64,000 bases of DNA from an uncultured Fusobacteriaceae bacterium. Lineage in GTDB: Bacteria; Fusobacteriota; Fusobacteriia; Fusobacteriales; Fusobacteriaceae. Shown piece after piece: positions 1 through 64,000 of this stretch (positions are counted from its first letter, which is position 1; each line of letters begins with the position of its first letter). The notes under the pieces were generated by a model. It was not told where the DNA came from and made no database searches. It saw only the letters and a program-made list of their open reading frames with translations. The stretch covers positions 124,001-188,000 of the forward strand of contig CAMQWJ010000001.1 of the NCBI GenBank assembly GCA_947038515.1, in the 5' to 3' direction. A program made the translations under genes and the position numbers.

Positions 1-2156
1 TTTGCATTTATATTATTATGTATATGTTCTGTTATTGCTGTTGCAATAGAAATACCATCAAAAGTTGAAGTCCCTCTTCCAATTTCATCTAAAATTATAA
101 ATGAATTACTAGTTGCAGAATTTATTATATTTGCCATTTCACTCATTTCTAACATAAAAGTTGATTGCCCAGAAAGTAAGTCATCACTTGCACCTATTCT
201 TGTGAATATCTTATCTACCAGTGGGATTTTTCCATAGTCTGCTGGAATATACGAGCCAATATGAGCCATTAAAATTATCAATGCCCCTTGCTTCATATAT
301 GTTGATTTTCCAGACATATTAGGTCCTGTCAAAATTTGAACATTACTATCTTCATCTAAAAAAATATCATTTTTTATAAAATGTTCTCGCCCTATTAAGG
401 TTTCCACCACTGGATGGCGTCCCCCAATTATTTCCAAACTATAATTTGAACCAATTTCAGGTTTAACATATCTATTCTTTATTGCACAATTAGCAAAACT
501 ATTCATTACATCTATATATGCAATCTTTTTCCCAGTTTCCTGTAGTTCCATGGAATATAATTTTATTTTTTCACATAATTCAACAAACAATTCATACTCT
601 AAACTTTCGATTCTTTCTTTTGCATGTAATATTTTTTCCTCATACTCTTTTAGTTCAGGAATAATATATCTTTCTGCATTTGATAAAGTTTGTTTTCTTA
701 TATAGTACTCTGGAATTAATTCTTTATTTGAATTACTTATCTCTATAAAATAGCCAAAAATTCTATTATACTTTATTTTTAAATTTTTTATTCCACTACT
801 CTCTTTTTCACGACCTTCTATTTCTAAAATATAATCTTTTCCCATTGTTGAAATTTTATACAATTCTTTTAAATCGACATTATATTCTATTTTTATAATT
901 CCACCTTCTCGTATAGAAAAAGGTGGTTCTTCAGTAATTCTTTCTTCTATTAAATTATATATTTCAACTAATACTTCAGGTTTTATTCTAAAAATAGAAG
1001 TATCTTTCATTAGATTATAAATATCCAAACTGGCTTTTATAGATTTTTTAAGTCCTATCAAATCCCGACCATTAGCAGTCCCCATTACTATTTTCCCTAA
1101 AATACGCTCTATATCATAAATTTTTTTTAAAGATGCACCAACTTCCTCTCGAATCAGTACTTTCTCTATAAAAAATGCCACATTATTATGTCTTTCTTGA
1201 ATTTCTTTTAAATCCTGAGTAGGATTTTTTAAATATCCCTTTAATGCTCTACTTCCCATTGAAGAATAGCACTGATCTAAAACAGAAAACAGAGTTCCAT
1301 ACGTAGTTTTTTCTCTTGTATTTTCTAATATTTCTAAATTTCGTTGAGTAGTAAGATTAAGCTCTACTATATTTTTCGAACTCACATATTCAATTTTTGA
1401 AATTAACAGTTCATTATTTTTTTGTAATTTTTTTATATATTTAAGAGTTAGAACACAAGCTTTTACTCCCAATTCTTTATCTGCTAAGTTAAAACTATCC
1501 AAACTTATAATTTTAAAATATTCTTTTAAATATTCTGGTGCACCCTTTTCCTCATCAGTTATTGTTATTATCATTTTAGTTCCAAAAATATCTTTTGAAA
1601 CAATATCCTTAAGAATTTCAGCACTTTTTTTATCTAAAACAATTTCTTTAGGTGCTATTTTATTTATTTCACCTAGTAGAGAATTATATTCAATTTCACT
1701 TACTTTAAATTCACCAGTTGTTATATCAGCATAAGATATCCCAACAAGAATACCATCTATTTTTATTCCCATAATATAATTATTACTTTTTGCATCAAGA
1801 TAATCGGGATCCATTATAGTTCCTGGTGTCACAATTCTTACTACTTCTCTTTTTACTATTCCTATAGCATTTTTAGGATTTTCTACTTGCTCACATATGG
1901 CAACTTTATATCCCTTATTTACTAATTTTGCTATATATGGGCCTGAGGAATGATAAGGAATTCCAGCTAATGGAATCACCTCTCCCTTCTCTTTATTTCT
2001 ACTAGTTAATGTTATTCCTAATTCTTTCGAAGCCAATACAGCATCTTCAAAAAACATTTCATAAAAATCACCTAAACGAAAAAATAGGATACTATCTTGG
2101 TGCTTATTCTTTATTTCTTTATATTGCACCATTAAAGGTGTATCCTTTACTCCCAT
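1..2156 (-). CDS. mutS: DNA mismatch repair protein MutS (5' part, C-terminus cut by window edge)
   Basis: MutS binds mismatched DNA and starts mismatch repair. The first 718 codons are inside the window. The mismatch-reading FYE motif is at residues 31-33 within GDFYEMF. The ATPase Walker A GPNMSGKST lies near residues 609-617, and a Walker B region (ILDEIGRGTSTFDG) near residue 690. The family is usually about 850-900 residues, so roughly the last 150 are missing because the window ends, not because the gene is broken. The ATG start is set by GAGGAG nine bases upstream and by the usual N-terminus (TPLMVQYKEIK). A consensus-like promoter lies just upstream, and corA upstream has its own terminator, so mutS probably has its own transcript start. 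Confidence 0.97.
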   Translation of the reverse strand, partial: MGVKDTPLMVQYKEIKNKHQDSILFFRLGDFYEMFFEDAVLASKELGITLTSRNKEKGEVIPLAGIPYHSSGPYIAKLVNKGYKVAICEQVENPKNAIGIVKREVVRIVTPGTIMDPDYLDAKSNNYIMGIKIDGILVGISYADITTGEFKVSEIEYNSLLGEINKIAPKEIVLDKKSAEILKDIVSKDIFGTKMIITITDEEKGAPEYLKEYFKIISLDSFNLADKELGVKACVLTLKYIKKLQKNNELLISKIEYVSSKNIVELNLTTQRNLEILENTREKTTYGTLFSVLDQCYSSMGSRALKGYLKNPTQDLKEIQERHNNVAFFIEKVLIREEVGASLKKIYDIERILGKIVMGTANGRDLIGLKKSIKASLDIYNLMKDTSIFRIKPEVLVEIYNLIEERITEEPPFSIREGGIIKIEYNVDLKELYKISTMGKDYILEIEGREKESSGIKNLKIKYNRIFGYFIEISNSNKELIPEYYIRKQTLSNAERYIIPELKEYEEKILHAKERIESLEYELFVELCEKIKLYSMELQETGKKIAYIDVMNSFANCAIKNRYVKPEIGSNYSLEIIGGRHPVVETLIGREHFIKNDIFLDEDSNVQILTGPNMSGKSTYMKQGALIILMAHIGSYIPADYGKIPLVDKIFTRIGASDDLLSGQSTFMLEMSEMANIINSATSNSFIILDEIGRGTSTFDGISIATAITEHIHNNINA

Positions 2157-2204
2157 TTTTTCACGCTCCTCAAGGCTTTTTCCTAATAGTTTCTATATCC
2201 ACTT

Positions 2205-2233
2205 ATTATATCATAAAATAAGTTTTTTATCAA
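2205..2233 (-). promoter_or_regulatory. Predicted sigma-70 type promoter of mutS
   Basis: On the minus strand TTGATA (2228-2233) and TATAAT (2205-2210) are separated by exactly 17 bases. The element lies about 50 bases upstream of the mutS start codon and downstream of the corA terminator. It is a pattern match only, but close to consensus. Confidence 0.7.
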
Positions 2234-2345
2234 TTTATACCTCTTAAATTCCCTATATTAATCCACACTTAAGATAACTTTTTTGTTCTTGGTAATTTTT
2301 TTTAATCTTTCATTTTTTTTGCTATCTATATTTTTTGTCTACATG

Positions 2346-2379
2346 ATAAAAAACACAGAAATAATCCTGTGTTTTTTTT
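2346..2379 (-). terminator. Intrinsic terminator after corA
   Basis: A short stem (CACAG/CTGTG, extended by A-T pairs) lies at 2348-2377. Read on the minus strand it is followed by a run of T. It starts right at the corA stop codon and precedes the mutS promoter. Confidence 0.7.
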
Positions 2380-3316
2380 ATAATAATTGTTTTCTATGCA
2401 GCAATAATGCTGTCATTATACTTATTAAACTTATAATTCCTAATATAATCGGAAATCCAATAGAGTGCTCTCCAAAAGGAACTGCAACATTCATTCCCCA
2501 TAGCCCTGATAAAATATTAGGTACAGCCATGACAATTGTTATCGCTGTTAATCTTTTCATTAACATATTAAAATTATTTGAAATTACAGAAGCAAAAACT
2601 TCCATAACAACACTTAAGACGTCACTATATATTTTAGCCATTTCTATCGCTTGCTTATTTTCTATAATTACTTCTTCTAAAAATTCTGCATCATCTAAAT
2701 TCTCTTTTATAAAAGCCATTCTTCCCATTCGTTCCAAAACACTTTCATTTGTTTTTAGTGAAGTAGAAAAATAAACCAATGATTTTTCTAACTCTAACAG
2801 TCCTAATAATTCTCTATTTCTCATTGATTGATAGAGCTCTCTTTCCCACTCTTTAGATTGCTTTTCTATATTTCTAAGATATATCAAAAAATTTGTTGAA
2901 TTTCTATGTAGTAATTGTAAAACAAAAGATATAATATTATTACTTAAAGCTCCTTTTACTATTCCAGATTTAAAAATTTCTATTAATGAAAGCGATGCAC
3001 TTGAAACAGTAATAATATTTTCCTTGGTTACAATTATACCTAGGGGTAAAGTTGTATAAGACACACCAGAATTGGTCGTTTTATTTTTTTCTATATATGG
3101 AACATCTACAATTATAAGTATTTCATTATCTTCTACTTCAATTCTAGGCCGTTCTTCTGTATCTAATGCTGCCATTAGACTTTCTTTTTCAATTTTTAAT
3201 GTTTTTGATAAGTCTATGACTTCTTTTTCTGTTGGAGCTACTAAATTTATCCATGCTCCATCTTGAATTATATCTATTTTTTCCAAATGATTTTTCAAAG
3301 TTTTATAGATCTCCAT
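2378..3316 (-). CDS. corA: CorA-family divalent metal (probably magnesium) transporter
   Basis: This is an inner-membrane Mg2+/Co2+ channel of the CorA family, at 312 residues a typical length. The N-terminal two thirds is the soluble, mostly helical cytoplasmic funnel. Two membrane helices follow at about 254-273 and 287-307. The signature GMN is at 274-276 (LWGMN; many family members have YGMN) at the outer end of the first helix. The C-terminus is short and basic (HRKQLL), as expected. The start is supported by AAGGGGAGGGG directly upstream. The gene looks monocistronic, with a terminator directly after its stop. I saw no M-box-like riboswitch in the short leader. CorA homologues can also carry Co2+, Ni2+ or Zn2+, so the metal is an inference. 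Confidence 0.92.
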   Translation of the reverse strand: MEIYKTLKNHLEKIDIIQDGAWINLVAPTEKEVIDLSKTLKIEKESLMAALDTEERPRIEVEDNEILIIVDVPYIEKNKTTNSGVSYTTLPLGIIVTKENIITVSSASLSLIEIFKSGIVKGALSNNIISFVLQLLHRNSTNFLIYLRNIEKQSKEWERELYQSMRNRELLGLLELEKSLVYFSTSLKTNESVLERMGRMAFIKENLDDAEFLEEVIIENKQAIEMAKIYSDVLSVVMEVFASVISNNFNMLMKRLTAITIVMAVPNILSGLWGMNVAVPFGEHSIGFPIILGIISLISIMTALLLHRKQLL

Positions 3317-3399
3317 TTCCCCTCCCCTTCAACTATTCTTTACCATAAGTATACCATATCTAATCTTTTTTCCCTATTTTTTTATTAAATTTACTTAAT

Positions 3400-3445
3400 A
3401 AAAAAGAGAATTTAATAGTAAAAACTATTAAATCCTCTTTTTATT
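3400..3445 (-). terminator. Intrinsic terminator for the 3474-5410 envelope gene group
   Basis: A long A-T-rich hairpin: the left arm (about 3401-3418, AAAAAGAGAATTTAATAG) pairs with 3425-3443. It has T-rich sequence on both sides, so it could stop transcription in either direction. It lies between the 3474 gene stop and the corA start. Confidence 0.7.
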
Positions 3446-3473
3446 TTTTTATAAACAAACTCACTTTAATAAA

Positions 3474-3917
3474 TTATATTGAGTTAAGAATGTTTAATTC
3501 TTGTCTTTCTTTTCTTCTTTTTTCTTTTCTAACTCTTTCAGCAGCTCTACTTCTTGCTTGAGAAGCTCTAATCCTCTCAGCAGCCGTAATTGCTTTTAAT
3601 TCTACTTCTTGATCTAAAGTTCTCAGTATTACTTGAGTATCTCCTCTATCTCTAGCTTCTTGATCACCTTTTTCAATTTTTGCCATTTCTTGTGTATGCT
3701 TCATTTTTGCTAATTCAAGTTCGGTTTTATTATCATCCGTGTTCATCTCAACTGAAGCACCAGTTTTATATTGTGTAGTTTTACTATCATATTTATTGGT
3801 AGAAAGACCACCCATACAAGAACTTAAAGATATTACTAAGAATATCGCCATTACGAAACCACCTACAAAAAGAGCTTTTGCAAGTCCTGACAAACCATTA
3901 AAAAAATCTTTTAACAT
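3474..3917 (-). CDS. Small membrane-anchored protein of unknown function, charged helical C-terminus
   Basis: I do not recognise a family. The 147-residue product has one hydrophobic segment at about 16-36 ending in SLSSC. This could be an uncleaved anchor or, less likely, a poor lipobox. A polar linker follows, then a long strongly charged region from about residue 65 that is rich in Lys, Glu, Arg and Ala and likely forms a continuous helix or coiled coil. The start is supported by AGGAGGAGAG ten bases upstream. It is the last of three envelope-type genes on this strand, 30 bases after the lipoprotein gene at 3948-4289, and a terminator follows it. The context suggests a cell-envelope role, but that is inference only. 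Confidence 0.75.
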   Translation of the reverse strand: MLKDFFNGLSGLAKALFVGGFVMAIFLVISLSSCMGGLSTNKYDSKTTQYKTGASVEMNTDDNKTELELAKMKHTQEMAKIEKGDQEARDRGDTQVILRTLDQEVELKAITAAERIRASQARSRAAERVRKEKRRKERQELNILNSI

Positions 3918-3947
3918 TATTACTCTCCTCCTAACAATCTGCTATTA

Positions 3948-4289
3948 TTATTTTGTTACACTATGGATTACTGCAGCAGTTCCTAATATTGCACCTAATC
4001 CACCTAGAGCACCTTTCATATTGTTATTTGTTTGCTCATTAGACATTTGTTGTGCATGTCTAGCAGTATAGATAGATTGATCTATCTGTTCATTTATTAA
4101 TTTCAAATCTTTCTTTTTAATTAACATTTCCTTTGCAGTCTTAGTTTGTCTAGCAATTATAGTAGCTCTTTGCTGTTGTAACATTACTATTTCTTGATTT
4201 TGATTTTTAACTAACTCTTGTGATGATGTACATCCTGCTGTCGCTAATAATAATGTGCTCAATACTAATACTAATGATAATTTTTTCAT
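3948..4289 (-). CDS. Small lipoprotein with helical middle and Gly/Ala-rich C-terminus
   Basis: This 113-residue product has a clear lipoprotein signal: a basic MKK start, a hydrophobic core and the lipobox TAGC with the lipidated Cys at residue 20. The mature part begins with a Gln- and Lys-rich stretch (about 25-90) likely to be helical. It ends with a short glycine/alanine-rich hydrophobic segment (GALGGLGAILGTAAVI) that could contact a membrane. Similar layouts occur in small outer-membrane or peptidoglycan-linking lipoproteins, but I cannot name a family. It lies between the outer-membrane protein gene at 4376-5410 and the small membrane protein at 3474-3917 on the same strand, so the three may act together. 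Confidence 0.8.
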   Translation of the reverse strand: MKKLSLVLVLSTLLLATAGCTSSQELVKNQNQEIVMLQQQRATIIARQTKTAKEMLIKKKDLKLINEQIDQSIYTARHAQQMSNEQTNNNMKGALGGLGAILGTAAVIHSVTK

Positions 4290-4375
4290 TTTGCCCCCAT
4301 TTTTATTTTAGTTTTTTAAATATGTTCCTATTTTACTCCTCTTTAATTAAAAAGTCAACTTATATTTCTAATATT

Positions 4376-5410
4376 TTAAAAACGATAACCAACAGCAAAA
4401 GTTGCATATTTTCTATGACCAAAACCATATTCAACTATTGCTTCTAATGAAGGCGTAACTTCATATCTTAAACCCAAAGAATAGTTCCAAGGATATGTTG
4501 CTTTCTCTTCAACATTAAATTTACCTGGTATCTCAATTCCAGGTAAAACAAACACATCTTTAATATTTCCTTTTAAAGTTTGAGTTATTTCTTGATACAT
4601 TGCCCCTACCCAAAAAGAAATAGGTCTTTTTAAAAGAATAGTATGGTATCCTATTTTTGGGGAAATCACCAAGGCTCCAACATTTCCTTCAACTATGTCA
4701 AGAGAAGTATAGGTATAATTTATGTCTGTTAAAGCAAAGAAATTTTTATACCCCCCAACAAGTGTCATTCCAGCTCCATATGTCAGTCCTTTATAATTAA
4801 GGATAAAATTTCCACCTTCAATTTTCTGTGAAGGAATCGGAATATTAATTTCTTTTCCAAAAACGTCCAAAGTCAATCCATTAACTGCAACAGTAATCGG
4901 TGCTATTGATTTTCCTTTTGTTTCTCCAACTAGACCATAAACATTCAAAAATGGAAAAACCCATACATCTCCTCTAATTGTCCTTGTTGTATTTTTTGTT
5001 TTTGCCTTTTTTCCTTCTACTTTGATATTTCCATTGGCAAAATTTTTATCAATATCAATAACAGTATTTTCAACCGTATTAATTGCCGCATTTGCCATAA
5101 TTTTTGCTAACCACTCCTTATTTCCATCAGCTATAAATTTTTGTTTAATCAGTTCTGTTAAAGCTGCCTTATTTTCTGTAAAAGGCTTAAATTCTTTAAC
5201 CACCAAATTACCTATACCTAAAAGTTCCAGTCGTTCTATATCAACCTCTTGATCCATATCAACATAGATCAAGTTTATTCCGTAGGGTTTAGGTAAAACA
5301 TATCCCCGTTCTCTAGCTTCTTTTCCATATATAGGGAAAAATCGTTCTTCTCCAAATGAAGAAAAAAAACATACAATAAAAATACATACGGTATACAACT
5401 TTAATTTCAT
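4376..5410 (-). CDS. Predicted outer-membrane beta-barrel protein
   Basis: The 344-residue product begins with a cleavable signal peptide (basic MKLK, hydrophobic core to about residue 20). The second half is rich in alternating hydrophobic residues with Tyr, Gly and Phe, as in membrane beta-strands. The chain ends in FAVGYRF, and a terminal Phe is the usual signal for insertion by the BAM machinery. The N-terminal part (about 30-160) mentions no known enzyme motif and may form a soluble or plug-like region. The strong ribosome binding site AGGGGGGAG lies two bases before ATG. It is the first gene of a three-gene envelope set that ends at a terminator near 3400-3445. The substrate, if it is a channel, cannot be read from the sequence. 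Confidence 0.75.
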   Translation of the reverse strand: MKLKLYTVCIFIVCFFSSFGEERFFPIYGKEARERGYVLPKPYGINLIYVDMDQEVDIERLELLGIGNLVVKEFKPFTENKAALTELIKQKFIADGNKEWLAKIMANAAINTVENTVIDIDKNFANGNIKVEGKKAKTKNTTRTIRGDVWVFPFLNVYGLVGETKGKSIAPITVAVNGLTLDVFGKEINIPIPSQKIEGGNFILNYKGLTYGAGMTLVGGYKNFFALTDINYTYTSLDIVEGNVGALVISPKIGYHTILLKRPISFWVGAMYQEITQTLKGNIKDVFVLPGIEIPGKFNVEEKATYPWNYSLGLRYEVTPSLEAIVEYGFGHRKYATFAVGYRF

Positions 5411-5480
5411 ACTCCCCCCTTAATTTATAGCTTTCAAACAAAAAAATTATTAGTTTGAATCAGTCCAATAGAAAAATAAT

Positions 5481-5526
5481 AACTAACTAAAAAATCAAGT
5501 GTATTACCACTTGATTTTTAGTTAAT
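5481..5526 (-). terminator. Intrinsic terminator after rplS
   Basis: A strong hairpin with arms AACTAAAAAATCAAGTG and its complement (about 5484-5500 and 5508-5523) around a short loop, with A/T runs at both bases. It lies just after the rplS stop at 5540. Confidence 0.85.
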
Positions 5527-5539
5527 TACCTTTGGTTTT

Positions 5540-5890
5540 TTATCTTCTTATTTCTTTTATTCTTGCTTTCTTACCTGACAATTCTCTTAAGTAGTAAAGT
5601 TTAGATCTTCTTACTTTTCCTACTTTTAAAACATCAATTTTTTCAATCATTGGTGAGTTAACCGGTATTATTCTTTCTACACCTATTCCACCAGTTACTT
5701 TTCTTATTGTAAATGTTTTAGCTACACTTCCACCATTTACTCTAATTACTACACCTTCAAACAATTGTATTCTTTCTTTGGCCCCTTCTTGAACCTTGTA
5801 AGAAACTACTATTGTATCTCCTGCTTTAAATCCTGGTAAATCTGTTCTAATGTACTCTTTTTCTACTAATTCAATCAATCTTTCTTTCAT
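5540..5890 (-). CDS. rplS: 50S ribosomal protein L19
   Basis: L19 sits at the 30S-50S interface of the ribosome. The 116-residue product matches family length and pattern: an N-terminal helix ([13 protein letters not shown]), the [13 protein letters not shown] strand, the FEGVVIR segment and the C-terminal basic [24 protein letters not shown] eight bases before ATG fixes the start. Unlike many bacteria, it is not next to rpsP, rimM or trmD. Here it appears to be a single-gene unit with its own promoter in the gap after the SpoIID-like gene and its own terminator. The roughly 60-base leader could carry autoregulatory structure, but I see no convincing one. Confidence 0.97.
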
Positions 5891-5957
5891 TTAATTCCTC
5901 CTGAGATATTCATTTAATATTCCTTGCATTAAAGCGGAACATCTGTTTTAACAAATT

Positions 5958-5986
5958 ATTATCTCATAATTTATTAATTATGTCAA
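5958..5986 (-). promoter_or_regulatory. Predicted sigma-70 type promoter of rplS
   Basis: On the minus strand TTGACA (5981-5986) and GATAAT (5958-5963) are spaced by 17 bases. The perfect -35 box and position in the gap upstream of rplS support strong, independent expression of L19. Confidence 0.75.
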
Positions 5987-6000
5987 TAATATTTTATTTT

Positions 6001-7494
6001 TTACCATACTTCTTTAGGAGTTGCTGAAAAACCTGAAGAAGTAGAATAGAAATATGTTGAGATAGGTTTCCCCTCATAAGTTAAAATAATTTTTTTAGTT
6101 TTTCTTATGGCCTCTGTTGCTATTTCTGTTTCATTTTGCTTATTATAAACTTGACTTGCTACAGTATCATCTACATTTATGCCATATTTAGCATATTTTC
6201 TTCCTATAATCGCATGTGCAACATAGGTTCTCGCAGTTATTGCTTGTGCTTTTAATGCTTCTAATCCAAAACTAGACATCATCTCACTTACAACCACACC
6301 TTTCAAATAATCTTCAACATCCACTTTATTCACCAACAATAGATTTCCTCTAGGAGAGAATCTAATATTAAATTCTCCATAATATGTTGGGTAATTTTTA
6401 TTTGCAATCTTTCTTCTAATAGAAGTTACTCCTATTTTTCCTTTTGATAAAACTCTGATTTCTGCTTTTGTTGTTAAGATTTTTTTTCCTTTACTTTTTA
6501 TAATTATATTTCCATTCCATCTAGTAATCTCAATTTCAGTATTACTAGAAATTTTTTTGCTTACTCTTCCAGACTTTATTATAATATTTTTAGGTGACTT
6601 CAAAGTTATTCTCTTATGCTCTAGTGAGGAATTATTCGTTATCCCCACTAGTATATCTCCTTTAAAGTTTGGAACTGAAGACATCTTACTATATTTAACA
6701 TCTTGGTAGTAATGATTTAAAATTTCTTTATAATTTGCATTTTTTTTCTTTGATAAGTCATATGCACTATATTGTGGCATTCCTACTCCATGACCAAAAC
6801 CTCCACCATATATCATATAAGAATTTCTTTTTTTCTCAATAGCAAAGAAAGCAGAAGGTAACATATTTACATTTTTTTTCAAAATTTTTCCTTTTCCTTT
6901 CAAAGCAATATTTCTATTTATTCCAGTTCTACTCTTGGAAAAACCAAGAACTTTTCTTATATTATACTCTTTCACCACTACAAATGTATTTTTACTTCCT
7001 ACAATGACTAAATCCATTGCAATTGTAGAAGGACCACGTTTTTCTACTCTAATTTCTTTAAGAGAACCCAGAGGATTTCTCCCTAATGGTTTCAGGCTCC
7101 ATTTCCCTCCAACCAATGTATATACACTCTTCTTACTTTGTTTTTTAATTGCTACTAAATTGGCATTTAGTACCTTCTCTAAAACTGAAGTTGGATATTC
7201 TACATTCCATCTCCAATATGGTGATAAATCACCATATCCTTCAATTTTATCATTTTTATATATTTCTAATATTTTTTTTTCATTTAAATTTTTTATTGGT
7301 CCTATTGATGTTATATCTTGAACATTGACTAAATACGGTATTTCATTTCCTTTCCTGTACGACACTTCTTTCAATTTATCTTTTTTATAATTACTATAAA
7401 CTTTATTATTTGGTTTTACTTTTTCTATTTTAGAACATCCTAGCATCGCTATAAATACGAATAATAAAATAAAAATTTGTTTAATATTTTTCAT
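6001..7494 (-). CDS. SpoIID/LytB-domain lipoprotein, circularly permuted
   Basis: SpoIID/LytB-family proteins act on peptidoglycan; SpoIID itself is a lytic transglycosylase acting on denuded glycan. The product has 497 residues and a lipoprotein signal with Cys20 (AMLGC). The domain order is unusual. Residues about 51-268 match what is normally the C-terminal half: PYLVNV at 53-58, RWNV at 95-98, GSLKEI, then GHGVGM at 234-239 followed by NYKEILNHYY. Residues about 278-376 look like the usual N-terminal strand-rich domain. Residues 380-497 match the usual first half of the core: EDYLKGVVVSEM at 394-405, ALKAQAITARTY at 413-424 and STSSGFSATPKEVW at the end. In standard proteins that last segment runs directly into PYL. 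All expected blocks appear present, including a Glu at 404 (VSEM) in the position of the catalytic glutamate. It lies 62 bases after kdsB in an envelope-biased operon. Confidence 0.9.
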   Translation of the reverse strand: MKNIKQIFILLFVFIAMLGCSKIEKVKPNNKVYSNYKKDKLKEVSYRKGNEIPYLVNVQDITSIGPIKNLNEKKILEIYKNDKIEGYGDLSPYWRWNVEYPTSVLEKVLNANLVAIKKQSKKSVYTLVGGKWSLKPLGRNPLGSLKEIRVEKRGPSTIAMDLVIVGSKNTFVVVKEYNIRKVLGFSKSRTGINRNIALKGKGKILKKNVNMLPSAFFAIEKKRNSYMIYGGGFGHGVGMPQYSAYDLSKKKNANYKEILNHYYQDVKYSKMSSVPNFKGDILVGITNNSSLEHKRITLKSPKNIIIKSGRVSKKISSNTEIEITRWNGNIIIKSKGKKILTTKAEIRVLSKGKIGVTSIRRKIANKNYPTYYGEFNIRFSPRGNLLLVNKVDVEDYLKGVVVSEMMSSFGLEALKAQAITARTYVAHAIIGRKYAKYGINVDDTVASQVYNKQNETEIATEAIRKTKKIILTYEGKPISTYFYSTSSGFSATPKEVW

Positions 7495-7556
7495 ATATTT
7501 AATTTTCCCCTTTTTTTTACAACACTATCGCTTTCAAAATTTTATTTCCAACAAAT

Positions 7557-8324
7557 TTATAGTGTTATATTATTTCTCTTAATATATTCTATAACTTTTT
7601 CTAAATCTTCTTGTGTATCAATCCCTTGAATAGAAGAAGGTGTTTCTAAAACTTTTATTTCAAATCCATTCTCTAAAACTCGAAGTTGTTCCAATGATTC
7701 TGATTCCTCCAATGGAGTTGATATCATTTCTGAATATTTTTTTACAAACTCTTTTTTATACCCATAGATTCCAACATGTTTATAATAATTTTCTAAATTT
7801 AAAGTTCTAGGATAAGGAATTGGACTTCTTGAAAAATAAAGTGCATAATCATTTTTATCAGTTACAACCTTGACACAATTAGGATTTTCAATCTCTTCCA
7901 TTTTTGTGATTTTATGTTTTAACGTTCCCATAAGAAGAGATTCTTCATTTTTAAAAGCTTCTATTAATAAATTAATCATTTCTGCCTCTATAAGTGGTTC
8001 ATCCCCTTGTATATTAATTATTACTTCATGATTATCCACTTCAATATCTGTGTTTTGACAATTTTCTAATTTTTCACAAACTTCTGCTATTCTACTAGTT
8101 CCGTTTTCATGATTAGAACTTGTCAAAATAACTTTCCCTCCAAATCTAATAACTTCATTATAAATCCTAATATCATCTGTTGCAACGATGACTGAATCAA
8201 GCTTAGATTTTATTGCTCTTTTATAAACCCACTCTATCATACTATGACCTTCAATATTTTTCAAAGGTTTTCCTTCTAATCTTGTGGAAAAATATCTAGC
8301 TGGAATCACTCCTAAAAACCTCAT
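7557..8324 (-). CDS. kdsB: 3-deoxy-manno-octulosonate cytidylyltransferase (CMP-Kdo synthetase)
   Basis: KdsB activates Kdo with CTP for attachment to lipid A in the cytoplasm. The 255-residue product has the family length and motifs: the N-terminal nucleotide-binding VIPARYFSTRLEGKPL, then SVIVATDD, the INIQGDEPLIE block near 105-115, and the YYKHVGIYGYKKEF segment followed by ESLEQLRVLE. An AAGGGG ribosome site lies seven bases before ATG. It follows glyS by 53 bases and precedes the SpoIID-like gene. Together with the family-9 glycosyltransferases near 54-57 kb it shows that the organism makes an LPS with a Kdo-containing inner core. Confidence 0.96.
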   Translation of the reverse strand: MRFLGVIPARYFSTRLEGKPLKNIEGHSMIEWVYKRAIKSKLDSVIVATDDIRIYNEVIRFGGKVILTSSNHENGTSRIAEVCEKLENCQNTDIEVDNHEVIINIQGDEPLIEAEMINLLIEAFKNEESLLMGTLKHKITKMEEIENPNCVKVVTDKNDYALYFSRSPIPYPRTLNLENYYKHVGIYGYKKEFVKKYSEMISTPLEESESLEQLRVLENGFEIKVLETPSSIQGIDTQEDLEKVIEYIKRNNITL

Positions 8325-8377
8325 GTTATAACCCCTTTTTTATCATAATGTTTTGAAAAGTTCTTTTATATTTTTTA

Positions 8378-10480
8378 TTAATTCTCTATTTCTTCTATTA
8401 TTGCAATTTTATTAAACAATTTATTTAATGCAGACATTTGGAATAATCTATTTTCTCTAACTTCAATATTTTCATCCATAACCATAACTTCAGTAAAGTA
8501 TCTATCTATCAATTCAATTCCCAAAATTATCTTATTAAGATATTCATTGTAGTTTTTCTTCTCTAGAACTCCTTCAAAGTCTTTTCCAAATTTTTCTGTA
8601 AATAACCACAATTCTTTCTCTACCTCAAGAATTAATAATTTTTCATTTAAAACTACTAATTCATTTTTGTTTTTCGATATATTTCCTACTCTTTTAAGGA
8701 CAGAGAGTAATTTTTCAAAATCAGCATTTTCAGAAATGTTTTGTAGAGCCTCTACTCTATTTTTGACATCTATAATAGAGCTACTTTCAACACTTAAAAC
8801 AGCACCAATTATATCTTTTCTATATCCCGATTCAGCTAAAATATTTATTATTCGTTGTCTAAAAAATTCAATGACCTCTGTATATATTTCATTTTTATTT
8901 TTATTTAAAGTTATTGTTTCAGATAAAATATCCAATGTTTTCATTATAACTTCAGCAATAGAAAAGTTTATTCCAGAGTTCAAAATTATATTTACAACTC
9001 CTATCGAGGCTCTTCTTAAAGCAAACGGATCTTTTGATCCTGTTGGTATCACTCCAACACTAAAGCATCCAACAAGTGTATCTATTCTATCAGCTAATGC
9101 AGTTATTGTTCCCTCAATTCCTGTTGGACAAGAATCACCTGTATATCTTGGATAATAGTGCTCTTTAATTCCTAAAGCAACTTCTCTTTTTTCTCCAGAT
9201 TTAATGGCATATTCTTCTCCCATAAATCCTTGTAATTTTGTAAATTCTTTTTCACCAATCATATTAGAAACTAAATCAGCCTTTGAAAGTTCAATAGTTC
9301 GCATTATATCTTCTCTTTTATTGGTAAAATTCATAATTAAAGAATTAGATTTTTCCACTTCAATAGCATCCATAATAGAGCTAGCAATTTTCTTCATTCT
9401 TTGAACTTTTTCATATATTGTTCCTAATTTTTTTTGATATACTACTGTTTTTAATTTCTCTAAATTTTCATATAATGGTATTTTTATATCTTCATTATAA
9501 AAAAATCTAGCATCTGCTAGTCTTGCGGAAATTACTTTTTCATTTCCTCTTTTTACTTCTTCTGAATAATCTACTCCATTTCTAACCACTATAAATTTAG
9601 GTTGTAATTGTCCCTCTTTATTCAAAATAGGAAAGTATCTTTGGTGAACTTGCATTGTTATAATCAACACTTCCTGTGGAACTTCTAAGAATTCTTCATT
9701 AAATCCCCCAACTATTGGATAAGGATACTCTACTAAATTAGTAACTTCGTCTAAAAGTTCTTCTTCTATATGTCCATATTCACCTTGAGAATTACATTTC
9801 TCCTCAATTAATGATTTTATCAAATTTTTTCTTTCTAAAATGTCAATTATAACATTATTTTTTCTTATTTTTTCAAAATACTCTGGTATAGAATTTGCTA
9901 TAAATTCTTCTCCAAAAAATCTATGCCCATGACTTTTTCTGTCACTTTTTATTCCTTCGATTTCAAATTCAACAATTTCATCATTTAACAAAGCCAAAAA
10001 CCATTGTATTGGTCTTGCAAATTTTATTTTTTTATTCCCCCATTTCATAGATTTAGGAAATGTCAAACTTAAAACAATATCTTTTAGAATTGCTGGTATA
10101 ACTTCTTTTGTAAGTCGCCCTTTTTCAAACTTTTTGACTGCTATATATTCTCCTTTTGAAGTTTCAACAACTTCAAAAGATGTTGAATCCATTCCTTGTG
10201 AGCTTAAAAAACCTAATCCTGCTCTTGAAACTTCTCCAGTATCTGTAAAAGCAATATTTTTAGCCGGTCCTATATTTAATGAATCCAAATCTTCTTCTTT
10301 TTCACTTAATTCCTCCACTAAAAGAATCAATCTTCGAGGAGTTCCAAATGTTTTTATAGTTCCAAATTTTATCCTACTATCTGTTAATTTTTTTTCCATT
10401 ATATTTTTTAAATCTTGAAGAACTGGAAGTAAAAACCTTGCTGGTAATTCCTCCATCCCAATTTCAAAAAGTAATTTCAT
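8378..10480 (-). CDS. glyS: Glycine--tRNA ligase beta subunit
   Basis: This is the large subunit of the alpha2beta2 bacterial glycyl-tRNA synthetase; it mainly binds tRNA(Gly) and supports the alpha catalytic subunit. The 700-residue length is normal. It starts with the family N-terminus LLFEIGMEELPARFL and contains the VPQEVLIITMQVHQRYFP region and the HD-like block with GCFSVGVIPTGSKDPFALRRA. It ends with the C-terminal anticodon-binding region (VMVMDENIEVRENRLFQMSAL). It follows glyQ by 12 bases, so the subunits are made together. The start is preceded by TAGGGGAGGG. Confidence 0.97.
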   Translation of the reverse strand: MKLLFEIGMEELPARFLLPVLQDLKNIMEKKLTDSRIKFGTIKTFGTPRRLILLVEELSEKEEDLDSLNIGPAKNIAFTDTGEVSRAGLGFLSSQGMDSTSFEVVETSKGEYIAVKKFEKGRLTKEVIPAILKDIVLSLTFPKSMKWGNKKIKFARPIQWFLALLNDEIVEFEIEGIKSDRKSHGHRFFGEEFIANSIPEYFEKIRKNNVIIDILERKNLIKSLIEEKCNSQGEYGHIEEELLDEVTNLVEYPYPIVGGFNEEFLEVPQEVLIITMQVHQRYFPILNKEGQLQPKFIVVRNGVDYSEEVKRGNEKVISARLADARFFYNEDIKIPLYENLEKLKTVVYQKKLGTIYEKVQRMKKIASSIMDAIEVEKSNSLIMNFTNKREDIMRTIELSKADLVSNMIGEKEFTKLQGFMGEEYAIKSGEKREVALGIKEHYYPRYTGDSCPTGIEGTITALADRIDTLVGCFSVGVIPTGSKDPFALRRASIGVVNIILNSGINFSIAEVIMKTLDILSETITLNKNKNEIYTEVIEFFRQRIINILAESGYRKDIIGAVLSVESSSIIDVKNRVEALQNISENADFEKLLSVLKRVGNISKNKNELVVLNEKLLILEVEKELWLFTEKFGKDFEGVLEKKNYNEYLNKIILGIELIDRYFTEVMVMDENIEVRENRLFQMSALNKLFNKIAIIEEIEN

Positions 10481-10492
10481 TTTTTCCCTCCC

Positions 10493-11368
10493 CTATTTAT
10501 TTTTTTTTAAAAGTGGATAACCAAGTTTAGCTCTATTTTCTACAAATATTTCTGCACATCTCTTTGATAAATTTCTTACTCTTAAGATATAAGACATTCT
10601 TTCAGTTGTGGAAATAGCTCCTCTTGCATCAAGAACATTAAAAACATGTGAACATTTTAAAACATAGTCATAAGCTGGAAAAACAAGTTTATTCTCCAAA
10701 GAGACAATTGCCTCTTTTTCAAAATCATCAAACCATCTAAAATGACTATCTAAATCAGCTATTTCAAAAGAATATTTTGAATTTTCATATTCAGATTGAA
10801 ATCTAATATCTCCATATTTAATTCCTGGTGCCCATTCAAGATCATAAACAGTTTCTTTATTTTGAATATATAAAGCCAATCTTTCTAATCCATATGTTAT
10901 TTCAACAGGAATTATTTCAAGCTCCAATCCCCCCACTTGTTGGAAATATGTGAACTGAGTTACTTCCATTCCATCTAACCACACTTCCCAACCTAGTCCC
11001 CAAGCACCCAGTGTTGGCGATTCCCAATCATCTTCTACAAATCTTATGTCATGCTTTTCAATATCAATCCCAAGCATTCTTAAGCTCTCTAAATACATCT
11101 CTTGAATATTATCTGGTGACGGCTTCATTATCACTTGAAATTGGTGATGTTGATAGACTCTATTAGGATTTTCACCATATCTACCATCTTTAGGTCTTCT
11201 TGATGGTTCAACATAGGCTACATTCCAAGGCTCTGGTCCAAGTGACATCAGAAAAGTATTTGGATTAAATGTCCCAGCTCCTGTTTCTATATCATAAGGA
11301 TTTCCCAATACACACCCTTTTGAACTCCAATATTTTTGTAAAGCAAATATCATTTCTTGAAAAGTCAT
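10493..11368 (-). CDS. glyQ: Glycine--tRNA ligase alpha subunit
   Basis: This is the catalytic subunit of the tetrameric class II glycyl-tRNA synthetase, 291 residues. It begins [19 protein letters not shown] and carries the class II core: [25 protein letters not shown], then [14 protein letters not shown], and the [13 protein letters not shown] segment. A longer in-frame reading adds 20 residues upstream, but GGGAGGAG seven bases before this ATG and the family N-terminus support the shorter form. Its ATG overlaps the lspA stop (ATGA), so it is probably translationally coupled to lspA. I saw no T-box leader, as expected for an internal operon gene. Confidence 0.97.
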
Positions 11369-11814
11369 TTTTTTCTCCTCCCAACAAAGTAGTCTACTAT
11401 TAATAAAAAGGCTCCAATACATATCCAAGCATCAGCTAAATTAAATATATAAGTCCAAAATATTCTAAAATCCATCATATCAACAACAAAACCTCTAAAT
11501 ATTCTATCAATCATATTTCCAAGTGCTCCAGCAAAAATGAATGAATATGCTATTTTTTCTATTTTTCTACTATTTTTCAACTCTTTTCCAATATGAATAC
11601 CTATTCCTATAATAATAATAATAGTCAAGATTGATACTAATTTAACTGAATCTTGAAACATTCCAAAAGCAATCCCCCTATTTTGTACATATGTTAAGTG
11701 AAAAATTCCTTCAAAAAATGATAAAGTTTCACCATGACTAAAATTTTCCACTACAAAATATTTACTCAATTGATCAAATATAATCAAAAATAATATTAAT
11801 AACGCATAAAACAT
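11365..11814 (-). CDS. lspA: Lipoprotein signal peptidase (signal peptidase II)
   Basis: LspA is an inner-membrane aspartyl protease that cuts the signal peptide of diacylglyceryl-modified prolipoproteins. The 149-residue product has four membrane segments and the conserved blocks [40 protein letters not shown] and [11 protein letters not shown]. The catalytic pair is the Asp in NMIDR and the Asp in NLADA. A GTG two codons upstream is possible, but AGGAG spaced five bases from this ATG favours the later start. It sits two genes downstream of the sensor kinase, between ileS and glyQ, overlapping glyQ by four bases. The lspA-ileS pairing is common in bacteria. Several lipoproteins in this window (3948, 6001) are likely substrates. 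Confidence 0.95.
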
Positions 11815-11822
11815 AATCACTC

Positions 11823-14615
11823 CTATTTGCTCATAACACTAGCACATCTTGGACAAAGTGTTGGCTCTTCTATATTTGTTCCTAATTCTTCAGAATATTT
11901 CCAACATCTTTCACATTTTTCTCCACTTGCATGAAGAACTTTAATTTCTAGATTCTCTACTTCCTCTCCTAAAGTGAAGGTTTCATCTGAAGTTTCTAAA
12001 ATTTCAAACTGTGATACCATTGTTGCTAATTCTATTAATTTTGTATTTTCTTTTATAAATTTAGATAGTTCAGCATCTTTTGATGAAAGAATAAGTTTTG
12101 CATCCAACGAATTTCCAATTATTCTATTTTCACCTTGTCTTGCTTTCTCTAGTACTTTATTTACTTCTTTTCTAATTTTCATAATTTTTGACCATTTATT
12201 TTCCAAAACATCATCTATCCATTCATTTTTTTCTTCATACCATTTTGTTAATAGTACTGATTCAGCATCTTTCATCTCAGATGGAAGATTTTCCCAAATT
12301 TCTTCAGCAGTAAAAGATAAAATTGGAGCAATCATCTTAGTTAATGTTACAAGGATTTGTGACATTACAGTTTGGGCTGATCTTCTTCCTAATGAATCTT
12401 TCTTTTCTGCATATAATCTATCTTTAATTATATCTAAGTAAAAAGCTGACATATCTATTCCAGCAAAATAATGAATCTCTTGGAATAAATTATAGAATTC
12501 ATACTTATTATATGATTCTGTTACTTTTAATTTTAATCTCTCTAATTTATTAAGTGCCCATTTATCTTCTTCTAAAAGTTCATCATAAGAAACAAAATCA
12601 GTTTTCAAATTAAAATCAGCTGTATTTCCAAGAATATATCTAGCTGTATTTCTAACTCTTCTATAAGCCTCTGCCATTTGTTTTATTATATTATTAGAAA
12701 TTTTTACATCTTCACTGTAATCAACTGAAGCACACCAAAGTCTTAAAATATCTGCCCCATAGACCTTTATTATATCATCTGGTGAAACTACATTCCCTAC
12801 AGATTTTGACATTTTTTTACCCTCTCCATCATTTACAAACCCATGTGTTAAGACAGTTTTATAAGGAGCATCTGAAGTTGAACCAATTGATGTTAAAAGT
12901 GAAGTTTGAAACCATCCTCTATGTTGATCAGAACCTTCCAAATATAGGTCTGCAGGTCTTCTAAGTCCTCTTGGGTCAAGAACTGCTCTATGTGACACTC
13001 CAGAGTCAAACCAAACATCCATTATATTTGTTTCTTTTCGTAACTCTATTCCTTTCAAATTATATTTTACAAGTAATTCTTCACCAATCAGCTCTTCAGG
13101 AGACATTTTTACCCAAGCATTTGTCCCTTGAACTTTTACAATAGATATTACTTTAGCTAAAATTTCTTTATTAAATATTTCAGCACCTGTGTTTTCATTA
13201 TAGAAAATAGGAATAGGTACTCCCCAAATTCTTTGTCTTGATATACACCAGTCTGGACGACTTTCAAGCATAGAACCAATTCTATTACGTCCCCATGCTG
13301 GTATAAATTCTACATTGTCTAGAATTTTTAAAGCTTTTTCTCTCAAGTCTGACCCTTCTGCTTTTACAAACCATTGTTCAGTTGCACGAAATATAACAGG
13401 AGTCTTAGAACGCCAGTCATGAGGATATGAATGTACAATTTTTATTTCTTTTAATATATGTCCACTAGCTGTTAAGTCTTCACAAATAACTTTATTTGCT
13501 TTTGCATAAAAAAGTCCTGAATATTTCCCTGCTTCCTCAGTTAAAACCCCTTTATTGTTTACAGGTGAGATAATAGGTAATCCATATTTTACTCCTGCCA
13601 CATAATCATCTTGTCCATGACCAGGTGCAGTATGAACAGCTCCTGTTCCTGCTCCAAGAATTACATGAGAACCTAGTATTACAGTTCCATCTCTATCAAT
13701 ATATGGATGTTTATATGTAGTTCTTTCTAATAAAGAACCTTCAAATTCTAATATCAATTCATACTCTTCAATTTCCATTGCTTTAAAAGCTTGCTCTGCC
13801 ATCTCTTTTGCAAGAATAAGATTACCAAAGCTAGTTTTATATGCACCATAAATAAATTCACCATTTAATGCAATTCCTGTATTTGCTGGAAGTGTCCAAG
13901 GTGTCGTTGTCCATATCAGCAGAAAAGCTGAATCTAATTTTAATTTTTCTAATAAATCTTTATTAGCTTCCATTTTCACATAAATAGATGTTGAAGTATG
14001 ATCTTTATACTCTATTTCAGCTTCAGCAAGTGCTGTTTCTGTCACAGGAGACCAATGTATTGGTTTTAACCCTTTAAAAATATAACCATTTTCATAAAGC
14101 TCTCCAAATACCTCTAATTGCTTCGCTTCATACTCTGGGTTAAGAGTCAAATAAGGATTATCCCATTCCCCTAATATCCCCAATCTTTTAAATTGCTCTT
14201 TTTGAGTATTTACCCATTTAAGAGCATAATTTTTACAGTGATTTCTTATTTCTTCTTGAGTCATTTCTTTTCTTTTTTCACCAAGTTCTTCACAAACTTT
14301 AAGTTCAATTGGAAGTCCATGAGTATCCCAACCAGGTATATAAGGTGCATTATACCCTATCAACCTTTTATGTTTTAATACGATATCTTTTAAAATTTTA
14401 TTAAGTGAGTGTCCTATATGAATATTTCCATTTGCATAAGGAGGACCATCATGAAGTATGAAATCTTTTCTCCCATCTACATTTCCCTTTAAATAAATAC
14501 TGTTTTTTTCCCACTTATCAAGATACCCTGGTTCTTTCGTAGGTAAATTCCCTTTCATTTGAAACTCTGTTTTAGGTAAATTTAAAGTTACACCATAATC
14601 TTTTTTATCTAACAT
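11823..14615 (-). CDS. ileS: Isoleucine--tRNA ligase
   Basis: This class I synthetase charges tRNA(Ile). The product is 930 residues. The HIGH motif is in [14 protein letters not shown] near residue 65, the editing domain occupies the middle, and the KMSKS loop is in [10 protein letters not shown] near 600. The C-terminal zinc site is formed by CERCW and CPRC, as in the bacterial (eubacterial-type) enzyme. The start at [10 protein letters not shown] is chosen because GGAGG lies eight bases before it; six further codons upstream are in frame but less likely. It overlaps the end of the upstream kinase gene by 11 bases and ends eight bases before the lspA ATG, so all are one transcript. Confidence 0.97.
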
Positions 14616-16983
14616 TCCTATTTCCTCCCTCATTTATATCTAATAAAATCGTTACTTTTGTTCCTTCATTATATTTTGATTCAAAATTTATTGTTCCTAC
14701 ATGATTTTTTAAAATTCTGAAAACTAAAGCTAACCCTAAATTTGTTTCATCAGTGACAAATTTATAAAAAGGCTTATAAATATTTTTTAAATATTCTTCC
14801 TTAATTCCTTTTCCGTTATCAACTATAGATATTTTTATTTTATCCCTATTTTTTTCTTTTGAAACAATAATTTTTATAGCTCTATTTTTTTCATCATAAT
14901 TTTCAAAAGACTCATAAGCATTTTTCAATAATTCAACTATAGCTTTCTTTAAATTTTCTTTGTTTCCATATATTTTAACACTTGTATTTATAAAAATTGA
15001 TAAATTAATTTTTCTTTCTTCAGCTACTCTTTTTTCCTCACCCATAATTTCATCAAAGAATTCTTCAATTTCAAAGTAATCAAATGTTTCCTTTGAAACT
15101 GCAGTATATTCTTCAAAAAAATTGTTTGATTTTTTTATCTTTAGAAATAATTTTTCTAAAGTATCAAGTTCCTCTGTTAACAATGCATTTTTATCTTTTC
15201 TATACTTCTCTATTATTTTTGAAAAACGTACTAATACTTCTTCACGATTTTCCATGAATCTTGTAACTAAATGTTCTACCGTATTATTTCTTTCTTCATT
15301 TAATCTATTTTCTATAAAATCTTTTTCTTCTAATTTAGTACAAAGATTCACTACAAATAATTCCATCAACTTATACTCTTCAAAATCAATTTCTTTCTCT
15401 CTACAAAAATAATCTAATACAATACAACCATAATATTTATTTTTAGTACATAAAGGAACTATTAAAAAATTTTCTATTCCAATCACTTTAAATAAATCAT
15501 TTCCTAAATTATATTTATATCCTTTTTCATTAAAATATTTAATTTTTCTATTTTTTAAAGATTGTGTAAATAAATTTTCATTACTTAAAGACACTATAAT
15601 ATTTTTACTGATTTTATTTAATTCCTCCAGTGGAATTTGCAAAATATTATTTGATTCATTTTTAAATTCAGTTAATAGTCCTTCATTATAAATAATTAGT
15701 TCATTTCTTAATTCGTTTTCTTTCTCTATATATTTAAAATACATTCCACGACTATAACCTAAAATATTATTTGAAGTTAATTCCTTTAATATTTTTGTAA
15801 TATTTAGAATGGTTTTTTCTTCCATACTATATTCTATAACTAGTCTTGTTAATAGCTCTACTCTTAAGGCGGTTTCTTTTCTTTTTTCCTCTTGCTTCAA
15901 TATTTTTTTATTATTTTTTTCTATTTGTAAAAACATTTTTTTTAAAGCTTGAGTTATTTGATGAACTTCTAAAATTTCTTTATAATCCCCTATTTTTTTT
16001 TCTTGGTAACCATTTATACTATATTTTTCTGCAATATCTACAATATTTATTAATGGACTTACCAATTTAAGTAAAAATTTTTTAAATAATATCGTTATAA
16101 ATATCGCAACTAGTATAGTTATTAAACCTACCAAAACTATTCCATTTCTTCGTTCTACAAAGTAATTTATTTTATAGGCTGCAAGTCCAACTATGATATT
16201 ATTATCTTTAGAAGTTTTATTCATTTTAAAATATTCTATCCAATAATTTTTCATTTTAAGTTTTCTTAGATTTGTCATAGATTTTTTATCTTGTATTTTA
16301 TTAAAAACTATACTTTTTTCTTCAGTATCTAAATCTCCACCTACATATTCCCCATCTACAAACAAGAATATTTTATCTTCCTTATTAACAAAAATTCTAC
16401 TTTTAACTGTTCTCATAAATTTTTCATCCAAAGGAAGTGTGGTTACAATAAAAACCGTTTCTTTATCATCCAGAATAGAAAAAACCAGTCTTATATAATT
16501 TTTATCTTGAATTCTTTTCATATAAAATAAAGTTTTATATTCTGACTTTACAGTTAAATATTTTTTTGCTTTTTCTAGATTTTTTATAAGACTAGCTTCT
16601 TTCAAAATCTTTTCATCACCTGTCTCATACAGTAAATTAGCATTTACATCTAAAACAGAAATTATAGACTCTTGAAATACTATTTTTTCTTCCTTTAATA
16701 TTTTCTCTCTAATCTCGTTCATCATTGATGGATTAAATGATTCCTGTTTTGAAATAAATTCTATTGTATTTGTATAAACAATATCATTTATTTCATTTAA
16801 TTCCTCAGAAATCACTTTTTCTAAATATTTAGTTCGTTCTTCTGTTCTTTGATAAAATTTGATTGTATCATTATAGTAATTATATCCTAAAAAAAAAGCA
16901 GAAATCAATATAGCTGTTATAATTACTGATAAATTATTATAAAATAAAATTCTAAAAAACAAAGAATTTTTTTTTAGTTTCAT
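14605..16983 (-). CDS. Membrane sensor kinase-like protein with GAF-like region, no clear phosphoacceptor His
   Basis: The product has 792 residues. A membrane helix at about 9-31 is followed by a roughly 240-residue outside sensor region, then a second helix near 280-303. A HAMP-like linker ([13 protein letters not shown]) and a GAF-like region (about 380-560) come next. A coiled section precedes a C-terminal HATPase domain with N box [11 protein letters not shown]1 box [12 protein letters not shown] and G2 region [10 protein letters not shown]. The dimerisation region lacks the usual HExxTP/H-E-I/L-R-N-P box; the best aligned place reads RFMENREEV. No response regulator gene is adjacent. 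It lies between tex and ileS and overlaps ileS by 11 bases. It may signal through ATP binding only, or use an unusual His. Confidence 0.85.
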
Positions 16984-17013
16984 CTATATCAAGCTCCTTT
17001 TTCATAATTAAAT

Positions 17014-19179
17014 TCAACTTTTTCTTGTTAAACCTACTCTTTGTCTTTCTGTATCAACTTCTTTTATTTTTACTTTTATAATCTGCCCCACTGATAAAAC
17101 CTTAGAAGGATCACTTACAAAAGCGTCTGAAATTTCTGAAATATGAAGTAAAGCATCATTTTTTAGTCCAATATCAACAAAAGCACCAAAATTAATTACA
17201 TTTCTTACTGTTCCCTCTACCTCCATTCCTATTTGTAAATCTTTAATATTTAAAATATCTGACTTTAACAATGGTTTATCAAAATTTTCTCTCGGGTCTC
17301 GTCTATCACTCATTAAAGCATCATAAATATCTTTTGTAGTCTCATTCCCATAATCATTTTTTTCTAAAAAGTTTTTTAGATTAAAGCTTTTTAATTTTTC
17401 TCTAGACACACTTAAATTATCAGAATATTCTTTTAAATTACTCACAACATTATTTAAAATTTCTTCTGCTATATGATAAGACTCTGGATGAATAACAGTT
17501 CCATCTAAAGGTTTTTTACCCTCGGCAATTATTAAGAATCCTGCCATTTGCTCATATGCTTTTGCCCCTAATCCCTTTACTTTTAGTAATTGTTTTCTCT
17601 CGATAAAATTACCGTTTTCTTGTCTATAATCAACAATATTTTTTGCAATATTTTTTTTAATTCCAGAAACATGGGATAAAAGTGCCCATGAAGCTGTATT
17701 TAGAGACACACCTACTCTATTTACCACTGATTCAATTACAAAATTTAAAGATTCTTCTAATTTTTTTTGATTTACATCATGTTGATACATCCCTATTCCT
17801 ATTGATTTAGGATCAATTTTTACCAGTTCAGACATAGGGTCTTGTATTCTTCTACCAATGGAAATAGCCCCTCGTACAGTTACATCTAAATCAGGAAATT
17901 CTTCAGCAGCTAATTTTGAAGCTGAATAGATAGAAGCTCCTGCCTCATTCACTATAAGATATTTTACTTCTCTTTTTATCTCTTTCAACACTGATGCTAC
18001 AAACCTTTCTGTCTCACGAGAAGCTGTTCCATTACCTATAGCGATTATATCTATTTTATATTCTTCAATATATTTAATTAGTTTTTTCTTACTACTCTCT
18101 AATTGACTAGGATTGTGCATTTCTTCTACTAAAAAAAAGACATCATATTTTTTATAAAACCCTTCTTTATCTATAACAGCAACTTTACATCCTGTTCTAT
18201 AACCTGGATCTAAGGCCATTACAGACATATTTTTCAAAGGTGATTGCATTAATAAATTCTTTAAATTTAATTTAAAAACTTCTATTGATTCAATTTCTGC
18301 CTTTTCTGTTAAAACATTTCTAACTTCCCGTTCTATTGATGGTAAAATAAGTCGAACTAAAGAATCTTTAACTATTGAAGCCTTTAATTCTTTAACACTT
18401 GTTTTTACAAAATATTGATTATATATTGAACTTTCAATTAATTCTAATTTAGTAGTTTCAAAATTTATACTTATATTCAAAACATCTTCTTTCCCACCTC
18501 TATTAACTGCTAATACCCTATGTGATGGTATCTTATTAACCGGCTCTGTATATTCATAATAATCTTTATAAATCTTTTTTACATCTATCTCTTTTGCTTT
18601 TTTGCTCTCTTTACAAATAATAATACCATGCTTTAACATTTCTTCTCTGATTTTTTCTCTATATTCTGGGGTTTCTGATATTTTTTCAGCTATAATTAGC
18701 TTGGCACCTTCAATGGCATCTTCAACAGTTATAATATTTTCATTTATGAATTCTTTTGCTTTTTCAAGTATCGATTCCATATTTTCAGCAACAACAATAA
18801 ATTCAGAAAAAGGTTCTAGTCCAGCTTCTTTTGCAATATCTCCTTTTGTTTTTCTTTTTTTTCTAAAGGGAAAATATAAATCTTCAATCTCTTGTAATTT
18901 ATCTGATTTTTTTATATTATTTTCCAACTCTTCAGTCAATTTACCTTGTTCATCAATTAATCTCAAAATATCTTCTTTTCTTTTTTCTAAGTTCCTTAAA
19001 TAAGTTACTTCATTAAAAATATTTTCAATAATAACCTCATCTAAATTCCCTGTAACTTCTTTTCTGTAACGTGAAATAAAAGGAATCGTAGCTCCTTCAT
19101 CAAGTAATTCCATAGTTTTAACTATTTGTTCTATTGAAACACCTATTTTTCCACTTGCAAGTTTTATAATCTTATCCAT
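17014..19179 (-). CDS. tex: Tex-family S1 RNA-binding protein (transcription accessory protein)
   Basis: Tex proteins bind nucleic acid and influence transcription; they are widespread and cytoplasmic. The 721-residue product starts MDKIIKLASGKIGVSIEQI. It has the helical N-terminus (PFISRYRKEVTGNLDE), the YqgF-like RNase H-fold core (SVMALDPGYRTGCKVAVID), the helix-hairpin-helix block (VKGLGAKAYEQMAGFL) and a C-terminal S1 domain (GMEVEGTVRNVINFGAFVDIG) close to the end. AGAAGGGG just before ATG supports this start over a longer in-frame reading. The sensor kinase gene follows after 30 bases. Conservation is strong throughout, with no sign of decay. Confidence 0.96.
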   Translation of the reverse strand: MDKIIKLASGKIGVSIEQIVKTMELLDEGATIPFISRYRKEVTGNLDEVIIENIFNEVTYLRNLEKRKEDILRLIDEQGKLTEELENNIKKSDKLQEIEDLYFPFRKKRKTKGDIAKEAGLEPFSEFIVVAENMESILEKAKEFINENIITVEDAIEGAKLIIAEKISETPEYREKIREEMLKHGIIICKESKKAKEIDVKKIYKDYYEYTEPVNKIPSHRVLAVNRGGKEDVLNISINFETTKLELIESSIYNQYFVKTSVKELKASIVKDSLVRLILPSIEREVRNVLTEKAEIESIEVFKLNLKNLLMQSPLKNMSVMALDPGYRTGCKVAVIDKEGFYKKYDVFFLVEEMHNPSQLESSKKKLIKYIEEYKIDIIAIGNGTASRETERFVASVLKEIKREVKYLIVNEAGASIYSASKLAAEEFPDLDVTVRGAISIGRRIQDPMSELVKIDPKSIGIGMYQHDVNQKKLEESLNFVIESVVNRVGVSLNTASWALLSHVSGIKKNIAKNIVDYRQENGNFIERKQLLKVKGLGAKAYEQMAGFLIIAEGKKPLDGTVIHPESYHIAEEILNNVVSNLKEYSDNLSVSREKLKSFNLKNFLEKNDYGNETTKDIYDALMSDRRDPRENFDKPLLKSDILNIKDLQIGMEVEGTVRNVINFGAFVDIGLKNDALLHISEISDAFVSDPSKVLSVGQIIKVKIKEVDTERQRVGLTRKS

Positions 19180-19348
19180 TAATTCCCCTTCTGTAACTAG
19201 AGTATATTTTTGTCTATTATACCACATTTCGTACTTCTTTGTCTAAATTAATTCAACTTTATTTATAGTTTCTATGAACTATAAACTTCCTTTTTCTTTA
19301 ATAAAAAACTCCAAGTAACACTATTAAATATAATTACTTTTATAATAA

Positions 19349-19394
19349 TTGAACGGTTTAAGTCCTGCAATCAAGTAGGATTTAAACCGTTCAA
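19349..19394. repeat. Near-perfect 18-bp inverted repeat between L,D-transpeptidase and tex
   Basis: Arms 19349-19366 and 19377-19394 (TTGAACGGTTTAAGTCCT and its complement) differ at one position and enclose a 10-base loop. The one mismatch is a G-U pair if transcribed from the plus strand but A-C from the minus strand. No T run follows on either side, so it is not a classical terminator. The surrounding 268-base gap otherwise shows no gene. Confidence 0.7.
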
Positions 19395-19447
19395 GGGTTT
19401 CTTATTCAATTTTCTCTTTAAAATAAAAGGACTTATATATAATTTTT

Positions 19448-20170
19448 TCATATCATTCTTGCCAATGTAGCAAACTGACTTTTACTTACATAATCTTTAT
19501 TATTTGTATGAACATAAATAATTGAACCATTTTTTATAGTATCCACTATTTCTTGATTCACTTCCGTTGGTAGAGCTAAGCATCCAAAACTTCTCCCTAA
19601 TCTTTCACCATTTTTTGTTGGATTTGCATATTTTGCCCCATGAACAACTATTGCCCTATCTTTAGCATTATCATTAATTCCTTTCTCCAATCCTTCTAAC
19701 CTCATAGAATAGCCATTTCTACCATTATAAATATTTTCAGTCAAGTAAAATCCTGGTGAACTCTTATTTGAACTTCTAACATTTGAAAAGTTTTGTGCCA
19801 TCATTTCTCCACTTTTCATTCCATGAGCCACATGAGTTTCATATAGAATTTCTTCTTTTTCCAAATCTAAGACAAAAAATCTTTCTTCATTGGAAGGCTT
19901 TGTAAAATCTACAATTGTTAATAATTTTTTATCATTTTTTATAATAGAATCATATCCTAAAACAGCTATTTTAAAAGCATCATATGATATTTTACTTTTC
20001 AAATCCATTTTTTTATATAATTTTTCTTCACTATTTAAATCATTTTGTTCTTTTTCTTTTTCTATTTCTTGATTTTTCTTATATTCTTTTTTTCCAACTT
20101 TATCTTGTCCATAAAGCAAATTTAATGCTATAATAAAACAAACAAGAAATATTTTTTTTCTATTCTTCAT
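19448..20170 (-). CDS. Secreted L,D-transpeptidase-like (YkuD_2 type) protein
   Basis: The 240-residue product has a signal peptide (KKIFLVCFIIALNLLYG) and a charged, Lys/Glu-rich stalk (about 25-65). A catalytic domain follows of the type named murein L,D-transpeptidase catalytic domain family. The active-site region reads HGAKYA, then GRSFGCLALP, giving the expected His and nucleophilic Cys in SxGC context. Enzymes of this fold cross-link peptidoglycan or attach proteins to it in the periplasm; which of these applies here is not visible. The start at MKNRKK is set by GGAGG four bases upstream; an upstream in-frame extension has no ribosome site. It is transcribed away from the gene at 20255. 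Confidence 0.85.
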   Translation of the reverse strand: MKNRKKIFLVCFIIALNLLYGQDKVGKKEYKKNQEIEKEKEQNDLNSEEKLYKKMDLKSKISYDAFKIAVLGYDSIIKNDKKLLTIVDFTKPSNEERFFVLDLEKEEILYETHVAHGMKSGEMMAQNFSNVRSSNKSSPGFYLTENIYNGRNGYSMRLEGLEKGINDNAKDRAIVVHGAKYANPTKNGERLGRSFGCLALPTEVNQEIVDTIKNGSIIYVHTNNKDYVSKSQFATLARMI

Positions 20171-20254
20171 CCTTCCTCCATATTTTTCGCAAAACACATT
20201 ATTTATAATAACACAACAGTATAAAAAAGTCAATGTTATAAAAGGGAGTCTCAA

Positions 20255-20665
20255 ATGAAAACACTAAGTAAAACTAAACCAAAAGGGCAGCAACACGGAA
20301 CCATGAAAAAAATAAAAAAGAAAAATCGTTTACTTGAAGCTAAAGCTCTTGCCTCAAGAACAGAAAACAAAAGATTAAATTCCGAAAATCGTAAAATTCG
20401 AACTGCGAAAGAACTTGAACTTGCCAAAATAGGCAGAGTTAAAATTTTAGATTTTATAAAAGGGATGCTAATCATAGATATTGAAGGGAAAACTGAAAAA
20501 AGAGCTTTACTATATAGTAAAAAACATACTACTAAAGATAACTTTAAATTCAAATTTCCAACTTTTGAAATCAAACTTTATGGAGAAAATTATAAAATTT
20601 CAACATTAGAAAATTTTTTAGAACTTGAAGAACAACTTCTTTGGAAAATAGAAGAACTATTTTAA
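20255..20665 (+). CDS. Hypothetical basic cytoplasmic protein
   Basis: No family is recognised. The 136-residue product has no signal or membrane segment. Residues 1-55 are very basic and probably helical (many Lys, Arg and Glu, with KKIKKKNRLLEAKALASR). Residues 56-136 look like a small mixed alpha/beta domain (VKILDFIKGMLIIDIEGKTEKRALLY). GGGAG lies six bases before ATG. It starts 84 bases from the divergent L,D-transpeptidase gene, so that gap should hold both promoters. A nucleic-acid-binding role would fit the charge but is only a guess. Confidence 0.65.
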   Translation: MKTLSKTKPKGQQHGTMKKIKKKNRLLEAKALASRTENKRLNSENRKIRTAKELELAKIGRVKILDFIKGMLIIDIEGKTEKRALLYSKKHTTKDNFKFKFPTFEIKLYGENYKISTLENFLELEEQLLWKIEELF

Positions 20666-20715
20666 CTTTCCTTTATATTTTAACTTTCATTTAAATAAGA
20701 AAAGGGGGATTTTTT

Positions 20716-21000
20716 ATGTTAAGAATTTTATTTTATATTTTAATCATTTCTTTCGGTTGTTTTCTTTCAAATAGGGGATATGTTAATAAAAAAATTCAAA
20801 ATAAGACTTCACATCTTCAAACAGCTTCTCTTTTTCTTCTTTTAGGTACAATGGGATATAAAATAGGTAGTGATCAAGAAATAATTAAAAATTTTCATAC
20901 TATCGGGTTACAAAGTTTCATCATTTCAGCTTTTTCTATTTTCTTTAGTATTTTAGTTACATATTTTCTTTTTTCTTTTTTTAAAAAGAAGGTGAAATAA
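20716..21000 (+). CDS. LysO-type lysine exporter, N-terminal subunit
   Basis: The 94-residue integral membrane protein has about three hydrophobic helices (near 1-18, 35-50 and 64-88) and a basic C-terminus (FFKKKVK). It corresponds in position and size to the N-terminal third of the LysO/YbjE (DUF340) lysine exporter. The next gene, only two bases further on, encodes the remaining two thirds, so the two products together (294 residues) equal one E. coli-type LysO of about 299. AAGGGGG lies eight bases upstream. The two halves presumably assemble in the membrane. Confidence 0.8.
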   Translation: MLRILFYILIISFGCFLSNRGYVNKKIQNKTSHLQTASLFLLLGTMGYKIGSDQEIIKNFHTIGLQSFIISAFSIFFSILVTYFLFSFFKKKVK

Positions 21001-21002
21001 TT

Positions 21003-21605
21003 ATGTTTGGAATAAGTGCGTCTGTGATACTAGGTATTATCTTAGGACTTTTTTTCAAAAATGAAACTTTTCTTTCTAAATCAAATCTAATTGTTGACAT
21101 AGGTCTTTGCCTACTACTATTTTTTGTCGGTATTGATATAGGAAAAAATAGTAATTTTTTTGTGAATTTAAAATCTTTTGGTAAAAAAATTTGGCTCTTA
21201 CCTTTCTCTACTCTCATAGGAACTCTCCTTGGGGGAGCTATTTCTTCTTTTTTTATCAATATGAAAATGACTGAAACTATTTTAATTAGTTCTGGACTAG
21301 GTTGGTACTCTCTTTCTGCAATCGAAATTTCTAAAGTAGATCCACGACTTGGGAGTCTTGCTTTTCTTTCCAATGTTTTTAGAGAAGTTTTAGCAATTGT
21401 TCTAATACCTTATATCTCTAAAAAATTAGGTGGTTTTGAATCTATCAGTGCTGCTGGTGCACCTGCAATGGACACTGTACTACCTATTATCAGTAAATTT
21501 AATACCCCTGATATTGCAATAGCTTCTTTCTTTTCTGGTGTAATTCTAACTGGGGCTGTTCCAATTATCGTTCCACTATTAATATCTCTATTTAATATTG
21601 GATAA
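21003..21605 (+). CDS. lysO: LysO-type lysine exporter, C-terminal subunit
   Basis: The 200-residue membrane protein is the C-terminal part of the LysO (YbjE) family, which exports L-lysine and toxic analogues in E. coli. The conserved family blocks are clear: LLFFVGIDIG near 39-48, GLGWYSLSAIE near 97-107, SNVFREVLAIVLIPY and the AAGAPAMDTVLP segment. It starts two bases after the stop of the small upstream gene and is clearly co-translated with it. A strong bidirectional terminator follows. The split gene is intact in both parts with no frameshift scar: both have their own start region and hydrophobic ends. Confidence 0.88.
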   Translation: MFGISASVILGIILGLFFKNETFLSKSNLIVDIGLCLLLFFVGIDIGKNSNFFVNLKSFGKKIWLLPFSTLIGTLLGGAISSFFINMKMTETILISSGLGWYSLSAIEISKVDPRLGSLAFLSNVFREVLAIVLIPYISKKLGGFESISAAGAPAMDTVLPIISKFNTPDIAIASFFSGVILTGAVPIIVPLLISLFNIG

Positions 21606-21654
21606 AACAAAAAGAGTAATTTTGATAATTTATCAAAATTACTCTTTTTGTTTT
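21604..21654. terminator. Long bidirectional terminator between lysO and the MBL-fold gene
   Basis: A nearly perfect palindrome of about 50 bases. Arms beginning AAAACAAAAAGAGTAATTTT close over a short AT loop, and T runs lie in both directions. It separates two convergent genes. Confidence 0.9.
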
Positions 21655-21658
21655 ACTC

Positions 21659-22282
21659 TTAAATCATTCCTTGCTTTTTTAGAAAAACTATTTCCTCTTC
21701 TATAGTAGTACTTTCTGAATGAGCACTTAAAACAACTGTTTCAAGTGGTAATTGAGATAATTTTTTCAAACTTTTTATTAAATCTTCTCCACTACTTGTT
21801 GGTAAATCATATCGTCCATAACTCTGTTTAAACATAGTATCCCCAGAAAATAAAATATTATTTTCTTTAGAATAGAGACACATTGACCCCCTAGTGTGAC
21901 CTGGTGTCATCATAACAGTAAAAGGTCCTATTTTATCGGTGTCCTTTACTGTTGTTACTTCTCCTTCATATTTAAAGGCTACTCCATTTATCATTTTTGA
22001 CAAACTATAATTAGGCTCTGTCAAAAATTCTTTTTCTTCTTCAGAAATATAAATTGTAGAGTCAGGAAAACTCTTAGCAAATTCTTCTAATCCTGAAATA
22101 TGATCATGATGCCCATGTGTTAATATTAAAGCCTTTATCTTTATATCATTTTCTTCAACATATTTTTTTAATCCCTCTAACTCTGCACCACCACAATCAA
22201 TAAAAAAAGCTTCTTTTTTATCTTCATAAGCTAAATAACAATTAGTTAAGTAAATTCCCAGTCCAAAACATTTTATTTTCAT
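21659..22282 (-). CDS. MBL-fold hydrolase of glyoxalase II type
   Basis: The 207-residue cytoplasmic metallo-beta-lactamase-fold protein carries the metal-binding HGHHDH (LTHGHHDHISG), a later TPGHTRGSMCLY histidine, the FSGDTMF aspartate and the C-terminal SAHSEST histidine, so the two-metal site looks complete. Proteins of this small class are commonly annotated as hydroxyacylglutathione hydrolase-like, but without the C-terminal glutathione-binding domain the substrate is unknown. ATG at 22282 follows GAGGTGG by five bases; a GTG three codons earlier overlaps that site and is unlikely. It converges on lysO. Confidence 0.88.
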   Translation of the reverse strand: MKIKCFGLGIYLTNCYLAYEDKKEAFFIDCGGAELEGLKKYVEENDIKIKALILTHGHHDHISGLEEFAKSFPDSTIYISEEEKEFLTEPNYSLSKMINGVAFKYEGEVTTVKDTDKIGPFTVMMTPGHTRGSMCLYSKENNILFSGDTMFKQSYGRYDLPTSSGEDLIKSLKKLSQLPLETVVLSAHSESTTIEEEIVFLKKQGMI

Positions 22283-22404
22283 TAAAACCACCTCTAAAAA
22301 AATTCTATTTTATTATAAAATAGTTATACTTATAATAACATTTTTATGCTAAAATGTATATACAATTTAACATAAAAATATATTAAAAAGGAGAACATAA
22401 TAAG

Positions 22405-22734
22405 ATGCCACATATTAAATTTAGAGGAATTAAAAAAGAAATTATAATCGATAACAGTAAGGAAATAATAGATACTTTAACATCTATTATTGGATGTGAA
22501 AGAAGTTGGTTTACTTTAGAACATATTGACACTGAATATATTTTTGATGGAAATATAGTTCCTGGTATCACTTTTGCTGAAATTTTTTGGTTTGAACGAG
22601 ACAAAGAAACTAAAGATAAAGTAGCTGAATTTTTAACTACTTTTCTTATGAAGTTGAACAATAAAAATGATACAACTGTCATTTTTTTCCCTTTAACAGG
22701 AGAAAATTACTATGATAATGGAGTCCACTTTTAG
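22405..22734 (+). CDS. DUF1904 family protein
   Basis: A 109-residue soluble protein beginning MPHIKFRGI. This start and the middle block (GITFAEIFWFERD) resemble the DUF1904 family, small proteins related to the tautomerase/MIF fold by annotation; function is not established. Its retained N-terminal MP would be compatible with a catalytic proline, which is inference. AAAGGAG lies 10 bases upstream. It is a single-gene unit: divergent from the MBL-fold gene and convergent with the alkylsulfatase gene, with a shared terminator after it. Confidence 0.75.
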   Translation: MPHIKFRGIKKEIIIDNSKEIIDTLTSIIGCERSWFTLEHIDTEYIFDGNIVPGITFAEIFWFERDKETKDKVAEFLTTFLMKLNNKNDTTVIFFPLTGENYYDNGVHF

Positions 22735-22772
22735 AAATATTAGTTCAATCACTTAAGCAACTTAATTTATTC

Positions 22773-22808
22773 TAAAAAAAACCGTGAGTAATTTTCTCAC
22801 GGTTTTTT
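22773..22808. terminator. Bidirectional terminator between DUF1904 gene and alkylsulfatase
   Basis: A compact hairpin AACCGTGAG/CTCACGGTT around TAATTTT, with an A run before and a T run after. It serves both convergent genes. Confidence 0.9.
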
Positions 22809-22812
22809 ATTT

Positions 22813-24801
22813 TTATTGATTATTTGGCTCAACTATATTAAACCAGAATTCAAAATTATCTAAAACATCTACAACTTTTTTAACATTCTTTGGATTTATA
22901 ACTTTTATTTTATTAGTTTCAATTTCTTTATTTAATGTTGTTTTACCTGAAATAATTTGATTCAAAGCATCTCTTGTTAAATAGATTTCTCCATCAGGAG
23001 ATTTCTGCAATTTATCATAAGAATTTAAAACACTATTTTTTAATACTAAAGAATAATTCTTATTTAAGTCAGTAAACTTTACATTAATCTTTAAATCTAA
23101 ACCTTTAGCTTTTTCAGGATTAACTCTAACTGCCAAGTAATCCAAATAATTCGAAATAGGAAGTCCTTCTATCATATCTTCAGAAAAAGTTTTAGGAGAT
23201 GGCACTTCTAAAATTCCATTTCTCAATTCTTGAGCACCTGTTAAAAAATATGCTCTCCAAGGTCCTGATTCAGATTGATATCCTAACTGTTCCATGGCAT
23301 CAGCTGATAATTCTTTAGCTTTTTTATTTTTAGGATTTGCAAAAATAACTTGATTTAAAACTTCCACTACCCATCTATATTCACCTTTATTATAAGATTC
23401 TTTTGCATTTTTAAGGATTTTATCCTCTCCTCCCATAAAAGAAACATATTTTTTAGCTGCTTCAACAGGTGGCAATTTATATAGATTTGCAGGATTTCCA
23501 TCCCACCAAGCTCCAAAATATTGATCATATATAGCTTTAGTATTGTGGTTTATAGTTCCATAATAATTTCTATTATAAAATTCTTTATTTAAAGAATCTG
23601 GTAGTTTTACCATTTCAGCTATTTCTAGTGGAGTTTTTCCTTGATTTGCAAGTCTCAAAGTTTGATCATGCATATATTTATATAAATCTCTATGCTTTTC
23701 TAACATGTCTTTTATATTTTTTTGTCCCCATTTAGGCCAATAATGAGGAGCAAAAAGAATTTCTGTTTTATCTCCATACTTTTGAAGTGCTTCATCTATA
23801 GACTTTGACCACTTTAATGCCTCTCGTGTCTTAGCACCTCTTAATGTAGAAATATTATGCAAAGTTCTATTTATTACTTCTGCACCACAAAATGCCTTAT
23901 ATTTTGGTATATAAAACATAAATTCTGCAGGTGCTTCTGTTCCATTTGCCATTAAAAATTCAAATTCTACACCATCTATTTTTAAGACTTCACCTGTTTT
24001 TTCAATAATTTTATTCGGTTCTAAAATTGTACTTGTCCCTATTGAAACACCTTTTCCTAATCCAGCATCAACAGTACCTTTTTCATCCTTAGGTAAAAGA
24101 GCACCATACATATAAGAAGCCCTTCTACTCATTGCATTTCCAGCAATTAAATTTTCAGATATGGATTCTTCAAAAAAAGTTTCTGGAGCAACAAAAGGTA
24201 TTTTTCGTTCTTTAATATCTTTTTCACTAACAAGTCCTTTTAGTCCACCAAAATGATCTATGTGAGAATGTGTTACAATAACTCCTGTTATAGGTAAATC
24301 TTCAACATTCTTTTTTAATAATTCATAAGCAGCTTCAGCTATTTCCACTGTTGTACACGTGTCTACAACTATCCACCCTTTATCTCCTCTAACAAATGTA
24401 ATATTACCTAGATCAAATCCCCTTACCTGATATATTCCATCAGTCACCTTAAATAGACCATGTATTTGATTTAATTGTGCATTTCTCCAAAGAGAAGGAT
24501 TTACAGTATTCGGTGATTTTTTGTTTCCATCTTTCTCTAAAAATTTAAAATTTTTAAAGCTCCAAACTACATTTCCATTTTTATCAAGAATTTCATCATT
24601 TGGCCAAGTAGCAATAAATCCCTTTTTAGCTTCTATGAAATCCTGCTTATTTGAAAAATCTAATTCTTTTTCTACCTCTTTATTTTTATCAATTGTAAAT
24701 TTTGTAGCTTCTTTTCTTTTCGAATTATCCAATTTTTGAGATGCTATATTGGATATAGATAAAATTAAAAAAATGCTAATTAAAATTTTTCTTCTTTTCA
24801 T
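22813..24801 (-). CDS. Secreted alkyl/aryl-sulfatase of SdsA1/BDS1 type
   Basis: The product is predicted to hydrolyse sulfate esters of alkyl chains. It has 662 residues with a signal peptide (to about residue 21). The metallo-beta-lactamase core carries the metal motif HSHIDH at 178-183, with further metal ligands likely in the NGTEAPAEFMFYIP and FAPHYWPKW blocks. An alkylsulfatase dimerisation region (YFGAWWDGNPANLYKLPP) and a C-terminal SCP2-like lipid-binding domain (about 540-655) follow. This order is that of class III alkylsulfatases such as Pseudomonas SdsA1. It lies opposite a MarR-type regulator gene with 139 bases between starts, which suggests local control. The natural substrate in a likely gut or oral anaerobe could be sulfated bile alcohols, lipids or detergents; that is inference. 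Confidence 0.9.
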   Translation of the reverse strand: MKRRKILISIFLILSISNIASQKLDNSKRKEATKFTIDKNKEVEKELDFSNKQDFIEAKKGFIATWPNDEILDKNGNVVWSFKNFKFLEKDGNKKSPNTVNPSLWRNAQLNQIHGLFKVTDGIYQVRGFDLGNITFVRGDKGWIVVDTCTTVEIAEAAYELLKKNVEDLPITGVIVTHSHIDHFGGLKGLVSEKDIKERKIPFVAPETFFEESISENLIAGNAMSRRASYMYGALLPKDEKGTVDAGLGKGVSIGTSTILEPNKIIEKTGEVLKIDGVEFEFLMANGTEAPAEFMFYIPKYKAFCGAEVINRTLHNISTLRGAKTREALKWSKSIDEALQKYGDKTEILFAPHYWPKWGQKNIKDMLEKHRDLYKYMHDQTLRLANQGKTPLEIAEMVKLPDSLNKEFYNRNYYGTINHNTKAIYDQYFGAWWDGNPANLYKLPPVEAAKKYVSFMGGEDKILKNAKESYNKGEYRWVVEVLNQVIFANPKNKKAKELSADAMEQLGYQSESGPWRAYFLTGAQELRNGILEVPSPKTFSEDMIEGLPISNYLDYLAVRVNPEKAKGLDLKINVKFTDLNKNYSLVLKNSVLNSYDKLQKSPDGEIYLTRDALNQIISGKTTLNKEIETNKIKVINPKNVKKVVDVLDNFEFWFNIVEPNNQ

Positions 24802-24877
24802 TATTAATCTCCTTTTATATTTATATTAGTTTTAACATTATAACAAACATAATTTTAAAAATAAAGATGGAAGAATC

Positions 24878-24917
24878 CATATATGAAGTGTTCACATATA
24901 AATTTATATGATATAAT
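24878..24917 (+). promoter_or_regulatory. Promoter of the marR gene with overlapping operator-like palindrome
   Basis: TTCACA at 24891-24896 and an extended -10 (TG then TATAAT at 24912-24917) form a promoter with a 15-base spacer for the plus-strand regulator. An imperfect inverted repeat, TATATGAA-GTG-TTCACATA, around 24879-24898 overlaps the -35 box. Its shape and size fit a MarR operator, implying autorepression and possibly control of the divergent alkylsulfatase. Confidence 0.5.
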
Positions 24918-24940
24918 TAAAGAAAAATTAGAGGTGACTT

Positions 24941-25390
24941 ATGGACAAAGGAATGATTGCTCTTATCTCTGCTATTATAAAAGAAATTGATTATAAATCA
25001 GCAAATATTTTACATGATTTAAATTTAACTAAAATGGAAGGTGTTTATCTCACAATAATACATAACTCCCCAGGAATATCTCAATATGATATTGCAAGAA
25101 TGCAAAATGCAGATAAAAGTCTAATTGTTAAACATATTACTAATTTAGAAAAAAAAGAATTTATCAAAAAAATAGAGATTGATTCAAGAAAAAAAGGTAT
25201 TTATTTAACTAACAATGGTGAAAAAGCAGTTGAATTTATCAAGAAAAATTTATCTTCTTTAGAGAAAGAACTTTTTTCTGGAATAAATCAAGGAGAAATA
25301 GAACTTTTTTTTGATCTTATGATTCATATTAAAAACAAATTAGAACTTTCAAATGAAAGAGAACATTTTGTTTATAATTTAAAAAAATAA
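24941..25390 (+). CDS. MarR-family transcriptional regulator
   Basis: The 149-residue product has the MarR winged helix-turn-helix pattern. An N-terminal dimer helix is followed by the recognition region (SQYDIARMQNADKSLIVKHITNLEKKEFI near 58-87), the wing with DSRKKGIYLTNNGE (a variant of the DxRxxxxxLT signature), and C-terminal dimerisation helices. AGAGGTGA lies before ATG. It is divergent from the alkylsulfatase gene and preceded by an operator-like palindrome. The simplest model is a ligand-responsive repressor of itself and of the sulfatase. No cysteine-based redox sensing motif is evident. Confidence 0.9.
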   Translation: MDKGMIALISAIIKEIDYKSANILHDLNLTKMEGVYLTIIHNSPGISQYDIARMQNADKSLIVKHITNLEKKEFIKKIEIDSRKKGIYLTNNGEKAVEFIKKNLSSLEKELFSGINQGEIELFFDLMIHIKNKLELSNEREHFVYNLKK

Positions 25391-25402
25391 GCTAAATTTT
25401 AT

Positions 25403-25864
25403 TTATTCTTTACCAAATTTAAAATCATTTTGTCTCATAGCCTCATAAAGTACAATTGCAGCTGAATTAGACAGATTTAGAGAACGTCCCATTGGTATCA
25501 TTGGAATTGTTATACAAGTTTTTTCATTTGCTTCTCTTATCTCGGCTGGTATCCCTCGTGACTCTGGACCAAACACAATGAAATCATCCATACTATACTT
25601 TACATCACTATATTTTCTAGTTGTTTTAGTTGTTCCATAATAAAAATTATTGTTTGGATAAGCTGCTATTAACTCTTCATAAGAATCCCATACTATAATT
25701 TTTACAAGGTGCCAATAATCAAGACCTGATCTTTTTACTTGTTTTTCATCCAAAGAAAATCCTAACGGTTTTATTAAATGTAATGTCGAGTTTGTCAAAA
25801 CACAACTTCTTCCTATATTCCCTGTATTATATGGTATCTCTGGACACATTAAGACTATATTCAT
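25403..25864 (-). CDS. trmL: tRNA (cytidine(34)-2'-O)-methyltransferase
   Basis: TrmL is a SPOUT methyltransferase that modifies the wobble base of certain leucine tRNAs. The 153-residue product has the full family pattern: NIVLMCPEIPYNTGNIGRSC at the start, the central LDYWHLVKI, the SAM-binding FGPESRGIP loop and the knot motif RSLNLSNSAAIVLYEAMRQ. ATG at 25864 has GGGGAAGG upstream; three extra in-frame codons begin with GTG and are less likely. It ends 12 bases from the convergent marR-like gene, with no clear terminator between. Confidence 0.94.
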   Translation of the reverse strand: MNIVLMCPEIPYNTGNIGRSCVLTNSTLHLIKPLGFSLDEKQVKRSGLDYWHLVKIIVWDSYEELIAAYPNNNFYYGTTKTTRKYSDVKYSMDDFIVFGPESRGIPAEIREANEKTCITIPMIPMGRSLNLSNSAAIVLYEAMRQNDFKFGKE

Positions 25865-25944
25865 TAAAAACACCTTCCCCTTCTATTTATACTTTCTATT
25901 TATTATATATTTTTTCCTCATAAAAGTCGACAAAAAAATTCTAT

Positions 25945-26033
25945 AAACAGAAGAGAATCTTAAGAACATTTCCAATCACTAAAGTACTTATGGTTATACT
26001 TACTACATGGTTTTTTATCTTCCTTTTTTTTTT
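25945..26033 (+). repeat. Dispersed structured repeat, copy A (no GGGGGACA hairpin)
   Basis: This copy resembles copies B and C over about 85 bases. It begins AAACAGAAGAGAAT, contains CCAATCACTAAAGTACTTATG and TACTACATGG, and ends in TTCC followed by a T run. An outer helix can form (GAAGA 25950-25954 with TCTTC 26018-26022). The inner stem is weaker than in B and C. It lies in the gap between trmL and the YfcC-type gene, in direct tandem with copy B. There is no convincing gene in this gap. Confidence 0.7.
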
Positions 26034-26070
26034 ACAAAAAAAGAAAGAACCGGGGGACAGTTCTTTCTTT
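26034..26070 (-). terminator. Probable terminator of the gat/yfcC operon inside repeat copy B
   Basis: On the minus strand the 10-11-bp GTTCTTTC-type stem of copy B is followed by a run of seven T (complement of 26035-26041). It is the first strong hairpin downstream of the YfcC-type gene stop at 26155. Confidence 0.7.
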
Positions 26071-26158
26071 AAACAGAAGAGAATTATGAGTGCACTTTCA
26101 TTTGATGAAGTGCTTATGAATATATTTACAACCTGTCTTCTAATTTTCCTTTTTTTAT
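26036..26158 (+). repeat. Dispersed structured repeat, copy B, with GGGGGACA hairpin
   Basis: It starts with hairpin AAGAAAGAAC-CGGGGGACA-GTTCTTTCTT (26041-26069). The unit shared with copies A and C follows: AGAAGA at 26075-26080 can pair with TCTTCT at 26136-26141, and inner stem GCACTT 26092-26097 pairs with AAGTGC 26108-26113. It ends in TTTTCC and a T run that reaches the stop of the YfcC-type gene. The GGGGGAC-loop hairpin resembles short palindromes I recall near IS200/REP-type tyrosine transposases in clostridia; no transposase is present here. Confidence 0.8.
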
Positions 26159-27657
26159 TGAAAGTTTATTAAAACACCACCCACAACAAACATACTTCCC
26201 AAAACAAATAGAACCAATTGCATCTTTATTTGATATTTAGCCCATTTTACCCAACTTATTTTTGCTATTCCAAGAATAGCCATTAAAATACCTGATGTAG
26301 GTACTATCATATTTGTAAATCCATCTCCTAACTGAAACGCAAGTACAGAAACCTGTCTTGGAACTCCTACTAAATCTGACAATGGAGCCATCATTGGCAT
26401 TGTTAATGCTGCTTGTCCAGAACCTGAAACTACAAAAAAATTAAAAATTGATTGGAATACATACATAAAAAACGCACTTACTGTTGCATGCATTCCTGAT
26501 AATCCTGTCGCTACCCAATTAAGAACAGTGTTTAATACTGTTGGGACTCCTGGATCAGTTCCACCTAATACAAGAACAATTCCTTTTGCCATTCCAACTA
26601 CCATAGCAGCTCCTATCAAATCTTCGGCACCTTTTCTAAAAGAGATTCCAATATCATTAATATTCATATTATTCAGTTTAAATATTACTCCAATAATTCC
26701 AGCTACAACTCCCATTATTAAAAATTGAGTTGCTATTTCTGGAAGATAATATCCATGCCATACTACCCCATAAATAATCCAAGCAATTCCTAAAACTACT
26801 GTTAACAATACTAACTTATGTCCTATTTTAAAAGGCAAATCCTCTACATTATCTTTTTTAAAATCATCTCTAAAATACTGATCACTTTCATATGAGATAG
26901 ACAATTCTGGATTTTTCTTTATTTTATTAGCATAATATAAAGTATAAACAACGCCTAAACTAGTAAAAAATATCCACATACCTATTCTAAATCCTGCTCC
27001 AGATAAAACAGGGATTCCTGCAACCCCTTGGGCAATTCCTACACTAAATGGATTCATCCAAGAAGTAGCAAATCCTATTTGTGTAGAAATATAACATATT
27101 AATATTCCTGTAATAGCATCATACCCCATCCCTACAACAATAGGAATTAAAATCATGGCAAATGGAATTGCTTCTTCCCCCATTCCAAATACTGCCCCTC
27201 CAAGAGAAAAGAGAACAAATACTAAGGGTAAGAGTAGATATTCAGTACCTTTTGTCCTTTTTATCATTCCCATAAGTCCTGCTTCAACAGCTTTTGTTTT
27301 TAATATTATTCCAAAAGAACCTCCTGTAATGAGTATAAAGGCTATTATTCCAACAGCAGTTCCCCATTTATCTCCACTTACAAGACCTTCAAAAACATAA
27401 TTTGAAACTCCTATTTCACCACCAGATGCAAAAAATGGAACTCCTTTCCTTACCGGTTCCCCAGTTTTGGTCAATTCATAAGAAAATGAACCTGCAACTG
27501 GTACTTCTCTTGATTTAGTTTCTCCTAACTCTGTTAAATAAGTTATTTTTTTCAAATCAAATTTTCCTACAGGCACAACATAAGTAAATAGTGCCGCTGC
27601 TAAAACTACAAAAAATATAATAATATATGTATCTGGCATTTTGAATTTATTTTTCAT
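26155..27657 (-). CDS. YfcC-family (DcuC-like) membrane transporter
   Basis: The 500-residue integral membrane protein has roughly 12 hydrophobic segments. It starts with KFKMPDTYIIIFFVVLAAALFTYVVPVG and contains the family blocks FGMGEEAIPFAMILIP, GFATSWMNPFSVGIAQG and SGSGQAALTMPMMAPLSDL, with NMIVPTSGILMAILG near the end. This is the YfcC subgroup of the anaerobic C4-dicarboxylate carrier (DcuC/ArcD-related) family. Members are usually annotated as uncharacterised or as amino-acid or peptide transporters, so the substrate is unknown. It lies 51 bases after gatB on the same strand and may be the last gene of that operon; the repeat-B hairpin follows. Confidence 0.88.
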   Translation of the reverse strand: MKNKFKMPDTYIIIFFVVLAAALFTYVVPVGKFDLKKITYLTELGETKSREVPVAGSFSYELTKTGEPVRKGVPFFASGGEIGVSNYVFEGLVSGDKWGTAVGIIAFILITGGSFGIILKTKAVEAGLMGMIKRTKGTEYLLLPLVFVLFSLGGAVFGMGEEAIPFAMILIPIVVGMGYDAITGILICYISTQIGFATSWMNPFSVGIAQGVAGIPVLSGAGFRIGMWIFFTSLGVVYTLYYANKIKKNPELSISYESDQYFRDDFKKDNVEDLPFKIGHKLVLLTVVLGIAWIIYGVVWHGYYLPEIATQFLIMGVVAGIIGVIFKLNNMNINDIGISFRKGAEDLIGAAMVVGMAKGIVLVLGGTDPGVPTVLNTVLNWVATGLSGMHATVSAFFMYVFQSIFNFFVVSGSGQAALTMPMMAPLSDLVGVPRQVSVLAFQLGDGFTNMIVPTSGILMAILGIAKISWVKWAKYQIKMQLVLFVLGSMFVVGGVLINFQ

Positions 27658-27708
27658 TTTCCCCCCAAAAAAATAGTTTATGATATTTTTTCATTTTTTT
27701 ATTTTAAT

Positions 27709-29154
27709 CTAGACTTTAAATTTTTCTTCAAATAATCTTGCTACAATTTCTGGATTTGCTTTACCTTTTGACTCCTTTATCACTTGCCCCATAAGTCCTT
27801 TTAGAACCCTTGGTTTTTTCCCTTCATCTGCATTTTGATAATCTTCTACCATTTTAACATTACTCTCTATGACCTTATCAACCATTTTCTCAATAATTGC
27901 TAAATCTGTAATTTGTCCCATATTATTAGTAGAAACTATTTCTTCAGGGGAACGTAAATCAGTTAATTTTATTTCAAAAACTTCTTTAGCAATTTTATTT
28001 GAAATAATTCCTTTATCTATAAGTATAATTATTTCTCCTAAATCATTTGCTGAAATAGAAAGCTCTTCAATATTTTTATTTTGTTCTTTCAATACTCTCA
28101 TTACTTCTGACATAATCCAATTTGAACTTAATTTAGGATTTTTAGATTTTTTCACAACTGCTTCATAATAATCAGCTAACTCCATGTCAGTACATAACTG
28201 TGCTATATCATATTCTGGTATTTGATATTCTTTTAAAAATCTCTCTAATTTATCTTTTTTAGATTCTGGCATATCTTTTTTTATATCTTCGATCATTTTT
28301 TCAGAAATAACTAATTTTTGAAGATCTGGTTCTGAAAAATATCCATAATCCATTGCTTCTGCTTTTGAACGCATAAGTTTAGTCACTTGCATATTATCAT
28401 CCCAGAGTCTTGTCTCTTGAAATATCTCACCACCAGTTTCAAGTATTTCTATTTGACGGTTAATTTCATAATTTATTGCCTTTGCAACTCCTTTAAAGGA
28501 ATTTAAATTTTTAACCTCTATACGCTGTCCAAATACTGTAGCTCCCTTTTCCATAACCGAAATATTGGCATCACATCTAAGAGAACCTAACTCCATGGAA
28601 ACATCACTTATTTTTGTATATTTTATAATACTTTTCAGCGTATTTAAATATTCATATGCTTCTTCAGAACTGCGTAAATCAGGATCTGATATAATTTCAA
28701 GCAGAGGGATAGATGAACGATTAAAGTTTATTAATGTTTCATTACTAGAATGAATATTCTTTGCAGCATCTTCTTCTATTTGAATTCTTGTTATTCTTGT
28801 TCTTATTTCTTTTCCTGAACTAAGTTTAAAATCTAAATATCCATTTTCACAATATGGTTTTTCAAATTGAGTTATTTGATAATTTTTAGGAGTATCAGGA
28901 TAATAATAATTTTTCCTATCAAAACCACTTGTATAATTTATTTTACAATTTAGTGCTAATGCAGCTTTTATTGCATATTCTAGTACTTTTTTATTTAGTT
29001 TAGGTAATGCTCCAGGATATCCTAAACATATTGGACAAGTGTGAGTATTAGGCAGAGACTTATCATACTCTGTGGAACAACCACACCAAATTTTTGTTTT
29101 TGTTTTTAATTGAAGATGGACCTCTAACCCTATAACTGATACCCATTCTTTCAT
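27709..29154 (-). CDS. gatB: Aspartyl/glutamyl-tRNA amidotransferase subunit B
   Basis: GatB phosphorylates and binds the mischarged Glu-tRNA(Gln) (and/or Asp-tRNA(Asn)) in the GatCAB complex. The 481-residue product has the family start VIGLEVHLQLKTKTKIWCGC, a four-cysteine zinc site (CGC and CPIC near 24-42), and the conserved YYYPDTPKNYQITQ and LEIISDPDLRS blocks. A C-terminal YqeY-like domain (from about 330) ends in GLMGQVIKESKGKANP. AAGGAG precedes the start. It follows gatA by 60 bases. The presence of all three gat genes suggests that the organism uses the indirect route for Gln-tRNA and perhaps Asn-tRNA. Confidence 0.97.
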   Translation of the reverse strand: MKEWVSVIGLEVHLQLKTKTKIWCGCSTEYDKSLPNTHTCPICLGYPGALPKLNKKVLEYAIKAALALNCKINYTSGFDRKNYYYPDTPKNYQITQFEKPYCENGYLDFKLSSGKEIRTRITRIQIEEDAAKNIHSSNETLINFNRSSIPLLEIISDPDLRSSEEAYEYLNTLKSIIKYTKISDVSMELGSLRCDANISVMEKGATVFGQRIEVKNLNSFKGVAKAINYEINRQIEILETGGEIFQETRLWDDNMQVTKLMRSKAEAMDYGYFSEPDLQKLVISEKMIEDIKKDMPESKKDKLERFLKEYQIPEYDIAQLCTDMELADYYEAVVKKSKNPKLSSNWIMSEVMRVLKEQNKNIEELSISANDLGEIIILIDKGIISNKIAKEVFEIKLTDLRSPEEIVSTNNMGQITDLAIIEKMVDKVIESNVKMVEDYQNADEGKKPRVLKGLMGQVIKESKGKANPEIVARLFEEKFKV

Positions 29155-29214
29155 ATTTTAATTTCTCCTTTTATTCCTTTCTTTATTCTCAATATTTTCA
29201 TTTAAAGCTCAAAA

Positions 29215-30672
29215 TTATAATATCGGCATTTCAAATTTTCCTCTTTCTAATTCAAATGCACTTCCTATTGCAAATAATTTTTCTTCATCAAATGCTTTGG
29301 CTAAAAATTGAATACCAACTGGTAATCCCTGAGCTAACCCTGCAGGTACTGTAAGTCCTGGAATTCCTGCTAAATTTGCAGATATTGTAAAAATATCTTC
29401 CAAATATAGTTCCATCAATGTTTTTTTATCTTCCAATTTAAATGCTGTTGTTGGAGAAACTGGCGTTACAATAATATCAACAGTTTCAAAAACATTATCA
29501 AAATCTTGCTTAATTAGATTTCTTACTTTTTGCGCTTTTTTGAAATATGCCTCAAAATATCCAGCATTTAAAACATAAGTACCTATTATTATACGTCTTT
29601 TAACTTCATCTCCAAAACCTTCTGTTCTAGACTTAGAGTATAGTTCCTCTATATTTGTAGCCTCTTTATTTCTATATCCATAACGGACTCCATCATACCT
29701 TGCCAAATTTGAACTAGCTTCTGCAGGTGCAATAACATAGTATGTAGCAACTGCATATTTTGTATGTGGTAAACTTATTGGAACTATTATTCCACCCATT
29801 TTTTTTATAAGTTCTATTGAATCCTCAATAATTTTTTTAACTCCTGGCTGAATTCCATCAATAAAATATTCTTTTGGAATTCCTATTTTCATTCCTGAAA
29901 TAGATTTTCCTATTGAATCTAAGTAATTAGGTACTTCTCTAGTACTTAAAGTTGCGTCATATTCATCTTTTCCAGAAATTACATTTAACATAAAAGCAGC
30001 ATCTTTTACTGTTTTTGAAAAAGGACCTATTTGGTCCATTGATGATGCAAAGGCCATAAGTCCATATCTTGAAACTCTTCCATAAGTTGGTTTCATTCCC
30101 ACAACTCCACAAAATGAAGCTGGTTGTCTAATACTACCTCCAGTATCTGAACCTAATGATAAAAATACCTGTTTAGCTGCAATTGATGTAGCTGAACCTC
30201 CACTACTTCCACCAGGTACTCTTTGAATATCCCACGGGTTTTTTGTTGCTCCATTAAACGAAGTCTTTGTTGATGAACCCATTGCCATTTCATCCATATT
30301 TGTTGTACCGATTATTATTCCATCAGCTTCTTTTATTTTTTCTACAACAGTACTGTTATATATACTTTCATAACTATTTAATATTTTAGAAGAAGAATTA
30401 CTTCTTTCATCTTTCATTACCATATTATCTTTTATGGCTATGGGAACTCCTGCCAGAGCACCTATTTTTTCATTGTTTTTAATTTTTCTATCCACTTCTA
30501 AAGCATCTTTTAGGGCATTTTCTTTTCTTAAATGTACGAAACTTCCTATTTGTTTTTCTGTTTTTTCTATTCTGTCAAATACTGTTCTTATTACTACTTC
30601 AGCACTAACTTCTTTCTTTGCTATTTTTTCAGCTATTTCCCAAGCTGAGAGATCTAATAGATATTCCATCAT
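29215..30672 (-). CDS. gatA: Aspartyl/glutamyl-tRNA amidotransferase subunit A
   Basis: This is the glutaminase/amidase subunit of GatCAB, releasing ammonia from glutamine. The 485-residue product carries the amidase signature: catalytic Lys in PIAIKDNM, the Ser region GGSSGGSA and the LGSDTGGSIRQPASFCG segment with the Ser-cis-Ser-Lys triad. The C-terminal PAGLAQGLPVGIQFLAK is also typical. The first of two adjacent ATG codons is chosen because GGAGG lies six bases upstream; the second would give one residue fewer. Its start overlaps the gatC stop (ATGA), so the pair is coupled. Confidence 0.97.
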   Translation of the reverse strand: MMEYLLDLSAWEIAEKIAKKEVSAEVVIRTVFDRIEKTEKQIGSFVHLRKENALKDALEVDRKIKNNEKIGALAGVPIAIKDNMVMKDERSNSSSKILNSYESIYNSTVVEKIKEADGIIIGTTNMDEMAMGSSTKTSFNGATKNPWDIQRVPGGSSGGSATSIAAKQVFLSLGSDTGGSIRQPASFCGVVGMKPTYGRVSRYGLMAFASSMDQIGPFSKTVKDAAFMLNVISGKDEYDATLSTREVPNYLDSIGKSISGMKIGIPKEYFIDGIQPGVKKIIEDSIELIKKMGGIIVPISLPHTKYAVATYYVIAPAEASSNLARYDGVRYGYRNKEATNIEELYSKSRTEGFGDEVKRRIIIGTYVLNAGYFEAYFKKAQKVRNLIKQDFDNVFETVDIIVTPVSPTTAFKLEDKKTLMELYLEDIFTISANLAGIPGLTVPAGLAQGLPVGIQFLAKAFDEEKLFAIGSAFELERGKFEMPIL

Positions 30673-30965
30673 TCATTTCCTCCTACAACTTTTGGAACTA
30701 TAAGTAGCCCCTCAAGAGTCTCTGGTGAATTTTTCATTGCTTCTTTTTGACTTAAAGATACTTTTATTTCATCTTCTCTCAATTCTAAAATATCACTATT
30801 TATCTGTATCAAAGGTTTAATATTATCCGTATTGACTTCATTCAATTTATCTATATGCTTAAAAATATCATTCAATTCTTTTTGCATTTTTTCAACTTCT
30901 TCATCTTTATACTCTATTCTAGCAAGTTTTGCAAGTTTTAAAACATCTTCTTTTGTTAATGACAT
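30669..30965 (-). CDS. gatC: Aspartyl/glutamyl-tRNA amidotransferase subunit C
   Basis: GatC is a small stabilising subunit that wraps around the A/B interface. The 98-residue product has the family pattern SLTKEDVLKLAKLARIEY at the start, the FKHIDKLNEVNTDN middle, and an extended C-terminus (LREDEIKVS, then PETLEGLLIVPKVV). ATG at 30965 is chosen; a TTG two codons upstream has better spacing to AAGGAG (five bases against eleven) and could also be used. It lies 18 bases after the pseudouridine synthase gene and overlaps gatA by four bases. Confidence 0.94.
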   Translation of the reverse strand: MSLTKEDVLKLAKLARIEYKDEEVEKMQKELNDIFKHIDKLNEVNTDNIKPLIQINSDILELREDEIKVSLSQKEAMKNSPETLEGLLIVPKVVGGNE

Positions 30966-30983
30966 ATTCAATTCAACTCCTTG

Positions 30984-31715
30984 TTACTTTCTTTTTACTT
31001 CTCCCATGGAATACAAATATTTTATTTCCTCTTCAGTCAGAGATCTGTATTCTCCACTCCTCAAGCCAGAAATATCAATTTCTCCAATTTTATTTCTTTT
31101 TAATTTTTCTACTCTATATCCTACTGCAGAGATCATTCGTCTTATTTGACGATTTCTTCCCTCTCTTATTGATAATATAATTTTAGTAAAAGTATCCTCA
31201 CGTTCTTTGATTTTCACCAATGCTGGTAATGTTATTCCATCTTCCAACTCTACTCCATATTTAAGAATAGTAATAGCTTTATCAGTGATTGCTCCTTTTA
31301 CTGTAACTTCATATTCTTTATATATTTCAGTTCTTGGATGAATAACTTTATTAAAAAGATCCCCATCATTAGTCAATAGTATTGCTCCTTCAGTCTCATA
31401 GTCAAGTCTACCTATTGGATAGATCCTCTCTTTTGTTTCTATCATATCAACAACAGTTTTTCTTCCTCTATCATCAGAAACTGAACTTAAAACTTTCAAA
31501 GGTTTATTTAATAGAAAATAAACCTTTTCTTTTTTATCTTCTATATTTAATATTTTGTTATTAATTTCGATAACATCATCATTATTTATTCTTTCACCTG
31601 AAGTAGGGATTTTTCCATTAATTTTAATTTGACCTTTTTTAATCATATTGTCAATTTCACGCCTGGAAGCAACTCCATTACTTGCAAGAAACTTATTAAT
31701 TCGTACTTTCTCCAT
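30984..31715 (-). CDS. rluB: Ribosomal pseudouridine synthase of RluB/RsuA family
   Basis: The enzyme turns a specific rRNA uridine into pseudouridine. The 243-residue product has an N-terminal S4 RNA-binding domain (VRINKFLASNGVASRREIDNMIKKG). The catalytic domain has the active Asp in IGRLDYETEGAILLTNDG, followed by HPRTEIYKEYEV and REGRNRQIRRMISAVGY. This layout fits the RluB/RsuA/RluE/RluF group; RluB is the most likely from its place next to scpB, a common pairing. ATG at 31715 has GAGGTGAGG just upstream. It overlaps the end of scpB by 20 bases. Confidence 0.9.
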   Translation of the reverse strand: MEKVRINKFLASNGVASRREIDNMIKKGQIKINGKIPTSGERINNDDVIEINNKILNIEDKKEKVYFLLNKPLKVLSSVSDDRGRKTVVDMIETKERIYPIGRLDYETEGAILLTNDGDLFNKVIHPRTEIYKEYEVTVKGAITDKAITILKYGVELEDGITLPALVKIKEREDTFTKIILSIREGRNRQIRRMISAVGYRVEKLKRNKIGEIDISGLRSGEYRSLTEEEIKYLYSMGEVKRK

Positions 31716-32226
31716 AAACCTCACCTCTCATTGCAGTATGATTAGGTAACTCTTCAACAGTTTTTATCCCTAAATATGCTAGAAAATTTTCAGTAACTTC
31801 ATAAAGTTTAGGTCTACCTTGAGATTTTTTCTCTCCACAAACTCTAACAAAATTTCTTTCTTCCAAAGAATTAACAATGCTATCAGCTGCAACACCTCTA
31901 ATAGCTTCTATATCACCCTTAGTTACAGGTTGCTTATATGCTATTATAGATACCACTTCCAATGCTGCCTTACTTAATTTTTTTGGTTTTGATTCTTGGT
32001 TAAAAAATAAATTTATCGTCTCACCACAAAGGGGGTTCGTAACCAAATAGACTTTTTCATCCTTTATCTCTACATTTATTCCAGTATATTTCCGTTCTTC
32101 TTTCAATTTATCTATTACTTCTATTATTTCTATTACTGAAATTGAAAAATATTTTGCAATCTCTTTTATTTTGATACTCTCATCGCCTATAAATAAAATT
32201 GCTTCGATACGTTCTTTAATATCCAT
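31696..32226 (-). CDS. scpB: Segregation and condensation protein B
   Basis: ScpB is the winged-helix kleisin-associated subunit of the SMC-ScpAB chromosome condensation complex. The 176-residue product has two winged-helix domains. The N-terminal part begins DIKERIEAILFIGDESIKIKEIAKYF; the second contains LEVVSIIAYKQPVTKGDIEAIRGV and ends with the GRPKLYEVTENFLAYLGI region. All are typical. A TTG one codon upstream with GGGAG is an alternative start. scpA is not adjacent in this window. The gene lies between the mreB-like gene and rluB and overlaps rluB by 20 bases. Confidence 0.95.
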   Translation of the reverse strand: MDIKERIEAILFIGDESIKIKEIAKYFSISVIEIIEVIDKLKEERKYTGINVEIKDEKVYLVTNPLCGETINLFFNQESKPKKLSKAALEVVSIIAYKQPVTKGDIEAIRGVAADSIVNSLEERNFVRVCGEKKSQGRPKLYEVTENFLAYLGIKTVEELPNHTAMRGEVYGESTN

Positions 32227-32249
32227 CAACGTCTCACTCCCTTCAGTTC

Positions 32250-33296
32250 TTAATACTCAGTTTCTGTGGTAATAAGAACATTTTTATACTTATTAAATGA
32301 TTCTAAAACCTTTTGAATACCACTTATAACATGATATCTCGAATTATCTGGCACATGAACCTTTGTTCCTATAGCATTTTCAATTTTTTTATCGAGTCCT
32401 CTTATTAGAGCCCCTCCACCTGACAAATATATTCCATTTCTTTTTATATCTGATGATAACTCTGGTGGTGTCATTTCCAATATAGCTCTAATCTCTTCTA
32501 TTATTTCTTCAGTTAATTCTCCCATAATAGAAATAAGTTCTGAAGATACTACTATAATACTTTTTGGCAAACCATTTAAAGTACTACGCCCGCTCACCTC
32601 TATTTCCAGTTCCTCTTCCTGCTCAACAACACAACCAACGGCTTTTTTTATGTCCTCTGAGGTTACTTCTCCTATAGCCAAATTATATTTTTGTCTTATA
32701 TATTCCATTATTGCAATATCGATTCTATCTCCTGCTACTCTAAAAGACGAAGCCTTAATAACTCCACCTAATGATATAACTGTAATTTCTGAAGTACCAC
32801 CACCTATATCTACAACCATATATCCATTTGCATCAAATATATCTAACCCCATTCCTACAGCAGCAGCTATTGGCTCTTCTATTAAATAAGCTTCTCTTGC
32901 TCCTGCTTCTCTTGCTACTTCTATAACTGCCCTTTTTTCTACTTGAGTTCCCCCTGCTGGAACACAAAGAATTACTCTAGGAGTTGAAATTAATTTTTTA
33001 GAGTTTGTTTTTTTATAAAAATTTCTAAGCATCTTTTCTGTTACTTCATAATCTGCAATAACTCCATTTTTTAATGGTCTTATTGCTTCTAAATAACTCG
33101 GAGTTTTACCTATCATTTTTTTTGCAATATTTCCAAATTCAAATATCTCTTTTGTTTTTGAGTTTATTACTACAACAGAATCTTCACTTAATATAACACC
33201 CTTCTTTTTTGTACAAATCAAAGTTTTTGAAGTTCCTAAATCTATTCCTAAATCTTCTGAAAATGCTCCTAAAAAATTTTTAATATACTTATTCAT
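32250..33296 (-). CDS. mreB: MreB/Mbl-type rod-shape actin homologue
   Basis: MreB filaments guide peptidoglycan insertion in rod-shaped cells. The 348-residue product has the actin-fold nucleotide motifs: phosphate-1 DLGIDLGTSKTLI near 15-27, the AYLIEEPIAAAVGMGLD segment, phosphate-2 MVVDIGGGTSEITVI near 159-173, and the adenosine-binding GIYLSGGGALIRGLD. The N-terminus has a short amphipathic start (MNKYIKNFLGAF) that may bind membrane. mreC and mreD are not next to it; instead a 242-residue membrane/coiled-coil protein lies 12 bases upstream. Several MreB paralogues are usual in bacteria, so this could be an Mbl-like second copy. Confidence 0.93.
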   Translation of the reverse strand: MNKYIKNFLGAFSEDLGIDLGTSKTLICTKKKGVILSEDSVVVINSKTKEIFEFGNIAKKMIGKTPSYLEAIRPLKNGVIADYEVTEKMLRNFYKKTNSKKLISTPRVILCVPAGGTQVEKRAVIEVAREAGAREAYLIEEPIAAAVGMGLDIFDANGYMVVDIGGGTSEITVISLGGVIKASSFRVAGDRIDIAIMEYIRQKYNLAIGEVTSEDIKKAVGCVVEQEEELEIEVSGRSTLNGLPKSIIVVSSELISIMGELTEEIIEEIRAILEMTPPELSSDIKRNGIYLSGGGALIRGLDKKIENAIGTKVHVPDNSRYHVISGIQKVLESFNKYKNVLITTETEY

Positions 33297-33308
33297 CTAT
33301 AACTCCCT

Positions 33309-34037
33309 TTATATTTTTCTATCAATAAGGTCTATCTTCATATCCTCTTCAATAATTTTTTCAGAATTAATTCTTTCAGGATACTTTTCTTTTAATTCTG
33401 CAATAAGTTTTTCTATTTGTCTTTGTTTATCTTCGTTTATTTTTATTAATTTCTCACTTTCATTTTTTTCAATAAACTCTTTTATTAAAATTTTTTCTTT
33501 TATCTCTTTCTCTTCCTTTTCATTTTTTTTCATTTTTTCATATCTTATCACTAATTTTTTTATATTTTTTACAATAATCCAATTATATATTATAATCCCC
33601 ATTATCAATAAAATAGCTCCACAAATCAGGAAAATAATATAAAATAATGTTTTATTTTGGACAAACAAACCTTTTTCTAATAAATAGCTAGTTACTAGCC
33701 CTAACTTATAGTCAAAAATAGTTATACTCAAAAATTTATCCCTTGTTTCTACTCCAATAACATTTGAAAATAAATTTAACTTCCAAGATAATAGTAGGTA
33801 AAACACTGAATATACAACTAAATAAATATAATAATTTATAACAGTAAAAATATTTCTTTTTTTATTACTCTTTACGTATCTTATCAAAAAATTAAATATC
33901 ATTACAATATAAATTAAATATTGCATTCTTCCAAAATATACATTAATAACTTGCCAAAAGCCATTATCTAAAAAAATATTACTCTTAAAATATCCATAAA
34001 ATAAAAGTAATAGTATTATAAAATTTATATTTTTCAT
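33309..34037 (-). CDS. Membrane protein with long charged cytoplasmic tail, upstream of mreB
   Basis: No family is recognised. The 242-residue product has about four hydrophobic segments in its first 160 residues (near 5-18, 36-54, 70-86 and 130-150). A strongly charged Lys/Glu tail from about 155 onward probably forms a long helix or coiled coil (for example EKEIKEKILIKEFIEKNESEK). It is the first gene of a minus-strand operon and lies 12 bases before mreB. Because mreC and mreD are missing here, a membrane partner of MreB is an attractive guess, but nothing in the sequence proves it. ATG at 34037 is preferred over one three codons upstream, which would abut the AAGG site. Confidence 0.75.
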   Translation of the reverse strand: MKNINFIILLLLFYGYFKSNIFLDNGFWQVINVYFGRMQYLIYIVMIFNFLIRYVKSNKKRNIFTVINYYIYLVVYSVFYLLLSWKLNLFSNVIGVETRDKFLSITIFDYKLGLVTSYLLEKGLFVQNKTLFYIIFLICGAILLIMGIIIYNWIIVKNIKKLVIRYEKMKKNEKEEKEIKEKILIKEFIEKNESEKLIKINEDKQRQIEKLIAELKEKYPERINSEKIIEEDMKIDLIDRKI

Positions 34038-34089
34038 TTTTATCATCCTTCTTTTTTTCTTCTTTTAATTTTATCATATTAGAAAAGAG

Positions 34090-34118
34090 TTTTCAAGTTA
34101 TATAAACCATGTTATAAT
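34090..34118 (+). promoter_or_regulatory. Predicted promoter of the RseC-like gene
   Basis: TTTTCA (34090-34095) and a perfect TATAAT (34113-34118) spaced 17 bases, about 40 bases upstream of the RseC-like start. Confidence 0.6.
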
Positions 34119-34157
34119 TATTTTATCATATTTTTTTAACAGGAGGCTAAATATTCC

Positions 34158-34556
34158 ATGCATAATAAAGGAATTATTAAAAATATTGAAAACAATTTTA
34201 TTACTATTAACTTCTATAAAAGTACTGCCTGCTCCCACTGTTCGTCTTGTAGCGAGAAGAATAAATTTGGTATTACTATTTCTATTGATAAACCAGCTAA
34301 CTTTAACAAAAATATTGGTGATGAAATTAATCTTGAAATAGAAGATCGAATTCTTTTAAAATTATCTTTTATAACTTATATTTTCCCAGCTTTATTTATG
34401 ATTTTAGGCTATTTTGTTTCTACCTTTTTAGGTGGAACTCAAGGTATTTCCATAATTTCTAGTTTCTCATTTTTAATTATTTCTTTTTTCTGTCTCTTTT
34501 TTTATGATAAAAAAAGAAGCAAATATATTAAAAATGATTTTTTAATTTTGGATTAA
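34158..34556 (+). CDS. rseC: RseC/MucC-family inner-membrane protein
   Basis: The 132-residue protein has an N-terminal cysteine cluster (CSHCSSC near 22-28, preceded by FYKSTA), a short beta domain (GDEINLEIEDRILLK) and two adjacent membrane helices (about 72-92 and 97-117), with a basic tail. This is the RseC family layout: in proteobacteria RseC helps reduce SoxR and often accompanies rnf electron-transport genes. No rnf or rse genes are adjacent here, so its role is likely electron transfer or Fe-S related but unproven. ACAGGAGGC lies about seven bases before ATG. Confidence 0.85.
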   Translation: MHNKGIIKNIENNFITINFYKSTACSHCSSCSEKNKFGITISIDKPANFNKNIGDEINLEIEDRILLKLSFITYIFPALFMILGYFVSTFLGGTQGISIISSFSFLIISFFCLFFYDKKRSKYIKNDFLILD

Positions 34557-34620
34557 TCATATAATATTTATTATATGATTATGTATTAACCCTTTTCAAA
34601 TATTTGTTTAAGGTAGGCCA

Positions 34621-35295
34621 ATGGAATACAATCTTATTATTATTAAAAAAAAAGTTAAAAATATAACAATAAAAATTAAAGACTCTAAAACAGTCATTTT
34701 TACTATTCCAAAATATTTAAATGAAGTAACTTTTAAAGAGATTTTAAGCAATAAAAAATTATGGATTGAAAAAAATCTTAATAAATTCAAATTGAGAGAA
34801 CAATTAATTTCCACAACACATAATTTTGGAGATAATTTTAGATTTTTAGGAGTTTCTTATCCCTTAAAGACGCAACTCGGTTCTTCTAATAAAGTAACTT
34901 TAGAAAACAATATTTTCTTACTTACTCTTTTTGAAGAAGAAAATGATAATATTATCTTTAAAGAAAAAATATTTAATAACTGGTACCAAGAGCAATCTAA
35001 ACTTGTTTTCCAACCTATTATTAATCATTTTTTGTCTCTCCTTAATGAAACAATTGCAATGACGAAATATTCTTTTATGAAAACAAGATGGGGCAGTTGC
35101 AATTATTTGAAAAAATCTATCCATTTAAATTTAGAGCTTTTAAAAGCCCCTGTTCCCCTTATAGAATATGTTGTTTTACATGAAATTTGTCATTTGAAAT
35201 TTCCTAATCACCAAAAAGATTTTTGGAATTATGTAGAATTTTATATGCCTGATTGGAAATTAAGACGAAAACAGTTAAAGTCTCTCGTTTTATAA
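34621..35295 (+). CDS. YgjP/SprT-like M48-type metallopeptidase (DUF45)
   Basis: The 224-residue cytoplasmic protein has the YgjP-like metallopeptidase layout: an N-terminal beta-rich part (about 1-115), then the conserved RWGSC block at 156-160, and the zinc-binding HEICH at 187-191 followed by the third ligand region (PNHQKDFW). It ends with a short basic helix. Members are annotated as M48-family or WLM-like metal-dependent hydrolases of unknown substrate. The gene starts 64 bases after the RseC-like gene on the same strand; TAAGGTAGG lies before ATG. The motif set is complete. Confidence 0.85.
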   Translation: MEYNLIIIKKKVKNITIKIKDSKTVIFTIPKYLNEVTFKEILSNKKLWIEKNLNKFKLREQLISTTHNFGDNFRFLGVSYPLKTQLGSSNKVTLENNIFLLTLFEEENDNIIFKEKIFNNWYQEQSKLVFQPIINHFLSLLNETIAMTKYSFMKTRWGSCNYLKKSIHLNLELLKAPVPLIEYVVLHEICHLKFPNHQKDFWNYVEFYMPDWKLRRKQLKSLVL

Positions 35296-35332
35296 TTATT
35301 TGGATATTAGAATTCTCTTATTTTGTTATCCC

Positions 35333-35361
35333 TTGATTTTCACAATTTATAGTGTTACAAT
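35333..35361 (+). promoter_or_regulatory. Predicted promoter of the LUD-domain gene
   Basis: TTGATT (35333-35338) and TACAAT (35356-35361) with a 17-base spacer, about 36 bases before the start codon. Confidence 0.65.
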
Positions 35362-35396
35362 CATATTAAGACTAATAAAAAGGTAGGTACTCTCTT

Positions 35397-36014
35397 ATGG
35401 AACACATTGTAAAAAAGACTATCGACGCCCTAAAAAACAATGGTATCAATGGATATTTTGTGGACTCAACAAAACAACTTTTAGAAATAGTGACCTCTAT
35501 TCTAAAAGCGGGAGATACTGTCTCTTGTGGGGGCTCTCTTACACTACATGAAACTGGAATTCTTAAATTACTATCTAATGGACAATATAATTATCTAGAT
35601 CGCTTTAAAAAAGGTATCACTCCTCAAGAGTTAAAACAAATTTTTAGAGATTCTTTCTCTTCTGACGTGTACTTAACAGGAACAAATGCTATTACTATGG
35701 ACGGTGAACTCTATAATGTTGACGGATTGGGAAATAGAGTTGCTTGTATGATCTATGGTCCTGATAAAGTCATTGTTGTTTGTAGCACTAATAAGATTGT
35801 TAGAAACCTAGAAGCTGCCATTGATAGAAACAGAACTATTGCTGCTCCTCTCAATGCAACTAAACTTGCTAAAAAAACTCCCTGTGTAGTACTTGGCTAC
35901 TGTTCTGACTGCTCAAGTCCAGATAGAATTTGCTGTAAATACACACTTATTCGTAAAGAAAGAACTCCTGACAGAATGCATGTTATCCTTATTGATGAAG
36001 CTTTTGGTCTTTAG
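35397..36014 (+). CDS. LUD-domain (LutC-like, DUF162) protein
   Basis: The 205-residue soluble protein belongs to the lactate-utilisation LUD domain family. It starts with a helix (KKTIDALKNNGINGYFVDS) and has the nucleotide-fold block GDTVSCGGSLTLHETGI near 37-53, the FSSDVYLTGTNAITMDGELYNVDG region and the C-terminal cysteine-containing GYCSDCSSPDRICC. Such stand-alone LUD proteins occur in many anaerobes without lutA and lutB, as here, and their reaction is not settled. A good promoter lies upstream and AGGTAGG precedes ATG. The tRNA cluster follows after about 170 bases. Confidence 0.85.
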   Translation: MEHIVKKTIDALKNNGINGYFVDSTKQLLEIVTSILKAGDTVSCGGSLTLHETGILKLLSNGQYNYLDRFKKGITPQELKQIFRDSFSSDVYLTGTNAITMDGELYNVDGLGNRVACMIYGPDKVIVVCSTNKIVRNLEAAIDRNRTIAAPLNATKLAKKTPCVVLGYCSDCSSPDRICCKYTLIRKERTPDRMHVILIDEAFGL

Positions 36015-36145
36015 TTTTTTCTTAATATTTTTTTAACAATACTAGTTTTTTCTTTCAGTTTACTATTGTTTCTTTCTTTAATCTCATATTAAACTAAAAG
36101 AATTTCTTAATTAAAATTAAAAAAATAACAAAAAATTAATTCTTC

Positions 36146-36174
36146 TTTACAAATCTAATTTTTTATGATAATAT
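36146..36174 (+). promoter_or_regulatory. Predicted promoter of the tRNA cluster
   Basis: TTTACA (36146-36151) and TAATAT (36169-36174) are spaced 17 bases, and the -10 box ends nine bases before the first tRNA. The rest of the gap from 36015 is AT-rich with no gene. Confidence 0.7.
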
Positions 36175-36183
36175 AAATTAGTT

Positions 36184-36259
<76 letters not shown>

Positions 36260-36265
36260 AATTTT

Positions 36266-36340
36266 GCCCCGTTCGTTCAGTGGTAAGGACAATAGATTTT
36301 CACTCTGTAGACAGGGGTTCAATTCCCCTACGGGGTACCA
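36266..36340 (+). tRNA. tRNA-Glu (anticodon TTC), CCA encoded
   Basis: Acceptor GCCCCGT pairs with ACGGGGT (one G-T), the anticodon loop contains TTC, T loop GTTCAATTC is present and CCA is encoded. It starts six bases after tRNA-Gly. Charged tRNA(Gln) is expected to be made through the GatCAB genes in this window. Confidence 0.96.
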
Positions 36341-36359
36341 ATAATTAGGTACCTATTTT

Positions 36360-36435
36360 GGGGACGTAGCTCAGTTGGGAGAGCAACGCACTTGCACTGC
36401 GTAGGTCAGCGGTTCGATCCCGCTCGTCTCCACCA
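36360..36435 (+). tRNA. tRNA-Ala (anticodon TGC), CCA encoded
   Basis: Acceptor GGGGACG/CGTCTCC, D arm AGCTCAGTTGGGAGAGC, anticodon TGC, T loop GTTCGATCC and an encoded CCA. All arms fold. Confidence 0.97.
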
Positions 36436-36441
36436 AAATAC

Positions 36442-36518
36442 GCCTAGATAGCTCAGTTGGCTAGAGCATTCGGTTCATACCCGAACGGTCGAAGGTTCGA
36501 ATCCTTTTCTAGGCACCA
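36442..36518 (+). tRNA. tRNA-Met type (anticodon CAT), copy 1
   Basis: Acceptor GCCTAGA/TCTAGGC, anticodon loop with CAT and encoded CCA. A G-C first pair excludes the initiator type, so it is elongator Met or an Ile tRNA with a modified CAT anticodon. It is identical over all 77 bases to the gene at 57224-57300 on the other strand. Confidence 0.93.
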
Positions 36519-36530
36519 TTTTGTCACTAT

Positions 36531-36552
36531 AGACCGTAAAGGTCTTTTTTTT
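36531..36552 (+). terminator. Intrinsic terminator after the tRNA cluster
   Basis: AGACC-GTAAA-GGTC hairpin followed by a run of nine T. Confidence 0.85.
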
Positions 36553-36587
36553 TATATTTTTTTTAACTATAACTTGGAGGTAATAAA

Positions 36588-37502
36588 ATACAAAATTTAT
36601 TACAAGATTTAGTAATTAAAAACAGAGTTTTTACTCATAAAGGTAAACTAACTGATTACATCCCAGAACTAACAAAAGCTAATTTATCAAATTTAGGAAT
36701 TTTTATTTTAGATGTTGAAGGAAATGAATATTTTTTTGGCGACTATGATATTAAATTTACTGTACAAAGTATTTCTAAAATAGTTACATTAATGTTAGCA
36801 CTCCTGGATAATGGAGAAGAGTTTGTTTTCTCAAAAGTAGGAATGGATGCCAGTGGTGATTCATTCAATTCTATAAAAAAGCTTGAAACTTCCAGTAGAA
36901 AAAAACCTTATAACCCAATGATTAATGCTGGGGCTATTGCTGTTTCATCTATGATAAAAGGTAGCGATGCAGACAATAAATTTAGTAGGCTATTAGATTT
37001 TTTTAAACTAATTACTGAAGATTTTAATTTAGAGTTAAATAATGCAGTTTATCAAAGTGAATCTGAAACTGGAAATAGAAATAGATCTATGGGATATTTT
37101 TTAAAATCAGGTGGGATAATAACTGGTGATGTAGAAGAAATTCTTTCAGTCTATTTTAGACAATGTTCTATAAATGTAACAGCAAAAACAATAGCTAAAC
37201 TCGGTCTTTTTTTAGCCCGTGATGGGAAATTAAGTACTGGTGAAGAGATTGTAACACCTAAAATTTGTAGAATCGTCAAAGCACTAATGCTTACTTGCGG
37301 AATGTATGATAGCTCTGGAGAGTTTGCAGTACGTGTTGGACTTCCTTCTAAAAGTGGTGTTGGTGGCGGGATTATTTCTGTAGTTCCTAATAAAATGGGA
37401 ATTGGAGTTTTCTCTCCTGGTTTAGATTCTAGAGGTAATTCTTTAGCTGGAATCTGTCTTCTAGAAGACCTTTGTAATGAATTAAAATGTCGTATTTTTT
37501 AA
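36588..37502 (+). CDS. glsA: Glutaminase (GlsA type) with apparent AUA start codon
   Basis: The enzyme converts glutamine to glutamate and ammonia. From the ATA at 36588 the product is 304 residues, the normal family length. It contains the conserved N-terminus (DYIPELTKAN then LGIFILDVEG), catalytic S61-x-x-K64 in QSISK, NPMINAGAIA, and the GYFLKSGG, GLPSKSGVGGG and LDSRGNSLAG blocks. No ATG, GTG or TTG lies in frame between the upstream stop and ATG 36792, which would remove 68 conserved residues including the active serine. TTGGAGG is seven bases before the ATA. So either AUA is a real weak start or the start was lost by mutation. The gene sits right after the tRNA terminator and may be expressed by read-through. 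Confidence 0.88.
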   Translation: MQNLLQDLVIKNRVFTHKGKLTDYIPELTKANLSNLGIFILDVEGNEYFFGDYDIKFTVQSISKIVTLMLALLDNGEEFVFSKVGMDASGDSFNSIKKLETSSRKKPYNPMINAGAIAVSSMIKGSDADNKFSRLLDFFKLITEDFNLELNNAVYQSESETGNRNRSMGYFLKSGGIITGDVEEILSVYFRQCSINVTAKTIAKLGLFLARDGKLSTGEEIVTPKICRIVKALMLTCGMYDSSGEFAVRVGLPSKSGVGGGIISVVPNKMGIGVFSPGLDSRGNSLAGICLLEDLCNELKCRIF

Positions 37503-37515
37503 ATAAAAAACAAAT

Positions 37516-37635
37516 AAAAGAAAGAACCGGGGGACAGTTCTTTCTTTTAAAACAGAAGAGAATTATGAGTGCATTTTCAATCACTAAAATGCTTATGAAT
37601 ATATTTACTACATAGTTTTCTAGTTTCCTTTTTTT
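37516..37635 (+). repeat. Dispersed structured repeat, copy C, with GGGGGACA hairpin
   Basis: Same element as copy B. It has hairpin AAAAGAAAGAAC/GTTCTTTCTTTT around CGGGGGACA (37516-37548), then AGAAGA 37554-37559 pairing (one G-U) with TTTTCT 37616-37621, and inner stem GCATTTT 37571-37577 with AAAATGC 37586-37592. It follows the glutaminase stop by 14 bases. The rest of the 351-base gap to the autotransporter stop contains only AT-rich sequence and the terminator at 37770. Confidence 0.8.
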
Positions 37636-37769
37636 ATTTTGTTTTTTTATAAAAATAAAATTAATCTTTAGATTTATGGAAGATTTAATTTTCAAAGAAT
37701 TAAATTTCTTTTTCTTTTTCCTTATCCTTAACATAATAACTATTTTATTCCTTATAATTTTACTTTTTT

Positions 37770-37808
37770 GCTGGCATAACCTCTTTTGAAGTTATACCAG
37801 CTTTTTTA
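37770..37808 (+). terminator. Intrinsic terminator, plus-strand direction
   Basis: A hairpin of GCTGGCATAACCTC and its near complement (37770-37801) with a T run after it on the plus strand. It probably ends the glutaminase transcript. On the other strand it is followed by A, not T, so it should not stop the autotransporter transcript. Confidence 0.8.
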
Positions 37809-37853
37809 TTTTATATTAATTATTGTTTAAAACTTTTAATTATTAATTATTAC

Positions 37854-40800
37854 TTAAAACTTGTAATTAAGTCTTGCACTGTATTTAATATCTTCATCAC
37901 TTCTATTGTCTCTCTTGTTCCATTCAACTTCAAATGTTACTCCATAATGATTCGCTTTTTCTAATCCTAACCCTACTTTTCCTCTTAGCGAACCTTCTGC
38001 TTTTTCTGTTGTTATTAAATCATAGTAACCTTCTCCACCATTCTTTAATTTTGCTTTATTTCCTGGATAGTTATCTCCTAAATCATATGCATAACCTGCA
38101 TCTGCACTTACTTTTAGATTGATATTCTTTCCTAGATAAATTTTCTTACTTCCTTTCAATCCTGCCTCTAATTCTCCTATGAAGTAGTCATTTCCTTTTA
38201 CTTCCAATTCAAGTCCACCTTTTGAACCTGTTTTCTCAGTAAATCCTTCCATTGCTCCATATTCTAAATTTGCTCCTCCATAAACTTTTAAATCTGTTGA
38301 TAGAGTTGAGTAAGCTGTATATGATAGTTCATTCTTAAAGCTTGCTCCATATGAGCTATAACCTGCTTTATTATCATATTTTTCTGGGCCTAATTGCATA
38401 TTTCTCTCTGTATCATGATAGTTATATGCTAATTCTCCTCTTGTTAACCAAGTAAATTTACTTGTTCCTAGTTTTTGCTCTCTATGGGCTCCTACTCTCA
38501 AGCTATAAATATCTTCTTCTGAACCTGATGAACCGGCTGTATCATCATCAAATTTAAATGTTGCCCCTGTAAATCCTAATGTATATCCATATTTCGTTCC
38601 ATATTTTAGACCATCTTTCTCATGCATATACAATAAGCCTTTTACATCATAGTCATAATCTGATATTCCTAGTGTTGGATCTTTAAAGTCTCCCTCTGTA
38701 TAAAGTACACTAAATTTATCACTTTGTCGCGAAGGGTTATATGAATTTAGCAATTCATCAAAAGAATTATCAAATGCTCTATTTACATCTTGCATTCTTC
38801 CTTGAATTGTTCCATAAATATCTCCTCTTGTCTCAGCTATTGCTTTTCCTGTCTCTTCTGCAAACTCATCGCCTCGGAAACCATTTAAGTATTTGTCTAA
38901 ATTCACAATTATATCGCTATCATTCGTGTTTCCATGCTCTTTTAAATAATCTAAACCATTTTCCAACTCATCAAACTGATCTCCTATACTCAAATCTGCA
39001 TATGGTCGTGTTGCTATAACAAGGTCATTTCCTACTTTTTTAGCCACAAATCTTGGTGAAGTTCCTACTGTTATCCCATTAACCATATTAACTCCCACAA
39101 AACTATTAAAGAAATTTTCTATTGTTGTAACTGGCTCTCTTGAAATAAACCCTGGTAATAGAGTTATCTCTCCTGATACTGTGTTTCCTATGAATATTGG
39201 TTTACCTGTTGTTGTAGTCGCTTCTATCCAAGCACCATCTAAATTAATATCAGCTCCTGAAGCATCAAGACTTCCACCTATTCCTACATAGTTTTCATTT
39301 ATTATTACATCCCCATTAGGTTTTATTACAACTCCCCCTACTGAAGCTATGAGATCATTACCATCAGTTATATCAACACCACCGTTATCTACTTTTATCA
39401 CTCCCGCGTTAATTATCTTTCCACCCTCCCCTACATGGATTCCATAACCACCATTAACAATTATTGTTCCGTTATTTATTACGCTTGCACCTTTAGCAAT
39501 TGATATTCCTATTGATTTCCAACCAGAATCATCAGTACCAACAACATTTATGTCTCCGTTATTTATAACATTAGTCCCTTCACCGTAAGCAAATATTCCT
39601 ATTCCACCACCTGACACATCTATTATTCCATCGTTTGTTATAGTTCCACCATTATCTGCATAAATACCTATTGAATGTGATTCATCAACAGTGATTGTGG
39701 CACCTAAGTGATTGACTATCTTTCCACCACTTGAATATATTCCTATGGAATTTATAGGAGTCTTTGGAGTTGACACATTAGTTGTTCCTACATTTATATT
39801 TCCATAATTATTTACTGTACCTTGTCCTTTTGAATATATTCCAATTGAAGCGTCACCTAAAGTCATATCAGCATAGTTGGTTATATTTGATGACAGAGTA
39901 GTAGTACCATTGATTGAATAAATTCCATATCCTGCATTTCCTACAATGAGCTTATCTGTACTTCCTACTGCTGAACTTCCAACAGTTATAGTTCCTATTC
40001 CATCTTTATATATTCCGATTGAACCTGAACCAGTACTATCAGCTATATCCATAGTTCCACTGTAATCAACAGTACCTGCTCCTTGACTCAATATTCCAAT
40101 TGATGTTCCTGTTCCTACTTTATCAGCTGTTCCTCCTGATACATTTATATCAGTTCTTCCTCCTGAAACAACCCCATTATCTACATCAGTCCCATAGATT
40201 CCGATTGAACCTGCATTTCCTACATCTAATCCACCAGTTTGATTAATTGTTAATCCAGTTGAGTCACTCAATGCATGAATTCCTATAGCTGAATCTCCTA
40301 CTTTTATTGCTCCTTGTGATAAAGTACCTGTTAACTGTTTTCCATAGATTCCGATTGAGTTAGCTCCAACAGTTAATGTACCACTATTTCCTGTATATGT
40401 ACCATTTTTTACATACACTCCTATTGAAGATTTAGCAAATTCACTAGAGTCTCCAACATTAATATTTCCGTGTACTGTTACATTATTTGCTACAGTTCCA
40501 CTAGATGCATAAATTCCTATATTGTTATCTCCTCCTGTAATATCAATTGTAGTTCCTGTAGTTCCTATTGTTCCTGCTACTAATGTTGAACCAGTTTTTA
40601 ACATTACACCTATTTGATTATTTCCAAATGTTCCTGCTAGTGCTGGTGCTCCAAGTACCATTGAACCAATAGTAGCATTAGCCTTATCTAGTACATGAGA
40701 TATTGTGTAATTTCCCATTTGAGTCGTAGTACTTATATCAGATAACACCAAAGATGAATTAACTGTATCATAGTAACTTCCGATTGAATAGTTTCCCTCA

Positions 40801-43800
40801 CTTCCAGTATTAACTGTTATTGTTGGTATATTTCCTGAAGTTGCAGTTACAACTGAATTTTTCACTATTAACCCTATTCCACCAGCTGATACAGTTATAG
40901 TAGTAGGTGAATTAAAGATTAGCTCTCCATTCTCTGAATGGATTCCTGTTGAACCTGCTCCTACATCTAAAGTTCCTGATACAGTCGCTTTACTTCCACT
41001 AACTGCATTTAAATATACTCCATTGGTCCCGATAGAAGTATTTGTAAAATCTATAGTTGCTTCTGAACCATTCTTCATAGAATAAGCTACTCCATACTCA
41101 CCCATACTAACACTAGATAGAGCACCTATAGTTGAGTTATCTAAATATACACCTACTGAAACTTTATCTTTTGTTCCATTACCTATAGTTATAACACCAC
41201 CTGTTGTTGTTGTTGTTACACTAATATCTTTTACCATCAATCCTATACTTTCTTTTCCTAACGTTATCCTTCCAACATCTAAACTTGAAACAACAGTTGT
41301 TGGTGGAGTTAGTGGTGAAGTTGTTGCTCCTACAAGTAAAATTCCTGTATTGTTACTACCAGTACTATCTGTCTTTATTATAGTATTTTTAATAGCTCCC
41401 ATATTTCCTGTGGCATAAATACCTATTCCATTACTTCCATTTAACTCTATATTATTACTTGTTATATCTTTAGCATCAACAGTTTTTCCATTATAAAATA
41501 TTCCTATTCCACCTTCTCCTGTCACTGCTATTTTTCCTATATTCTGTACTTCTGCAACTTCAGAGTAAATCCCTATTGAATCTACTTTTACTTTCCCAGT
41601 TAAAGTATCGTTCATAATATACCCATCAACATTTAAAGTTCCAGAATTTATAATAGTTATACTTGCAGTGGTAAGAATTTTTGTAGGATCATTAGACTTA
41701 CTACTGTCTATTGCAACTAATCCTATTCCACCTTCTTTAATATTTATAATACCTGCTAATCCATTTTCAATTGAATAGATATTCAATTGAGAATCAGGCC
41801 CATAATATCCTCCAAGTAGTCCTTGTGAATTTTTTCCTACATTCAACGGTGCATCAGATTTTATAGTACCATTTACAGTTGTAGCAATCGTTCCTTCACC
41901 TTTGACTTCTATTTTTTCTCCTAAAGTTAATGTCCCTGATTCTATATAAATACCTGTAGCGTTATCTCCAGTCAACTTTATTTTCAGCGTATCAGTTACT
42001 CCTAAATTAGCTGTTCCGCCACCTAGATAAACTCCTGTTCCACCATTAACATTTAATGTCACTTCTCCTGTATTCAATGTACTTGCTTCGGGAACATAGA
42101 TTCCTATTCCACCTACTGTTGATACTGTTCCGCTAAAAGTTAAAGTTGTTCCTTGAAGTGCGGATACTGTTCCTTCATTATTTCCTAAGTATATTCCTAC
42201 TCCATTTCCCACTGTTACCTTCGTCCCTACCATTGTATATGCGACTGCGTTATCTTTTAAATAGATACCGATTGAGCTATCAGTTCCTACCTTATCTTTT
42301 GCTTCTACTATTGCACCACTTAAATCTACTGCCGTATCATCTGTATAGATTCCTATCTGTCCATTTGCAACATCTATTGTACTACTTACAAATGTAGTTG
42401 TCCCTGTCGCATAAATTCCTATACCTTTTGCTGCTCCTGTTGTAGTTATATCAAAATCTATAATAGAGTCCTTAGAATAAACTCCTTTTGCCTCTGAAGA
42501 TAAATCTATTTTCCCTGTATTAGAGATTGTTCCGTTTCCACTTCCTTCTAAATATATTCCTATTCCTGAACCAGTTACTTTCAGTGTTCCTGAATTAACA
42601 AATTTATTCTTTAAACCTTTAACATATACAGCAATACCATCTTTTACATTAATTGTAGCATCAACAATATTTTTTCCTGTATTAATTCCTGCAGTAGACC
42701 CTAAATACATTCCTACATCATTAGTACCTTCGGCTATAATTATTTTGTTATTTACTATAGTTGCTGTTTCACCTGCAATACCACTTTGAGCAATCATTCC
42801 AATTGTCATATCAGTTCCTAGAATTGAAGTATTTGTAGCAGTTATAATGCTATTATTAGTTATTATTCCACCCTGAGCTGCAAAAGCTCCTACACTATCT
42901 TTTCCTGAAACTGTTATTAAACCATTAATATTTAAAGTACCATCTTTTGTCATAGTTGCTATAACATTATTACCTGTTCCTATTACTGTACCACTATTTG
43001 TTAGTGTAGAAGTATTTGTTGATGTAGCTCCACTAACATAGATTCCAACAACATTATCTGTTCCTGTATTTGTTATTGTTATATTTCCTGTGTTAAATAC
43101 TGTCATATCTCCTGTGCTAAGTACTGAACGAGAATAATATGTACCTATACCATCATTTCCACCTGTTATATTCAAATTTCCTATTAAAGATGCTCCATCT
43201 TCTAAATAAAACCCTATGGAATTAGTGGTTGCTCCAATTTTCACAGTGGTTGTTCCATTTAATGTTATCTCTCCACCTTTTCCGTAAACTCCTATTGCTC
43301 CATTATCAGACTCAAGTGTCCCTGTCAATGTAGCTTTTCCATCTATATATATCCCTGTTGTTTCTGCTCCACTTGCATGTAATCCTCCAGTGAAATCTAA
43401 CATATTATCGCCTTTTGAATATAGACCTATAGCTCCATTTCTTATTTCTAATTTTCCTGTCCCAGAAGTTGAAATATAGTTATTAACAGTTTCATCTCCA
43501 TTTAAATATATTCCTATTTTTTTACCATTACCTGTTGCATCTAGAGCTATGCCATCAACAACTAATCCTTTAGTATTCGTTACAATACTTCCTTTTTCTC
43601 CATATATTAAAATATTTCCATCTTTATTTTTCGACTCAAAAATATCTGTACCTAGCTCTATATTGGCTGTAGCATTACTTACAAAAACACCTATTGAACC
43701 TGTTTCTCCAGGAGTGAATTCTATTCCTTGTCCTGCAAAATTGACTGTTGCTCCATCTTGCGCATAAATACCTATACTTTCTGCAACTGTTAATTCAATA

Positions 43801-46800
43801 TCACCATTATTTATTATAGTTGAACCTGACCCCGTTCCTAGCATTGCAAATTGAGTTTTCTCTCCCACAATAATTTTTCCTTCATTAGTTATAGAGCCTG
43901 TCGCAGTTTCATCAGTTTGTAAGTACATTCCCATGGCACCTGCATTATTTCCTAATTGAATTCCAACTGTACCTAATGCTTTTCCTGCATTATTTACTAC
44001 TATACCATTTTTTGAATATACTCCTACTCCATTACTACCTATATGCAAATCTCCATTTGTTATTACATTAGCATTTTCTACATAGATACCTGTTGCTTTG
44101 TCTATTCCTACACTATTTATACTTACAGAAATACTTTGTTGAGCGGCTCCTATTGTTCCCTTATACATAATTCCGACTTTCCCATTTTCATCTATAGGGC
44201 TTCCTGCTATTTCTCCTAAAACCAAACTAGTTGCCGTTATCTTTGAGGTTTCATCTACCACTACACCAATTCCATCTGAGCCTAAATTTATTGTTCCTAA
44301 ATCTTTTATCTCAGAACCTTCTATTCCATAAATTCCTACTCCACCATCTCCTGCTTCTATTGTCCCCAAGTTTGAAATAGTTGATTTTTTACCATACATT
44401 CCTACTGATGTTGTCTGTGAATTACCTCCACCTACTGTTATTTTTCCACTCGATAGATTGGATATATTTGAATCAGTTATTCCACCAAGAACATTATTAT
44501 TATCTGCATATATTCCAATACTTCCTATTCCATTCAAGGTTATTGTTCCAGAGTTTGAAATATTAACTTGACCTTGAGTTATATTTGGATTTGCTGTAGT
44601 AGTAAATTCATTTACTATAGGATTTCCAGTAGCATCTTTTCTATAGGCCATTCCTAAAATTCCAAAAGCTCCATCTCCTGCTACATCTATTTTTCCACCT
44701 GTTGCTACTGTAACACCACTTCCATTTACAGAGTATATTCCTACTCCACCATCATTCACTGTATTAGAACCTTTTTCCACTTCTATTTTACTTGTTCCAT
44801 CAACTGACACTTTCCCATAGTTTATGAATAGCCCCATTGCTCCTGCTCCTAAATCTGTTCTATCAGCTATGACAGTACTTCCCACCAAATTAATAGCTGT
44901 TTCTGTATTATCAACAGCAAGGGTACTAGAGTTCATTTCAAAACCTACTACTTGATCTTTATATTTCTCTGCTTCTACACTGGTTAATACTGCTGAAATT
45001 TTAGAACCTGTAGCAGTTGCCACTAGTCTTTGTCCTAAAAATCTATTATAGTAAAAGTTTCCATCTTTTTGGTCTGGTGTTTCACCAGTTGCTCCCGTTC
45101 CTGTTCTATCTAAATTACCCACAATAATAGTTCCACCATCTACTGCTGCCGTCTTATACTTATCTATTCCTTCCCCGGCTTCTATTAACTTAGTCAAATC
45201 TATACTTCCACTTAAAGCTCCTCCTATGGAATTTAGAATACTAATTTCTAATCCACTTGTATCAAGAGCTGTAGCATTTTTCAATGTAAAAACTATTATA
45301 TCATTGGATTTTACTTCTATTCTTGATTTATCATTCAATATAATTGGAGAAATTGCTCCTCCTGACAAGTCCAAGTCAAAAGCAGTTGAATTACCCCATA
45401 ATTCAAGAGTTGCTTCTGATAAATCTATCTTCCCTTTTCCATCTGAATACACTGCGTAACTATTCCCGTCATATTTTAGTCTTCCACCTGTGAAGTCTAC
45501 ATGAGAACCTAGTCCTATAGACCCTATCCCTGTAGAACCCTTTATTACTTCTATATTATTATTTTTTGCCTCAATTTTTCCACCATCAATTGCCATTAAA
45601 CCAAATCCCAATTGATTTGATGTATCAGTTTGTTTTGCACCAGTTATAGTAATATTAGCTGTTGCCTCTAGCTCATCTCTATTTATTACTATTTTTGAAC
45701 CTGCTCCACTTGCAAAGGCTGCTCCTGAGTCCTTTTCATTAGTCGAATTAGCATCTACTGAAACTTTACTTGTAATTGAAATACCATTAGTAACTCCGAT
45801 TTCACTGCCATTAGCTGCGAATAGAAATATTGAGTCTGTTAAATTAGCTCCGTCAATTGTCTCAACTGTTATATTATTACCTGCCCCACTTGTATAAGCT
45901 GCAATATTTGAGTTCCCGCCAATTAATTTTACTGTACCTTCTGTAATTATTTTTCCAGTATTAGTACCAGTTCCTGATATATAGAGTCCTATATTATTAC
46001 TTCCACCATTTAGCTCTATACTCCCTTTACCTAAGTTTAGAACAGCATCACTCATTGGTGTCACTGCTACACTTGATTCTGTCTTATTATATATTCTTAT
46101 TTGATGGGAATCTAAATCAAGATTTGAATTTGATAAAATTCCAAAACTTCCTTCTATATTTGTACTGGTTCCATTAGGATTCACATTAAGATCTGTTATT
46201 TTATCACCTGCTGTATAATCAGATGTGACACCATCAATAGTATGTTGTAACGTATTAAATACTTGGTTTCCTACATTCTCACTTCCTATATCAACAGCAA
46301 AATTTCCCTTGTTATACACTGGAACTGAAACTTCAACTGCTCCCGGTTTTTCCAGCGTTGCTGAACCTGTTGATTCTATATACAATCCTATACTTTTATC
46401 TCCATATATTTCTATAGGATTATAGCTACCTATACCTGTAGCTAAATCAAAATCTTTTGTAGTAAATTCATACTGATTTTTAGACCCAGTTTTTATATAT
46501 ACTCCTGTTGAGTTTTCACCCATTATTTTTATTTCTCCCCTATTCACAATACTTAAAGGTCTATATGCTGTTGTAAAAGGCGAATTGGAAAGTGGTCCCT
46601 TTCCTAATTTTGTACTTGATAAAAAAACAAAAGAATTTAGAGTATAAGACTCAATTGTTCCACTATTATACATTACATGATGAGTACTCTTGGGTGAATC
46701 TAAAGACATTATAAAAACACCATTATTTGAATCTTTCTTTCCTTCTCCCCATGTAGCAGTACCTCCTGAGGGACTCGGCGGAATATATTTTTTTCCTTCA

Positions 46801-48395
46801 TATGGTACTATAAATATATCACCTGTATTTATTACCATTGCTTTATTAGTACTTGCGTTCACTGGGGATTTATCATGTTCATAGTGATTACTTATTGAGC
46901 CATTTCCACCTTCTAGTACTATTTTTCCACTATTAATCCACGTGTATATATCTGAATCTTTTGTACTATTGGAATTTTCTGGATTTATTTGAACCGCATC
47001 ATCAAATGCCGCCTCTATCGCCTCATAGTTCTCTAATCGTGTTCCATCTTCATTTGTTGTCCCTTTAACTAATCTCTCTCGTTCTTTAAGTACCGGGGAA
47101 GCTCCATGCATATCTAAATGTGCAAATTCATTTAAGAAAGAACTGTCTTTAGTGTTTGTATATAAAAAATTAGCATTACTAAGCATTGTTGATGATGCCC
47201 TTGAGTCTCCTATTAAGGATTGAAATCCTAATTTCTCATTTATATTAATTTCATCATTTAGCCCTTGCCAGTATGCACCGGTCTTATATTTGACAACTGG
47301 CTCACCAGTTTTATAAAATAGAGCATCACTATTAGGGGATGAACTAAAAACATTGACACCTCCATAGTCTTTAAATTCAAAATTCCATCTTTTATTTCCA
47401 TACCTTTGAATTTTAAATTCTCCTTCCGTAATTGATACCGATTCAATAATTGCATTTCTATACGAACTCGCATCATCCACTCCCAGAAGAACATAAGTAT
47501 TAGTAAAGTTTCCAGAAGAAGTAACATTTGTTTTAAAATCGGGTACTTCAATAGTTGCTATTACTGGGATTGATGGTACTTTGGGTGGCTCTATTTGGGT
47601 AGGTTCAAACCCACTTGGTGCAGTTGGTGCCCCAATATTTATAGTTTTCTCATCTGGGAGAACTATCTCAGGAGGTGTTAACCCTACTATTTCAATAGGA
47701 ATAACTGTAGTTGGTGGATTTATTGTTGCTCCTCCAAAATTTTGAACATTTACTGCTCCAACTACTACTTTATTCACTACTATTACATCAGGTATATTAA
47801 ATACTGGGATACCCAGTGCTGGGATATCACCTATTTGAGGTGTATTTATATTAACATTAATATCTTTATTAACTACTGGTATTTCTGGAACTAAAGGTAC
47901 AATATTAACTGGAATTTCTATTTTTTCACTAAAAGTTGTACCATCTACTATCATTCCACTATTTTGAATAATTTTATCAAGAGTGGCTCCGCCACTTAAA
48001 CCTGATGCTATACCTGCGTCTATTGTCTTTTTAAATGCTTCTCCTGTCCTATCTTTTAGAGAACCGCTATTTATTTTATTATATGTAAAAAACACCTGAG
48101 TATTCTGCCCAAGCGGCTTTCCATAAAAATCCCATTCTTTAACCAAAGTATCAAACATCGCTGTTTCTTCTGATATTTTACTTTCATTTTCTTTTATTTT
48201 TGCTTTTATTTTTTCTCTTTCTTGTTTAATCTTTACTAAAATATTTTCTTTAATTCCATTAATTTCTGTTACAGACTCTACACCACCTAATGATATTGTC
48301 CCTGTTATTAGAAACATTACCAATAATGCTGCTGAGAAACTTCCTTTCTTTTTTAAAAATCTTTTTAATGACTTTTCAACTTCTTGTATTTTCAA
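37854..48395 (-). CDS. Giant type V autotransporter (surface adhesin-like, 3513 residues)
   Basis: This is a surface protein secreted through its own C-terminal beta-barrel. It starts at TTG 48395 with the Fusobacterium-style leader KIQEVEKSLKRFLKKKGSFS and a hydrophobic signal core (about 21-36). GGGAG lies six bases upstream; the longer reading lacks a ribosome site. A charged coiled coil (about 45-80) and a Pro/Val/Ile-rich segment (about 150-300) follow. A very long passenger comes next with dozens of repeats around the core G-I-G-I-Y, spaced about 20-30 residues and pointing to a beta-helix. The last 280 or so residues form the barrel, ending NYKF. Length is in the range of the large Fusobacterium adhesins RadD and Fap2, but I cannot assign it to either. 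It has its own promoter near 48434-48462. Confidence 0.93.
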   Translation of the reverse strand: MKIQEVEKSLKRFLKKKGSFSAALLVMFLITGTISLGGVESVTEINGIKENILVKIKQEREKIKAKIKENESKISEETAMFDTLVKEWDFYGKPLGQNTQVFFTYNKINSGSLKDRTGEAFKKTIDAGIASGLSGGATLDKIIQNSGMIVDGTTFSEKIEIPVNIVPLVPEIPVVNKDINVNINTPQIGDIPALGIPVFNIPDVIVVNKVVVGAVNVQNFGGATINPPTTVIPIEIVGLTPPEIVLPDEKTINIGAPTAPSGFEPTQIEPPKVPSIPVIATIEVPDFKTNVTSSGNFTNTYVLLGVDDASSYRNAIIESVSITEGEFKIQRYGNKRWNFEFKDYGGVNVFSSSPNSDALFYKTGEPVVKYKTGAYWQGLNDEININEKLGFQSLIGDSRASSTMLSNANFLYTNTKDSSFLNEFAHLDMHGASPVLKERERLVKGTTNEDGTRLENYEAIEAAFDDAVQINPENSNSTKDSDIYTWINSGKIVLEGGNGSISNHYEHDKSPVNASTNKAMVINTGDIFIVPYEGKKYIPPSPSGGTATWGEGKKDSNNGVFIMSLDSPKSTHHVMYNSGTIESYTLNSFVFLSSTKLGKGPLSNSPFTTAYRPLSIVNRGEIKIMGENSTGVYIKTGSKNQYEFTTKDFDLATGIGSYNPIEIYGDKSIGLYIESTGSATLEKPGAVEVSVPVYNKGNFAVDIGSENVGNQVFNTLQHTIDGVTSDYTAGDKITDLNVNPNGTSTNIEGSFGILSNSNLDLDSHQIRIYNKTESSVAVTPMSDAVLNLGKGSIELNGGSNNIGLYISGTGTNTGKIITEGTVKLIGGNSNIAAYTSGAGNNITVETIDGANLTDSIFLFAANGSEIGVTNGISITSKVSVDANSTNEKDSGAAFASGAGSKIVINRDELEATANITITGAKQTDTSNQLGFGLMAIDGGKIEAKNNNIEVIKGSTGIGSIGLGSHVDFTGGRLKYDGNSYAVYSDGKGKIDLSEATLELWGNSTAFDLDLSGGAISPIILNDKSRIEVKSNDIIVFTLKNATALDTSGLEISILNSIGGALSGSIDLTKLIEAGEGIDKYKTAAVDGGTIIVGNLDRTGTGATGETPDQKDGNFYYNRFLGQRLVATATGSKISAVLTSVEAEKYKDQVVGFEMNSSTLAVDNTETAINLVGSTVIADRTDLGAGAMGLFINYGKVSVDGTSKIEVEKGSNTVNDGGVGIYSVNGSGVTVATGGKIDVAGDGAFGILGMAYRKDATGNPIVNEFTTTANPNITQGQVNISNSGTITLNGIGSIGIYADNNNVLGGITDSNISNLSSGKITVGGGNSQTTSVGMYGKKSTISNLGTIEAGDGGVGIYGIEGSEIKDLGTINLGSDGIGVVVDETSKITATSLVLGEIAGSPIDENGKVGIMYKGTIGAAQQSISVSINSVGIDKATGIYVENANVITNGDLHIGSNGVGVYSKNGIVVNNAGKALGTVGIQLGNNAGAMGMYLQTDETATGSITNEGKIIVGEKTQFAMLGTGSGSTIINNGDIELTVAESIGIYAQDGATVNFAGQGIEFTPGETGSIGVFVSNATANIELGTDIFESKNKDGNILIYGEKGSIVTNTKGLVVDGIALDATGNGKKIGIYLNGDETVNNYISTSGTGKLEIRNGAIGLYSKGDNMLDFTGGLHASGAETTGIYIDGKATLTGTLESDNGAIGVYGKGGEITLNGTTTVKIGATTNSIGFYLEDGASLIGNLNITGGNDGIGTYYSRSVLSTGDMTVFNTGNITITNTGTDNVVGIYVSGATSTNTSTLTNSGTVIGTGNNVIATMTKDGTLNINGLITVSGKDSVGAFAAQGGIITNNSIITATNTSILGTDMTIGMIAQSGIAGETATIVNNKIIIAEGTNDVGMYLGSTAGINTGKNIVDATINVKDGIAVYVKGLKNKFVNSGTLKVTGSGIGIYLEGSGNGTISNTGKIDLSSEAKGVYSKDSIIDFDITTTGAAKGIGIYATGTTTFVSSTIDVANGQIGIYTDDTAVDLSGAIVEAKDKVGTDSSIGIYLKDNAVAYTMVGTKVTVGNGVGIYLGNNEGTVSALQGTTLTFSGTVSTVGGIGIYVPEASTLNTGEVTLNVNGGTGVYLGGGTANLGVTDTLKIKLTGDNATGIYIESGTLTLGEKIEVKGEGTIATTVNGTIKSDAPLNVGKNSQGLLGGYYGPDSQLNIYSIENGLAGIINIKEGGIGLVAIDSSKSNDPTKILTTASITIINSGTLNVDGYIMNDTLTGKVKVDSIGIYSEVAEVQNIGKIAVTGEGGIGIFYNGKTVDAKDITSNNIELNGSNGIGIYATGNMGAIKNTIIKTDSTGSNNTGILLVGATTSPLTPPTTVVSSLDVGRITLGKESIGLMVKDISVTTTTTGGVITIGNGTKDKVSVGVYLDNSTIGALSSVSMGEYGVAYSMKNGSEATIDFTNTSIGTNGVYLNAVSGSKATVSGTLDVGAGSTGIHSENGELIFNSPTTITVSAGGIGLIVKNSVVTATSGNIPTITVNTGSEGNYSIGSYYDTVNSSLVLSDISTTTQMGNYTISHVLDKANATIGSMVLGAPALAGTFGNNQIGVMLKTGSTLVAGTIGTTGTTIDITGGDNNIGIYASSGTVANNVTVHGNINVGDSSEFAKSSIGVYVKNGTYTGNSGTLTVGANSIGIYGKQLTGTLSQGAIKVGDSAIGIHALSDSTGLTINQTGGLDVGNAGSIGIYGTDVDNGVVSGGRTDINVSGGTADKVGTGTSIGILSQGAGTVDYSGTMDIADSTGSGSIGIYKDGIGTITVGSSAVGSTDKLIVGNAGYGIYSINGTTTLSSNITNYADMTLGDASIGIYSKGQGTVNNYGNINVGTTNVSTPKTPINSIGIYSSGGKIVNHLGATITVDESHSIGIYADNGGTITNDGIIDVSGGGIGIFAYGEGTNVINNGDINVVGTDDSGWKSIGISIAKGASVINNGTIIVNGGYGIHVGEGGKIINAGVIKVDNGGVDITDGNDLIASVGGVVIKPNGDVIINENYVGIGGSLDASGADINLDGAWIEATTTTGKPIFIGNTVSGEITLLPGFISREPVTTIENFFNSFVGVNMVNGITVGTSPRFVAKKVGNDLVIATRPYADLSIGDQFDELENGLDYLKEHGNTNDSDIIVNLDKYLNGFRGDEFAEETGKAIAETRGDIYGTIQGRMQDVNRAFDNSFDELLNSYNPSRQSDKFSVLYTEGDFKDPTLGISDYDYDVKGLLYMHEKDGLKYGTKYGYTLGFTGATFKFDDDTAGSSGSEEDIYSLRVGAHREQKLGTSKFTWLTRGELAYNYHDTERNMQLGPEKYDNKAGYSSYGASFKNELSYTAYSTLSTDLKVYGGANLEYGAMEGFTEKTGSKGGLELEVKGNDYFIGELEAGLKGSKKIYLGKNINLKVSADAGYAYDLGDNYPGNKAKLKNGGEGYYDLITTEKAEGSLRGKVGLGLEKANHYGVTFEVEWNKRDNRSDEDIKYSARLNYKF

Positions 48396-48433
48396 TTTTC
48401 TCTCCCTATAAATTTTTAATTTTATTATTCTCC

Positions 48434-48462
48434 ATTGTACTATATAAATGATAAAGTTACAA
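48434..48462 (-). promoter_or_regulatory. Predicted promoter of the giant autotransporter
   Basis: On the minus strand TTGTAA (48457-48462) and TACAAT (48434-48439) are separated by 17 bases, 38 bases upstream of the TTG start. The -35 box lies inside the perfect inverted repeat at 48446-48490. Confidence 0.6.
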
Positions 48463-48490
48463 TATTTTTTATATTGTAACTTTATCATTT
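48446..48490. repeat. Perfect 20-bp inverted repeat over the dus stop and autotransporter promoter
   Basis: Arms 48446-48465 (AAATGATAAAGTTACAATAT) and 48471-48490 are exact complements with a five-base T loop. The dus stop codon lies at 48469-48471. There is no T run after the hairpin on the minus strand. It may be a poor dus terminator, an operator, or a structure at the start of the autotransporter transcript. Confidence 0.8.
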
Positions 48491-49419
48491 ATAAACTCTT
48501 TATACTCAATTAAAATTTTTATAATTTTATCATAAGAGTCTGTATTATTTATTTTATTTTTAAGCTCATTTCCATTTTTCATACCTTTAATATACCAGCA
48601 CAAATGTTTTCTAATTTCAAACATAAATTTTCTCTCTGGATTTTCTTTTTGGGCTCTTTCAATATGTTTAATCCCCATATTTATTCTATCTTCAACCGTT
48701 ACTATTGTCATCACTTTTCCATATGTTAACATCTCTTTTATTTCTCTTATTAACCAGGGATTACCGCATATTCCTCTAGCTAACATGATCCCATCAACAC
48801 CTGATATTTTTATTTTTTCAATAGCATCTTCAGCAGTAAAAATATCTCCATTACCTATAACAGGTATAGAGACAGCCTCTTTCACCTCTTTTATAAGATT
48901 CCAATCAGCTTTCCCTAAATATAATTGTTCTTTAGTCCTTCCATGTACTGTTATATGGCAACATCCAACTTCTTCTGCTATTTTAGCCACTACTACATGA
49001 TTTTTTATTCCATTACACCCGATTCTTATCTTAATGGATAATTTGGTTTCTGGTTTTAAATTTTTTTTTAATTCTGTTAAAATTTCCTTTATATAATCAG
49101 GCTCACTTAACAGTGCTGCTCCATAGCCATTTTTAGCTATTTTGTTCATAGGGCAACCTGCATTAAAATCTATATGTTTAACTCCTAAGCTTTCTATATA
49201 TTTAGCACTTTCAACTATTTTTTCTATATCTCTACCAAATATCTGTACACCATCTCCCTCTCTCACTCTAAGAAGTTGGTTTAATGTTTTTAAATTTTGC
49301 ATCCCAAGGGCATTTATACTGATCATTTCAGTAAACATCATATCTGGTAAAAATTCACCAAGAATGCCTCTGTATGTATAATCTGTGACTCCTGCCAAGG
49401 GGGCAATATATATTTTCAT
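48469..49419 (-). CDS. dus: tRNA-dihydrouridine synthase
   Basis: This FMN enzyme reduces specific tRNA uridines. The 316-residue product starts [18 protein letters not shown] and has the family TIM-barrel motifs: [21 protein letters not shown] with the catalytic Cys, [25 protein letters not shown] and [20 protein letters not shown]-terminal helical tRNA-binding part follows. It could be the DusB-type enzyme common outside proteobacteria, but the subtype is uncertain. ATG 49419 has GGAGA five bases before it. It is the last gene of the recA-LPS operon. Confidence 0.95.
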
Positions 49420-49433
49420 AATTTTCTCCATTT

Positions 49434-50198
49434 TTATTTTTTTATATATGATTTATTACGATACATTTCTCTTAATTTAAAATATTTTACCATTGTATAT
49501 AGTGAACTCATAACAGCAATAACAAACCCTTCCATTCCATCTAAAAATCCTAATCTAAAAATATACATTCTAATAAATTTATACAAAGGGTTAAAAACTA
49601 TTTGAAATACACTAGCTTTTTTATTTTTATTATAATAATCTATAGCTCCCTCTGTTGTATATCTATTAAATTTTGATAGATAATCTTCAATTGTAAGATA
49701 GGAATGGTGACATATCTTTTCTTTAATTTTTCCTACTTTACTTTTTGTTTCAAAAGTTTCATGAACAACATTAAAATTAAATTTCCCTGCAGTTTTTTTG
49801 AAAAGTCTTATATGGTAACTATTACTCCAACCACCATATTTCAATTCTTTTCCAAAACATACAGAGGCAAAATTAATCGTGTATACCTCACAATCTGGAG
49901 GAGTTTTTAATATGTTTTTTATTTTCACGAATAACTCTTCTGTAATCTCTTCATCTGCATCTATATTTAAAATCCATTCTGAAGAACATTTTTCTATAGC
50001 ACTATTTCTTTGTTTTCCATATCCTGCCCAAGGTTCAAAATAAAATTTAGCACCAAATTTTTCTGCTATCTCTCTTGTTTTATCCGTTGAACCACTATCC
50101 ACAATTATTATTTCATCTGCTATATCTTTTATTGAAGTCAAAGTTCGTTCTAAATTTCTTTCTTCATTAAAAGTTATCATTGCAATCGATAACTTCAT
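49434..50198 (-). CDS. Family 2 glycosyltransferase, WaaE/KdtX-like (LPS core)
   Basis: The 254-residue cytoplasmic-face transferase has the GT-A start [18 protein letters not shown], the [14 protein letters not shown] nucleotide block, [16 protein letters not shown] and the DXD-like [11 protein letters not shown]-terminal membrane-associated region ([17 protein letters not shown]) follows. This order matches the WaaE/KdtX group that adds a sugar to the inner core of LPS in several bacteria; the exact sugar is not visible. It lies 14 bases before dus and 27 bases after the deacetylase gene on the same strand. GGGAG lies nine bases before the chosen ATG. Confidence 0.88.
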
Positions 50199-50225
50199 AT
50201 ATTTCTCCCTATACAATTTTTCTAT

Positions 50226-51332
50226 TTATGAAAATAATTGATAAATTTTTCCTAGAATATAATTTCTTCCTATAAATAGATTAATTTTAAATTTTTTTGT
50301 TGAAAAATCTCTTAACTCTATTCTTTTTATAAATTCTAAGTTTACTTTAGCACTATAATTTGTCCCTTTTTTTGTACTAACAAAACCTTCTACCCCACAC
50401 TCTTTCAAAATTTCTATTGCTTTTTTACCTCTATGACCCCATGGCCAGCAAAAAGCATTAACTTTATTCCCTAACTTCTCTTCAATTAAATTTTTATTTT
50501 GAAGATACTCTTTCTTTATTCTTAGTTTAAAGTCTTCATCATTTTCTCGTTTTATATATTTTTCAATATTTTCATCTATAAAATTCTGTCCCTCTTTAAG
50601 AAGAGTTTTTTTATTTTTATTTTTTAAAGTCTTTAAATAAAAGTTACGAAACAATTCAAAAAATTCATTTTTTATTTCAATTCCTTGTATTGAATATTCT
50701 CCTCTTTTTCTAAACTTAGGGTATCCTTCTTTAATTTTTCCATAACTATATACATCTGAACTTTCTCGTTCATCTTTTTTAAATATATCTAAAAGAATAA
50801 AATTTTCAAAAATAGCTTTGTGTTGATGTGAGTGAGCTTGAAAATCAACAAGTCCACTTTCATTCATTTCTTTAATCTCTTCCCAAGTCATGTATTGGTA
50901 TGAAGTCCCATTTCCATTTTCTAAAAATTCCATTGCTGCCAAATAATTAGCTTCTCTACTATCTAAAATATCTGGTGTTTCTTCCCTTCTTTCTTTTATA
51001 TAAAAAGTATTTAAAAATATAGTCGCTTTCATATTATATTTTTTCAACAATGGAAAAACATATTTATAGTTATCATAATATCCATCATCTAAAGTTATCA
51101 TTGCACTATTTTTTATCTGCTTTTTAGTTTTATTCAATAAATGGCTTATTTTTATTAATTCCATATTTTTCTCTTTAAGTATTTTTAAATGTTCTTCAAA
51201 TAGCTCTGGTGTAACTTTTGAATCTCTATTGACTTGATGATATAAAAAAATTGGAATACCTTTTCCATCAAAAAATTTTATACAAAATATTATAATAAGA
51301 AAAATTATACTTATAATTATCAAAAAATTCAT
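50226..51332 (-). CDS. Membrane-anchored polysaccharide deacetylase (NodB type)
   Basis: The 368-residue product has one N-terminal membrane helix (about 3-18) and then a NodB-type carbohydrate esterase domain. FLYHQVNRDS comes first, AMITLDDGYYDNYKYVFPLLKKYNMKATIFL holds the catalytic Asp pair, and QAHSHQHK supplies metal-binding His. AFCWPWGHRGKKAIEILKECG follows near 290-310. A long insertion (about 145-260) with Glu/Lys-rich sequence separates the second and third motifs and is longer than in many family members. The protein likely removes acetyl groups from an LPS or peptidoglycan sugar outside the inner membrane. It lies between tsaD and the WaaE-like gene. Confidence 0.88.
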   Translation of the reverse strand: MNFLIIISIIFLIIIFCIKFFDGKGIPIFLYHQVNRDSKVTPELFEEHLKILKEKNMELIKISHLLNKTKKQIKNSAMITLDDGYYDNYKYVFPLLKKYNMKATIFLNTFYIKERREETPDILDSREANYLAAMEFLENGNGTSYQYMTWEEIKEMNESGLVDFQAHSHQHKAIFENFILLDIFKKDERESSDVYSYGKIKEGYPKFRKRGEYSIQGIEIKNEFFELFRNFYLKTLKNKNKKTLLKEGQNFIDENIEKYIKRENDEDFKLRIKKEYLQNKNLIEEKLGNKVNAFCWPWGHRGKKAIEILKECGVEGFVSTKKGTNYSAKVNLEFIKRIELRDFSTKKFKINLFIGRNYILGKIYQLFS

Positions 51333-51346
51333 TTTTTCATCCTTTT

Positions 51347-52360
51347 TTATATATCATATTCCATGGAAAGAGAAGCTACTCCATTTAACTCTAATGGGGC
51401 AAAACACTCTTTACCTCTAGTCATTAACTTATGGTACCCTGCCATTGCAATCATTGCACCATTATCAGTACAATATTCAAATTTAGGATATGTTATTGTT
51501 ATTCCATTCTTATTTCCAGCACTCACTAGTTCACTTCTTAATAGAGAGTTCGCTGCTACTCCACCTGCCAAAACTATATTTTTTATATTTTTTTCTTGTG
51601 CTGCTTTTATACTCTTTTTTACTAATATCTCTACAACTTTTTTTTGAAAAGAAGCTGCTATGTCCTCATTTTTAAAACTTTCATTTTTCATTTTTTTTTG
51701 ATTAACAAAATTTATTACAGAGGTCTTTATTCCTGAAAAGCTAAAATCAAATTCTCCAACTTTAGGTTCAGGTATCTTCAAGTAACTTGAGTCACCTTGG
51801 TAATACATTTTATCTATTACAGGACCACCAGGATATCCAATTCCAAGTACTCTTGCAACCTTATCATAGGTTTCTCCAACTGCATCATCAAGTGTCCCAC
51901 CAATATTAATAAATTCATGTTTTTCTGTGACCAATACAATATTAGTATGTCCCCCTGAAACAATAAGTGCTATTGTTGGAAAAGTAATTTCACTTTCTAT
52001 AAAGTTTCCATATATATGTGCTTTTATATGGTGAACTGGTATTATTGGTATTTTACGTCCATAGGCTAATCCTTTTGCAAAAGATATTCCTACAAGAAGA
52101 GCCCCTATAAGACCAGGAGCATAGGTTACTGCAATATAATCAACATCATCAAGAGTTATTTTTGCCTCTTCTAATGCCTCTTCTAAGACTGCCACAATAT
52201 TTTTTATATGATGTCTTGAGGCTATTTCTGGAACAACACCTCCAAACTCTTTGTGGATATCTATTTGTGAAGAAATTTTATTAGTCAATATTTCTTTTCC
52301 ATCTTTTAATATCCCAATTGATGTCTCATCACAAGATGTTTCTATGCCTAATATAATCAT
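51347..52360 (-). CDS. tsaD: tRNA N6-adenosine threonylcarbamoyltransferase
   Basis: TsaD completes t6A37 formation on ANN-decoding tRNAs. The 337-residue product has the ASKHA fold start LGIETSCDETSIGIL, the metal-binding HHIKAH near 110-115, TIALIVSGGHTNIVLV, and GGPVIDKMYYQG. The C-terminal LAGGVAANSLLRSEL and CTDNGAMIAMAG blocks are present. The ATG overlaps the recX stop (ATGA). The window also holds a Sua5/TsaC-type gene at 57879, the other half of the pathway; tsaB and tsaE are not in view. Confidence 0.97.
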   Translation of the reverse strand: MIILGIETSCDETSIGILKDGKEILTNKISSQIDIHKEFGGVVPEIASRHHIKNIVAVLEEALEEAKITLDDVDYIAVTYAPGLIGALLVGISFAKGLAYGRKIPIIPVHHIKAHIYGNFIESEITFPTIALIVSGGHTNIVLVTEKHEFINIGGTLDDAVGETYDKVARVLGIGYPGGPVIDKMYYQGDSSYLKIPEPKVGEFDFSFSGIKTSVINFVNQKKMKNESFKNEDIAASFQKKVVEILVKKSIKAAQEKNIKNIVLAGGVAANSLLRSELVSAGNKNGITITYPKFEYCTDNGAMIAMAGYHKLMTRGKECFAPLELNGVASLSMEYDI

Positions 52361-52923
52361 TTTTCTCCTCTTTCTAAAATAGTTTTTATTTTTTTATATT
52401 CAAATCCTTTTCTCATTAAAGATTGAATTATTTTTTCTACAGATTTATCTTTTTTTTGTTTTTCAATTATTCTCTCTAACTCTGTATATTCTGCTTCTTC
52501 ATTATCTCCAAGTAATTCTTTTATTTTATCTTTATTTATACCACGTCTCATAAGCTCAAAGCTCAGTTTATTACTCCCATAATTTTTATGGGAGTCTATA
52601 TAATTTTTAGCTCTATTCAAATCATCTATATAACCTTTTTCTTCGACTACATCAAGTGCTTCTAGAATAATGTTCTTTTCTCGATAAATAGTATTTAACT
52701 TATCAAAAAGGTCTTTTTTAAAATAATCTTTTTTTGCTAAAAGATAGATTATATAATTTTCTACTGACTCTCGTATTAATTTTTGATAATCTTCTCCTGA
52801 AATCTCTTCTTTTTCTTTAAGATCATATTTATTTATAAGTTCTTTAGAAAGAGATATAGTTATTTTTTCTTCAAAAGTTATTTTATTTTTCAAGAGTTTA
52901 TAAGACTTTGTACTTTTACTCAT
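52357..52923 (-). CDS. recX: RecX-family regulatory protein
   Basis: RecX modulates RecA filament activity. The 188-residue product has the expected three-helix repeats. Typical pieces are [20 protein letters not shown], the [33 protein letters not shown] block and the C-terminal [19 protein letters not shown]. The first 50 or so residues are charged and less conserved. It overlaps recA by eight bases, the usual recA-recX arrangement, and overlaps tsaD by four bases. The ribosome site before it is weak, so translation is probably coupled to recA. Confidence 0.92.
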
Positions 52924-53989
52924 TTTCGTTTTCTTCTACATCTGCTTCATCTAAAGCACCTTTTTTCTTGGATTTTTTCTCTACAACTGGTTCTTTTTTT
53001 AGTTCTTCTTCAAGCTTAGCTAATAGTTCTTTATCTTCTTCTAACTTTAATTTAACATTTTCTTTTCCCTGTCCTATTCTTATCTCACCAAAACTGAACC
53101 AAGAACCTGCTTTTGCTACAATATCTCTCTCTAAAGCTGCATCTAAGATTTCTCCTACCCTTGAAATTCCTTTTCCATACATAATTTGAAAAGCTGCTTC
53201 TTTAAATGGAGGTGCTACTTTATTTTTAGTTACTTTTACAATTACTTCATTTCCTATAACATCATCACCTTGTTTAACACTTCCAATTCTTTTCACTTCT
53301 AATCTTACAGAAGAATAGAATTTAAGAGCCTTTCCACCTGTTGTTGTTGTTTGAGGTCCAAATCCAAATCCACCTATTTTATCTCTAATTTGATTTATAA
53401 ATACTATTGTAGTTCCTGATTTACTCATATTTCCAGCTAATTTTCTAAGAGCTTTTGACATAAGTCTAGCTTGTAATCCCATTTGTTGATCTGACATTTC
53501 TCCATCTATCTCTACTTTTGGAACAAGTGCTGCAACTGAATCCACAATAATTACATCAATAGCTCCTGACCTTACAAGGACATCAGCAATATCCAGTGCC
53601 TGTTCCCCATAATCTGGTTGTGATATTAAAAGTTCATCAATATCAACTCCTAATGCCTTTGCATATATAGGATCAAGTGCATGTTCTGCATCTATAAATG
53701 CTACCATTCCACCCGCTTTTTGTGCTTCTGCAATAATATGTAGTGCTAATGTTGTTTTTCCTGAACTCTCTGCTCCATAAACCTCTACTACTCTTCCTCT
53801 TGGGACTCCACCTATTCCTAAAGCTTTATCTAAATTAATACTTCCAGTTGATATGGATTCTACAGTCATTTGTTGATTTTCACCAAGTTTCATTATAGAA
53901 CCTTCACCAAAATCCTTCTTAATTTGCTTCAACGCTAAATCTAAACTTTTATTTTTATCATTATTATCTGTTGCTGCTTTTTTTGCCAT
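52916..53989 (-). CDS. recA: Recombinase RecA, with an unusual L2 loop
   Basis: RecA is the strand-exchange and SOS-coprotease ATPase. The 357-residue product starts [10 protein letters not shown]. Walker A GAESSGKT is at 72-79, VFINQIRDK near 197-204 and [10 protein letters not shown] at 221-230. The DNA-binding L2 loop at about 205-219 reads [15 protein letters not shown]. Most bacterial RecA proteins have IGVMFGNPETTTGG, so this one is one residue longer and several positions differ. The C-terminal tail is acidic. ATG 53989 has GGAGG upstream; a longer in-frame reading has no support. The gene follows the 53994 glycosyltransferase by four bases, so it seems to lack its own promoter. Confidence 0.96.
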
Positions 53990-53993
53990 TTTA

Positions 53994-54986
53994 TTATTCC
54001 TCCTGTTTTTTTTCAATAATTTCAAAAACGGTTTCCGCTTTTAATTTTTTCATACAATTAAAATGTTGTTTTGGACATTTCTTATCTCCATGTAGGCTAC
54101 AAGGAGAACAAGGTTCCTTTAATGTTATCAAAGTATCTCTACTTTCCAGTTCAAACATATTGGAATCTGTAGGTCCAAAAATTACAAAAGTTGGTGTTTT
54201 TACTCCTCTTGAAATATGAAATGGTCCAGAATCATTACTCAATAAGTATTTTCCACAAGATAATAATGCTGCACTTTCTTTTAGAGTAAGTTTCCCTGCT
54301 AAATTAATACAGTTATTCCCACTTATAAGATTTATCTTTTCACATTTTTCATAATCACTTTTTCCACCTATCAATATAATTTTTTCTTTTTTCTTTTCCC
54401 CTATTATTCTTGCTAATTCTCCAAAACCTTCTATAGTCCATTCTTTCGTTTCTTTAGAAGCACATGGAGCAAATATAGGTATATTTTTATAATTTTCAGG
54501 TATTTTCCCCAGCTCAGAAGGAGAAAAATAAAAATCTAAATCTTCTTTTTCATACTTTAAGCCTAAAATTTTAAAAGGTTCAAAATAATTTTTTACAATA
54601 CTAGCATCTACATTATATTTCATTATTTTCATTTTGACTAGCAAACTTTTATACCATACTCTTTTTTTATATTTTAAAATTTTAGATTTTATAAATTTAC
54701 AAATATAGATAGAGCGTATCTTAGAATGTAGATCAAAAACATAATCATAAGAGTTATTATTTAATTTTTCTGCTAATTTTTTCATATTCCTTATTCCATC
54801 ATGTTTTTGTTTATCAAAAACAATTACATTTTCTATATAGCTTATTCCTTCTATTGCATCTTTAAACTTTTCTAGAACTAAAAAATCTATTTTTATTTCT
54901 GGATATTTTAATTTTAATTTTTTTAGAATTGGAGTTGTTAGAATAATATCTCCAATAGAACTCAATCTTATTATCAGAATCTTTAT
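53994..54986 (-). CDS. Family 9 glycosyltransferase (heptosyltransferase-like) with apparent AUA start
   Basis: The enzyme belongs to the ADP-heptose:LPS heptosyltransferase family. The first recognised in-frame start, TTG 54965, would begin inside the conserved [17 protein letters not shown] strand. Reading from ATA 54986 instead gives the usual [15 protein letters not shown] beginning, and GGAGG lies seven bases before this ATA. No ATG, GTG or TTG occurs between the upstream stop and 54965. From ATA the product is 330 residues. Family blocks include [29 protein letters not shown] and [20 protein letters not shown], with the C-terminal Cys motif CSPCSLHG near residue 300. The gene sits in a run of three paralogues. 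Confidence 0.88.
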
Positions 54987-55019
54987 TTTCTCCCCTCCTT
55001 TAAACTTTGATTAAAAACA

Positions 55020-56039
55020 TTATAATTTTGTAGAAATCATTTCAAAAACTTTTTCAGGTTTTGTTTCTAGCATACATTTAAAATGTTTTTTAGGACACTT
55101 ATTCCCTCCATGGATTTCGCAAGGTCTACATTTTAAATTAATTTGTTCCAAGACTATACTATTTTTACTCCATGGAAAAAAACCTATTTTTTTTACTGTT
55201 GGACCAAAAATAGCTATAATAAATGTATCTTTAAATGCAGAAGCTATATGAATTGGTGACGAATCATTTGAAACAATTATTTTAGCTTTCTTTATTACTA
55301 CTGCCAGTTCTAACAATGTAGTTTTCCCTCTTAAATCAAGACAATTCTCTGAAATTTCCATCGCTATATTTTTTTCTTCCTCTCCACCTACAATTATCTG
55401 CTGTATATTCTTGTTATAGCTTAATTTTTTACTAAGTTCATTCCAATACTCTACTGGCCATTTTTTTGTAAACCACTTACTTCCTGGGGCTAGAACCACT
55501 ATTTTTTTCTCTCTAGTCTCCTGTAGGTCTTCTGTAGTTAAAAGCTCTTTAACTCGATTTTCATCTTGTTTACTTGGAAAAAGTTCAATATTATACTCTA
55601 CATCCCTTTTTTCAGGATTTTCAGGTAAAAATGATAAAATTCTTTCTACTTCATGCAATTGTTTATCATATTTTATTTTTTTGGTGTATATAAACTTTGC
55701 TAATCCTATATCATAACCTATAGATAAAGGAGCTCTTGTCAAAAAAGTTAATATCCCACTTCTAAGATATCTATGTAAATTTATTACCAAATTAAAATTT
55801 TTATATCTCAACCTTTTTCCTAATTGAATAACACCCTTTATTCCTGAATGTAATGCTTTTTTATCATATACTATTATTTCTGATATGTTAGGATTATTTT
55901 TTAAAACTTCTGCTCCTATTGGAGTTGTTAAATAAGTTATTTCAACATCTCCGTATAAATCTTTTATTTTTTTTAATAATGGTGTGGAAAGCACTATATC
56001 TCCAATGAAAGCTGTATGAATTATAAGAAGCCTTTTCAT
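55020..56039 (-). CDS. Family 9 glycosyltransferase, WaaF-like heptosyltransferase
   Basis: The 339-residue product begins KRLLIIHTAFIGDIVLSTPLLKKI, typical of ADP-heptose:LPS heptosyltransferase II. It also has VINLHRYLRSG, the acceptor-side VVLAPGSKWFTKKWPVEYW block and the donor-site IVSNDSSPIHIASAF. The C-terminal CRPCEIHGGNKCPKKHFKC cysteine motif is present. This is the most standard of the three family-9 genes here and could add the second heptose of the inner core. Its start overlaps the stop of the upstream paralogue (ATGA), and a 33-base gap follows before the next. Confidence 0.9.
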   Translation of the reverse strand: MKRLLIIHTAFIGDIVLSTPLLKKIKDLYGDVEITYLTTPIGAEVLKNNPNISEIIVYDKKALHSGIKGVIQLGKRLRYKNFNLVINLHRYLRSGILTFLTRAPLSIGYDIGLAKFIYTKKIKYDKQLHEVERILSFLPENPEKRDVEYNIELFPSKQDENRVKELLTTEDLQETREKKIVVLAPGSKWFTKKWPVEYWNELSKKLSYNKNIQQIIVGGEEEKNIAMEISENCLDLRGKTTLLELAVVIKKAKIIVSNDSSPIHIASAFKDTFIIAIFGPTVKKIGFFPWSKNSIVLEQINLKCRPCEIHGGNKCPKKHFKCMLETKPEKVFEMISTKL

Positions 56040-57070
56040 GATATTACCTCATTTAATTTTTCTTTTATTAGTTTTATAAGTTTTTTCTCTATTTTTGCAT
56101 CGTAACACTCAAAGTTTTTATTCTTATAATTTTCCTTTGAATTATTTTCATCAACAACTATATATGAGACTGTCTTAGTTCCAAATACTCCCCATCTTGT
56201 TATACTTTGGGTTTTTTTAACTGGATAAATTCCAACTATTAATTTTTTTAAACTACCTGCAATATGGGTAGGTCCTGTTGAAGCTCCTAAATATAAAGTA
56301 CCTTTTTCTATTATTGCTGCTGTATTTAACAAATCGCCCCCATTAGAAAATGTGTATACTCTTTTCCTACCTATTTCTGTAAGCATTTTCTCTACTCTTT
56401 CTTCTTCGGATATATGAGTAATCAATATTATCGTTAGTGAAGGCATTACAAATAATATTTTTTTCAATAATTCGATATATTGTATATCAGTAATATTTTT
56501 AGCTGACCCTCCTGTGAAAGGATTTACTATTAATGTTTTCCCAAAAATTTTATTTTGTTTATAATATTTATCTGCTACTTCTCTATTTTTTTCTTCTAAA
56601 TATATTGAAGTATTTATCTCATATTTTTCTTCAAATAATTTTTTATCCATTCTTTTTATTAAATCTAAATTATACTCTGCTTCATTTTTTATAGACTTGG
56701 ATCTTTTTTGAATAACTCCTTTATTATAAACAAAAAAAGATTTCAACTTTGACCTTGGACCAATCCTAACCTTAGCTTTACTATTCAAAGCTAACTGTGA
56801 AATAAATTCATCATCATAAAGAGAAATAAAAGTATCTGCTTTAAAATAAGCAATTTTTTCCAACAACTCTTTCTTAGTATAGTCTTCTATTTTTATAATT
56901 CTATCTACATATGGAATATTTTTTACAATATCATAACTATATGTTTTTACCAATATTATTATTTCAGAATCTGGATACATCTTTCTTACCATATAAAAAC
57001 TTGGTATAGATAATATTAGGTCTCCAATTTTATCAGTCCTTGATATTATTATTTTTTTTCTTCTTTCCAT
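56036..57070 (-). CDS. Family 9 glycosyltransferase (divergent)
   Basis: The 344-residue product has the GT-B family-9 layout. It begins RKKIIISRTDKIGDLILSIP, has a FISLYDDEFISQLAL region, LIVNPFTGGSAKNITDIQY, and the donor-site TLYLGASTGPTHIAGSLKKLIV. It lacks the C-terminal cysteine cluster of the two downstream paralogues, and its acceptor half is different, so it probably uses another acceptor. It is the first gene of the nine-gene operon; a promoter candidate lies at 57100-57128. GGAGG lies six bases before ATG. The sugar transferred is not visible. Confidence 0.87.
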   Translation of the reverse strand: MERRKKIIISRTDKIGDLILSIPSFYMVRKMYPDSEIIILVKTYSYDIVKNIPYVDRIIKIEDYTKKELLEKIAYFKADTFISLYDDEFISQLALNSKAKVRIGPRSKLKSFFVYNKGVIQKRSKSIKNEAEYNLDLIKRMDKKLFEEKYEINTSIYLEEKNREVADKYYKQNKIFGKTLIVNPFTGGSAKNITDIQYIELLKKILFVMPSLTIILITHISEEERVEKMLTEIGRKRVYTFSNGGDLLNTAAIIEKGTLYLGASTGPTHIAGSLKKLIVGIYPVKKTQSITRWGVFGTKTVSYIVVDENNSKENYKNKNFECYDAKIEKKLIKLIKEKLNEVIS

Positions 57071-57099
57071 ATATTTTCCTCCATTTTTTCTACACTATC

Positions 57100-57128
57100 A
57101 GTATATCAAATTTTTTGTCTTTTATAAA
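57100..57128 (-). promoter_or_regulatory. Predicted promoter of the nine-gene LPS-recA-dus operon
   Basis: On the minus strand TTTATA (57123-57128) and TATACT (57100-57105, preceded by TGA) are spaced 17 bases, about 30 bases upstream of the first glycosyltransferase start. Confidence 0.5.
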
Positions 57129-57164
57129 GAAATTTATGAAGTTTATTTAGGTTTGGAATAAAAA

Positions 57165-57210
57165 ATATCCAAGTTTATAAATTGTATAATACAATTTATA
57201 AACTTGGATA
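57165..57210 (-). terminator. Intrinsic terminator after tRNA-Met copy 2
   Basis: A perfect 18-19 bp inverted repeat (ATCCAAGTTTATAAATTGTA and its complement, about 57167-57209) with a short loop. On the minus strand it is followed by TATTTTTTATT. It shields the operon at 57070 from tRNA transcription. Confidence 0.85.
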
Positions 57211-57223
57211 ACTATTTTTATTC

Positions 57224-57300
57224 TGGTGCCTAGAAAAGGATTCGAACCTTCGACCGTTCGGGTATGAACCGAATGCTCTAGCCAACTGAGCTATCTAGGC
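57224..57300 (-). tRNA. tRNA-Met type (anticodon CAT), copy 2
   Basis: Identical over 77 bases, including CCA, to the plus-strand gene at 36442-36518. Acceptor GCCTAGA/TCTAGGC and anticodon CAT. It stands alone with its own promoter and terminator. Confidence 0.93.
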
Positions 57301-57309
57301 AACTCTGTT

Positions 57310-57338
57310 ATCATACTATATTTTTCCAATAGTGTCAA
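57310..57338 (-). promoter_or_regulatory. Predicted promoter of tRNA-Met copy 2
   Basis: On the minus strand TTGACA (57333-57338) and TATGAT (57310-57315) have a 17-base spacer; the -10 box lies nine bases before the tRNA. Confidence 0.75.
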
Positions 57339-57406
57339 CAGTTTCTTTTCTTTATTTCTTTCCCCTCTATTAAATAATCTTTACCATTGCACTTTTCTCC
57401 AACAAA

Positions 57407-57841
57407 TTAATTTATTGTTTTAAGTAGCATTCTATATTGTTTCAACATTATTTTTACCATGCTTTTCTTTAAAAATTGATACCATTTAAACTTCATATCT
57501 TCCATTCCTTTCACTGAATCACTTAACATTTTTTTCAAAAATTCAAGTTCTTCATAACTTAATTTTATTTCATTAATTTTTTTATTTTTACATATTTCTA
57601 TTAAATAATCAAAAAAACTAATTAGTGGTTTTACTCCTGAGTCGTTCCCACTAGGAAATTGTTTTTTAGCTTCTTCTAAAAATTTAGCTAGAAACTTTTT
57701 TTCATTTTTACCAATTTCAATATTATATTTTCTTTTACTTTTTCCTATTTTTTGAATTAAATTCATGGAACTCATCATTGATGAAATATTATTCATCTCC
57801 ATTGGATTCATTGTACTTGGATTCACTTTTTGCGTCTTCAT
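57407..57841 (-). CDS. Hypothetical small cytoplasmic protein, Met-rich N-terminus
   Basis: No family is recognised. The 144-residue product has no signal or membrane helix. The first 30 residues are rich in Met, Asn and Ser (MNPMEMNNISSMMSSMN). The rest is basic and mostly helical (KKFLAKFLEEAKKQFPSG, then YEELEFLKKMLSDSVKGMEDMKFKWYQFLKK). AAGGGAG lies eight bases before ATG. It lies 37 bases after the Sua5-type gene on the same strand and may be co-transcribed with it. No role can be assigned. Confidence 0.7.
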   Translation of the reverse strand: MKTQKVNPSTMNPMEMNNISSMMSSMNLIQKIGKSKRKYNIEIGKNEKKFLAKFLEEAKKQFPSGNDSGVKPLISFFDYLIEICKNKKINEIKLSYEELEFLKKMLSDSVKGMEDMKFKWYQFLKKSMVKIMLKQYRMLLKTIN

Positions 57842-57878
57842 TATTTTCTCCCTTTCCTTAAATATTTTTTTATATTTG

Positions 57879-58517
57879 TTACTCTATTTCTCCAATTATA
57901 GCCTCTATTTCATCTGATGTAATAGCTCCATTTCTCAAAATTTTAATTTTTCTTCCACTTAAATCTATTATTGTTGACTCAATTCCCACAAGAGGAGAAT
58001 TATCTTCAACAATAAGATCTACTCTGCTTTTAATTTTTTTAGAAACCTCTGAAAACTTAATCGGTGATGGTTCCCCTGAAATATTAGCACTTGTAGTAGC
58101 AAGAATTCCACCTACACTCTCAATTATTTTCAATGCCACTTCATGATTAGGCATTCTCACACCTATTGTTTCTCCATTTGAGACCATATCTTTTAAAATT
58201 ATATCTTTCTTTTTTAAAATTATTGTAAGAGCCCCAGGCCAAAATGCTTCAATAAGTTTATTTACAACTTTTTTTTTAGCTACAGAAACATTAGCAACCT
58301 CATAAACTTTTTCTTTCTGACTTATAAGAGCCACTAAAGGATAATTCATCTCTCTCTCTTTAACTGCATAAATTTTTTCTAAAACTTCTTTTGAGTCAAT
58401 AATTCCTCCTAGACCATATACTGTATCTGTAGGATAAATTATTAAACTACCCATTTTAAGAAATCTTTCTATCTTACTGCAATTTAAATTTTTAGCTCTT
58501 AATAGTATCTGCAACAT
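57879..58517 (-). CDS. tsaC: L-threonylcarbamoyladenylate synthase (Sua5/YciO/YrdC family)
   Basis: The enzyme makes threonylcarbamoyl-AMP, the donor used by TsaD for t6A37. The 212-residue product has the YrdC-domain blocks GSLIIYPTDTVYGLGGIID, the KREMNYPLVALI stretch, LIEAFWPGALTIIL, GVRMPNHEVAL and ILATTSANISGEPSP. Length fits the short YrdC/TsaC form rather than the longer Sua5. The start at 58517 (MLQILL) follows AAGGA; a 16-residue upstream extension is less likely. With tsaD at 51347 it supplies two steps of the t6A pathway in this window. Confidence 0.9.
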   Translation of the reverse strand: MLQILLRAKNLNCSKIERFLKMGSLIIYPTDTVYGLGGIIDSKEVLEKIYAVKEREMNYPLVALISQKEKVYEVANVSVAKKKVVNKLIEAFWPGALTIILKKKDIILKDMVSNGETIGVRMPNHEVALKIIESVGGILATTSANISGEPSPIKFSEVSKKIKSRVDLIVEDNSPLVGIESTIIDLSGRKIKILRNGAITSDEIEAIIGEIE

Positions 58518-58675
58518 TCTTTCTACATCCTTATCTCTTTTATTTATTATTATTTTATATATCACTTTCTATGTTATTACTTATCACTAGTTTACCATAT
58601 TTTTTATTATTTAACCATAAAATAATAAAAAACTTTAGACAACCACTTCCTCATCTTAAAATTCATAGTTTACTA

Positions 58676-58705
58676 TTGCAATTTCTCTTTTTTTAATGTT
58701 ATAAT
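58676..58705 (+). promoter_or_regulatory. Predicted promoter of the hemolysin III-family gene
   Basis: TTGCAA (58676-58681) and extended TGTTATAAT (-10 at 58700-58705) with an 18-base spacer. The rest of the 266-base gap from 58518 shows no gene. Confidence 0.6.
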
Positions 58706-58783
58706 TCTTACATATCACACTAAGTCTAAATTAAAAAAACTTAATTTTTATATTACTTAAAATTTTTAATTGAGGGGGATCTT

Positions 58784-59398
58784 ATGAACAGAACAGAAGA
58801 ATGGATTAATTCTTTAACACATTATATAGGAGTTATTTTAGGACTCATTGGAATGGGGGCACTTATTAATCAAGCTATTTATAGTAGAAATGTCGACTAT
58901 TTATTAGGGTGTACTATTTTTTCACTATCCAGCATTTTACTTTTTTCAATGTCTGGAACTTATCATATTTTACACCAAGGTAAAATTAAATCATTTTTCA
59001 AATTTTTAGATCATTCATCTATCTATATTTTAATCGCGGGTTCTTATACCCCTTATTTATTAACTGTTTTTAATGGCCCCACTAAATGGACTTTTCTTTC
59101 TCTTCAATGGGGATTGACTTTATTTGGAATTTGTTTCAAGTTTTTTTTTACTGGGAGATTTAAACTAATATCAACTGGTGTATATTTATTAATGGGTTGG
59201 ATGATTATGTTTGTTTACCCCGAATTAAAAGAAAATATCTCTCCACTTTCATTAAAGCTTTTGGTTTATGGTGGAATTAGTTATTCGGTCGGTGCTATTT
59301 TTTATTCTATTCGAATCTTATTCATGCATTGTATCTGGCATTTTTTTGTACTAGCCGGATGTATTTTTATCTATTTTTCAATATTTTTCTTAGTTTAA
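58784..59398 (+). CDS. Hemolysin III / TrhA-family (PAQR) membrane protein
   Basis: The 204-residue protein has seven hydrophobic segments. Family motifs: NSLTHYIGVILGLIGM at the start, SGTYHIL and KFLDHSSIYILIAGSYTPYL with the conserved His/Asp/Ser set, and GAIFYSIRILFMHCIWHFFVLAG with the C-terminal His pair, likely metal ligands. The family name reflects early hemolysis reports; most members are now viewed as PAQR-like integral membrane proteins linked to membrane fluidity or zinc, and toxicity should not be assumed. TGAGGGGG lies seven bases before ATG. Confidence 0.92.
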   Translation: MNRTEEWINSLTHYIGVILGLIGMGALINQAIYSRNVDYLLGCTIFSLSSILLFSMSGTYHILHQGKIKSFFKFLDHSSIYILIAGSYTPYLLTVFNGPTKWTFLSLQWGLTLFGICFKFFFTGRFKLISTGVYLLMGWMIMFVYPELKENISPLSLKLLVYGGISYSVGAIFYSIRILFMHCIWHFFVLAGCIFIYFSIFFLV

Positions 59399-59448
59399 AT
59401 TCTATTTTTCATTTTTTAACTTTTTATCTAATTTTTTTAATTTGACAC

Positions 59449-59850
59449 TTATAACTCTATTTTTTCTAAAAATTCTTTAGCTTTCTCTTCCAAATATACA
59501 TTTTCAAGGATTCCTTCTACCCACAAATATTTTTCTTCAACTTGGGTTAAAGAATATACTGCCACAGCTTGTACAAGTGGCACCTCGCTCCAAACTTTAT
59601 TTCCTAAAAACCTCAACTCATTTTCTTTAACTTTAAATAGATTTTCTATTTTTTTTATACAATCATCACAGATAAAAATACACATATCAAAATTTGGAGT
59701 TTCCTCTACTGGGGGAACTTCGTATATATTAAGCTTAACTCCCGAAGTCTCACAAAGTTCACATGTTGATTTACTTCTTCTTGCTAAATCTTTTCCAAAT
59801 CGTAAAACTTCTTCTTTTCGCTCATTGTGTCTATCTAATCCTTTTGCCAT
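59449..59850 (-). CDS. PhnA/YjdM-like zinc-ribbon protein
   Basis: The 133-residue soluble protein starts KGLDRHNERKEEVLRFGKDLARRSKSTCELC, closely like the N-terminus of the PhnA (YjdM) family. Two CxxC pairs (CELC near 33-36 and CDDC near 61-64, with a further Cys nearby) form a likely zinc ribbon. The middle has YEVPPVEETPNFDMC and the C-terminal part VWSEVPLVQAVAVYSL. The name PhnA is historical and no phosphonate genes are present, so the function is unknown. GGGAGG lies before ATG. Confidence 0.8.
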   Translation of the reverse strand: MAKGLDRHNERKEEVLRFGKDLARRSKSTCELCETSGVKLNIYEVPPVEETPNFDMCIFICDDCIKKIENLFKVKENELRFLGNKVWSEVPLVQAVAVYSLTQVEEKYLWVEGILENVYLEEKAKEFLEKIEL

Positions 59851-59902
59851 ATTAGCCTCCCTTTTAATATCTTTTTATAAATATTTTTTCTAGTTTTTAG
59901 TT

Positions 59903-61387
59903 TTACAACTGATAAATTTTAGAATATTTTTCCTTTAGGTACTCAATATAATATTTAATATTTAACTCTTCTCCTGAAACTTCCTTTATTAATTCTTGTG
60001 AAGTTTTAGATTTTCCATACTTATGTATCTTATTATGTAACCATTCTGTAATTTTATTTATTTCTCCATTTAAAAGAAGTTTTTCTATATTTAAATCTTT
60101 TTTCATTGCCATATATATTTGAGCAGAATAAGCATTTCCTAAAGCATAGGAAGGAAAATAGCCAATTAAACCACAAGACCAATGTACGTCTTGTAAAACG
60201 CCCTCACTATCATTAGTCGGTTCTATTCCTAAGTATTCTTTTATTTTTTCATTCCATATTTCTGGTAAATTTTCAACTGCATACTCACCATTAAACAGCC
60301 CTTTTTCTATTTCATATCTAACCATTATATGTAAAGAATAAGTTAATTCATCTGCTTCTACTCTAATAAAAGAGGGAGTAACAACATTAATACTCTTATA
60401 CAATTCATCAATATTTTCTTTTTTTATAAATTCATAATACTTACTTGCCTCTGGACATATTCCTATCCAAAATTCTTTAGAACGTCCTATCATATTTTCA
60501 TAAAATCTAGACTGTGATTCATGAATCGATGTTGAGGTCCCCTCTGCAAGTATTGTATCTTTTAGCTCCGAACCTATTCCTTGCTCATAGATTCCATGTC
60601 CACCTTCATGCATTGTACTAAAAATTGATGAAAATGGTAAATTTTCAAAATATCGACTAGTTAGTCTCACATCATCTGTACTCACTGTCAAAGTGAAGGG
60701 ATGAGCACTTTCAGCTAAAACACCTCTTTCAAAATCAAATCCTATATATTCTGCAATATATTTAGAAAGGGGTTTTTGATTTTCTTTACTTACATTATTT
60801 TCAATGGAAAAATCTATTTTTTTTGATTGAATCTTTTTTAAAAGAGGAACTAACTCAGTTTTTAAATTTAAAAAAAAGTCATCTAATTTTTCAGTTGTCA
60901 TTCCCTTTTCATAATCATCAAGAGCTATATTATATCCTTGCTCTTCACCACCTCTGTATTTTGCAAATTTTTTACTATATTCAAATATTTTTTCTAAAGT
61001 TTCTTTAAACATAGAAAAATCATTTTTCTCTCTAGCTTCAACCCATATTCCTTGTGCTCTTACAGTTAATTCAGAAAATTCTTGATATTCTTCTGAAGGA
61101 ATATTCTTTAATTTCTGATTTTCTTCTCTTAAGTACTCCACCTCTATTCTTTCTAATTCTGTTAAAGAGTTTTTATTTTTATTCAAATTTTCTAACAAAT
61201 CAATTAATTCCTTCGAGGTTGACAGTTCATAACTTTTAAGTGAGAGTTCACCTATTATTTCTGAAATTAATTTTTGTCCTCCTTTGGGTACCACTGTTTC
61301 CATATCCCATTGAATCAGTGCTAATGTAGAATCTATTTTCTTTTTCTGTTTTACTATTTCACGGAATTTTTTTAATTTTTCTTTCAT
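59903..61387 (-). CDS. M32-family thermostable carboxypeptidase
   Basis: This metal-dependent carboxypeptidase trims C-terminal residues from peptides in the cytoplasm. At 494 residues it is close to the usual 500. The family signature HPF is at 229-231, zinc motif HEGGH at 260-264 with a downstream ligand in SIHESQSRFYEN, and IRVEADELTYSLHIMVRYEIE and DVHWSCGLIGYFPSYALGN near the end. No signal peptide. GAGGAGGTC precedes ATG. It is a single gene between the PhnA-like and HU genes. Confidence 0.94.
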   Translation of the reverse strand: MKEKLKKFREIVKQKKKIDSTLALIQWDMETVVPKGGQKLISEIIGELSLKSYELSTSKELIDLLENLNKNKNSLTELERIEVEYLREENQKLKNIPSEEYQEFSELTVRAQGIWVEAREKNDFSMFKETLEKIFEYSKKFAKYRGGEEQGYNIALDDYEKGMTTEKLDDFFLNLKTELVPLLKKIQSKKIDFSIENNVSKENQKPLSKYIAEYIGFDFERGVLAESAHPFTLTVSTDDVRLTSRYFENLPFSSIFSTMHEGGHGIYEQGIGSELKDTILAEGTSTSIHESQSRFYENMIGRSKEFWIGICPEASKYYEFIKKENIDELYKSINVVTPSFIRVEADELTYSLHIMVRYEIEKGLFNGEYAVENLPEIWNEKIKEYLGIEPTNDSEGVLQDVHWSCGLIGYFPSYALGNAYSAQIYMAMKKDLNIEKLLLNGEINKITEWLHNKIHKYGKSKTSQELIKEVSGEELNIKYYIEYLKEKYSKIYQL

Positions 61388-61461
61388 TCCTTGACCTCCT
61401 CACATTAATAAATATGATTATTTTCTTATTGTATTATATCACGTTTTTATATTCTGGACAT

Positions 61462-61504
61462 AAAAAAAAGATTAAATCTCTTTACAAGACTTAATCTTTT
61501 TTTA
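61462..61504 (-). terminator. Intrinsic terminator after HU
   Basis: Arms AAAAAAAGATTAA and TTAATCTTTTTTT (61463-61475 and 61491-61503) around a 15-base loop. It lies just past the HU gene stop. Confidence 0.85.
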
Positions 61505-61520
61505 TTAATTAATTTTTTAA

Positions 61521-61796
61521 TTAGTTTACAGAATCAACTAATTTCTTTCCTGCTTTGAATTTAACAGATTTTTTTGCTTTTATTTTTATTTCTTCTCCAG
61601 TTTTAGGATTTCTTCCTACTCTAGCAGCTCTTTTTATAACTTCCCATTTTCCAAAACCTATAAAATTAACGTCTTCACCAGATTTCAAAACATCTTCCAA
61701 AGCTCCAAAAATGCTATCTAATTTTCTTTCAGCTTCTGCTTTTGATAAAAATACCTCTTTTTCTGATAATAGTTTTGCAAATTCTTTTTTAGTCAT
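61521..61796 (-). CDS. hup: HU-family DNA-binding protein
   Basis: HU is a small dimeric nucleoid protein that bends DNA. The 91-residue product has the family start TKKEFAKLLSEKEVFLSKAEAERKL, the GDVNFIGFGKWEV-type strand (EDVNFIGFGKWEV), and the DNA-binding arm RVGRNPKTGEEIKIKAKKSVKFKAGKKL. AGGAGG lies nine bases before ATG. It is a single-gene unit with its own terminator. IHF subunits look similar, but the arm and length fit HU better. Confidence 0.96.
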   Translation of the reverse strand: MTKKEFAKLLSEKEVFLSKAEAERKLDSIFGALEDVLKSGEDVNFIGFGKWEVIKRAARVGRNPKTGEEIKIKAKKSVKFKAGKKLVDSVN

Positions 61797-61895
61797 TGTT
61801 AATATCCTCCTATAAATTTAAAATATTTGTTTATGCCTAATATTTATATCATATAATCTTTAATAATACAAATTTTTTTTTAATTTTTTAGATAT

Positions 61896-61956
61896 TTGAC
61901 TTTTCCATCATTAAATAGTATACTCCAAATAAGATACTATTACTATATACTATTAC
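61896..61956 (+). promoter_or_regulatory. Promoter and repeated ATACTATT boxes of the antiporter gene
   Basis: TTGACT (61896-61901) and TATACT (61919-61924) with a 17-base spacer. An AATAGTAT box (61915-61922) overlaps the -10, and its complement ATACTATT occurs at 61934-61941 and 61947-61954. These may be binding sites for a regulator, just upstream of the ribosome site. Confidence 0.55.
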
Positions 61957-61971
61957 AAAGGAGGAATGAAT

Positions 61972-63321
61972 ATGTTGTCTAATCCAATAATTATATCTGT
62001 TACAATCATGATTATTCTTTGTTTACTTAAGCTAAATGTTATATTTGCAATTTTAATCTCTGCTTTAATTGCAGGTTTTACTTCTGGAATGGGACTTTCT
62101 GAAACTATGACCATTTTAATAGATGGAATGGGAGGGAACTCAGCAACTGCTCTAAGTTATATCTTACTTGGTACTCTAGCAGTCGCCATAAACAATACAG
62201 GAGTCGCTGGAATTATTGCTAAAAAAATTTCAAAAATTGTTAGTGGTAAAAAGTGGATTCTTCTTTCTCTCATTGCAACTATCACATGTTTTTCTCAAAA
62301 TTTAATTCCAGTCCATATTGCTTTTATCCCTATCTTAATTCCTCCACTTTTAAGACTTATGGATGAACTAAAATTAGATAGAAGAGCTATGGCTTGTAGT
62401 TTGACTTTTGGACTTAAAATGCCATATATCGCTATTCCAGTAGGATTTGGACTAGTTTTTCATACAATTATTAAGGATCAACTAAAAATAAATGGACTTG
62501 ATATTGACTCTTCTCTAATTTGGAAATCTACTTGGATTTTAGCTCTTGCCATGATTATAGGATTAGGAGTAGCCATTTTTATTAGCTATAACAAAAATAG
62601 AAACTACAAAGAACTTCCTCTTGTTGGAGGACAAAGTATAACTAGTGAAAAAATGGAACTTAAACACTGGCTAACTTTGGTTGCTGCTATAGTAGCCTTT
62701 GTTGTTCAAATAAAAACTTCATCTTTACCTTTAGGAGCTATTGCCGCCCTTACTTTCATGTTACTTACAAAAGTTATCAAATGGAATGCCTTAGACTCTC
62801 TTCTTTCTGGTGGTTTAGAGATTATGGCATTAATAGCATTCATTATGCTTGTAGCAGCTGGATACGGAGCTGTTCTCAGAGCTACTGGTGGAATTGAAAC
62901 ATTAGTTGAAAGTGTTGTAAGTGTTGTTAATGGTAGCAAATTACTAGGTGTTTTCCTAATGCTCCTAATTGGATTGTTTATTACTATGGGAATAGGAACT
63001 TCTTTTGGTACAATCCCTATTCTTGCAACAATTTATGTTCCTCTTGCTTTAAAATTAGGAATTTCATCTTCTGGAATTATCGTTCTTTTAGCTGCCGCTG
63101 CAGCTCTAGGTGATGCTGGTTCTCCTGCATCAGACTCAACACTTGGACCAACTTCAGGTCTTAATGCAGATGGACAGCATGATCATATTAGAGATACTTG
63201 TATTCCAACTTTCTTGCATTTCAATATTCCTCTTTTAATCGCTGGACTTATTGGAACAATTTTCAATATTCCTCTTATAACAGCTGGAATTATTGAAACA
63301 ATATTCTATAAGTTCTTCTAA
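61972..63321 (+). CDS. Na+/H+ antiporter-family membrane transporter (YuiF-like)
   Basis: The 449-residue integral membrane protein has about 11-12 hydrophobic helices. It carries family blocks of the Na+/H+ antiporter (NhaC-related, YuiF-like) group: GGNSATALSYILLGTLAVAI, SQNLIPVHIAFIPILIPPLL, LKMPYIAIPVGFG and the highly conserved GDAGSPASDSTLGPTSGLN with the following QHDHIRDTCIPTFLHFN. The transported ion or amino acid is unproven. ATG 61972 follows AGGAGG by seven bases; an ATG two codons earlier is too close to that site. A terminator follows. Confidence 0.88.
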   Translation: MLSNPIIISVTIMIILCLLKLNVIFAILISALIAGFTSGMGLSETMTILIDGMGGNSATALSYILLGTLAVAINNTGVAGIIAKKISKIVSGKKWILLSLIATITCFSQNLIPVHIAFIPILIPPLLRLMDELKLDRRAMACSLTFGLKMPYIAIPVGFGLVFHTIIKDQLKINGLDIDSSLIWKSTWILALAMIIGLGVAIFISYNKNRNYKELPLVGGQSITSEKMELKHWLTLVAAIVAFVVQIKTSSLPLGAIAALTFMLLTKVIKWNALDSLLSGGLEIMALIAFIMLVAAGYGAVLRATGGIETLVESVVSVVNGSKLLGVFLMLLIGLFITMGIGTSFGTIPILATIYVPLALKLGISSSGIIVLLAAAAALGDAGSPASDSTLGPTSGLNADGQHDHIRDTCIPTFLHFNIPLLIAGLIGTIFNIPLITAGIIETIFYKFF

Positions 63322-63322
63322 T

Positions 63323-63370
63323 AAAAAAAGGGTATTTACTATAGTTCACAATAGTAAATACCCTTTTTTA
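63323..63370. terminator. Bidirectional terminator between antiporter and UDG-like genes
   Basis: A perfect hairpin: arms with AAAAAAGGGTATTTACTAT and its complement (about 63324-63343 and 63351-63369), with A and T runs at the bases. Confidence 0.9.
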
Positions 63371-63371
63371 T

Positions 63372-63944
63372 TTAATTCTGTTCTATATATGTTTTGATAA
63401 CCTTTAAATCATTCCAAAATTCTACAGCAACAGGAGAATTTTTTCCAGAGCTTTCTCTTGATTTTTTTGCAAAATTAGGATCATAGGTTATTAGCACCTT
63501 TGTATTCCCTATCCACTTAAGAACCTTTCCTTTCTCTTTTAAAAATTCCACTTCTCTCCCCAATAATAAAGAAGCGGTAATTGCTCCTAAAGCAACTACT
63601 ATTTTAGGATTAATTAATGCTATTTGCATTTCTAATAATTCTTTTAATATTTTTTGATCGTTTTCAAAATATTCTTTATACTTCAAAGATGTTTTTGTTA
63701 ATGTAGTTATATAATAATCTTCAGGTAGCATTTCTACTATATCACAAAGTTTAAACAGAAATTCTCCACTGGAGTCTGCCTTCACTCGAAGTTCTTCATC
63801 TATATAAAGGTCAGAATCATCTCCTATAAAAAGAATATCTGCTTTTTTATTTCCACTTCCAATCAAAATATTTTTATTCTTATTATTAGACTCCATTGAA
63901 CCTAGTTCAAATATCAATTCTTCCCATAATTCTTTTATTTCCAT
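63372..63944 (-). CDS. Uracil-DNA glycosylase superfamily protein with degenerate active site
   Basis: The 190-residue product has the fold pattern of family 4/5 uracil-DNA glycosylases: ADILFIGDD, a DYYITTLTKTS strand, LINPKIVVALGAITASLLLG, and a C-terminal W-D-L end (FWNDLKVIK). The key pieces differ. The first motif, normally GEAPG-like, reads GDDSDLYID; the HP-type motif reads TYDPN with Asp for His; and there is only one Cys, so the Fe-S cluster of active family 4 enzymes cannot form. It may bind DNA or be a non-catalytic relative. AAGGAG lies seven bases before ATG. Confidence 0.75.
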   Translation of the reverse strand: MEIKELWEELIFELGSMESNNKNKNILIGSGNKKADILFIGDDSDLYIDEELRVKADSSGEFLFKLCDIVEMLPEDYYITTLTKTSLKYKEYFENDQKILKELLEMQIALINPKIVVALGAITASLLLGREVEFLKEKGKVLKWIGNTKVLITYDPNFAKKSRESSGKNSPVAVEFWNDLKVIKTYIEQN

Positions 63945-63962
63945 TGATAAGCTCCTTTAATT

Positions 63963-64000
63963 TTAAATTTTATAAAGAGGTGTTACTTTATCTTGAGTAG
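63963..64000 (-). CDS. Possible 3' end of an upstream gene (partial)
   Basis: On the minus strand the last bases of the window read TQDKVTPLYKI then a TAA stop at 63963-63965, 18 bases before the UDG-like start. The short open frame fits the tail of a gene that continues past the window, in the same operon. It is too short to identify and could be chance. Confidence 0.35.
   Translation of the reverse strand, partial: TQDKVTPLYKI

Follow-up and report, generated by a model that had tools for sequence, protein, structure and literature searches.

Gene and protein layout

In the 64,000-nucleotide stretch of uncultured Fusobacteriaceae DNA analysed here (the window), an open reading frame on the minus strand (6001..7494) encodes, from an ATG start, a protein of 497 aa followed by a stop codon. 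This ORF was confirmed to encode a circularly permuted SpoIID/LytB lipoprotein, and is neither a broken gene nor an assembly error. Its upstream neighbour is kdsB (7557..8324, minus strand) and its downstream neighbour in the source genome, as assigned from the ORF list and locus comparison, is rplS (5540..5890, minus strand). Elsewhere in the window, a 344-aa protein encoded at 4376-5410 (minus strand) has by eye the look of an outer-membrane barrel and gave no NCBIfam match. glyQ (10493-11428, minus strand) is listed with a TTG start some 20 codons before the point at which the family profile begins (residue 21), and the true start is probably an internal ATG.

The features of the permuted protein, all encoded on the minus strand, were mapped by translation, alignment and structure prediction. 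Homologue alignments, together with a helix at residues 2-18 in the model, delimit a signal peptide (residues 1-20; 7435..7494) with a lipobox ending at Cys20, a residue that is invariant in 24 aligned permuted homologues and also in a 16-homologue alignment. The N-terminal hydrophobic stretch and the invariant lipobox Cys are the features of a lipoprotein, and suggest that the protein is exported and lipidated. Residues 21-49 (7348..7434) form, by alignment and model, a variable tether between the lipid anchor and the core, within which low AlphaFold2 confidence is confined to residues 19-29.

The tether is followed by the B half (residues 50-272; 6679..7347), which corresponds to the C-terminal half of canonical proteins by structure-sequence match, half-profiles and models, and carries the motifs PYL..., YWRW, GHGVGM and EIL-HYY. 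The first part of this moved half is PYLVNV (residues 53-58; 7321..7338, from the translation and junction alignment), with RW at residues 95-96 and GHGVGM at residues 234-239 (6778..6795, from the translation and alignment). A short linker (residues 273-279; 6658..6678), defined by the junction alignment, bridges the former C-terminus and the former N-terminal side. The A half (residues 280-497; 6004..6657), assigned from PF08486, the 4rwr match, half-profiles and models, comprises the canonical beta-rich part and catalytic core: EDYL at 394-397, SEM at 403-405, ALKAQA at 413-418, a PF08486 match in the profile search at 383-473 (6076..6348), and STSSG at 484-488 (6031..6045, by translation and alignment), nine residues short of the C-terminus. 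Glu404 (6283..6285), which is invariant in the alignment, aligns with the catalytic Glu101 of the C. difficile SpoIID structure 5txu, and the A half terminates at the Trp of STSxG...VW. The positions that the initial annotation had given for PYLVNV, RW, GHGVGM, EDYL, SEM, ALKAQA and STSSG...VW were all as stated.

The two halves occur in reversed order

Membership of the SpoIID/LytB family is supported by scores of 86.3 bits for PF08486 (cut-off 23) and 168.1 bits for TIGR02669 (cut-off 83.3), the latter in two stretches, of which the best aligns residues 387-497 with profile positions 2-111 of 270. The score for the SpoIID equivalog TIGR02870 (116.2 bits) lies below its cut-off of 234.75. The solved SpoIID structure 4rwr was matched in two pieces with their order reversed, query residues 388-497 aligning with chain residues 63-183 and query residues 194-273 with chain residues 242-322. 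Half-profiles built from the permuted proteins gave the order A-B in 64/64 Bacillota relatives and B-A in all permuted proteins, a split that shows the reversed order not to be due to chance; no permuted order was found with the half-profiles among 65 Bacillota-type loci. The co-linear N-to-C order of the SpoIID/LytB domain is thus absent from the permuted protein, as judged from the 4rwr match and the half-profiles. The earlier proposal that the N-terminal half matches the C-terminal half of SpoIID is borne out by these two analyses, and the suggested inspection of PF08486/SpoIID-family hits returned two matches, in reversed order.

The breakpoints were examined by alignment with the closest canonical relatives, whose loop has the sequence W-(S/A)DGDGSFPGxxxPYL. 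Permuted proteins end on this W, and the sequence before PYL at their new N-terminus varies, for example NNFGQEVPYL or DNFPIAREIGYL. By eye, it resembles what is left of FPGxxxPYL. The other junction reads HYYxxxxLxNMxxxxGxxxxIRVGI; here the helix and strand of the former C-terminus run into the beta-rich part with few residues between. Of the 24 aligned permuted proteins, 23 end exactly at the Trp of STSxG...VW; the remaining one is a diverged second copy. An exact break between EVW and PYL had been claimed; this holds on the Trp side, whereas about a dozen canonical loop residues (W-SDGDGSFPG-) have been rewritten at the new N-terminus.

Predicted structure

AlphaFold2 was run on 16 permuted sequences, with one canonical Bacillota relative serving as the comparison model. 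The permuted model (pLDDT 86.6, pTM 0.84) and the canonical model (pLDDT 88.5, pTM 0.85) share their secondary structure elements nearly one by one: elements at 72-270 of the permuted model (H72-80 E96-101 H102-119 E124-128 ... H241-250 H255-262 E267-270) correspond to canonical 375-580, and those at 280-473 to canonical 115-312. The structure prediction that had been proposed as a check gave the same series of elements as the canonical model, rotated, and the two halves are predicted to fold together into an ordinary SpoIID core. The canonical beta domain at residues 37-108, an N-terminal accessory domain of the closest canonical relatives, is absent from the permuted model.

SpoIID was the top Foldseek hit for both models. 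Since Foldseek alignment depends on chain order, a short alignment is expected for a permutation: the permuted model aligned with 4rwr over 185 columns only (TMt 0.34), covering one half, as compared to 373 columns (TMt 0.74) for the canonical model and 5i1t.

Distribution in the Fusobacteriota

In a first survey of 61 relatives, full-length matches were found in eight genus groups of the source family, and elsewhere there were two-piece matches or none. A search of 98 Fusobacteriota genomes with the permuted profile gave end-to-end matches in 44 (46 copies), all in the Fusobacteriaceae; the other Fusobacteriaceae and the other families gave either two-piece matches or none. No genome among the 98 contained both the permuted and the canonical form. 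In searches of contigs, an alignment query recovered homologues and a single-sequence query gave no match.

Recurrence of the order in other Fusobacteria, one of the checks proposed at the outset, bears directly on whether an assembly join or sequencing artefact could have produced it. Although the source genome is a 23-contig assembly, the identical order and end point occur in 44 genomes, several of them single-contig, and the carriers include the named isolates F. mortiferum An814, F. gastrosuis and Cetobacterium sp. 2A in addition to several MAGs. An artefact is refuted by this recurrence, and we assign it a negligible probability. The same recurrence upholds the view that the gene is not broken.

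Two of the 44 carriers have a second, diverged permuted copy; these copies (L032 and L033, in genomes G002 and G001) belong to the source genus group, that of G002 not being adjacent to kdsB and that of G001 being without the terminal Trp. In one permuted homologue (L024, genome G030), an in-frame TAG near the 3' end removes the STSxG...W end, which may represent either an error or early decay. The SpoIID profile alignment found nothing in several genera of the sister family f4 (genomes G039-G043, G045-G051, G053, G054, G056, G059 and others), which suggests outright loss of SpoIID in those genera.

Independent permuted proteins were not found in 250 Bacillota genomes at E<=1e-90, which is weak evidence; the Fusobacteriota permuted proteins score 1e-165 or better in the phylum search.

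Parent lineage of the permuted gene

The B half of the permuted proteins is 215-240 aa long, compared to about 145 aa in fusobacterial canonical SpoIID. Long Bacillota proteins have the extra region of ~80 residues; fusobacterial canonical SpoIID lacks it. Gene trees were constructed with the permuted sequences rotated to canonical order, sampling Fusobacteriota and a Bacillota set selected by similarity. In these trees the permuted and long Bacillota proteins lie on one side of a branch with an SH-aLRT of 99, and fusobacterial canonical SpoIID lies on the opposite side, together with SpoIID proper and other Bacillota paralogues. Constraining the permuted proteins to group with fusobacterial canonical SpoIID costs 52 log units and is rejected (p-AU 0.002). 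Trees of the A half and the B half agree, so the two halves share one source and the gene is no chimaera. How well the permuted proteins hold together as a single gene-tree clade, with the two divergent second copies included, varies between trees, with support of 47 to 99. By sequence comparison, the permuted gene is judged to derive from a long Bacillota-type SpoIID/LytB paralogue, and not from the resident fusobacterial spoIID.

The resident fusobacterial spoIID might instead itself have been duplicated, permuted and relocated behind kdsB, with no foreign gene involved. This would give the observed mutual exclusion of permuted and canonical genes. However, the permuted B half carries the ~80-residue region of the long Bacillota proteins, and both halves group with the long Bacillota type, the alternative being rejected by the AU test. 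Descent from the resident gene was rejected on the trees and the extra B-half region, and we regard it as very improbable.

Locus history and replacement of the native gene

Across the phylum, canonical spoIID lies in the run mltG-rSAM-spoIID-tilS-ftsH; some lineages lack rSAM. The permuted gene immediately follows kdsB in 8/8 permuted genus groups, and 7/7 permuted genomes inspected retain an unbroken mltG-(rSAM)-tilS-ftsH run that lacks only spoIID. Judged by locus and by the gene trees, the permuted gene shares neither locus nor common descent with the resident fusobacterial SpoIID. In a tree of mltG, tilS and ftsH, the permuted species form a single clade (100/100) nested among canonical species, and all species examined from this branch have the permuted in place of the ordinary form. 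Together, this nested clade, the emptied native locus and the position behind kdsB indicate that the native enzyme was displaced a single time by a permuted one of foreign or paralogous origin. Most simply, the permuted gene was acquired once and native spoIID was lost once, both on one branch.

Proposed origin and function

Taken as a whole, we consider it probable that the locus encodes a lipid-anchored, likely active permuted enzyme, gained once from a long Bacillota-type lineage and replacing native spoIID. The permutation most likely arose when the gene was duplicated in tandem and in frame and the outer halves were then lost. In the permuted chain the short linker connects the former C-terminus with the former N-terminal side, the new ends lie in the loop that separates the STSxG...W motif from PYL, and PYL is preceded by a new signal peptide bearing a lipobox; the product is a predicted lipid-anchored periplasmic SpoIID/LytB-type enzyme. 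The gene would have been acquired a single time, by the ancestor of one Fusobacteriaceae clade and from a lineage carrying a long Bacillota-type SpoIID/LytB paralogue, and would have settled behind kdsB, with the native canonical spoIID lost from the mltG-rSAM-tilS-ftsH locus. Tandem duplication and trimming is the likeliest origin, plausible but unproven: half-profiles identified a natural A-B-A-B tandem protein in Alkalihalobacillus pseudalcaliphilus, showing that a tandem intermediate is viable, and none was found in Fusobacteriota.

The catalytic Glu, STSxG and GHGVGM are invariant or nearly so across the 24 diverged permuted proteins, and the E101A variant of C. difficile SpoIID is inactive (PMC6221140). 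Because of this motif conservation, the permuted protein most likely cleaves peptidoglycan glycan strands in an E404-dependent manner. A protein that had become a non-enzymatic peptidoglycan-binding lipoprotein, the permutation being tolerated after catalysis was lost, seems unlikely. The new termini are near STSxG in sequence and could disturb the active-site side, but loss of catalysis is difficult to reconcile with the retention of all three motifs. For the active enzyme, the substrate is probably glycan strands stripped of peptides by an amidase, and its action would be at wall-remodelling sites such as the septum. The source genome contains one Amidase_3 protein, which could make the denuded substrate; no SPOR-domain partners were found in this genome. 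A SpoIID homologue of a non-spore-forming outer-membrane bacterium is described as cutting glycans and locating to the septum (PMC6635528).

As a tentative and rather doubtful suggestion, the permuted lytic transglycosylase may have spread through a Fusobacteriaceae clade and ousted the native enzyme because its membrane anchor, formerly on the beta-rich domain, now attaches at the loop next to the active site; the result would be a tethered, outer-membrane-facing glycan cutter whose reach or control has changed.

Significance and comparison with known systems

Natural circular permutations of enzymes are uncommon. Rarer still are cases in which a permutation can be mapped onto a species tree together with a parent paralogue, a new locus, an emptied old locus and a tandem intermediate elsewhere. 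No published permuted SpoIID was found in the open-access literature, subscription journals being outside the scope of the search. All permuted species go back to one event, so that comparison of permuted and canonical members of the same family offers a direct test of what permutation does to a wall-cutting enzyme. 'SpoIID' in Fusobacterium and Cetobacterium is no ordinary orthologue, a point of relevance to annotation and to structural studies of the fusobacterial cell wall, and order-dependent profile and fold searches recover only half of the permuted protein.

The closest known proteins are the long Bacillota SpoIID/LytB proteins (e.g. Neobacillus dielmonensis L069, 594 aa), which are sister to the permuted proteins in the trees and share with them whole-length homology of both halves, the motifs and the extra B-half region. 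They differ in having the canonical order and an additional N-terminal beta domain, and the signal peptide of L069 is without a lipobox, unlike that of the permuted protein. SpoIID of sporulating Bacillota (PDB 4rwr, 5i1t, 5txu; TIGR02870) has the catalytic Glu, STSxG and GHGVGM in common with the permuted protein, and both halves can be aligned, but the halves are in the opposite order, the B half is shorter and the permuted protein falls under the TIGR02870 cut-off. The canonical SpoIID of other Fusobacteriota belongs to the same domain family and probably serves the same cellular function, and differs in order, locus, closest relatives and median length (381 aa, compared to 516 aa for the permuted proteins). 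The chlamydial homologue from Waddlia, compared on the available text of its paper (PMC6635528), is likewise a SpoIID-domain protein of a non-sporulating outer-membrane bacterium, glycan-cutting and septal, and permutation is not mentioned in that text. The tandem protein of Alkalihalobacillus pseudalcaliphilus (1290 aa; L094:5656-9528, plus strand) consists of two full copies, A-B-A-B, with a C-terminal LPxTATN sorting signal. Its inner B1-A2 stretch is in permuted order; it keeps the outer halves, and as an independent event serves only as a model of the intermediate.
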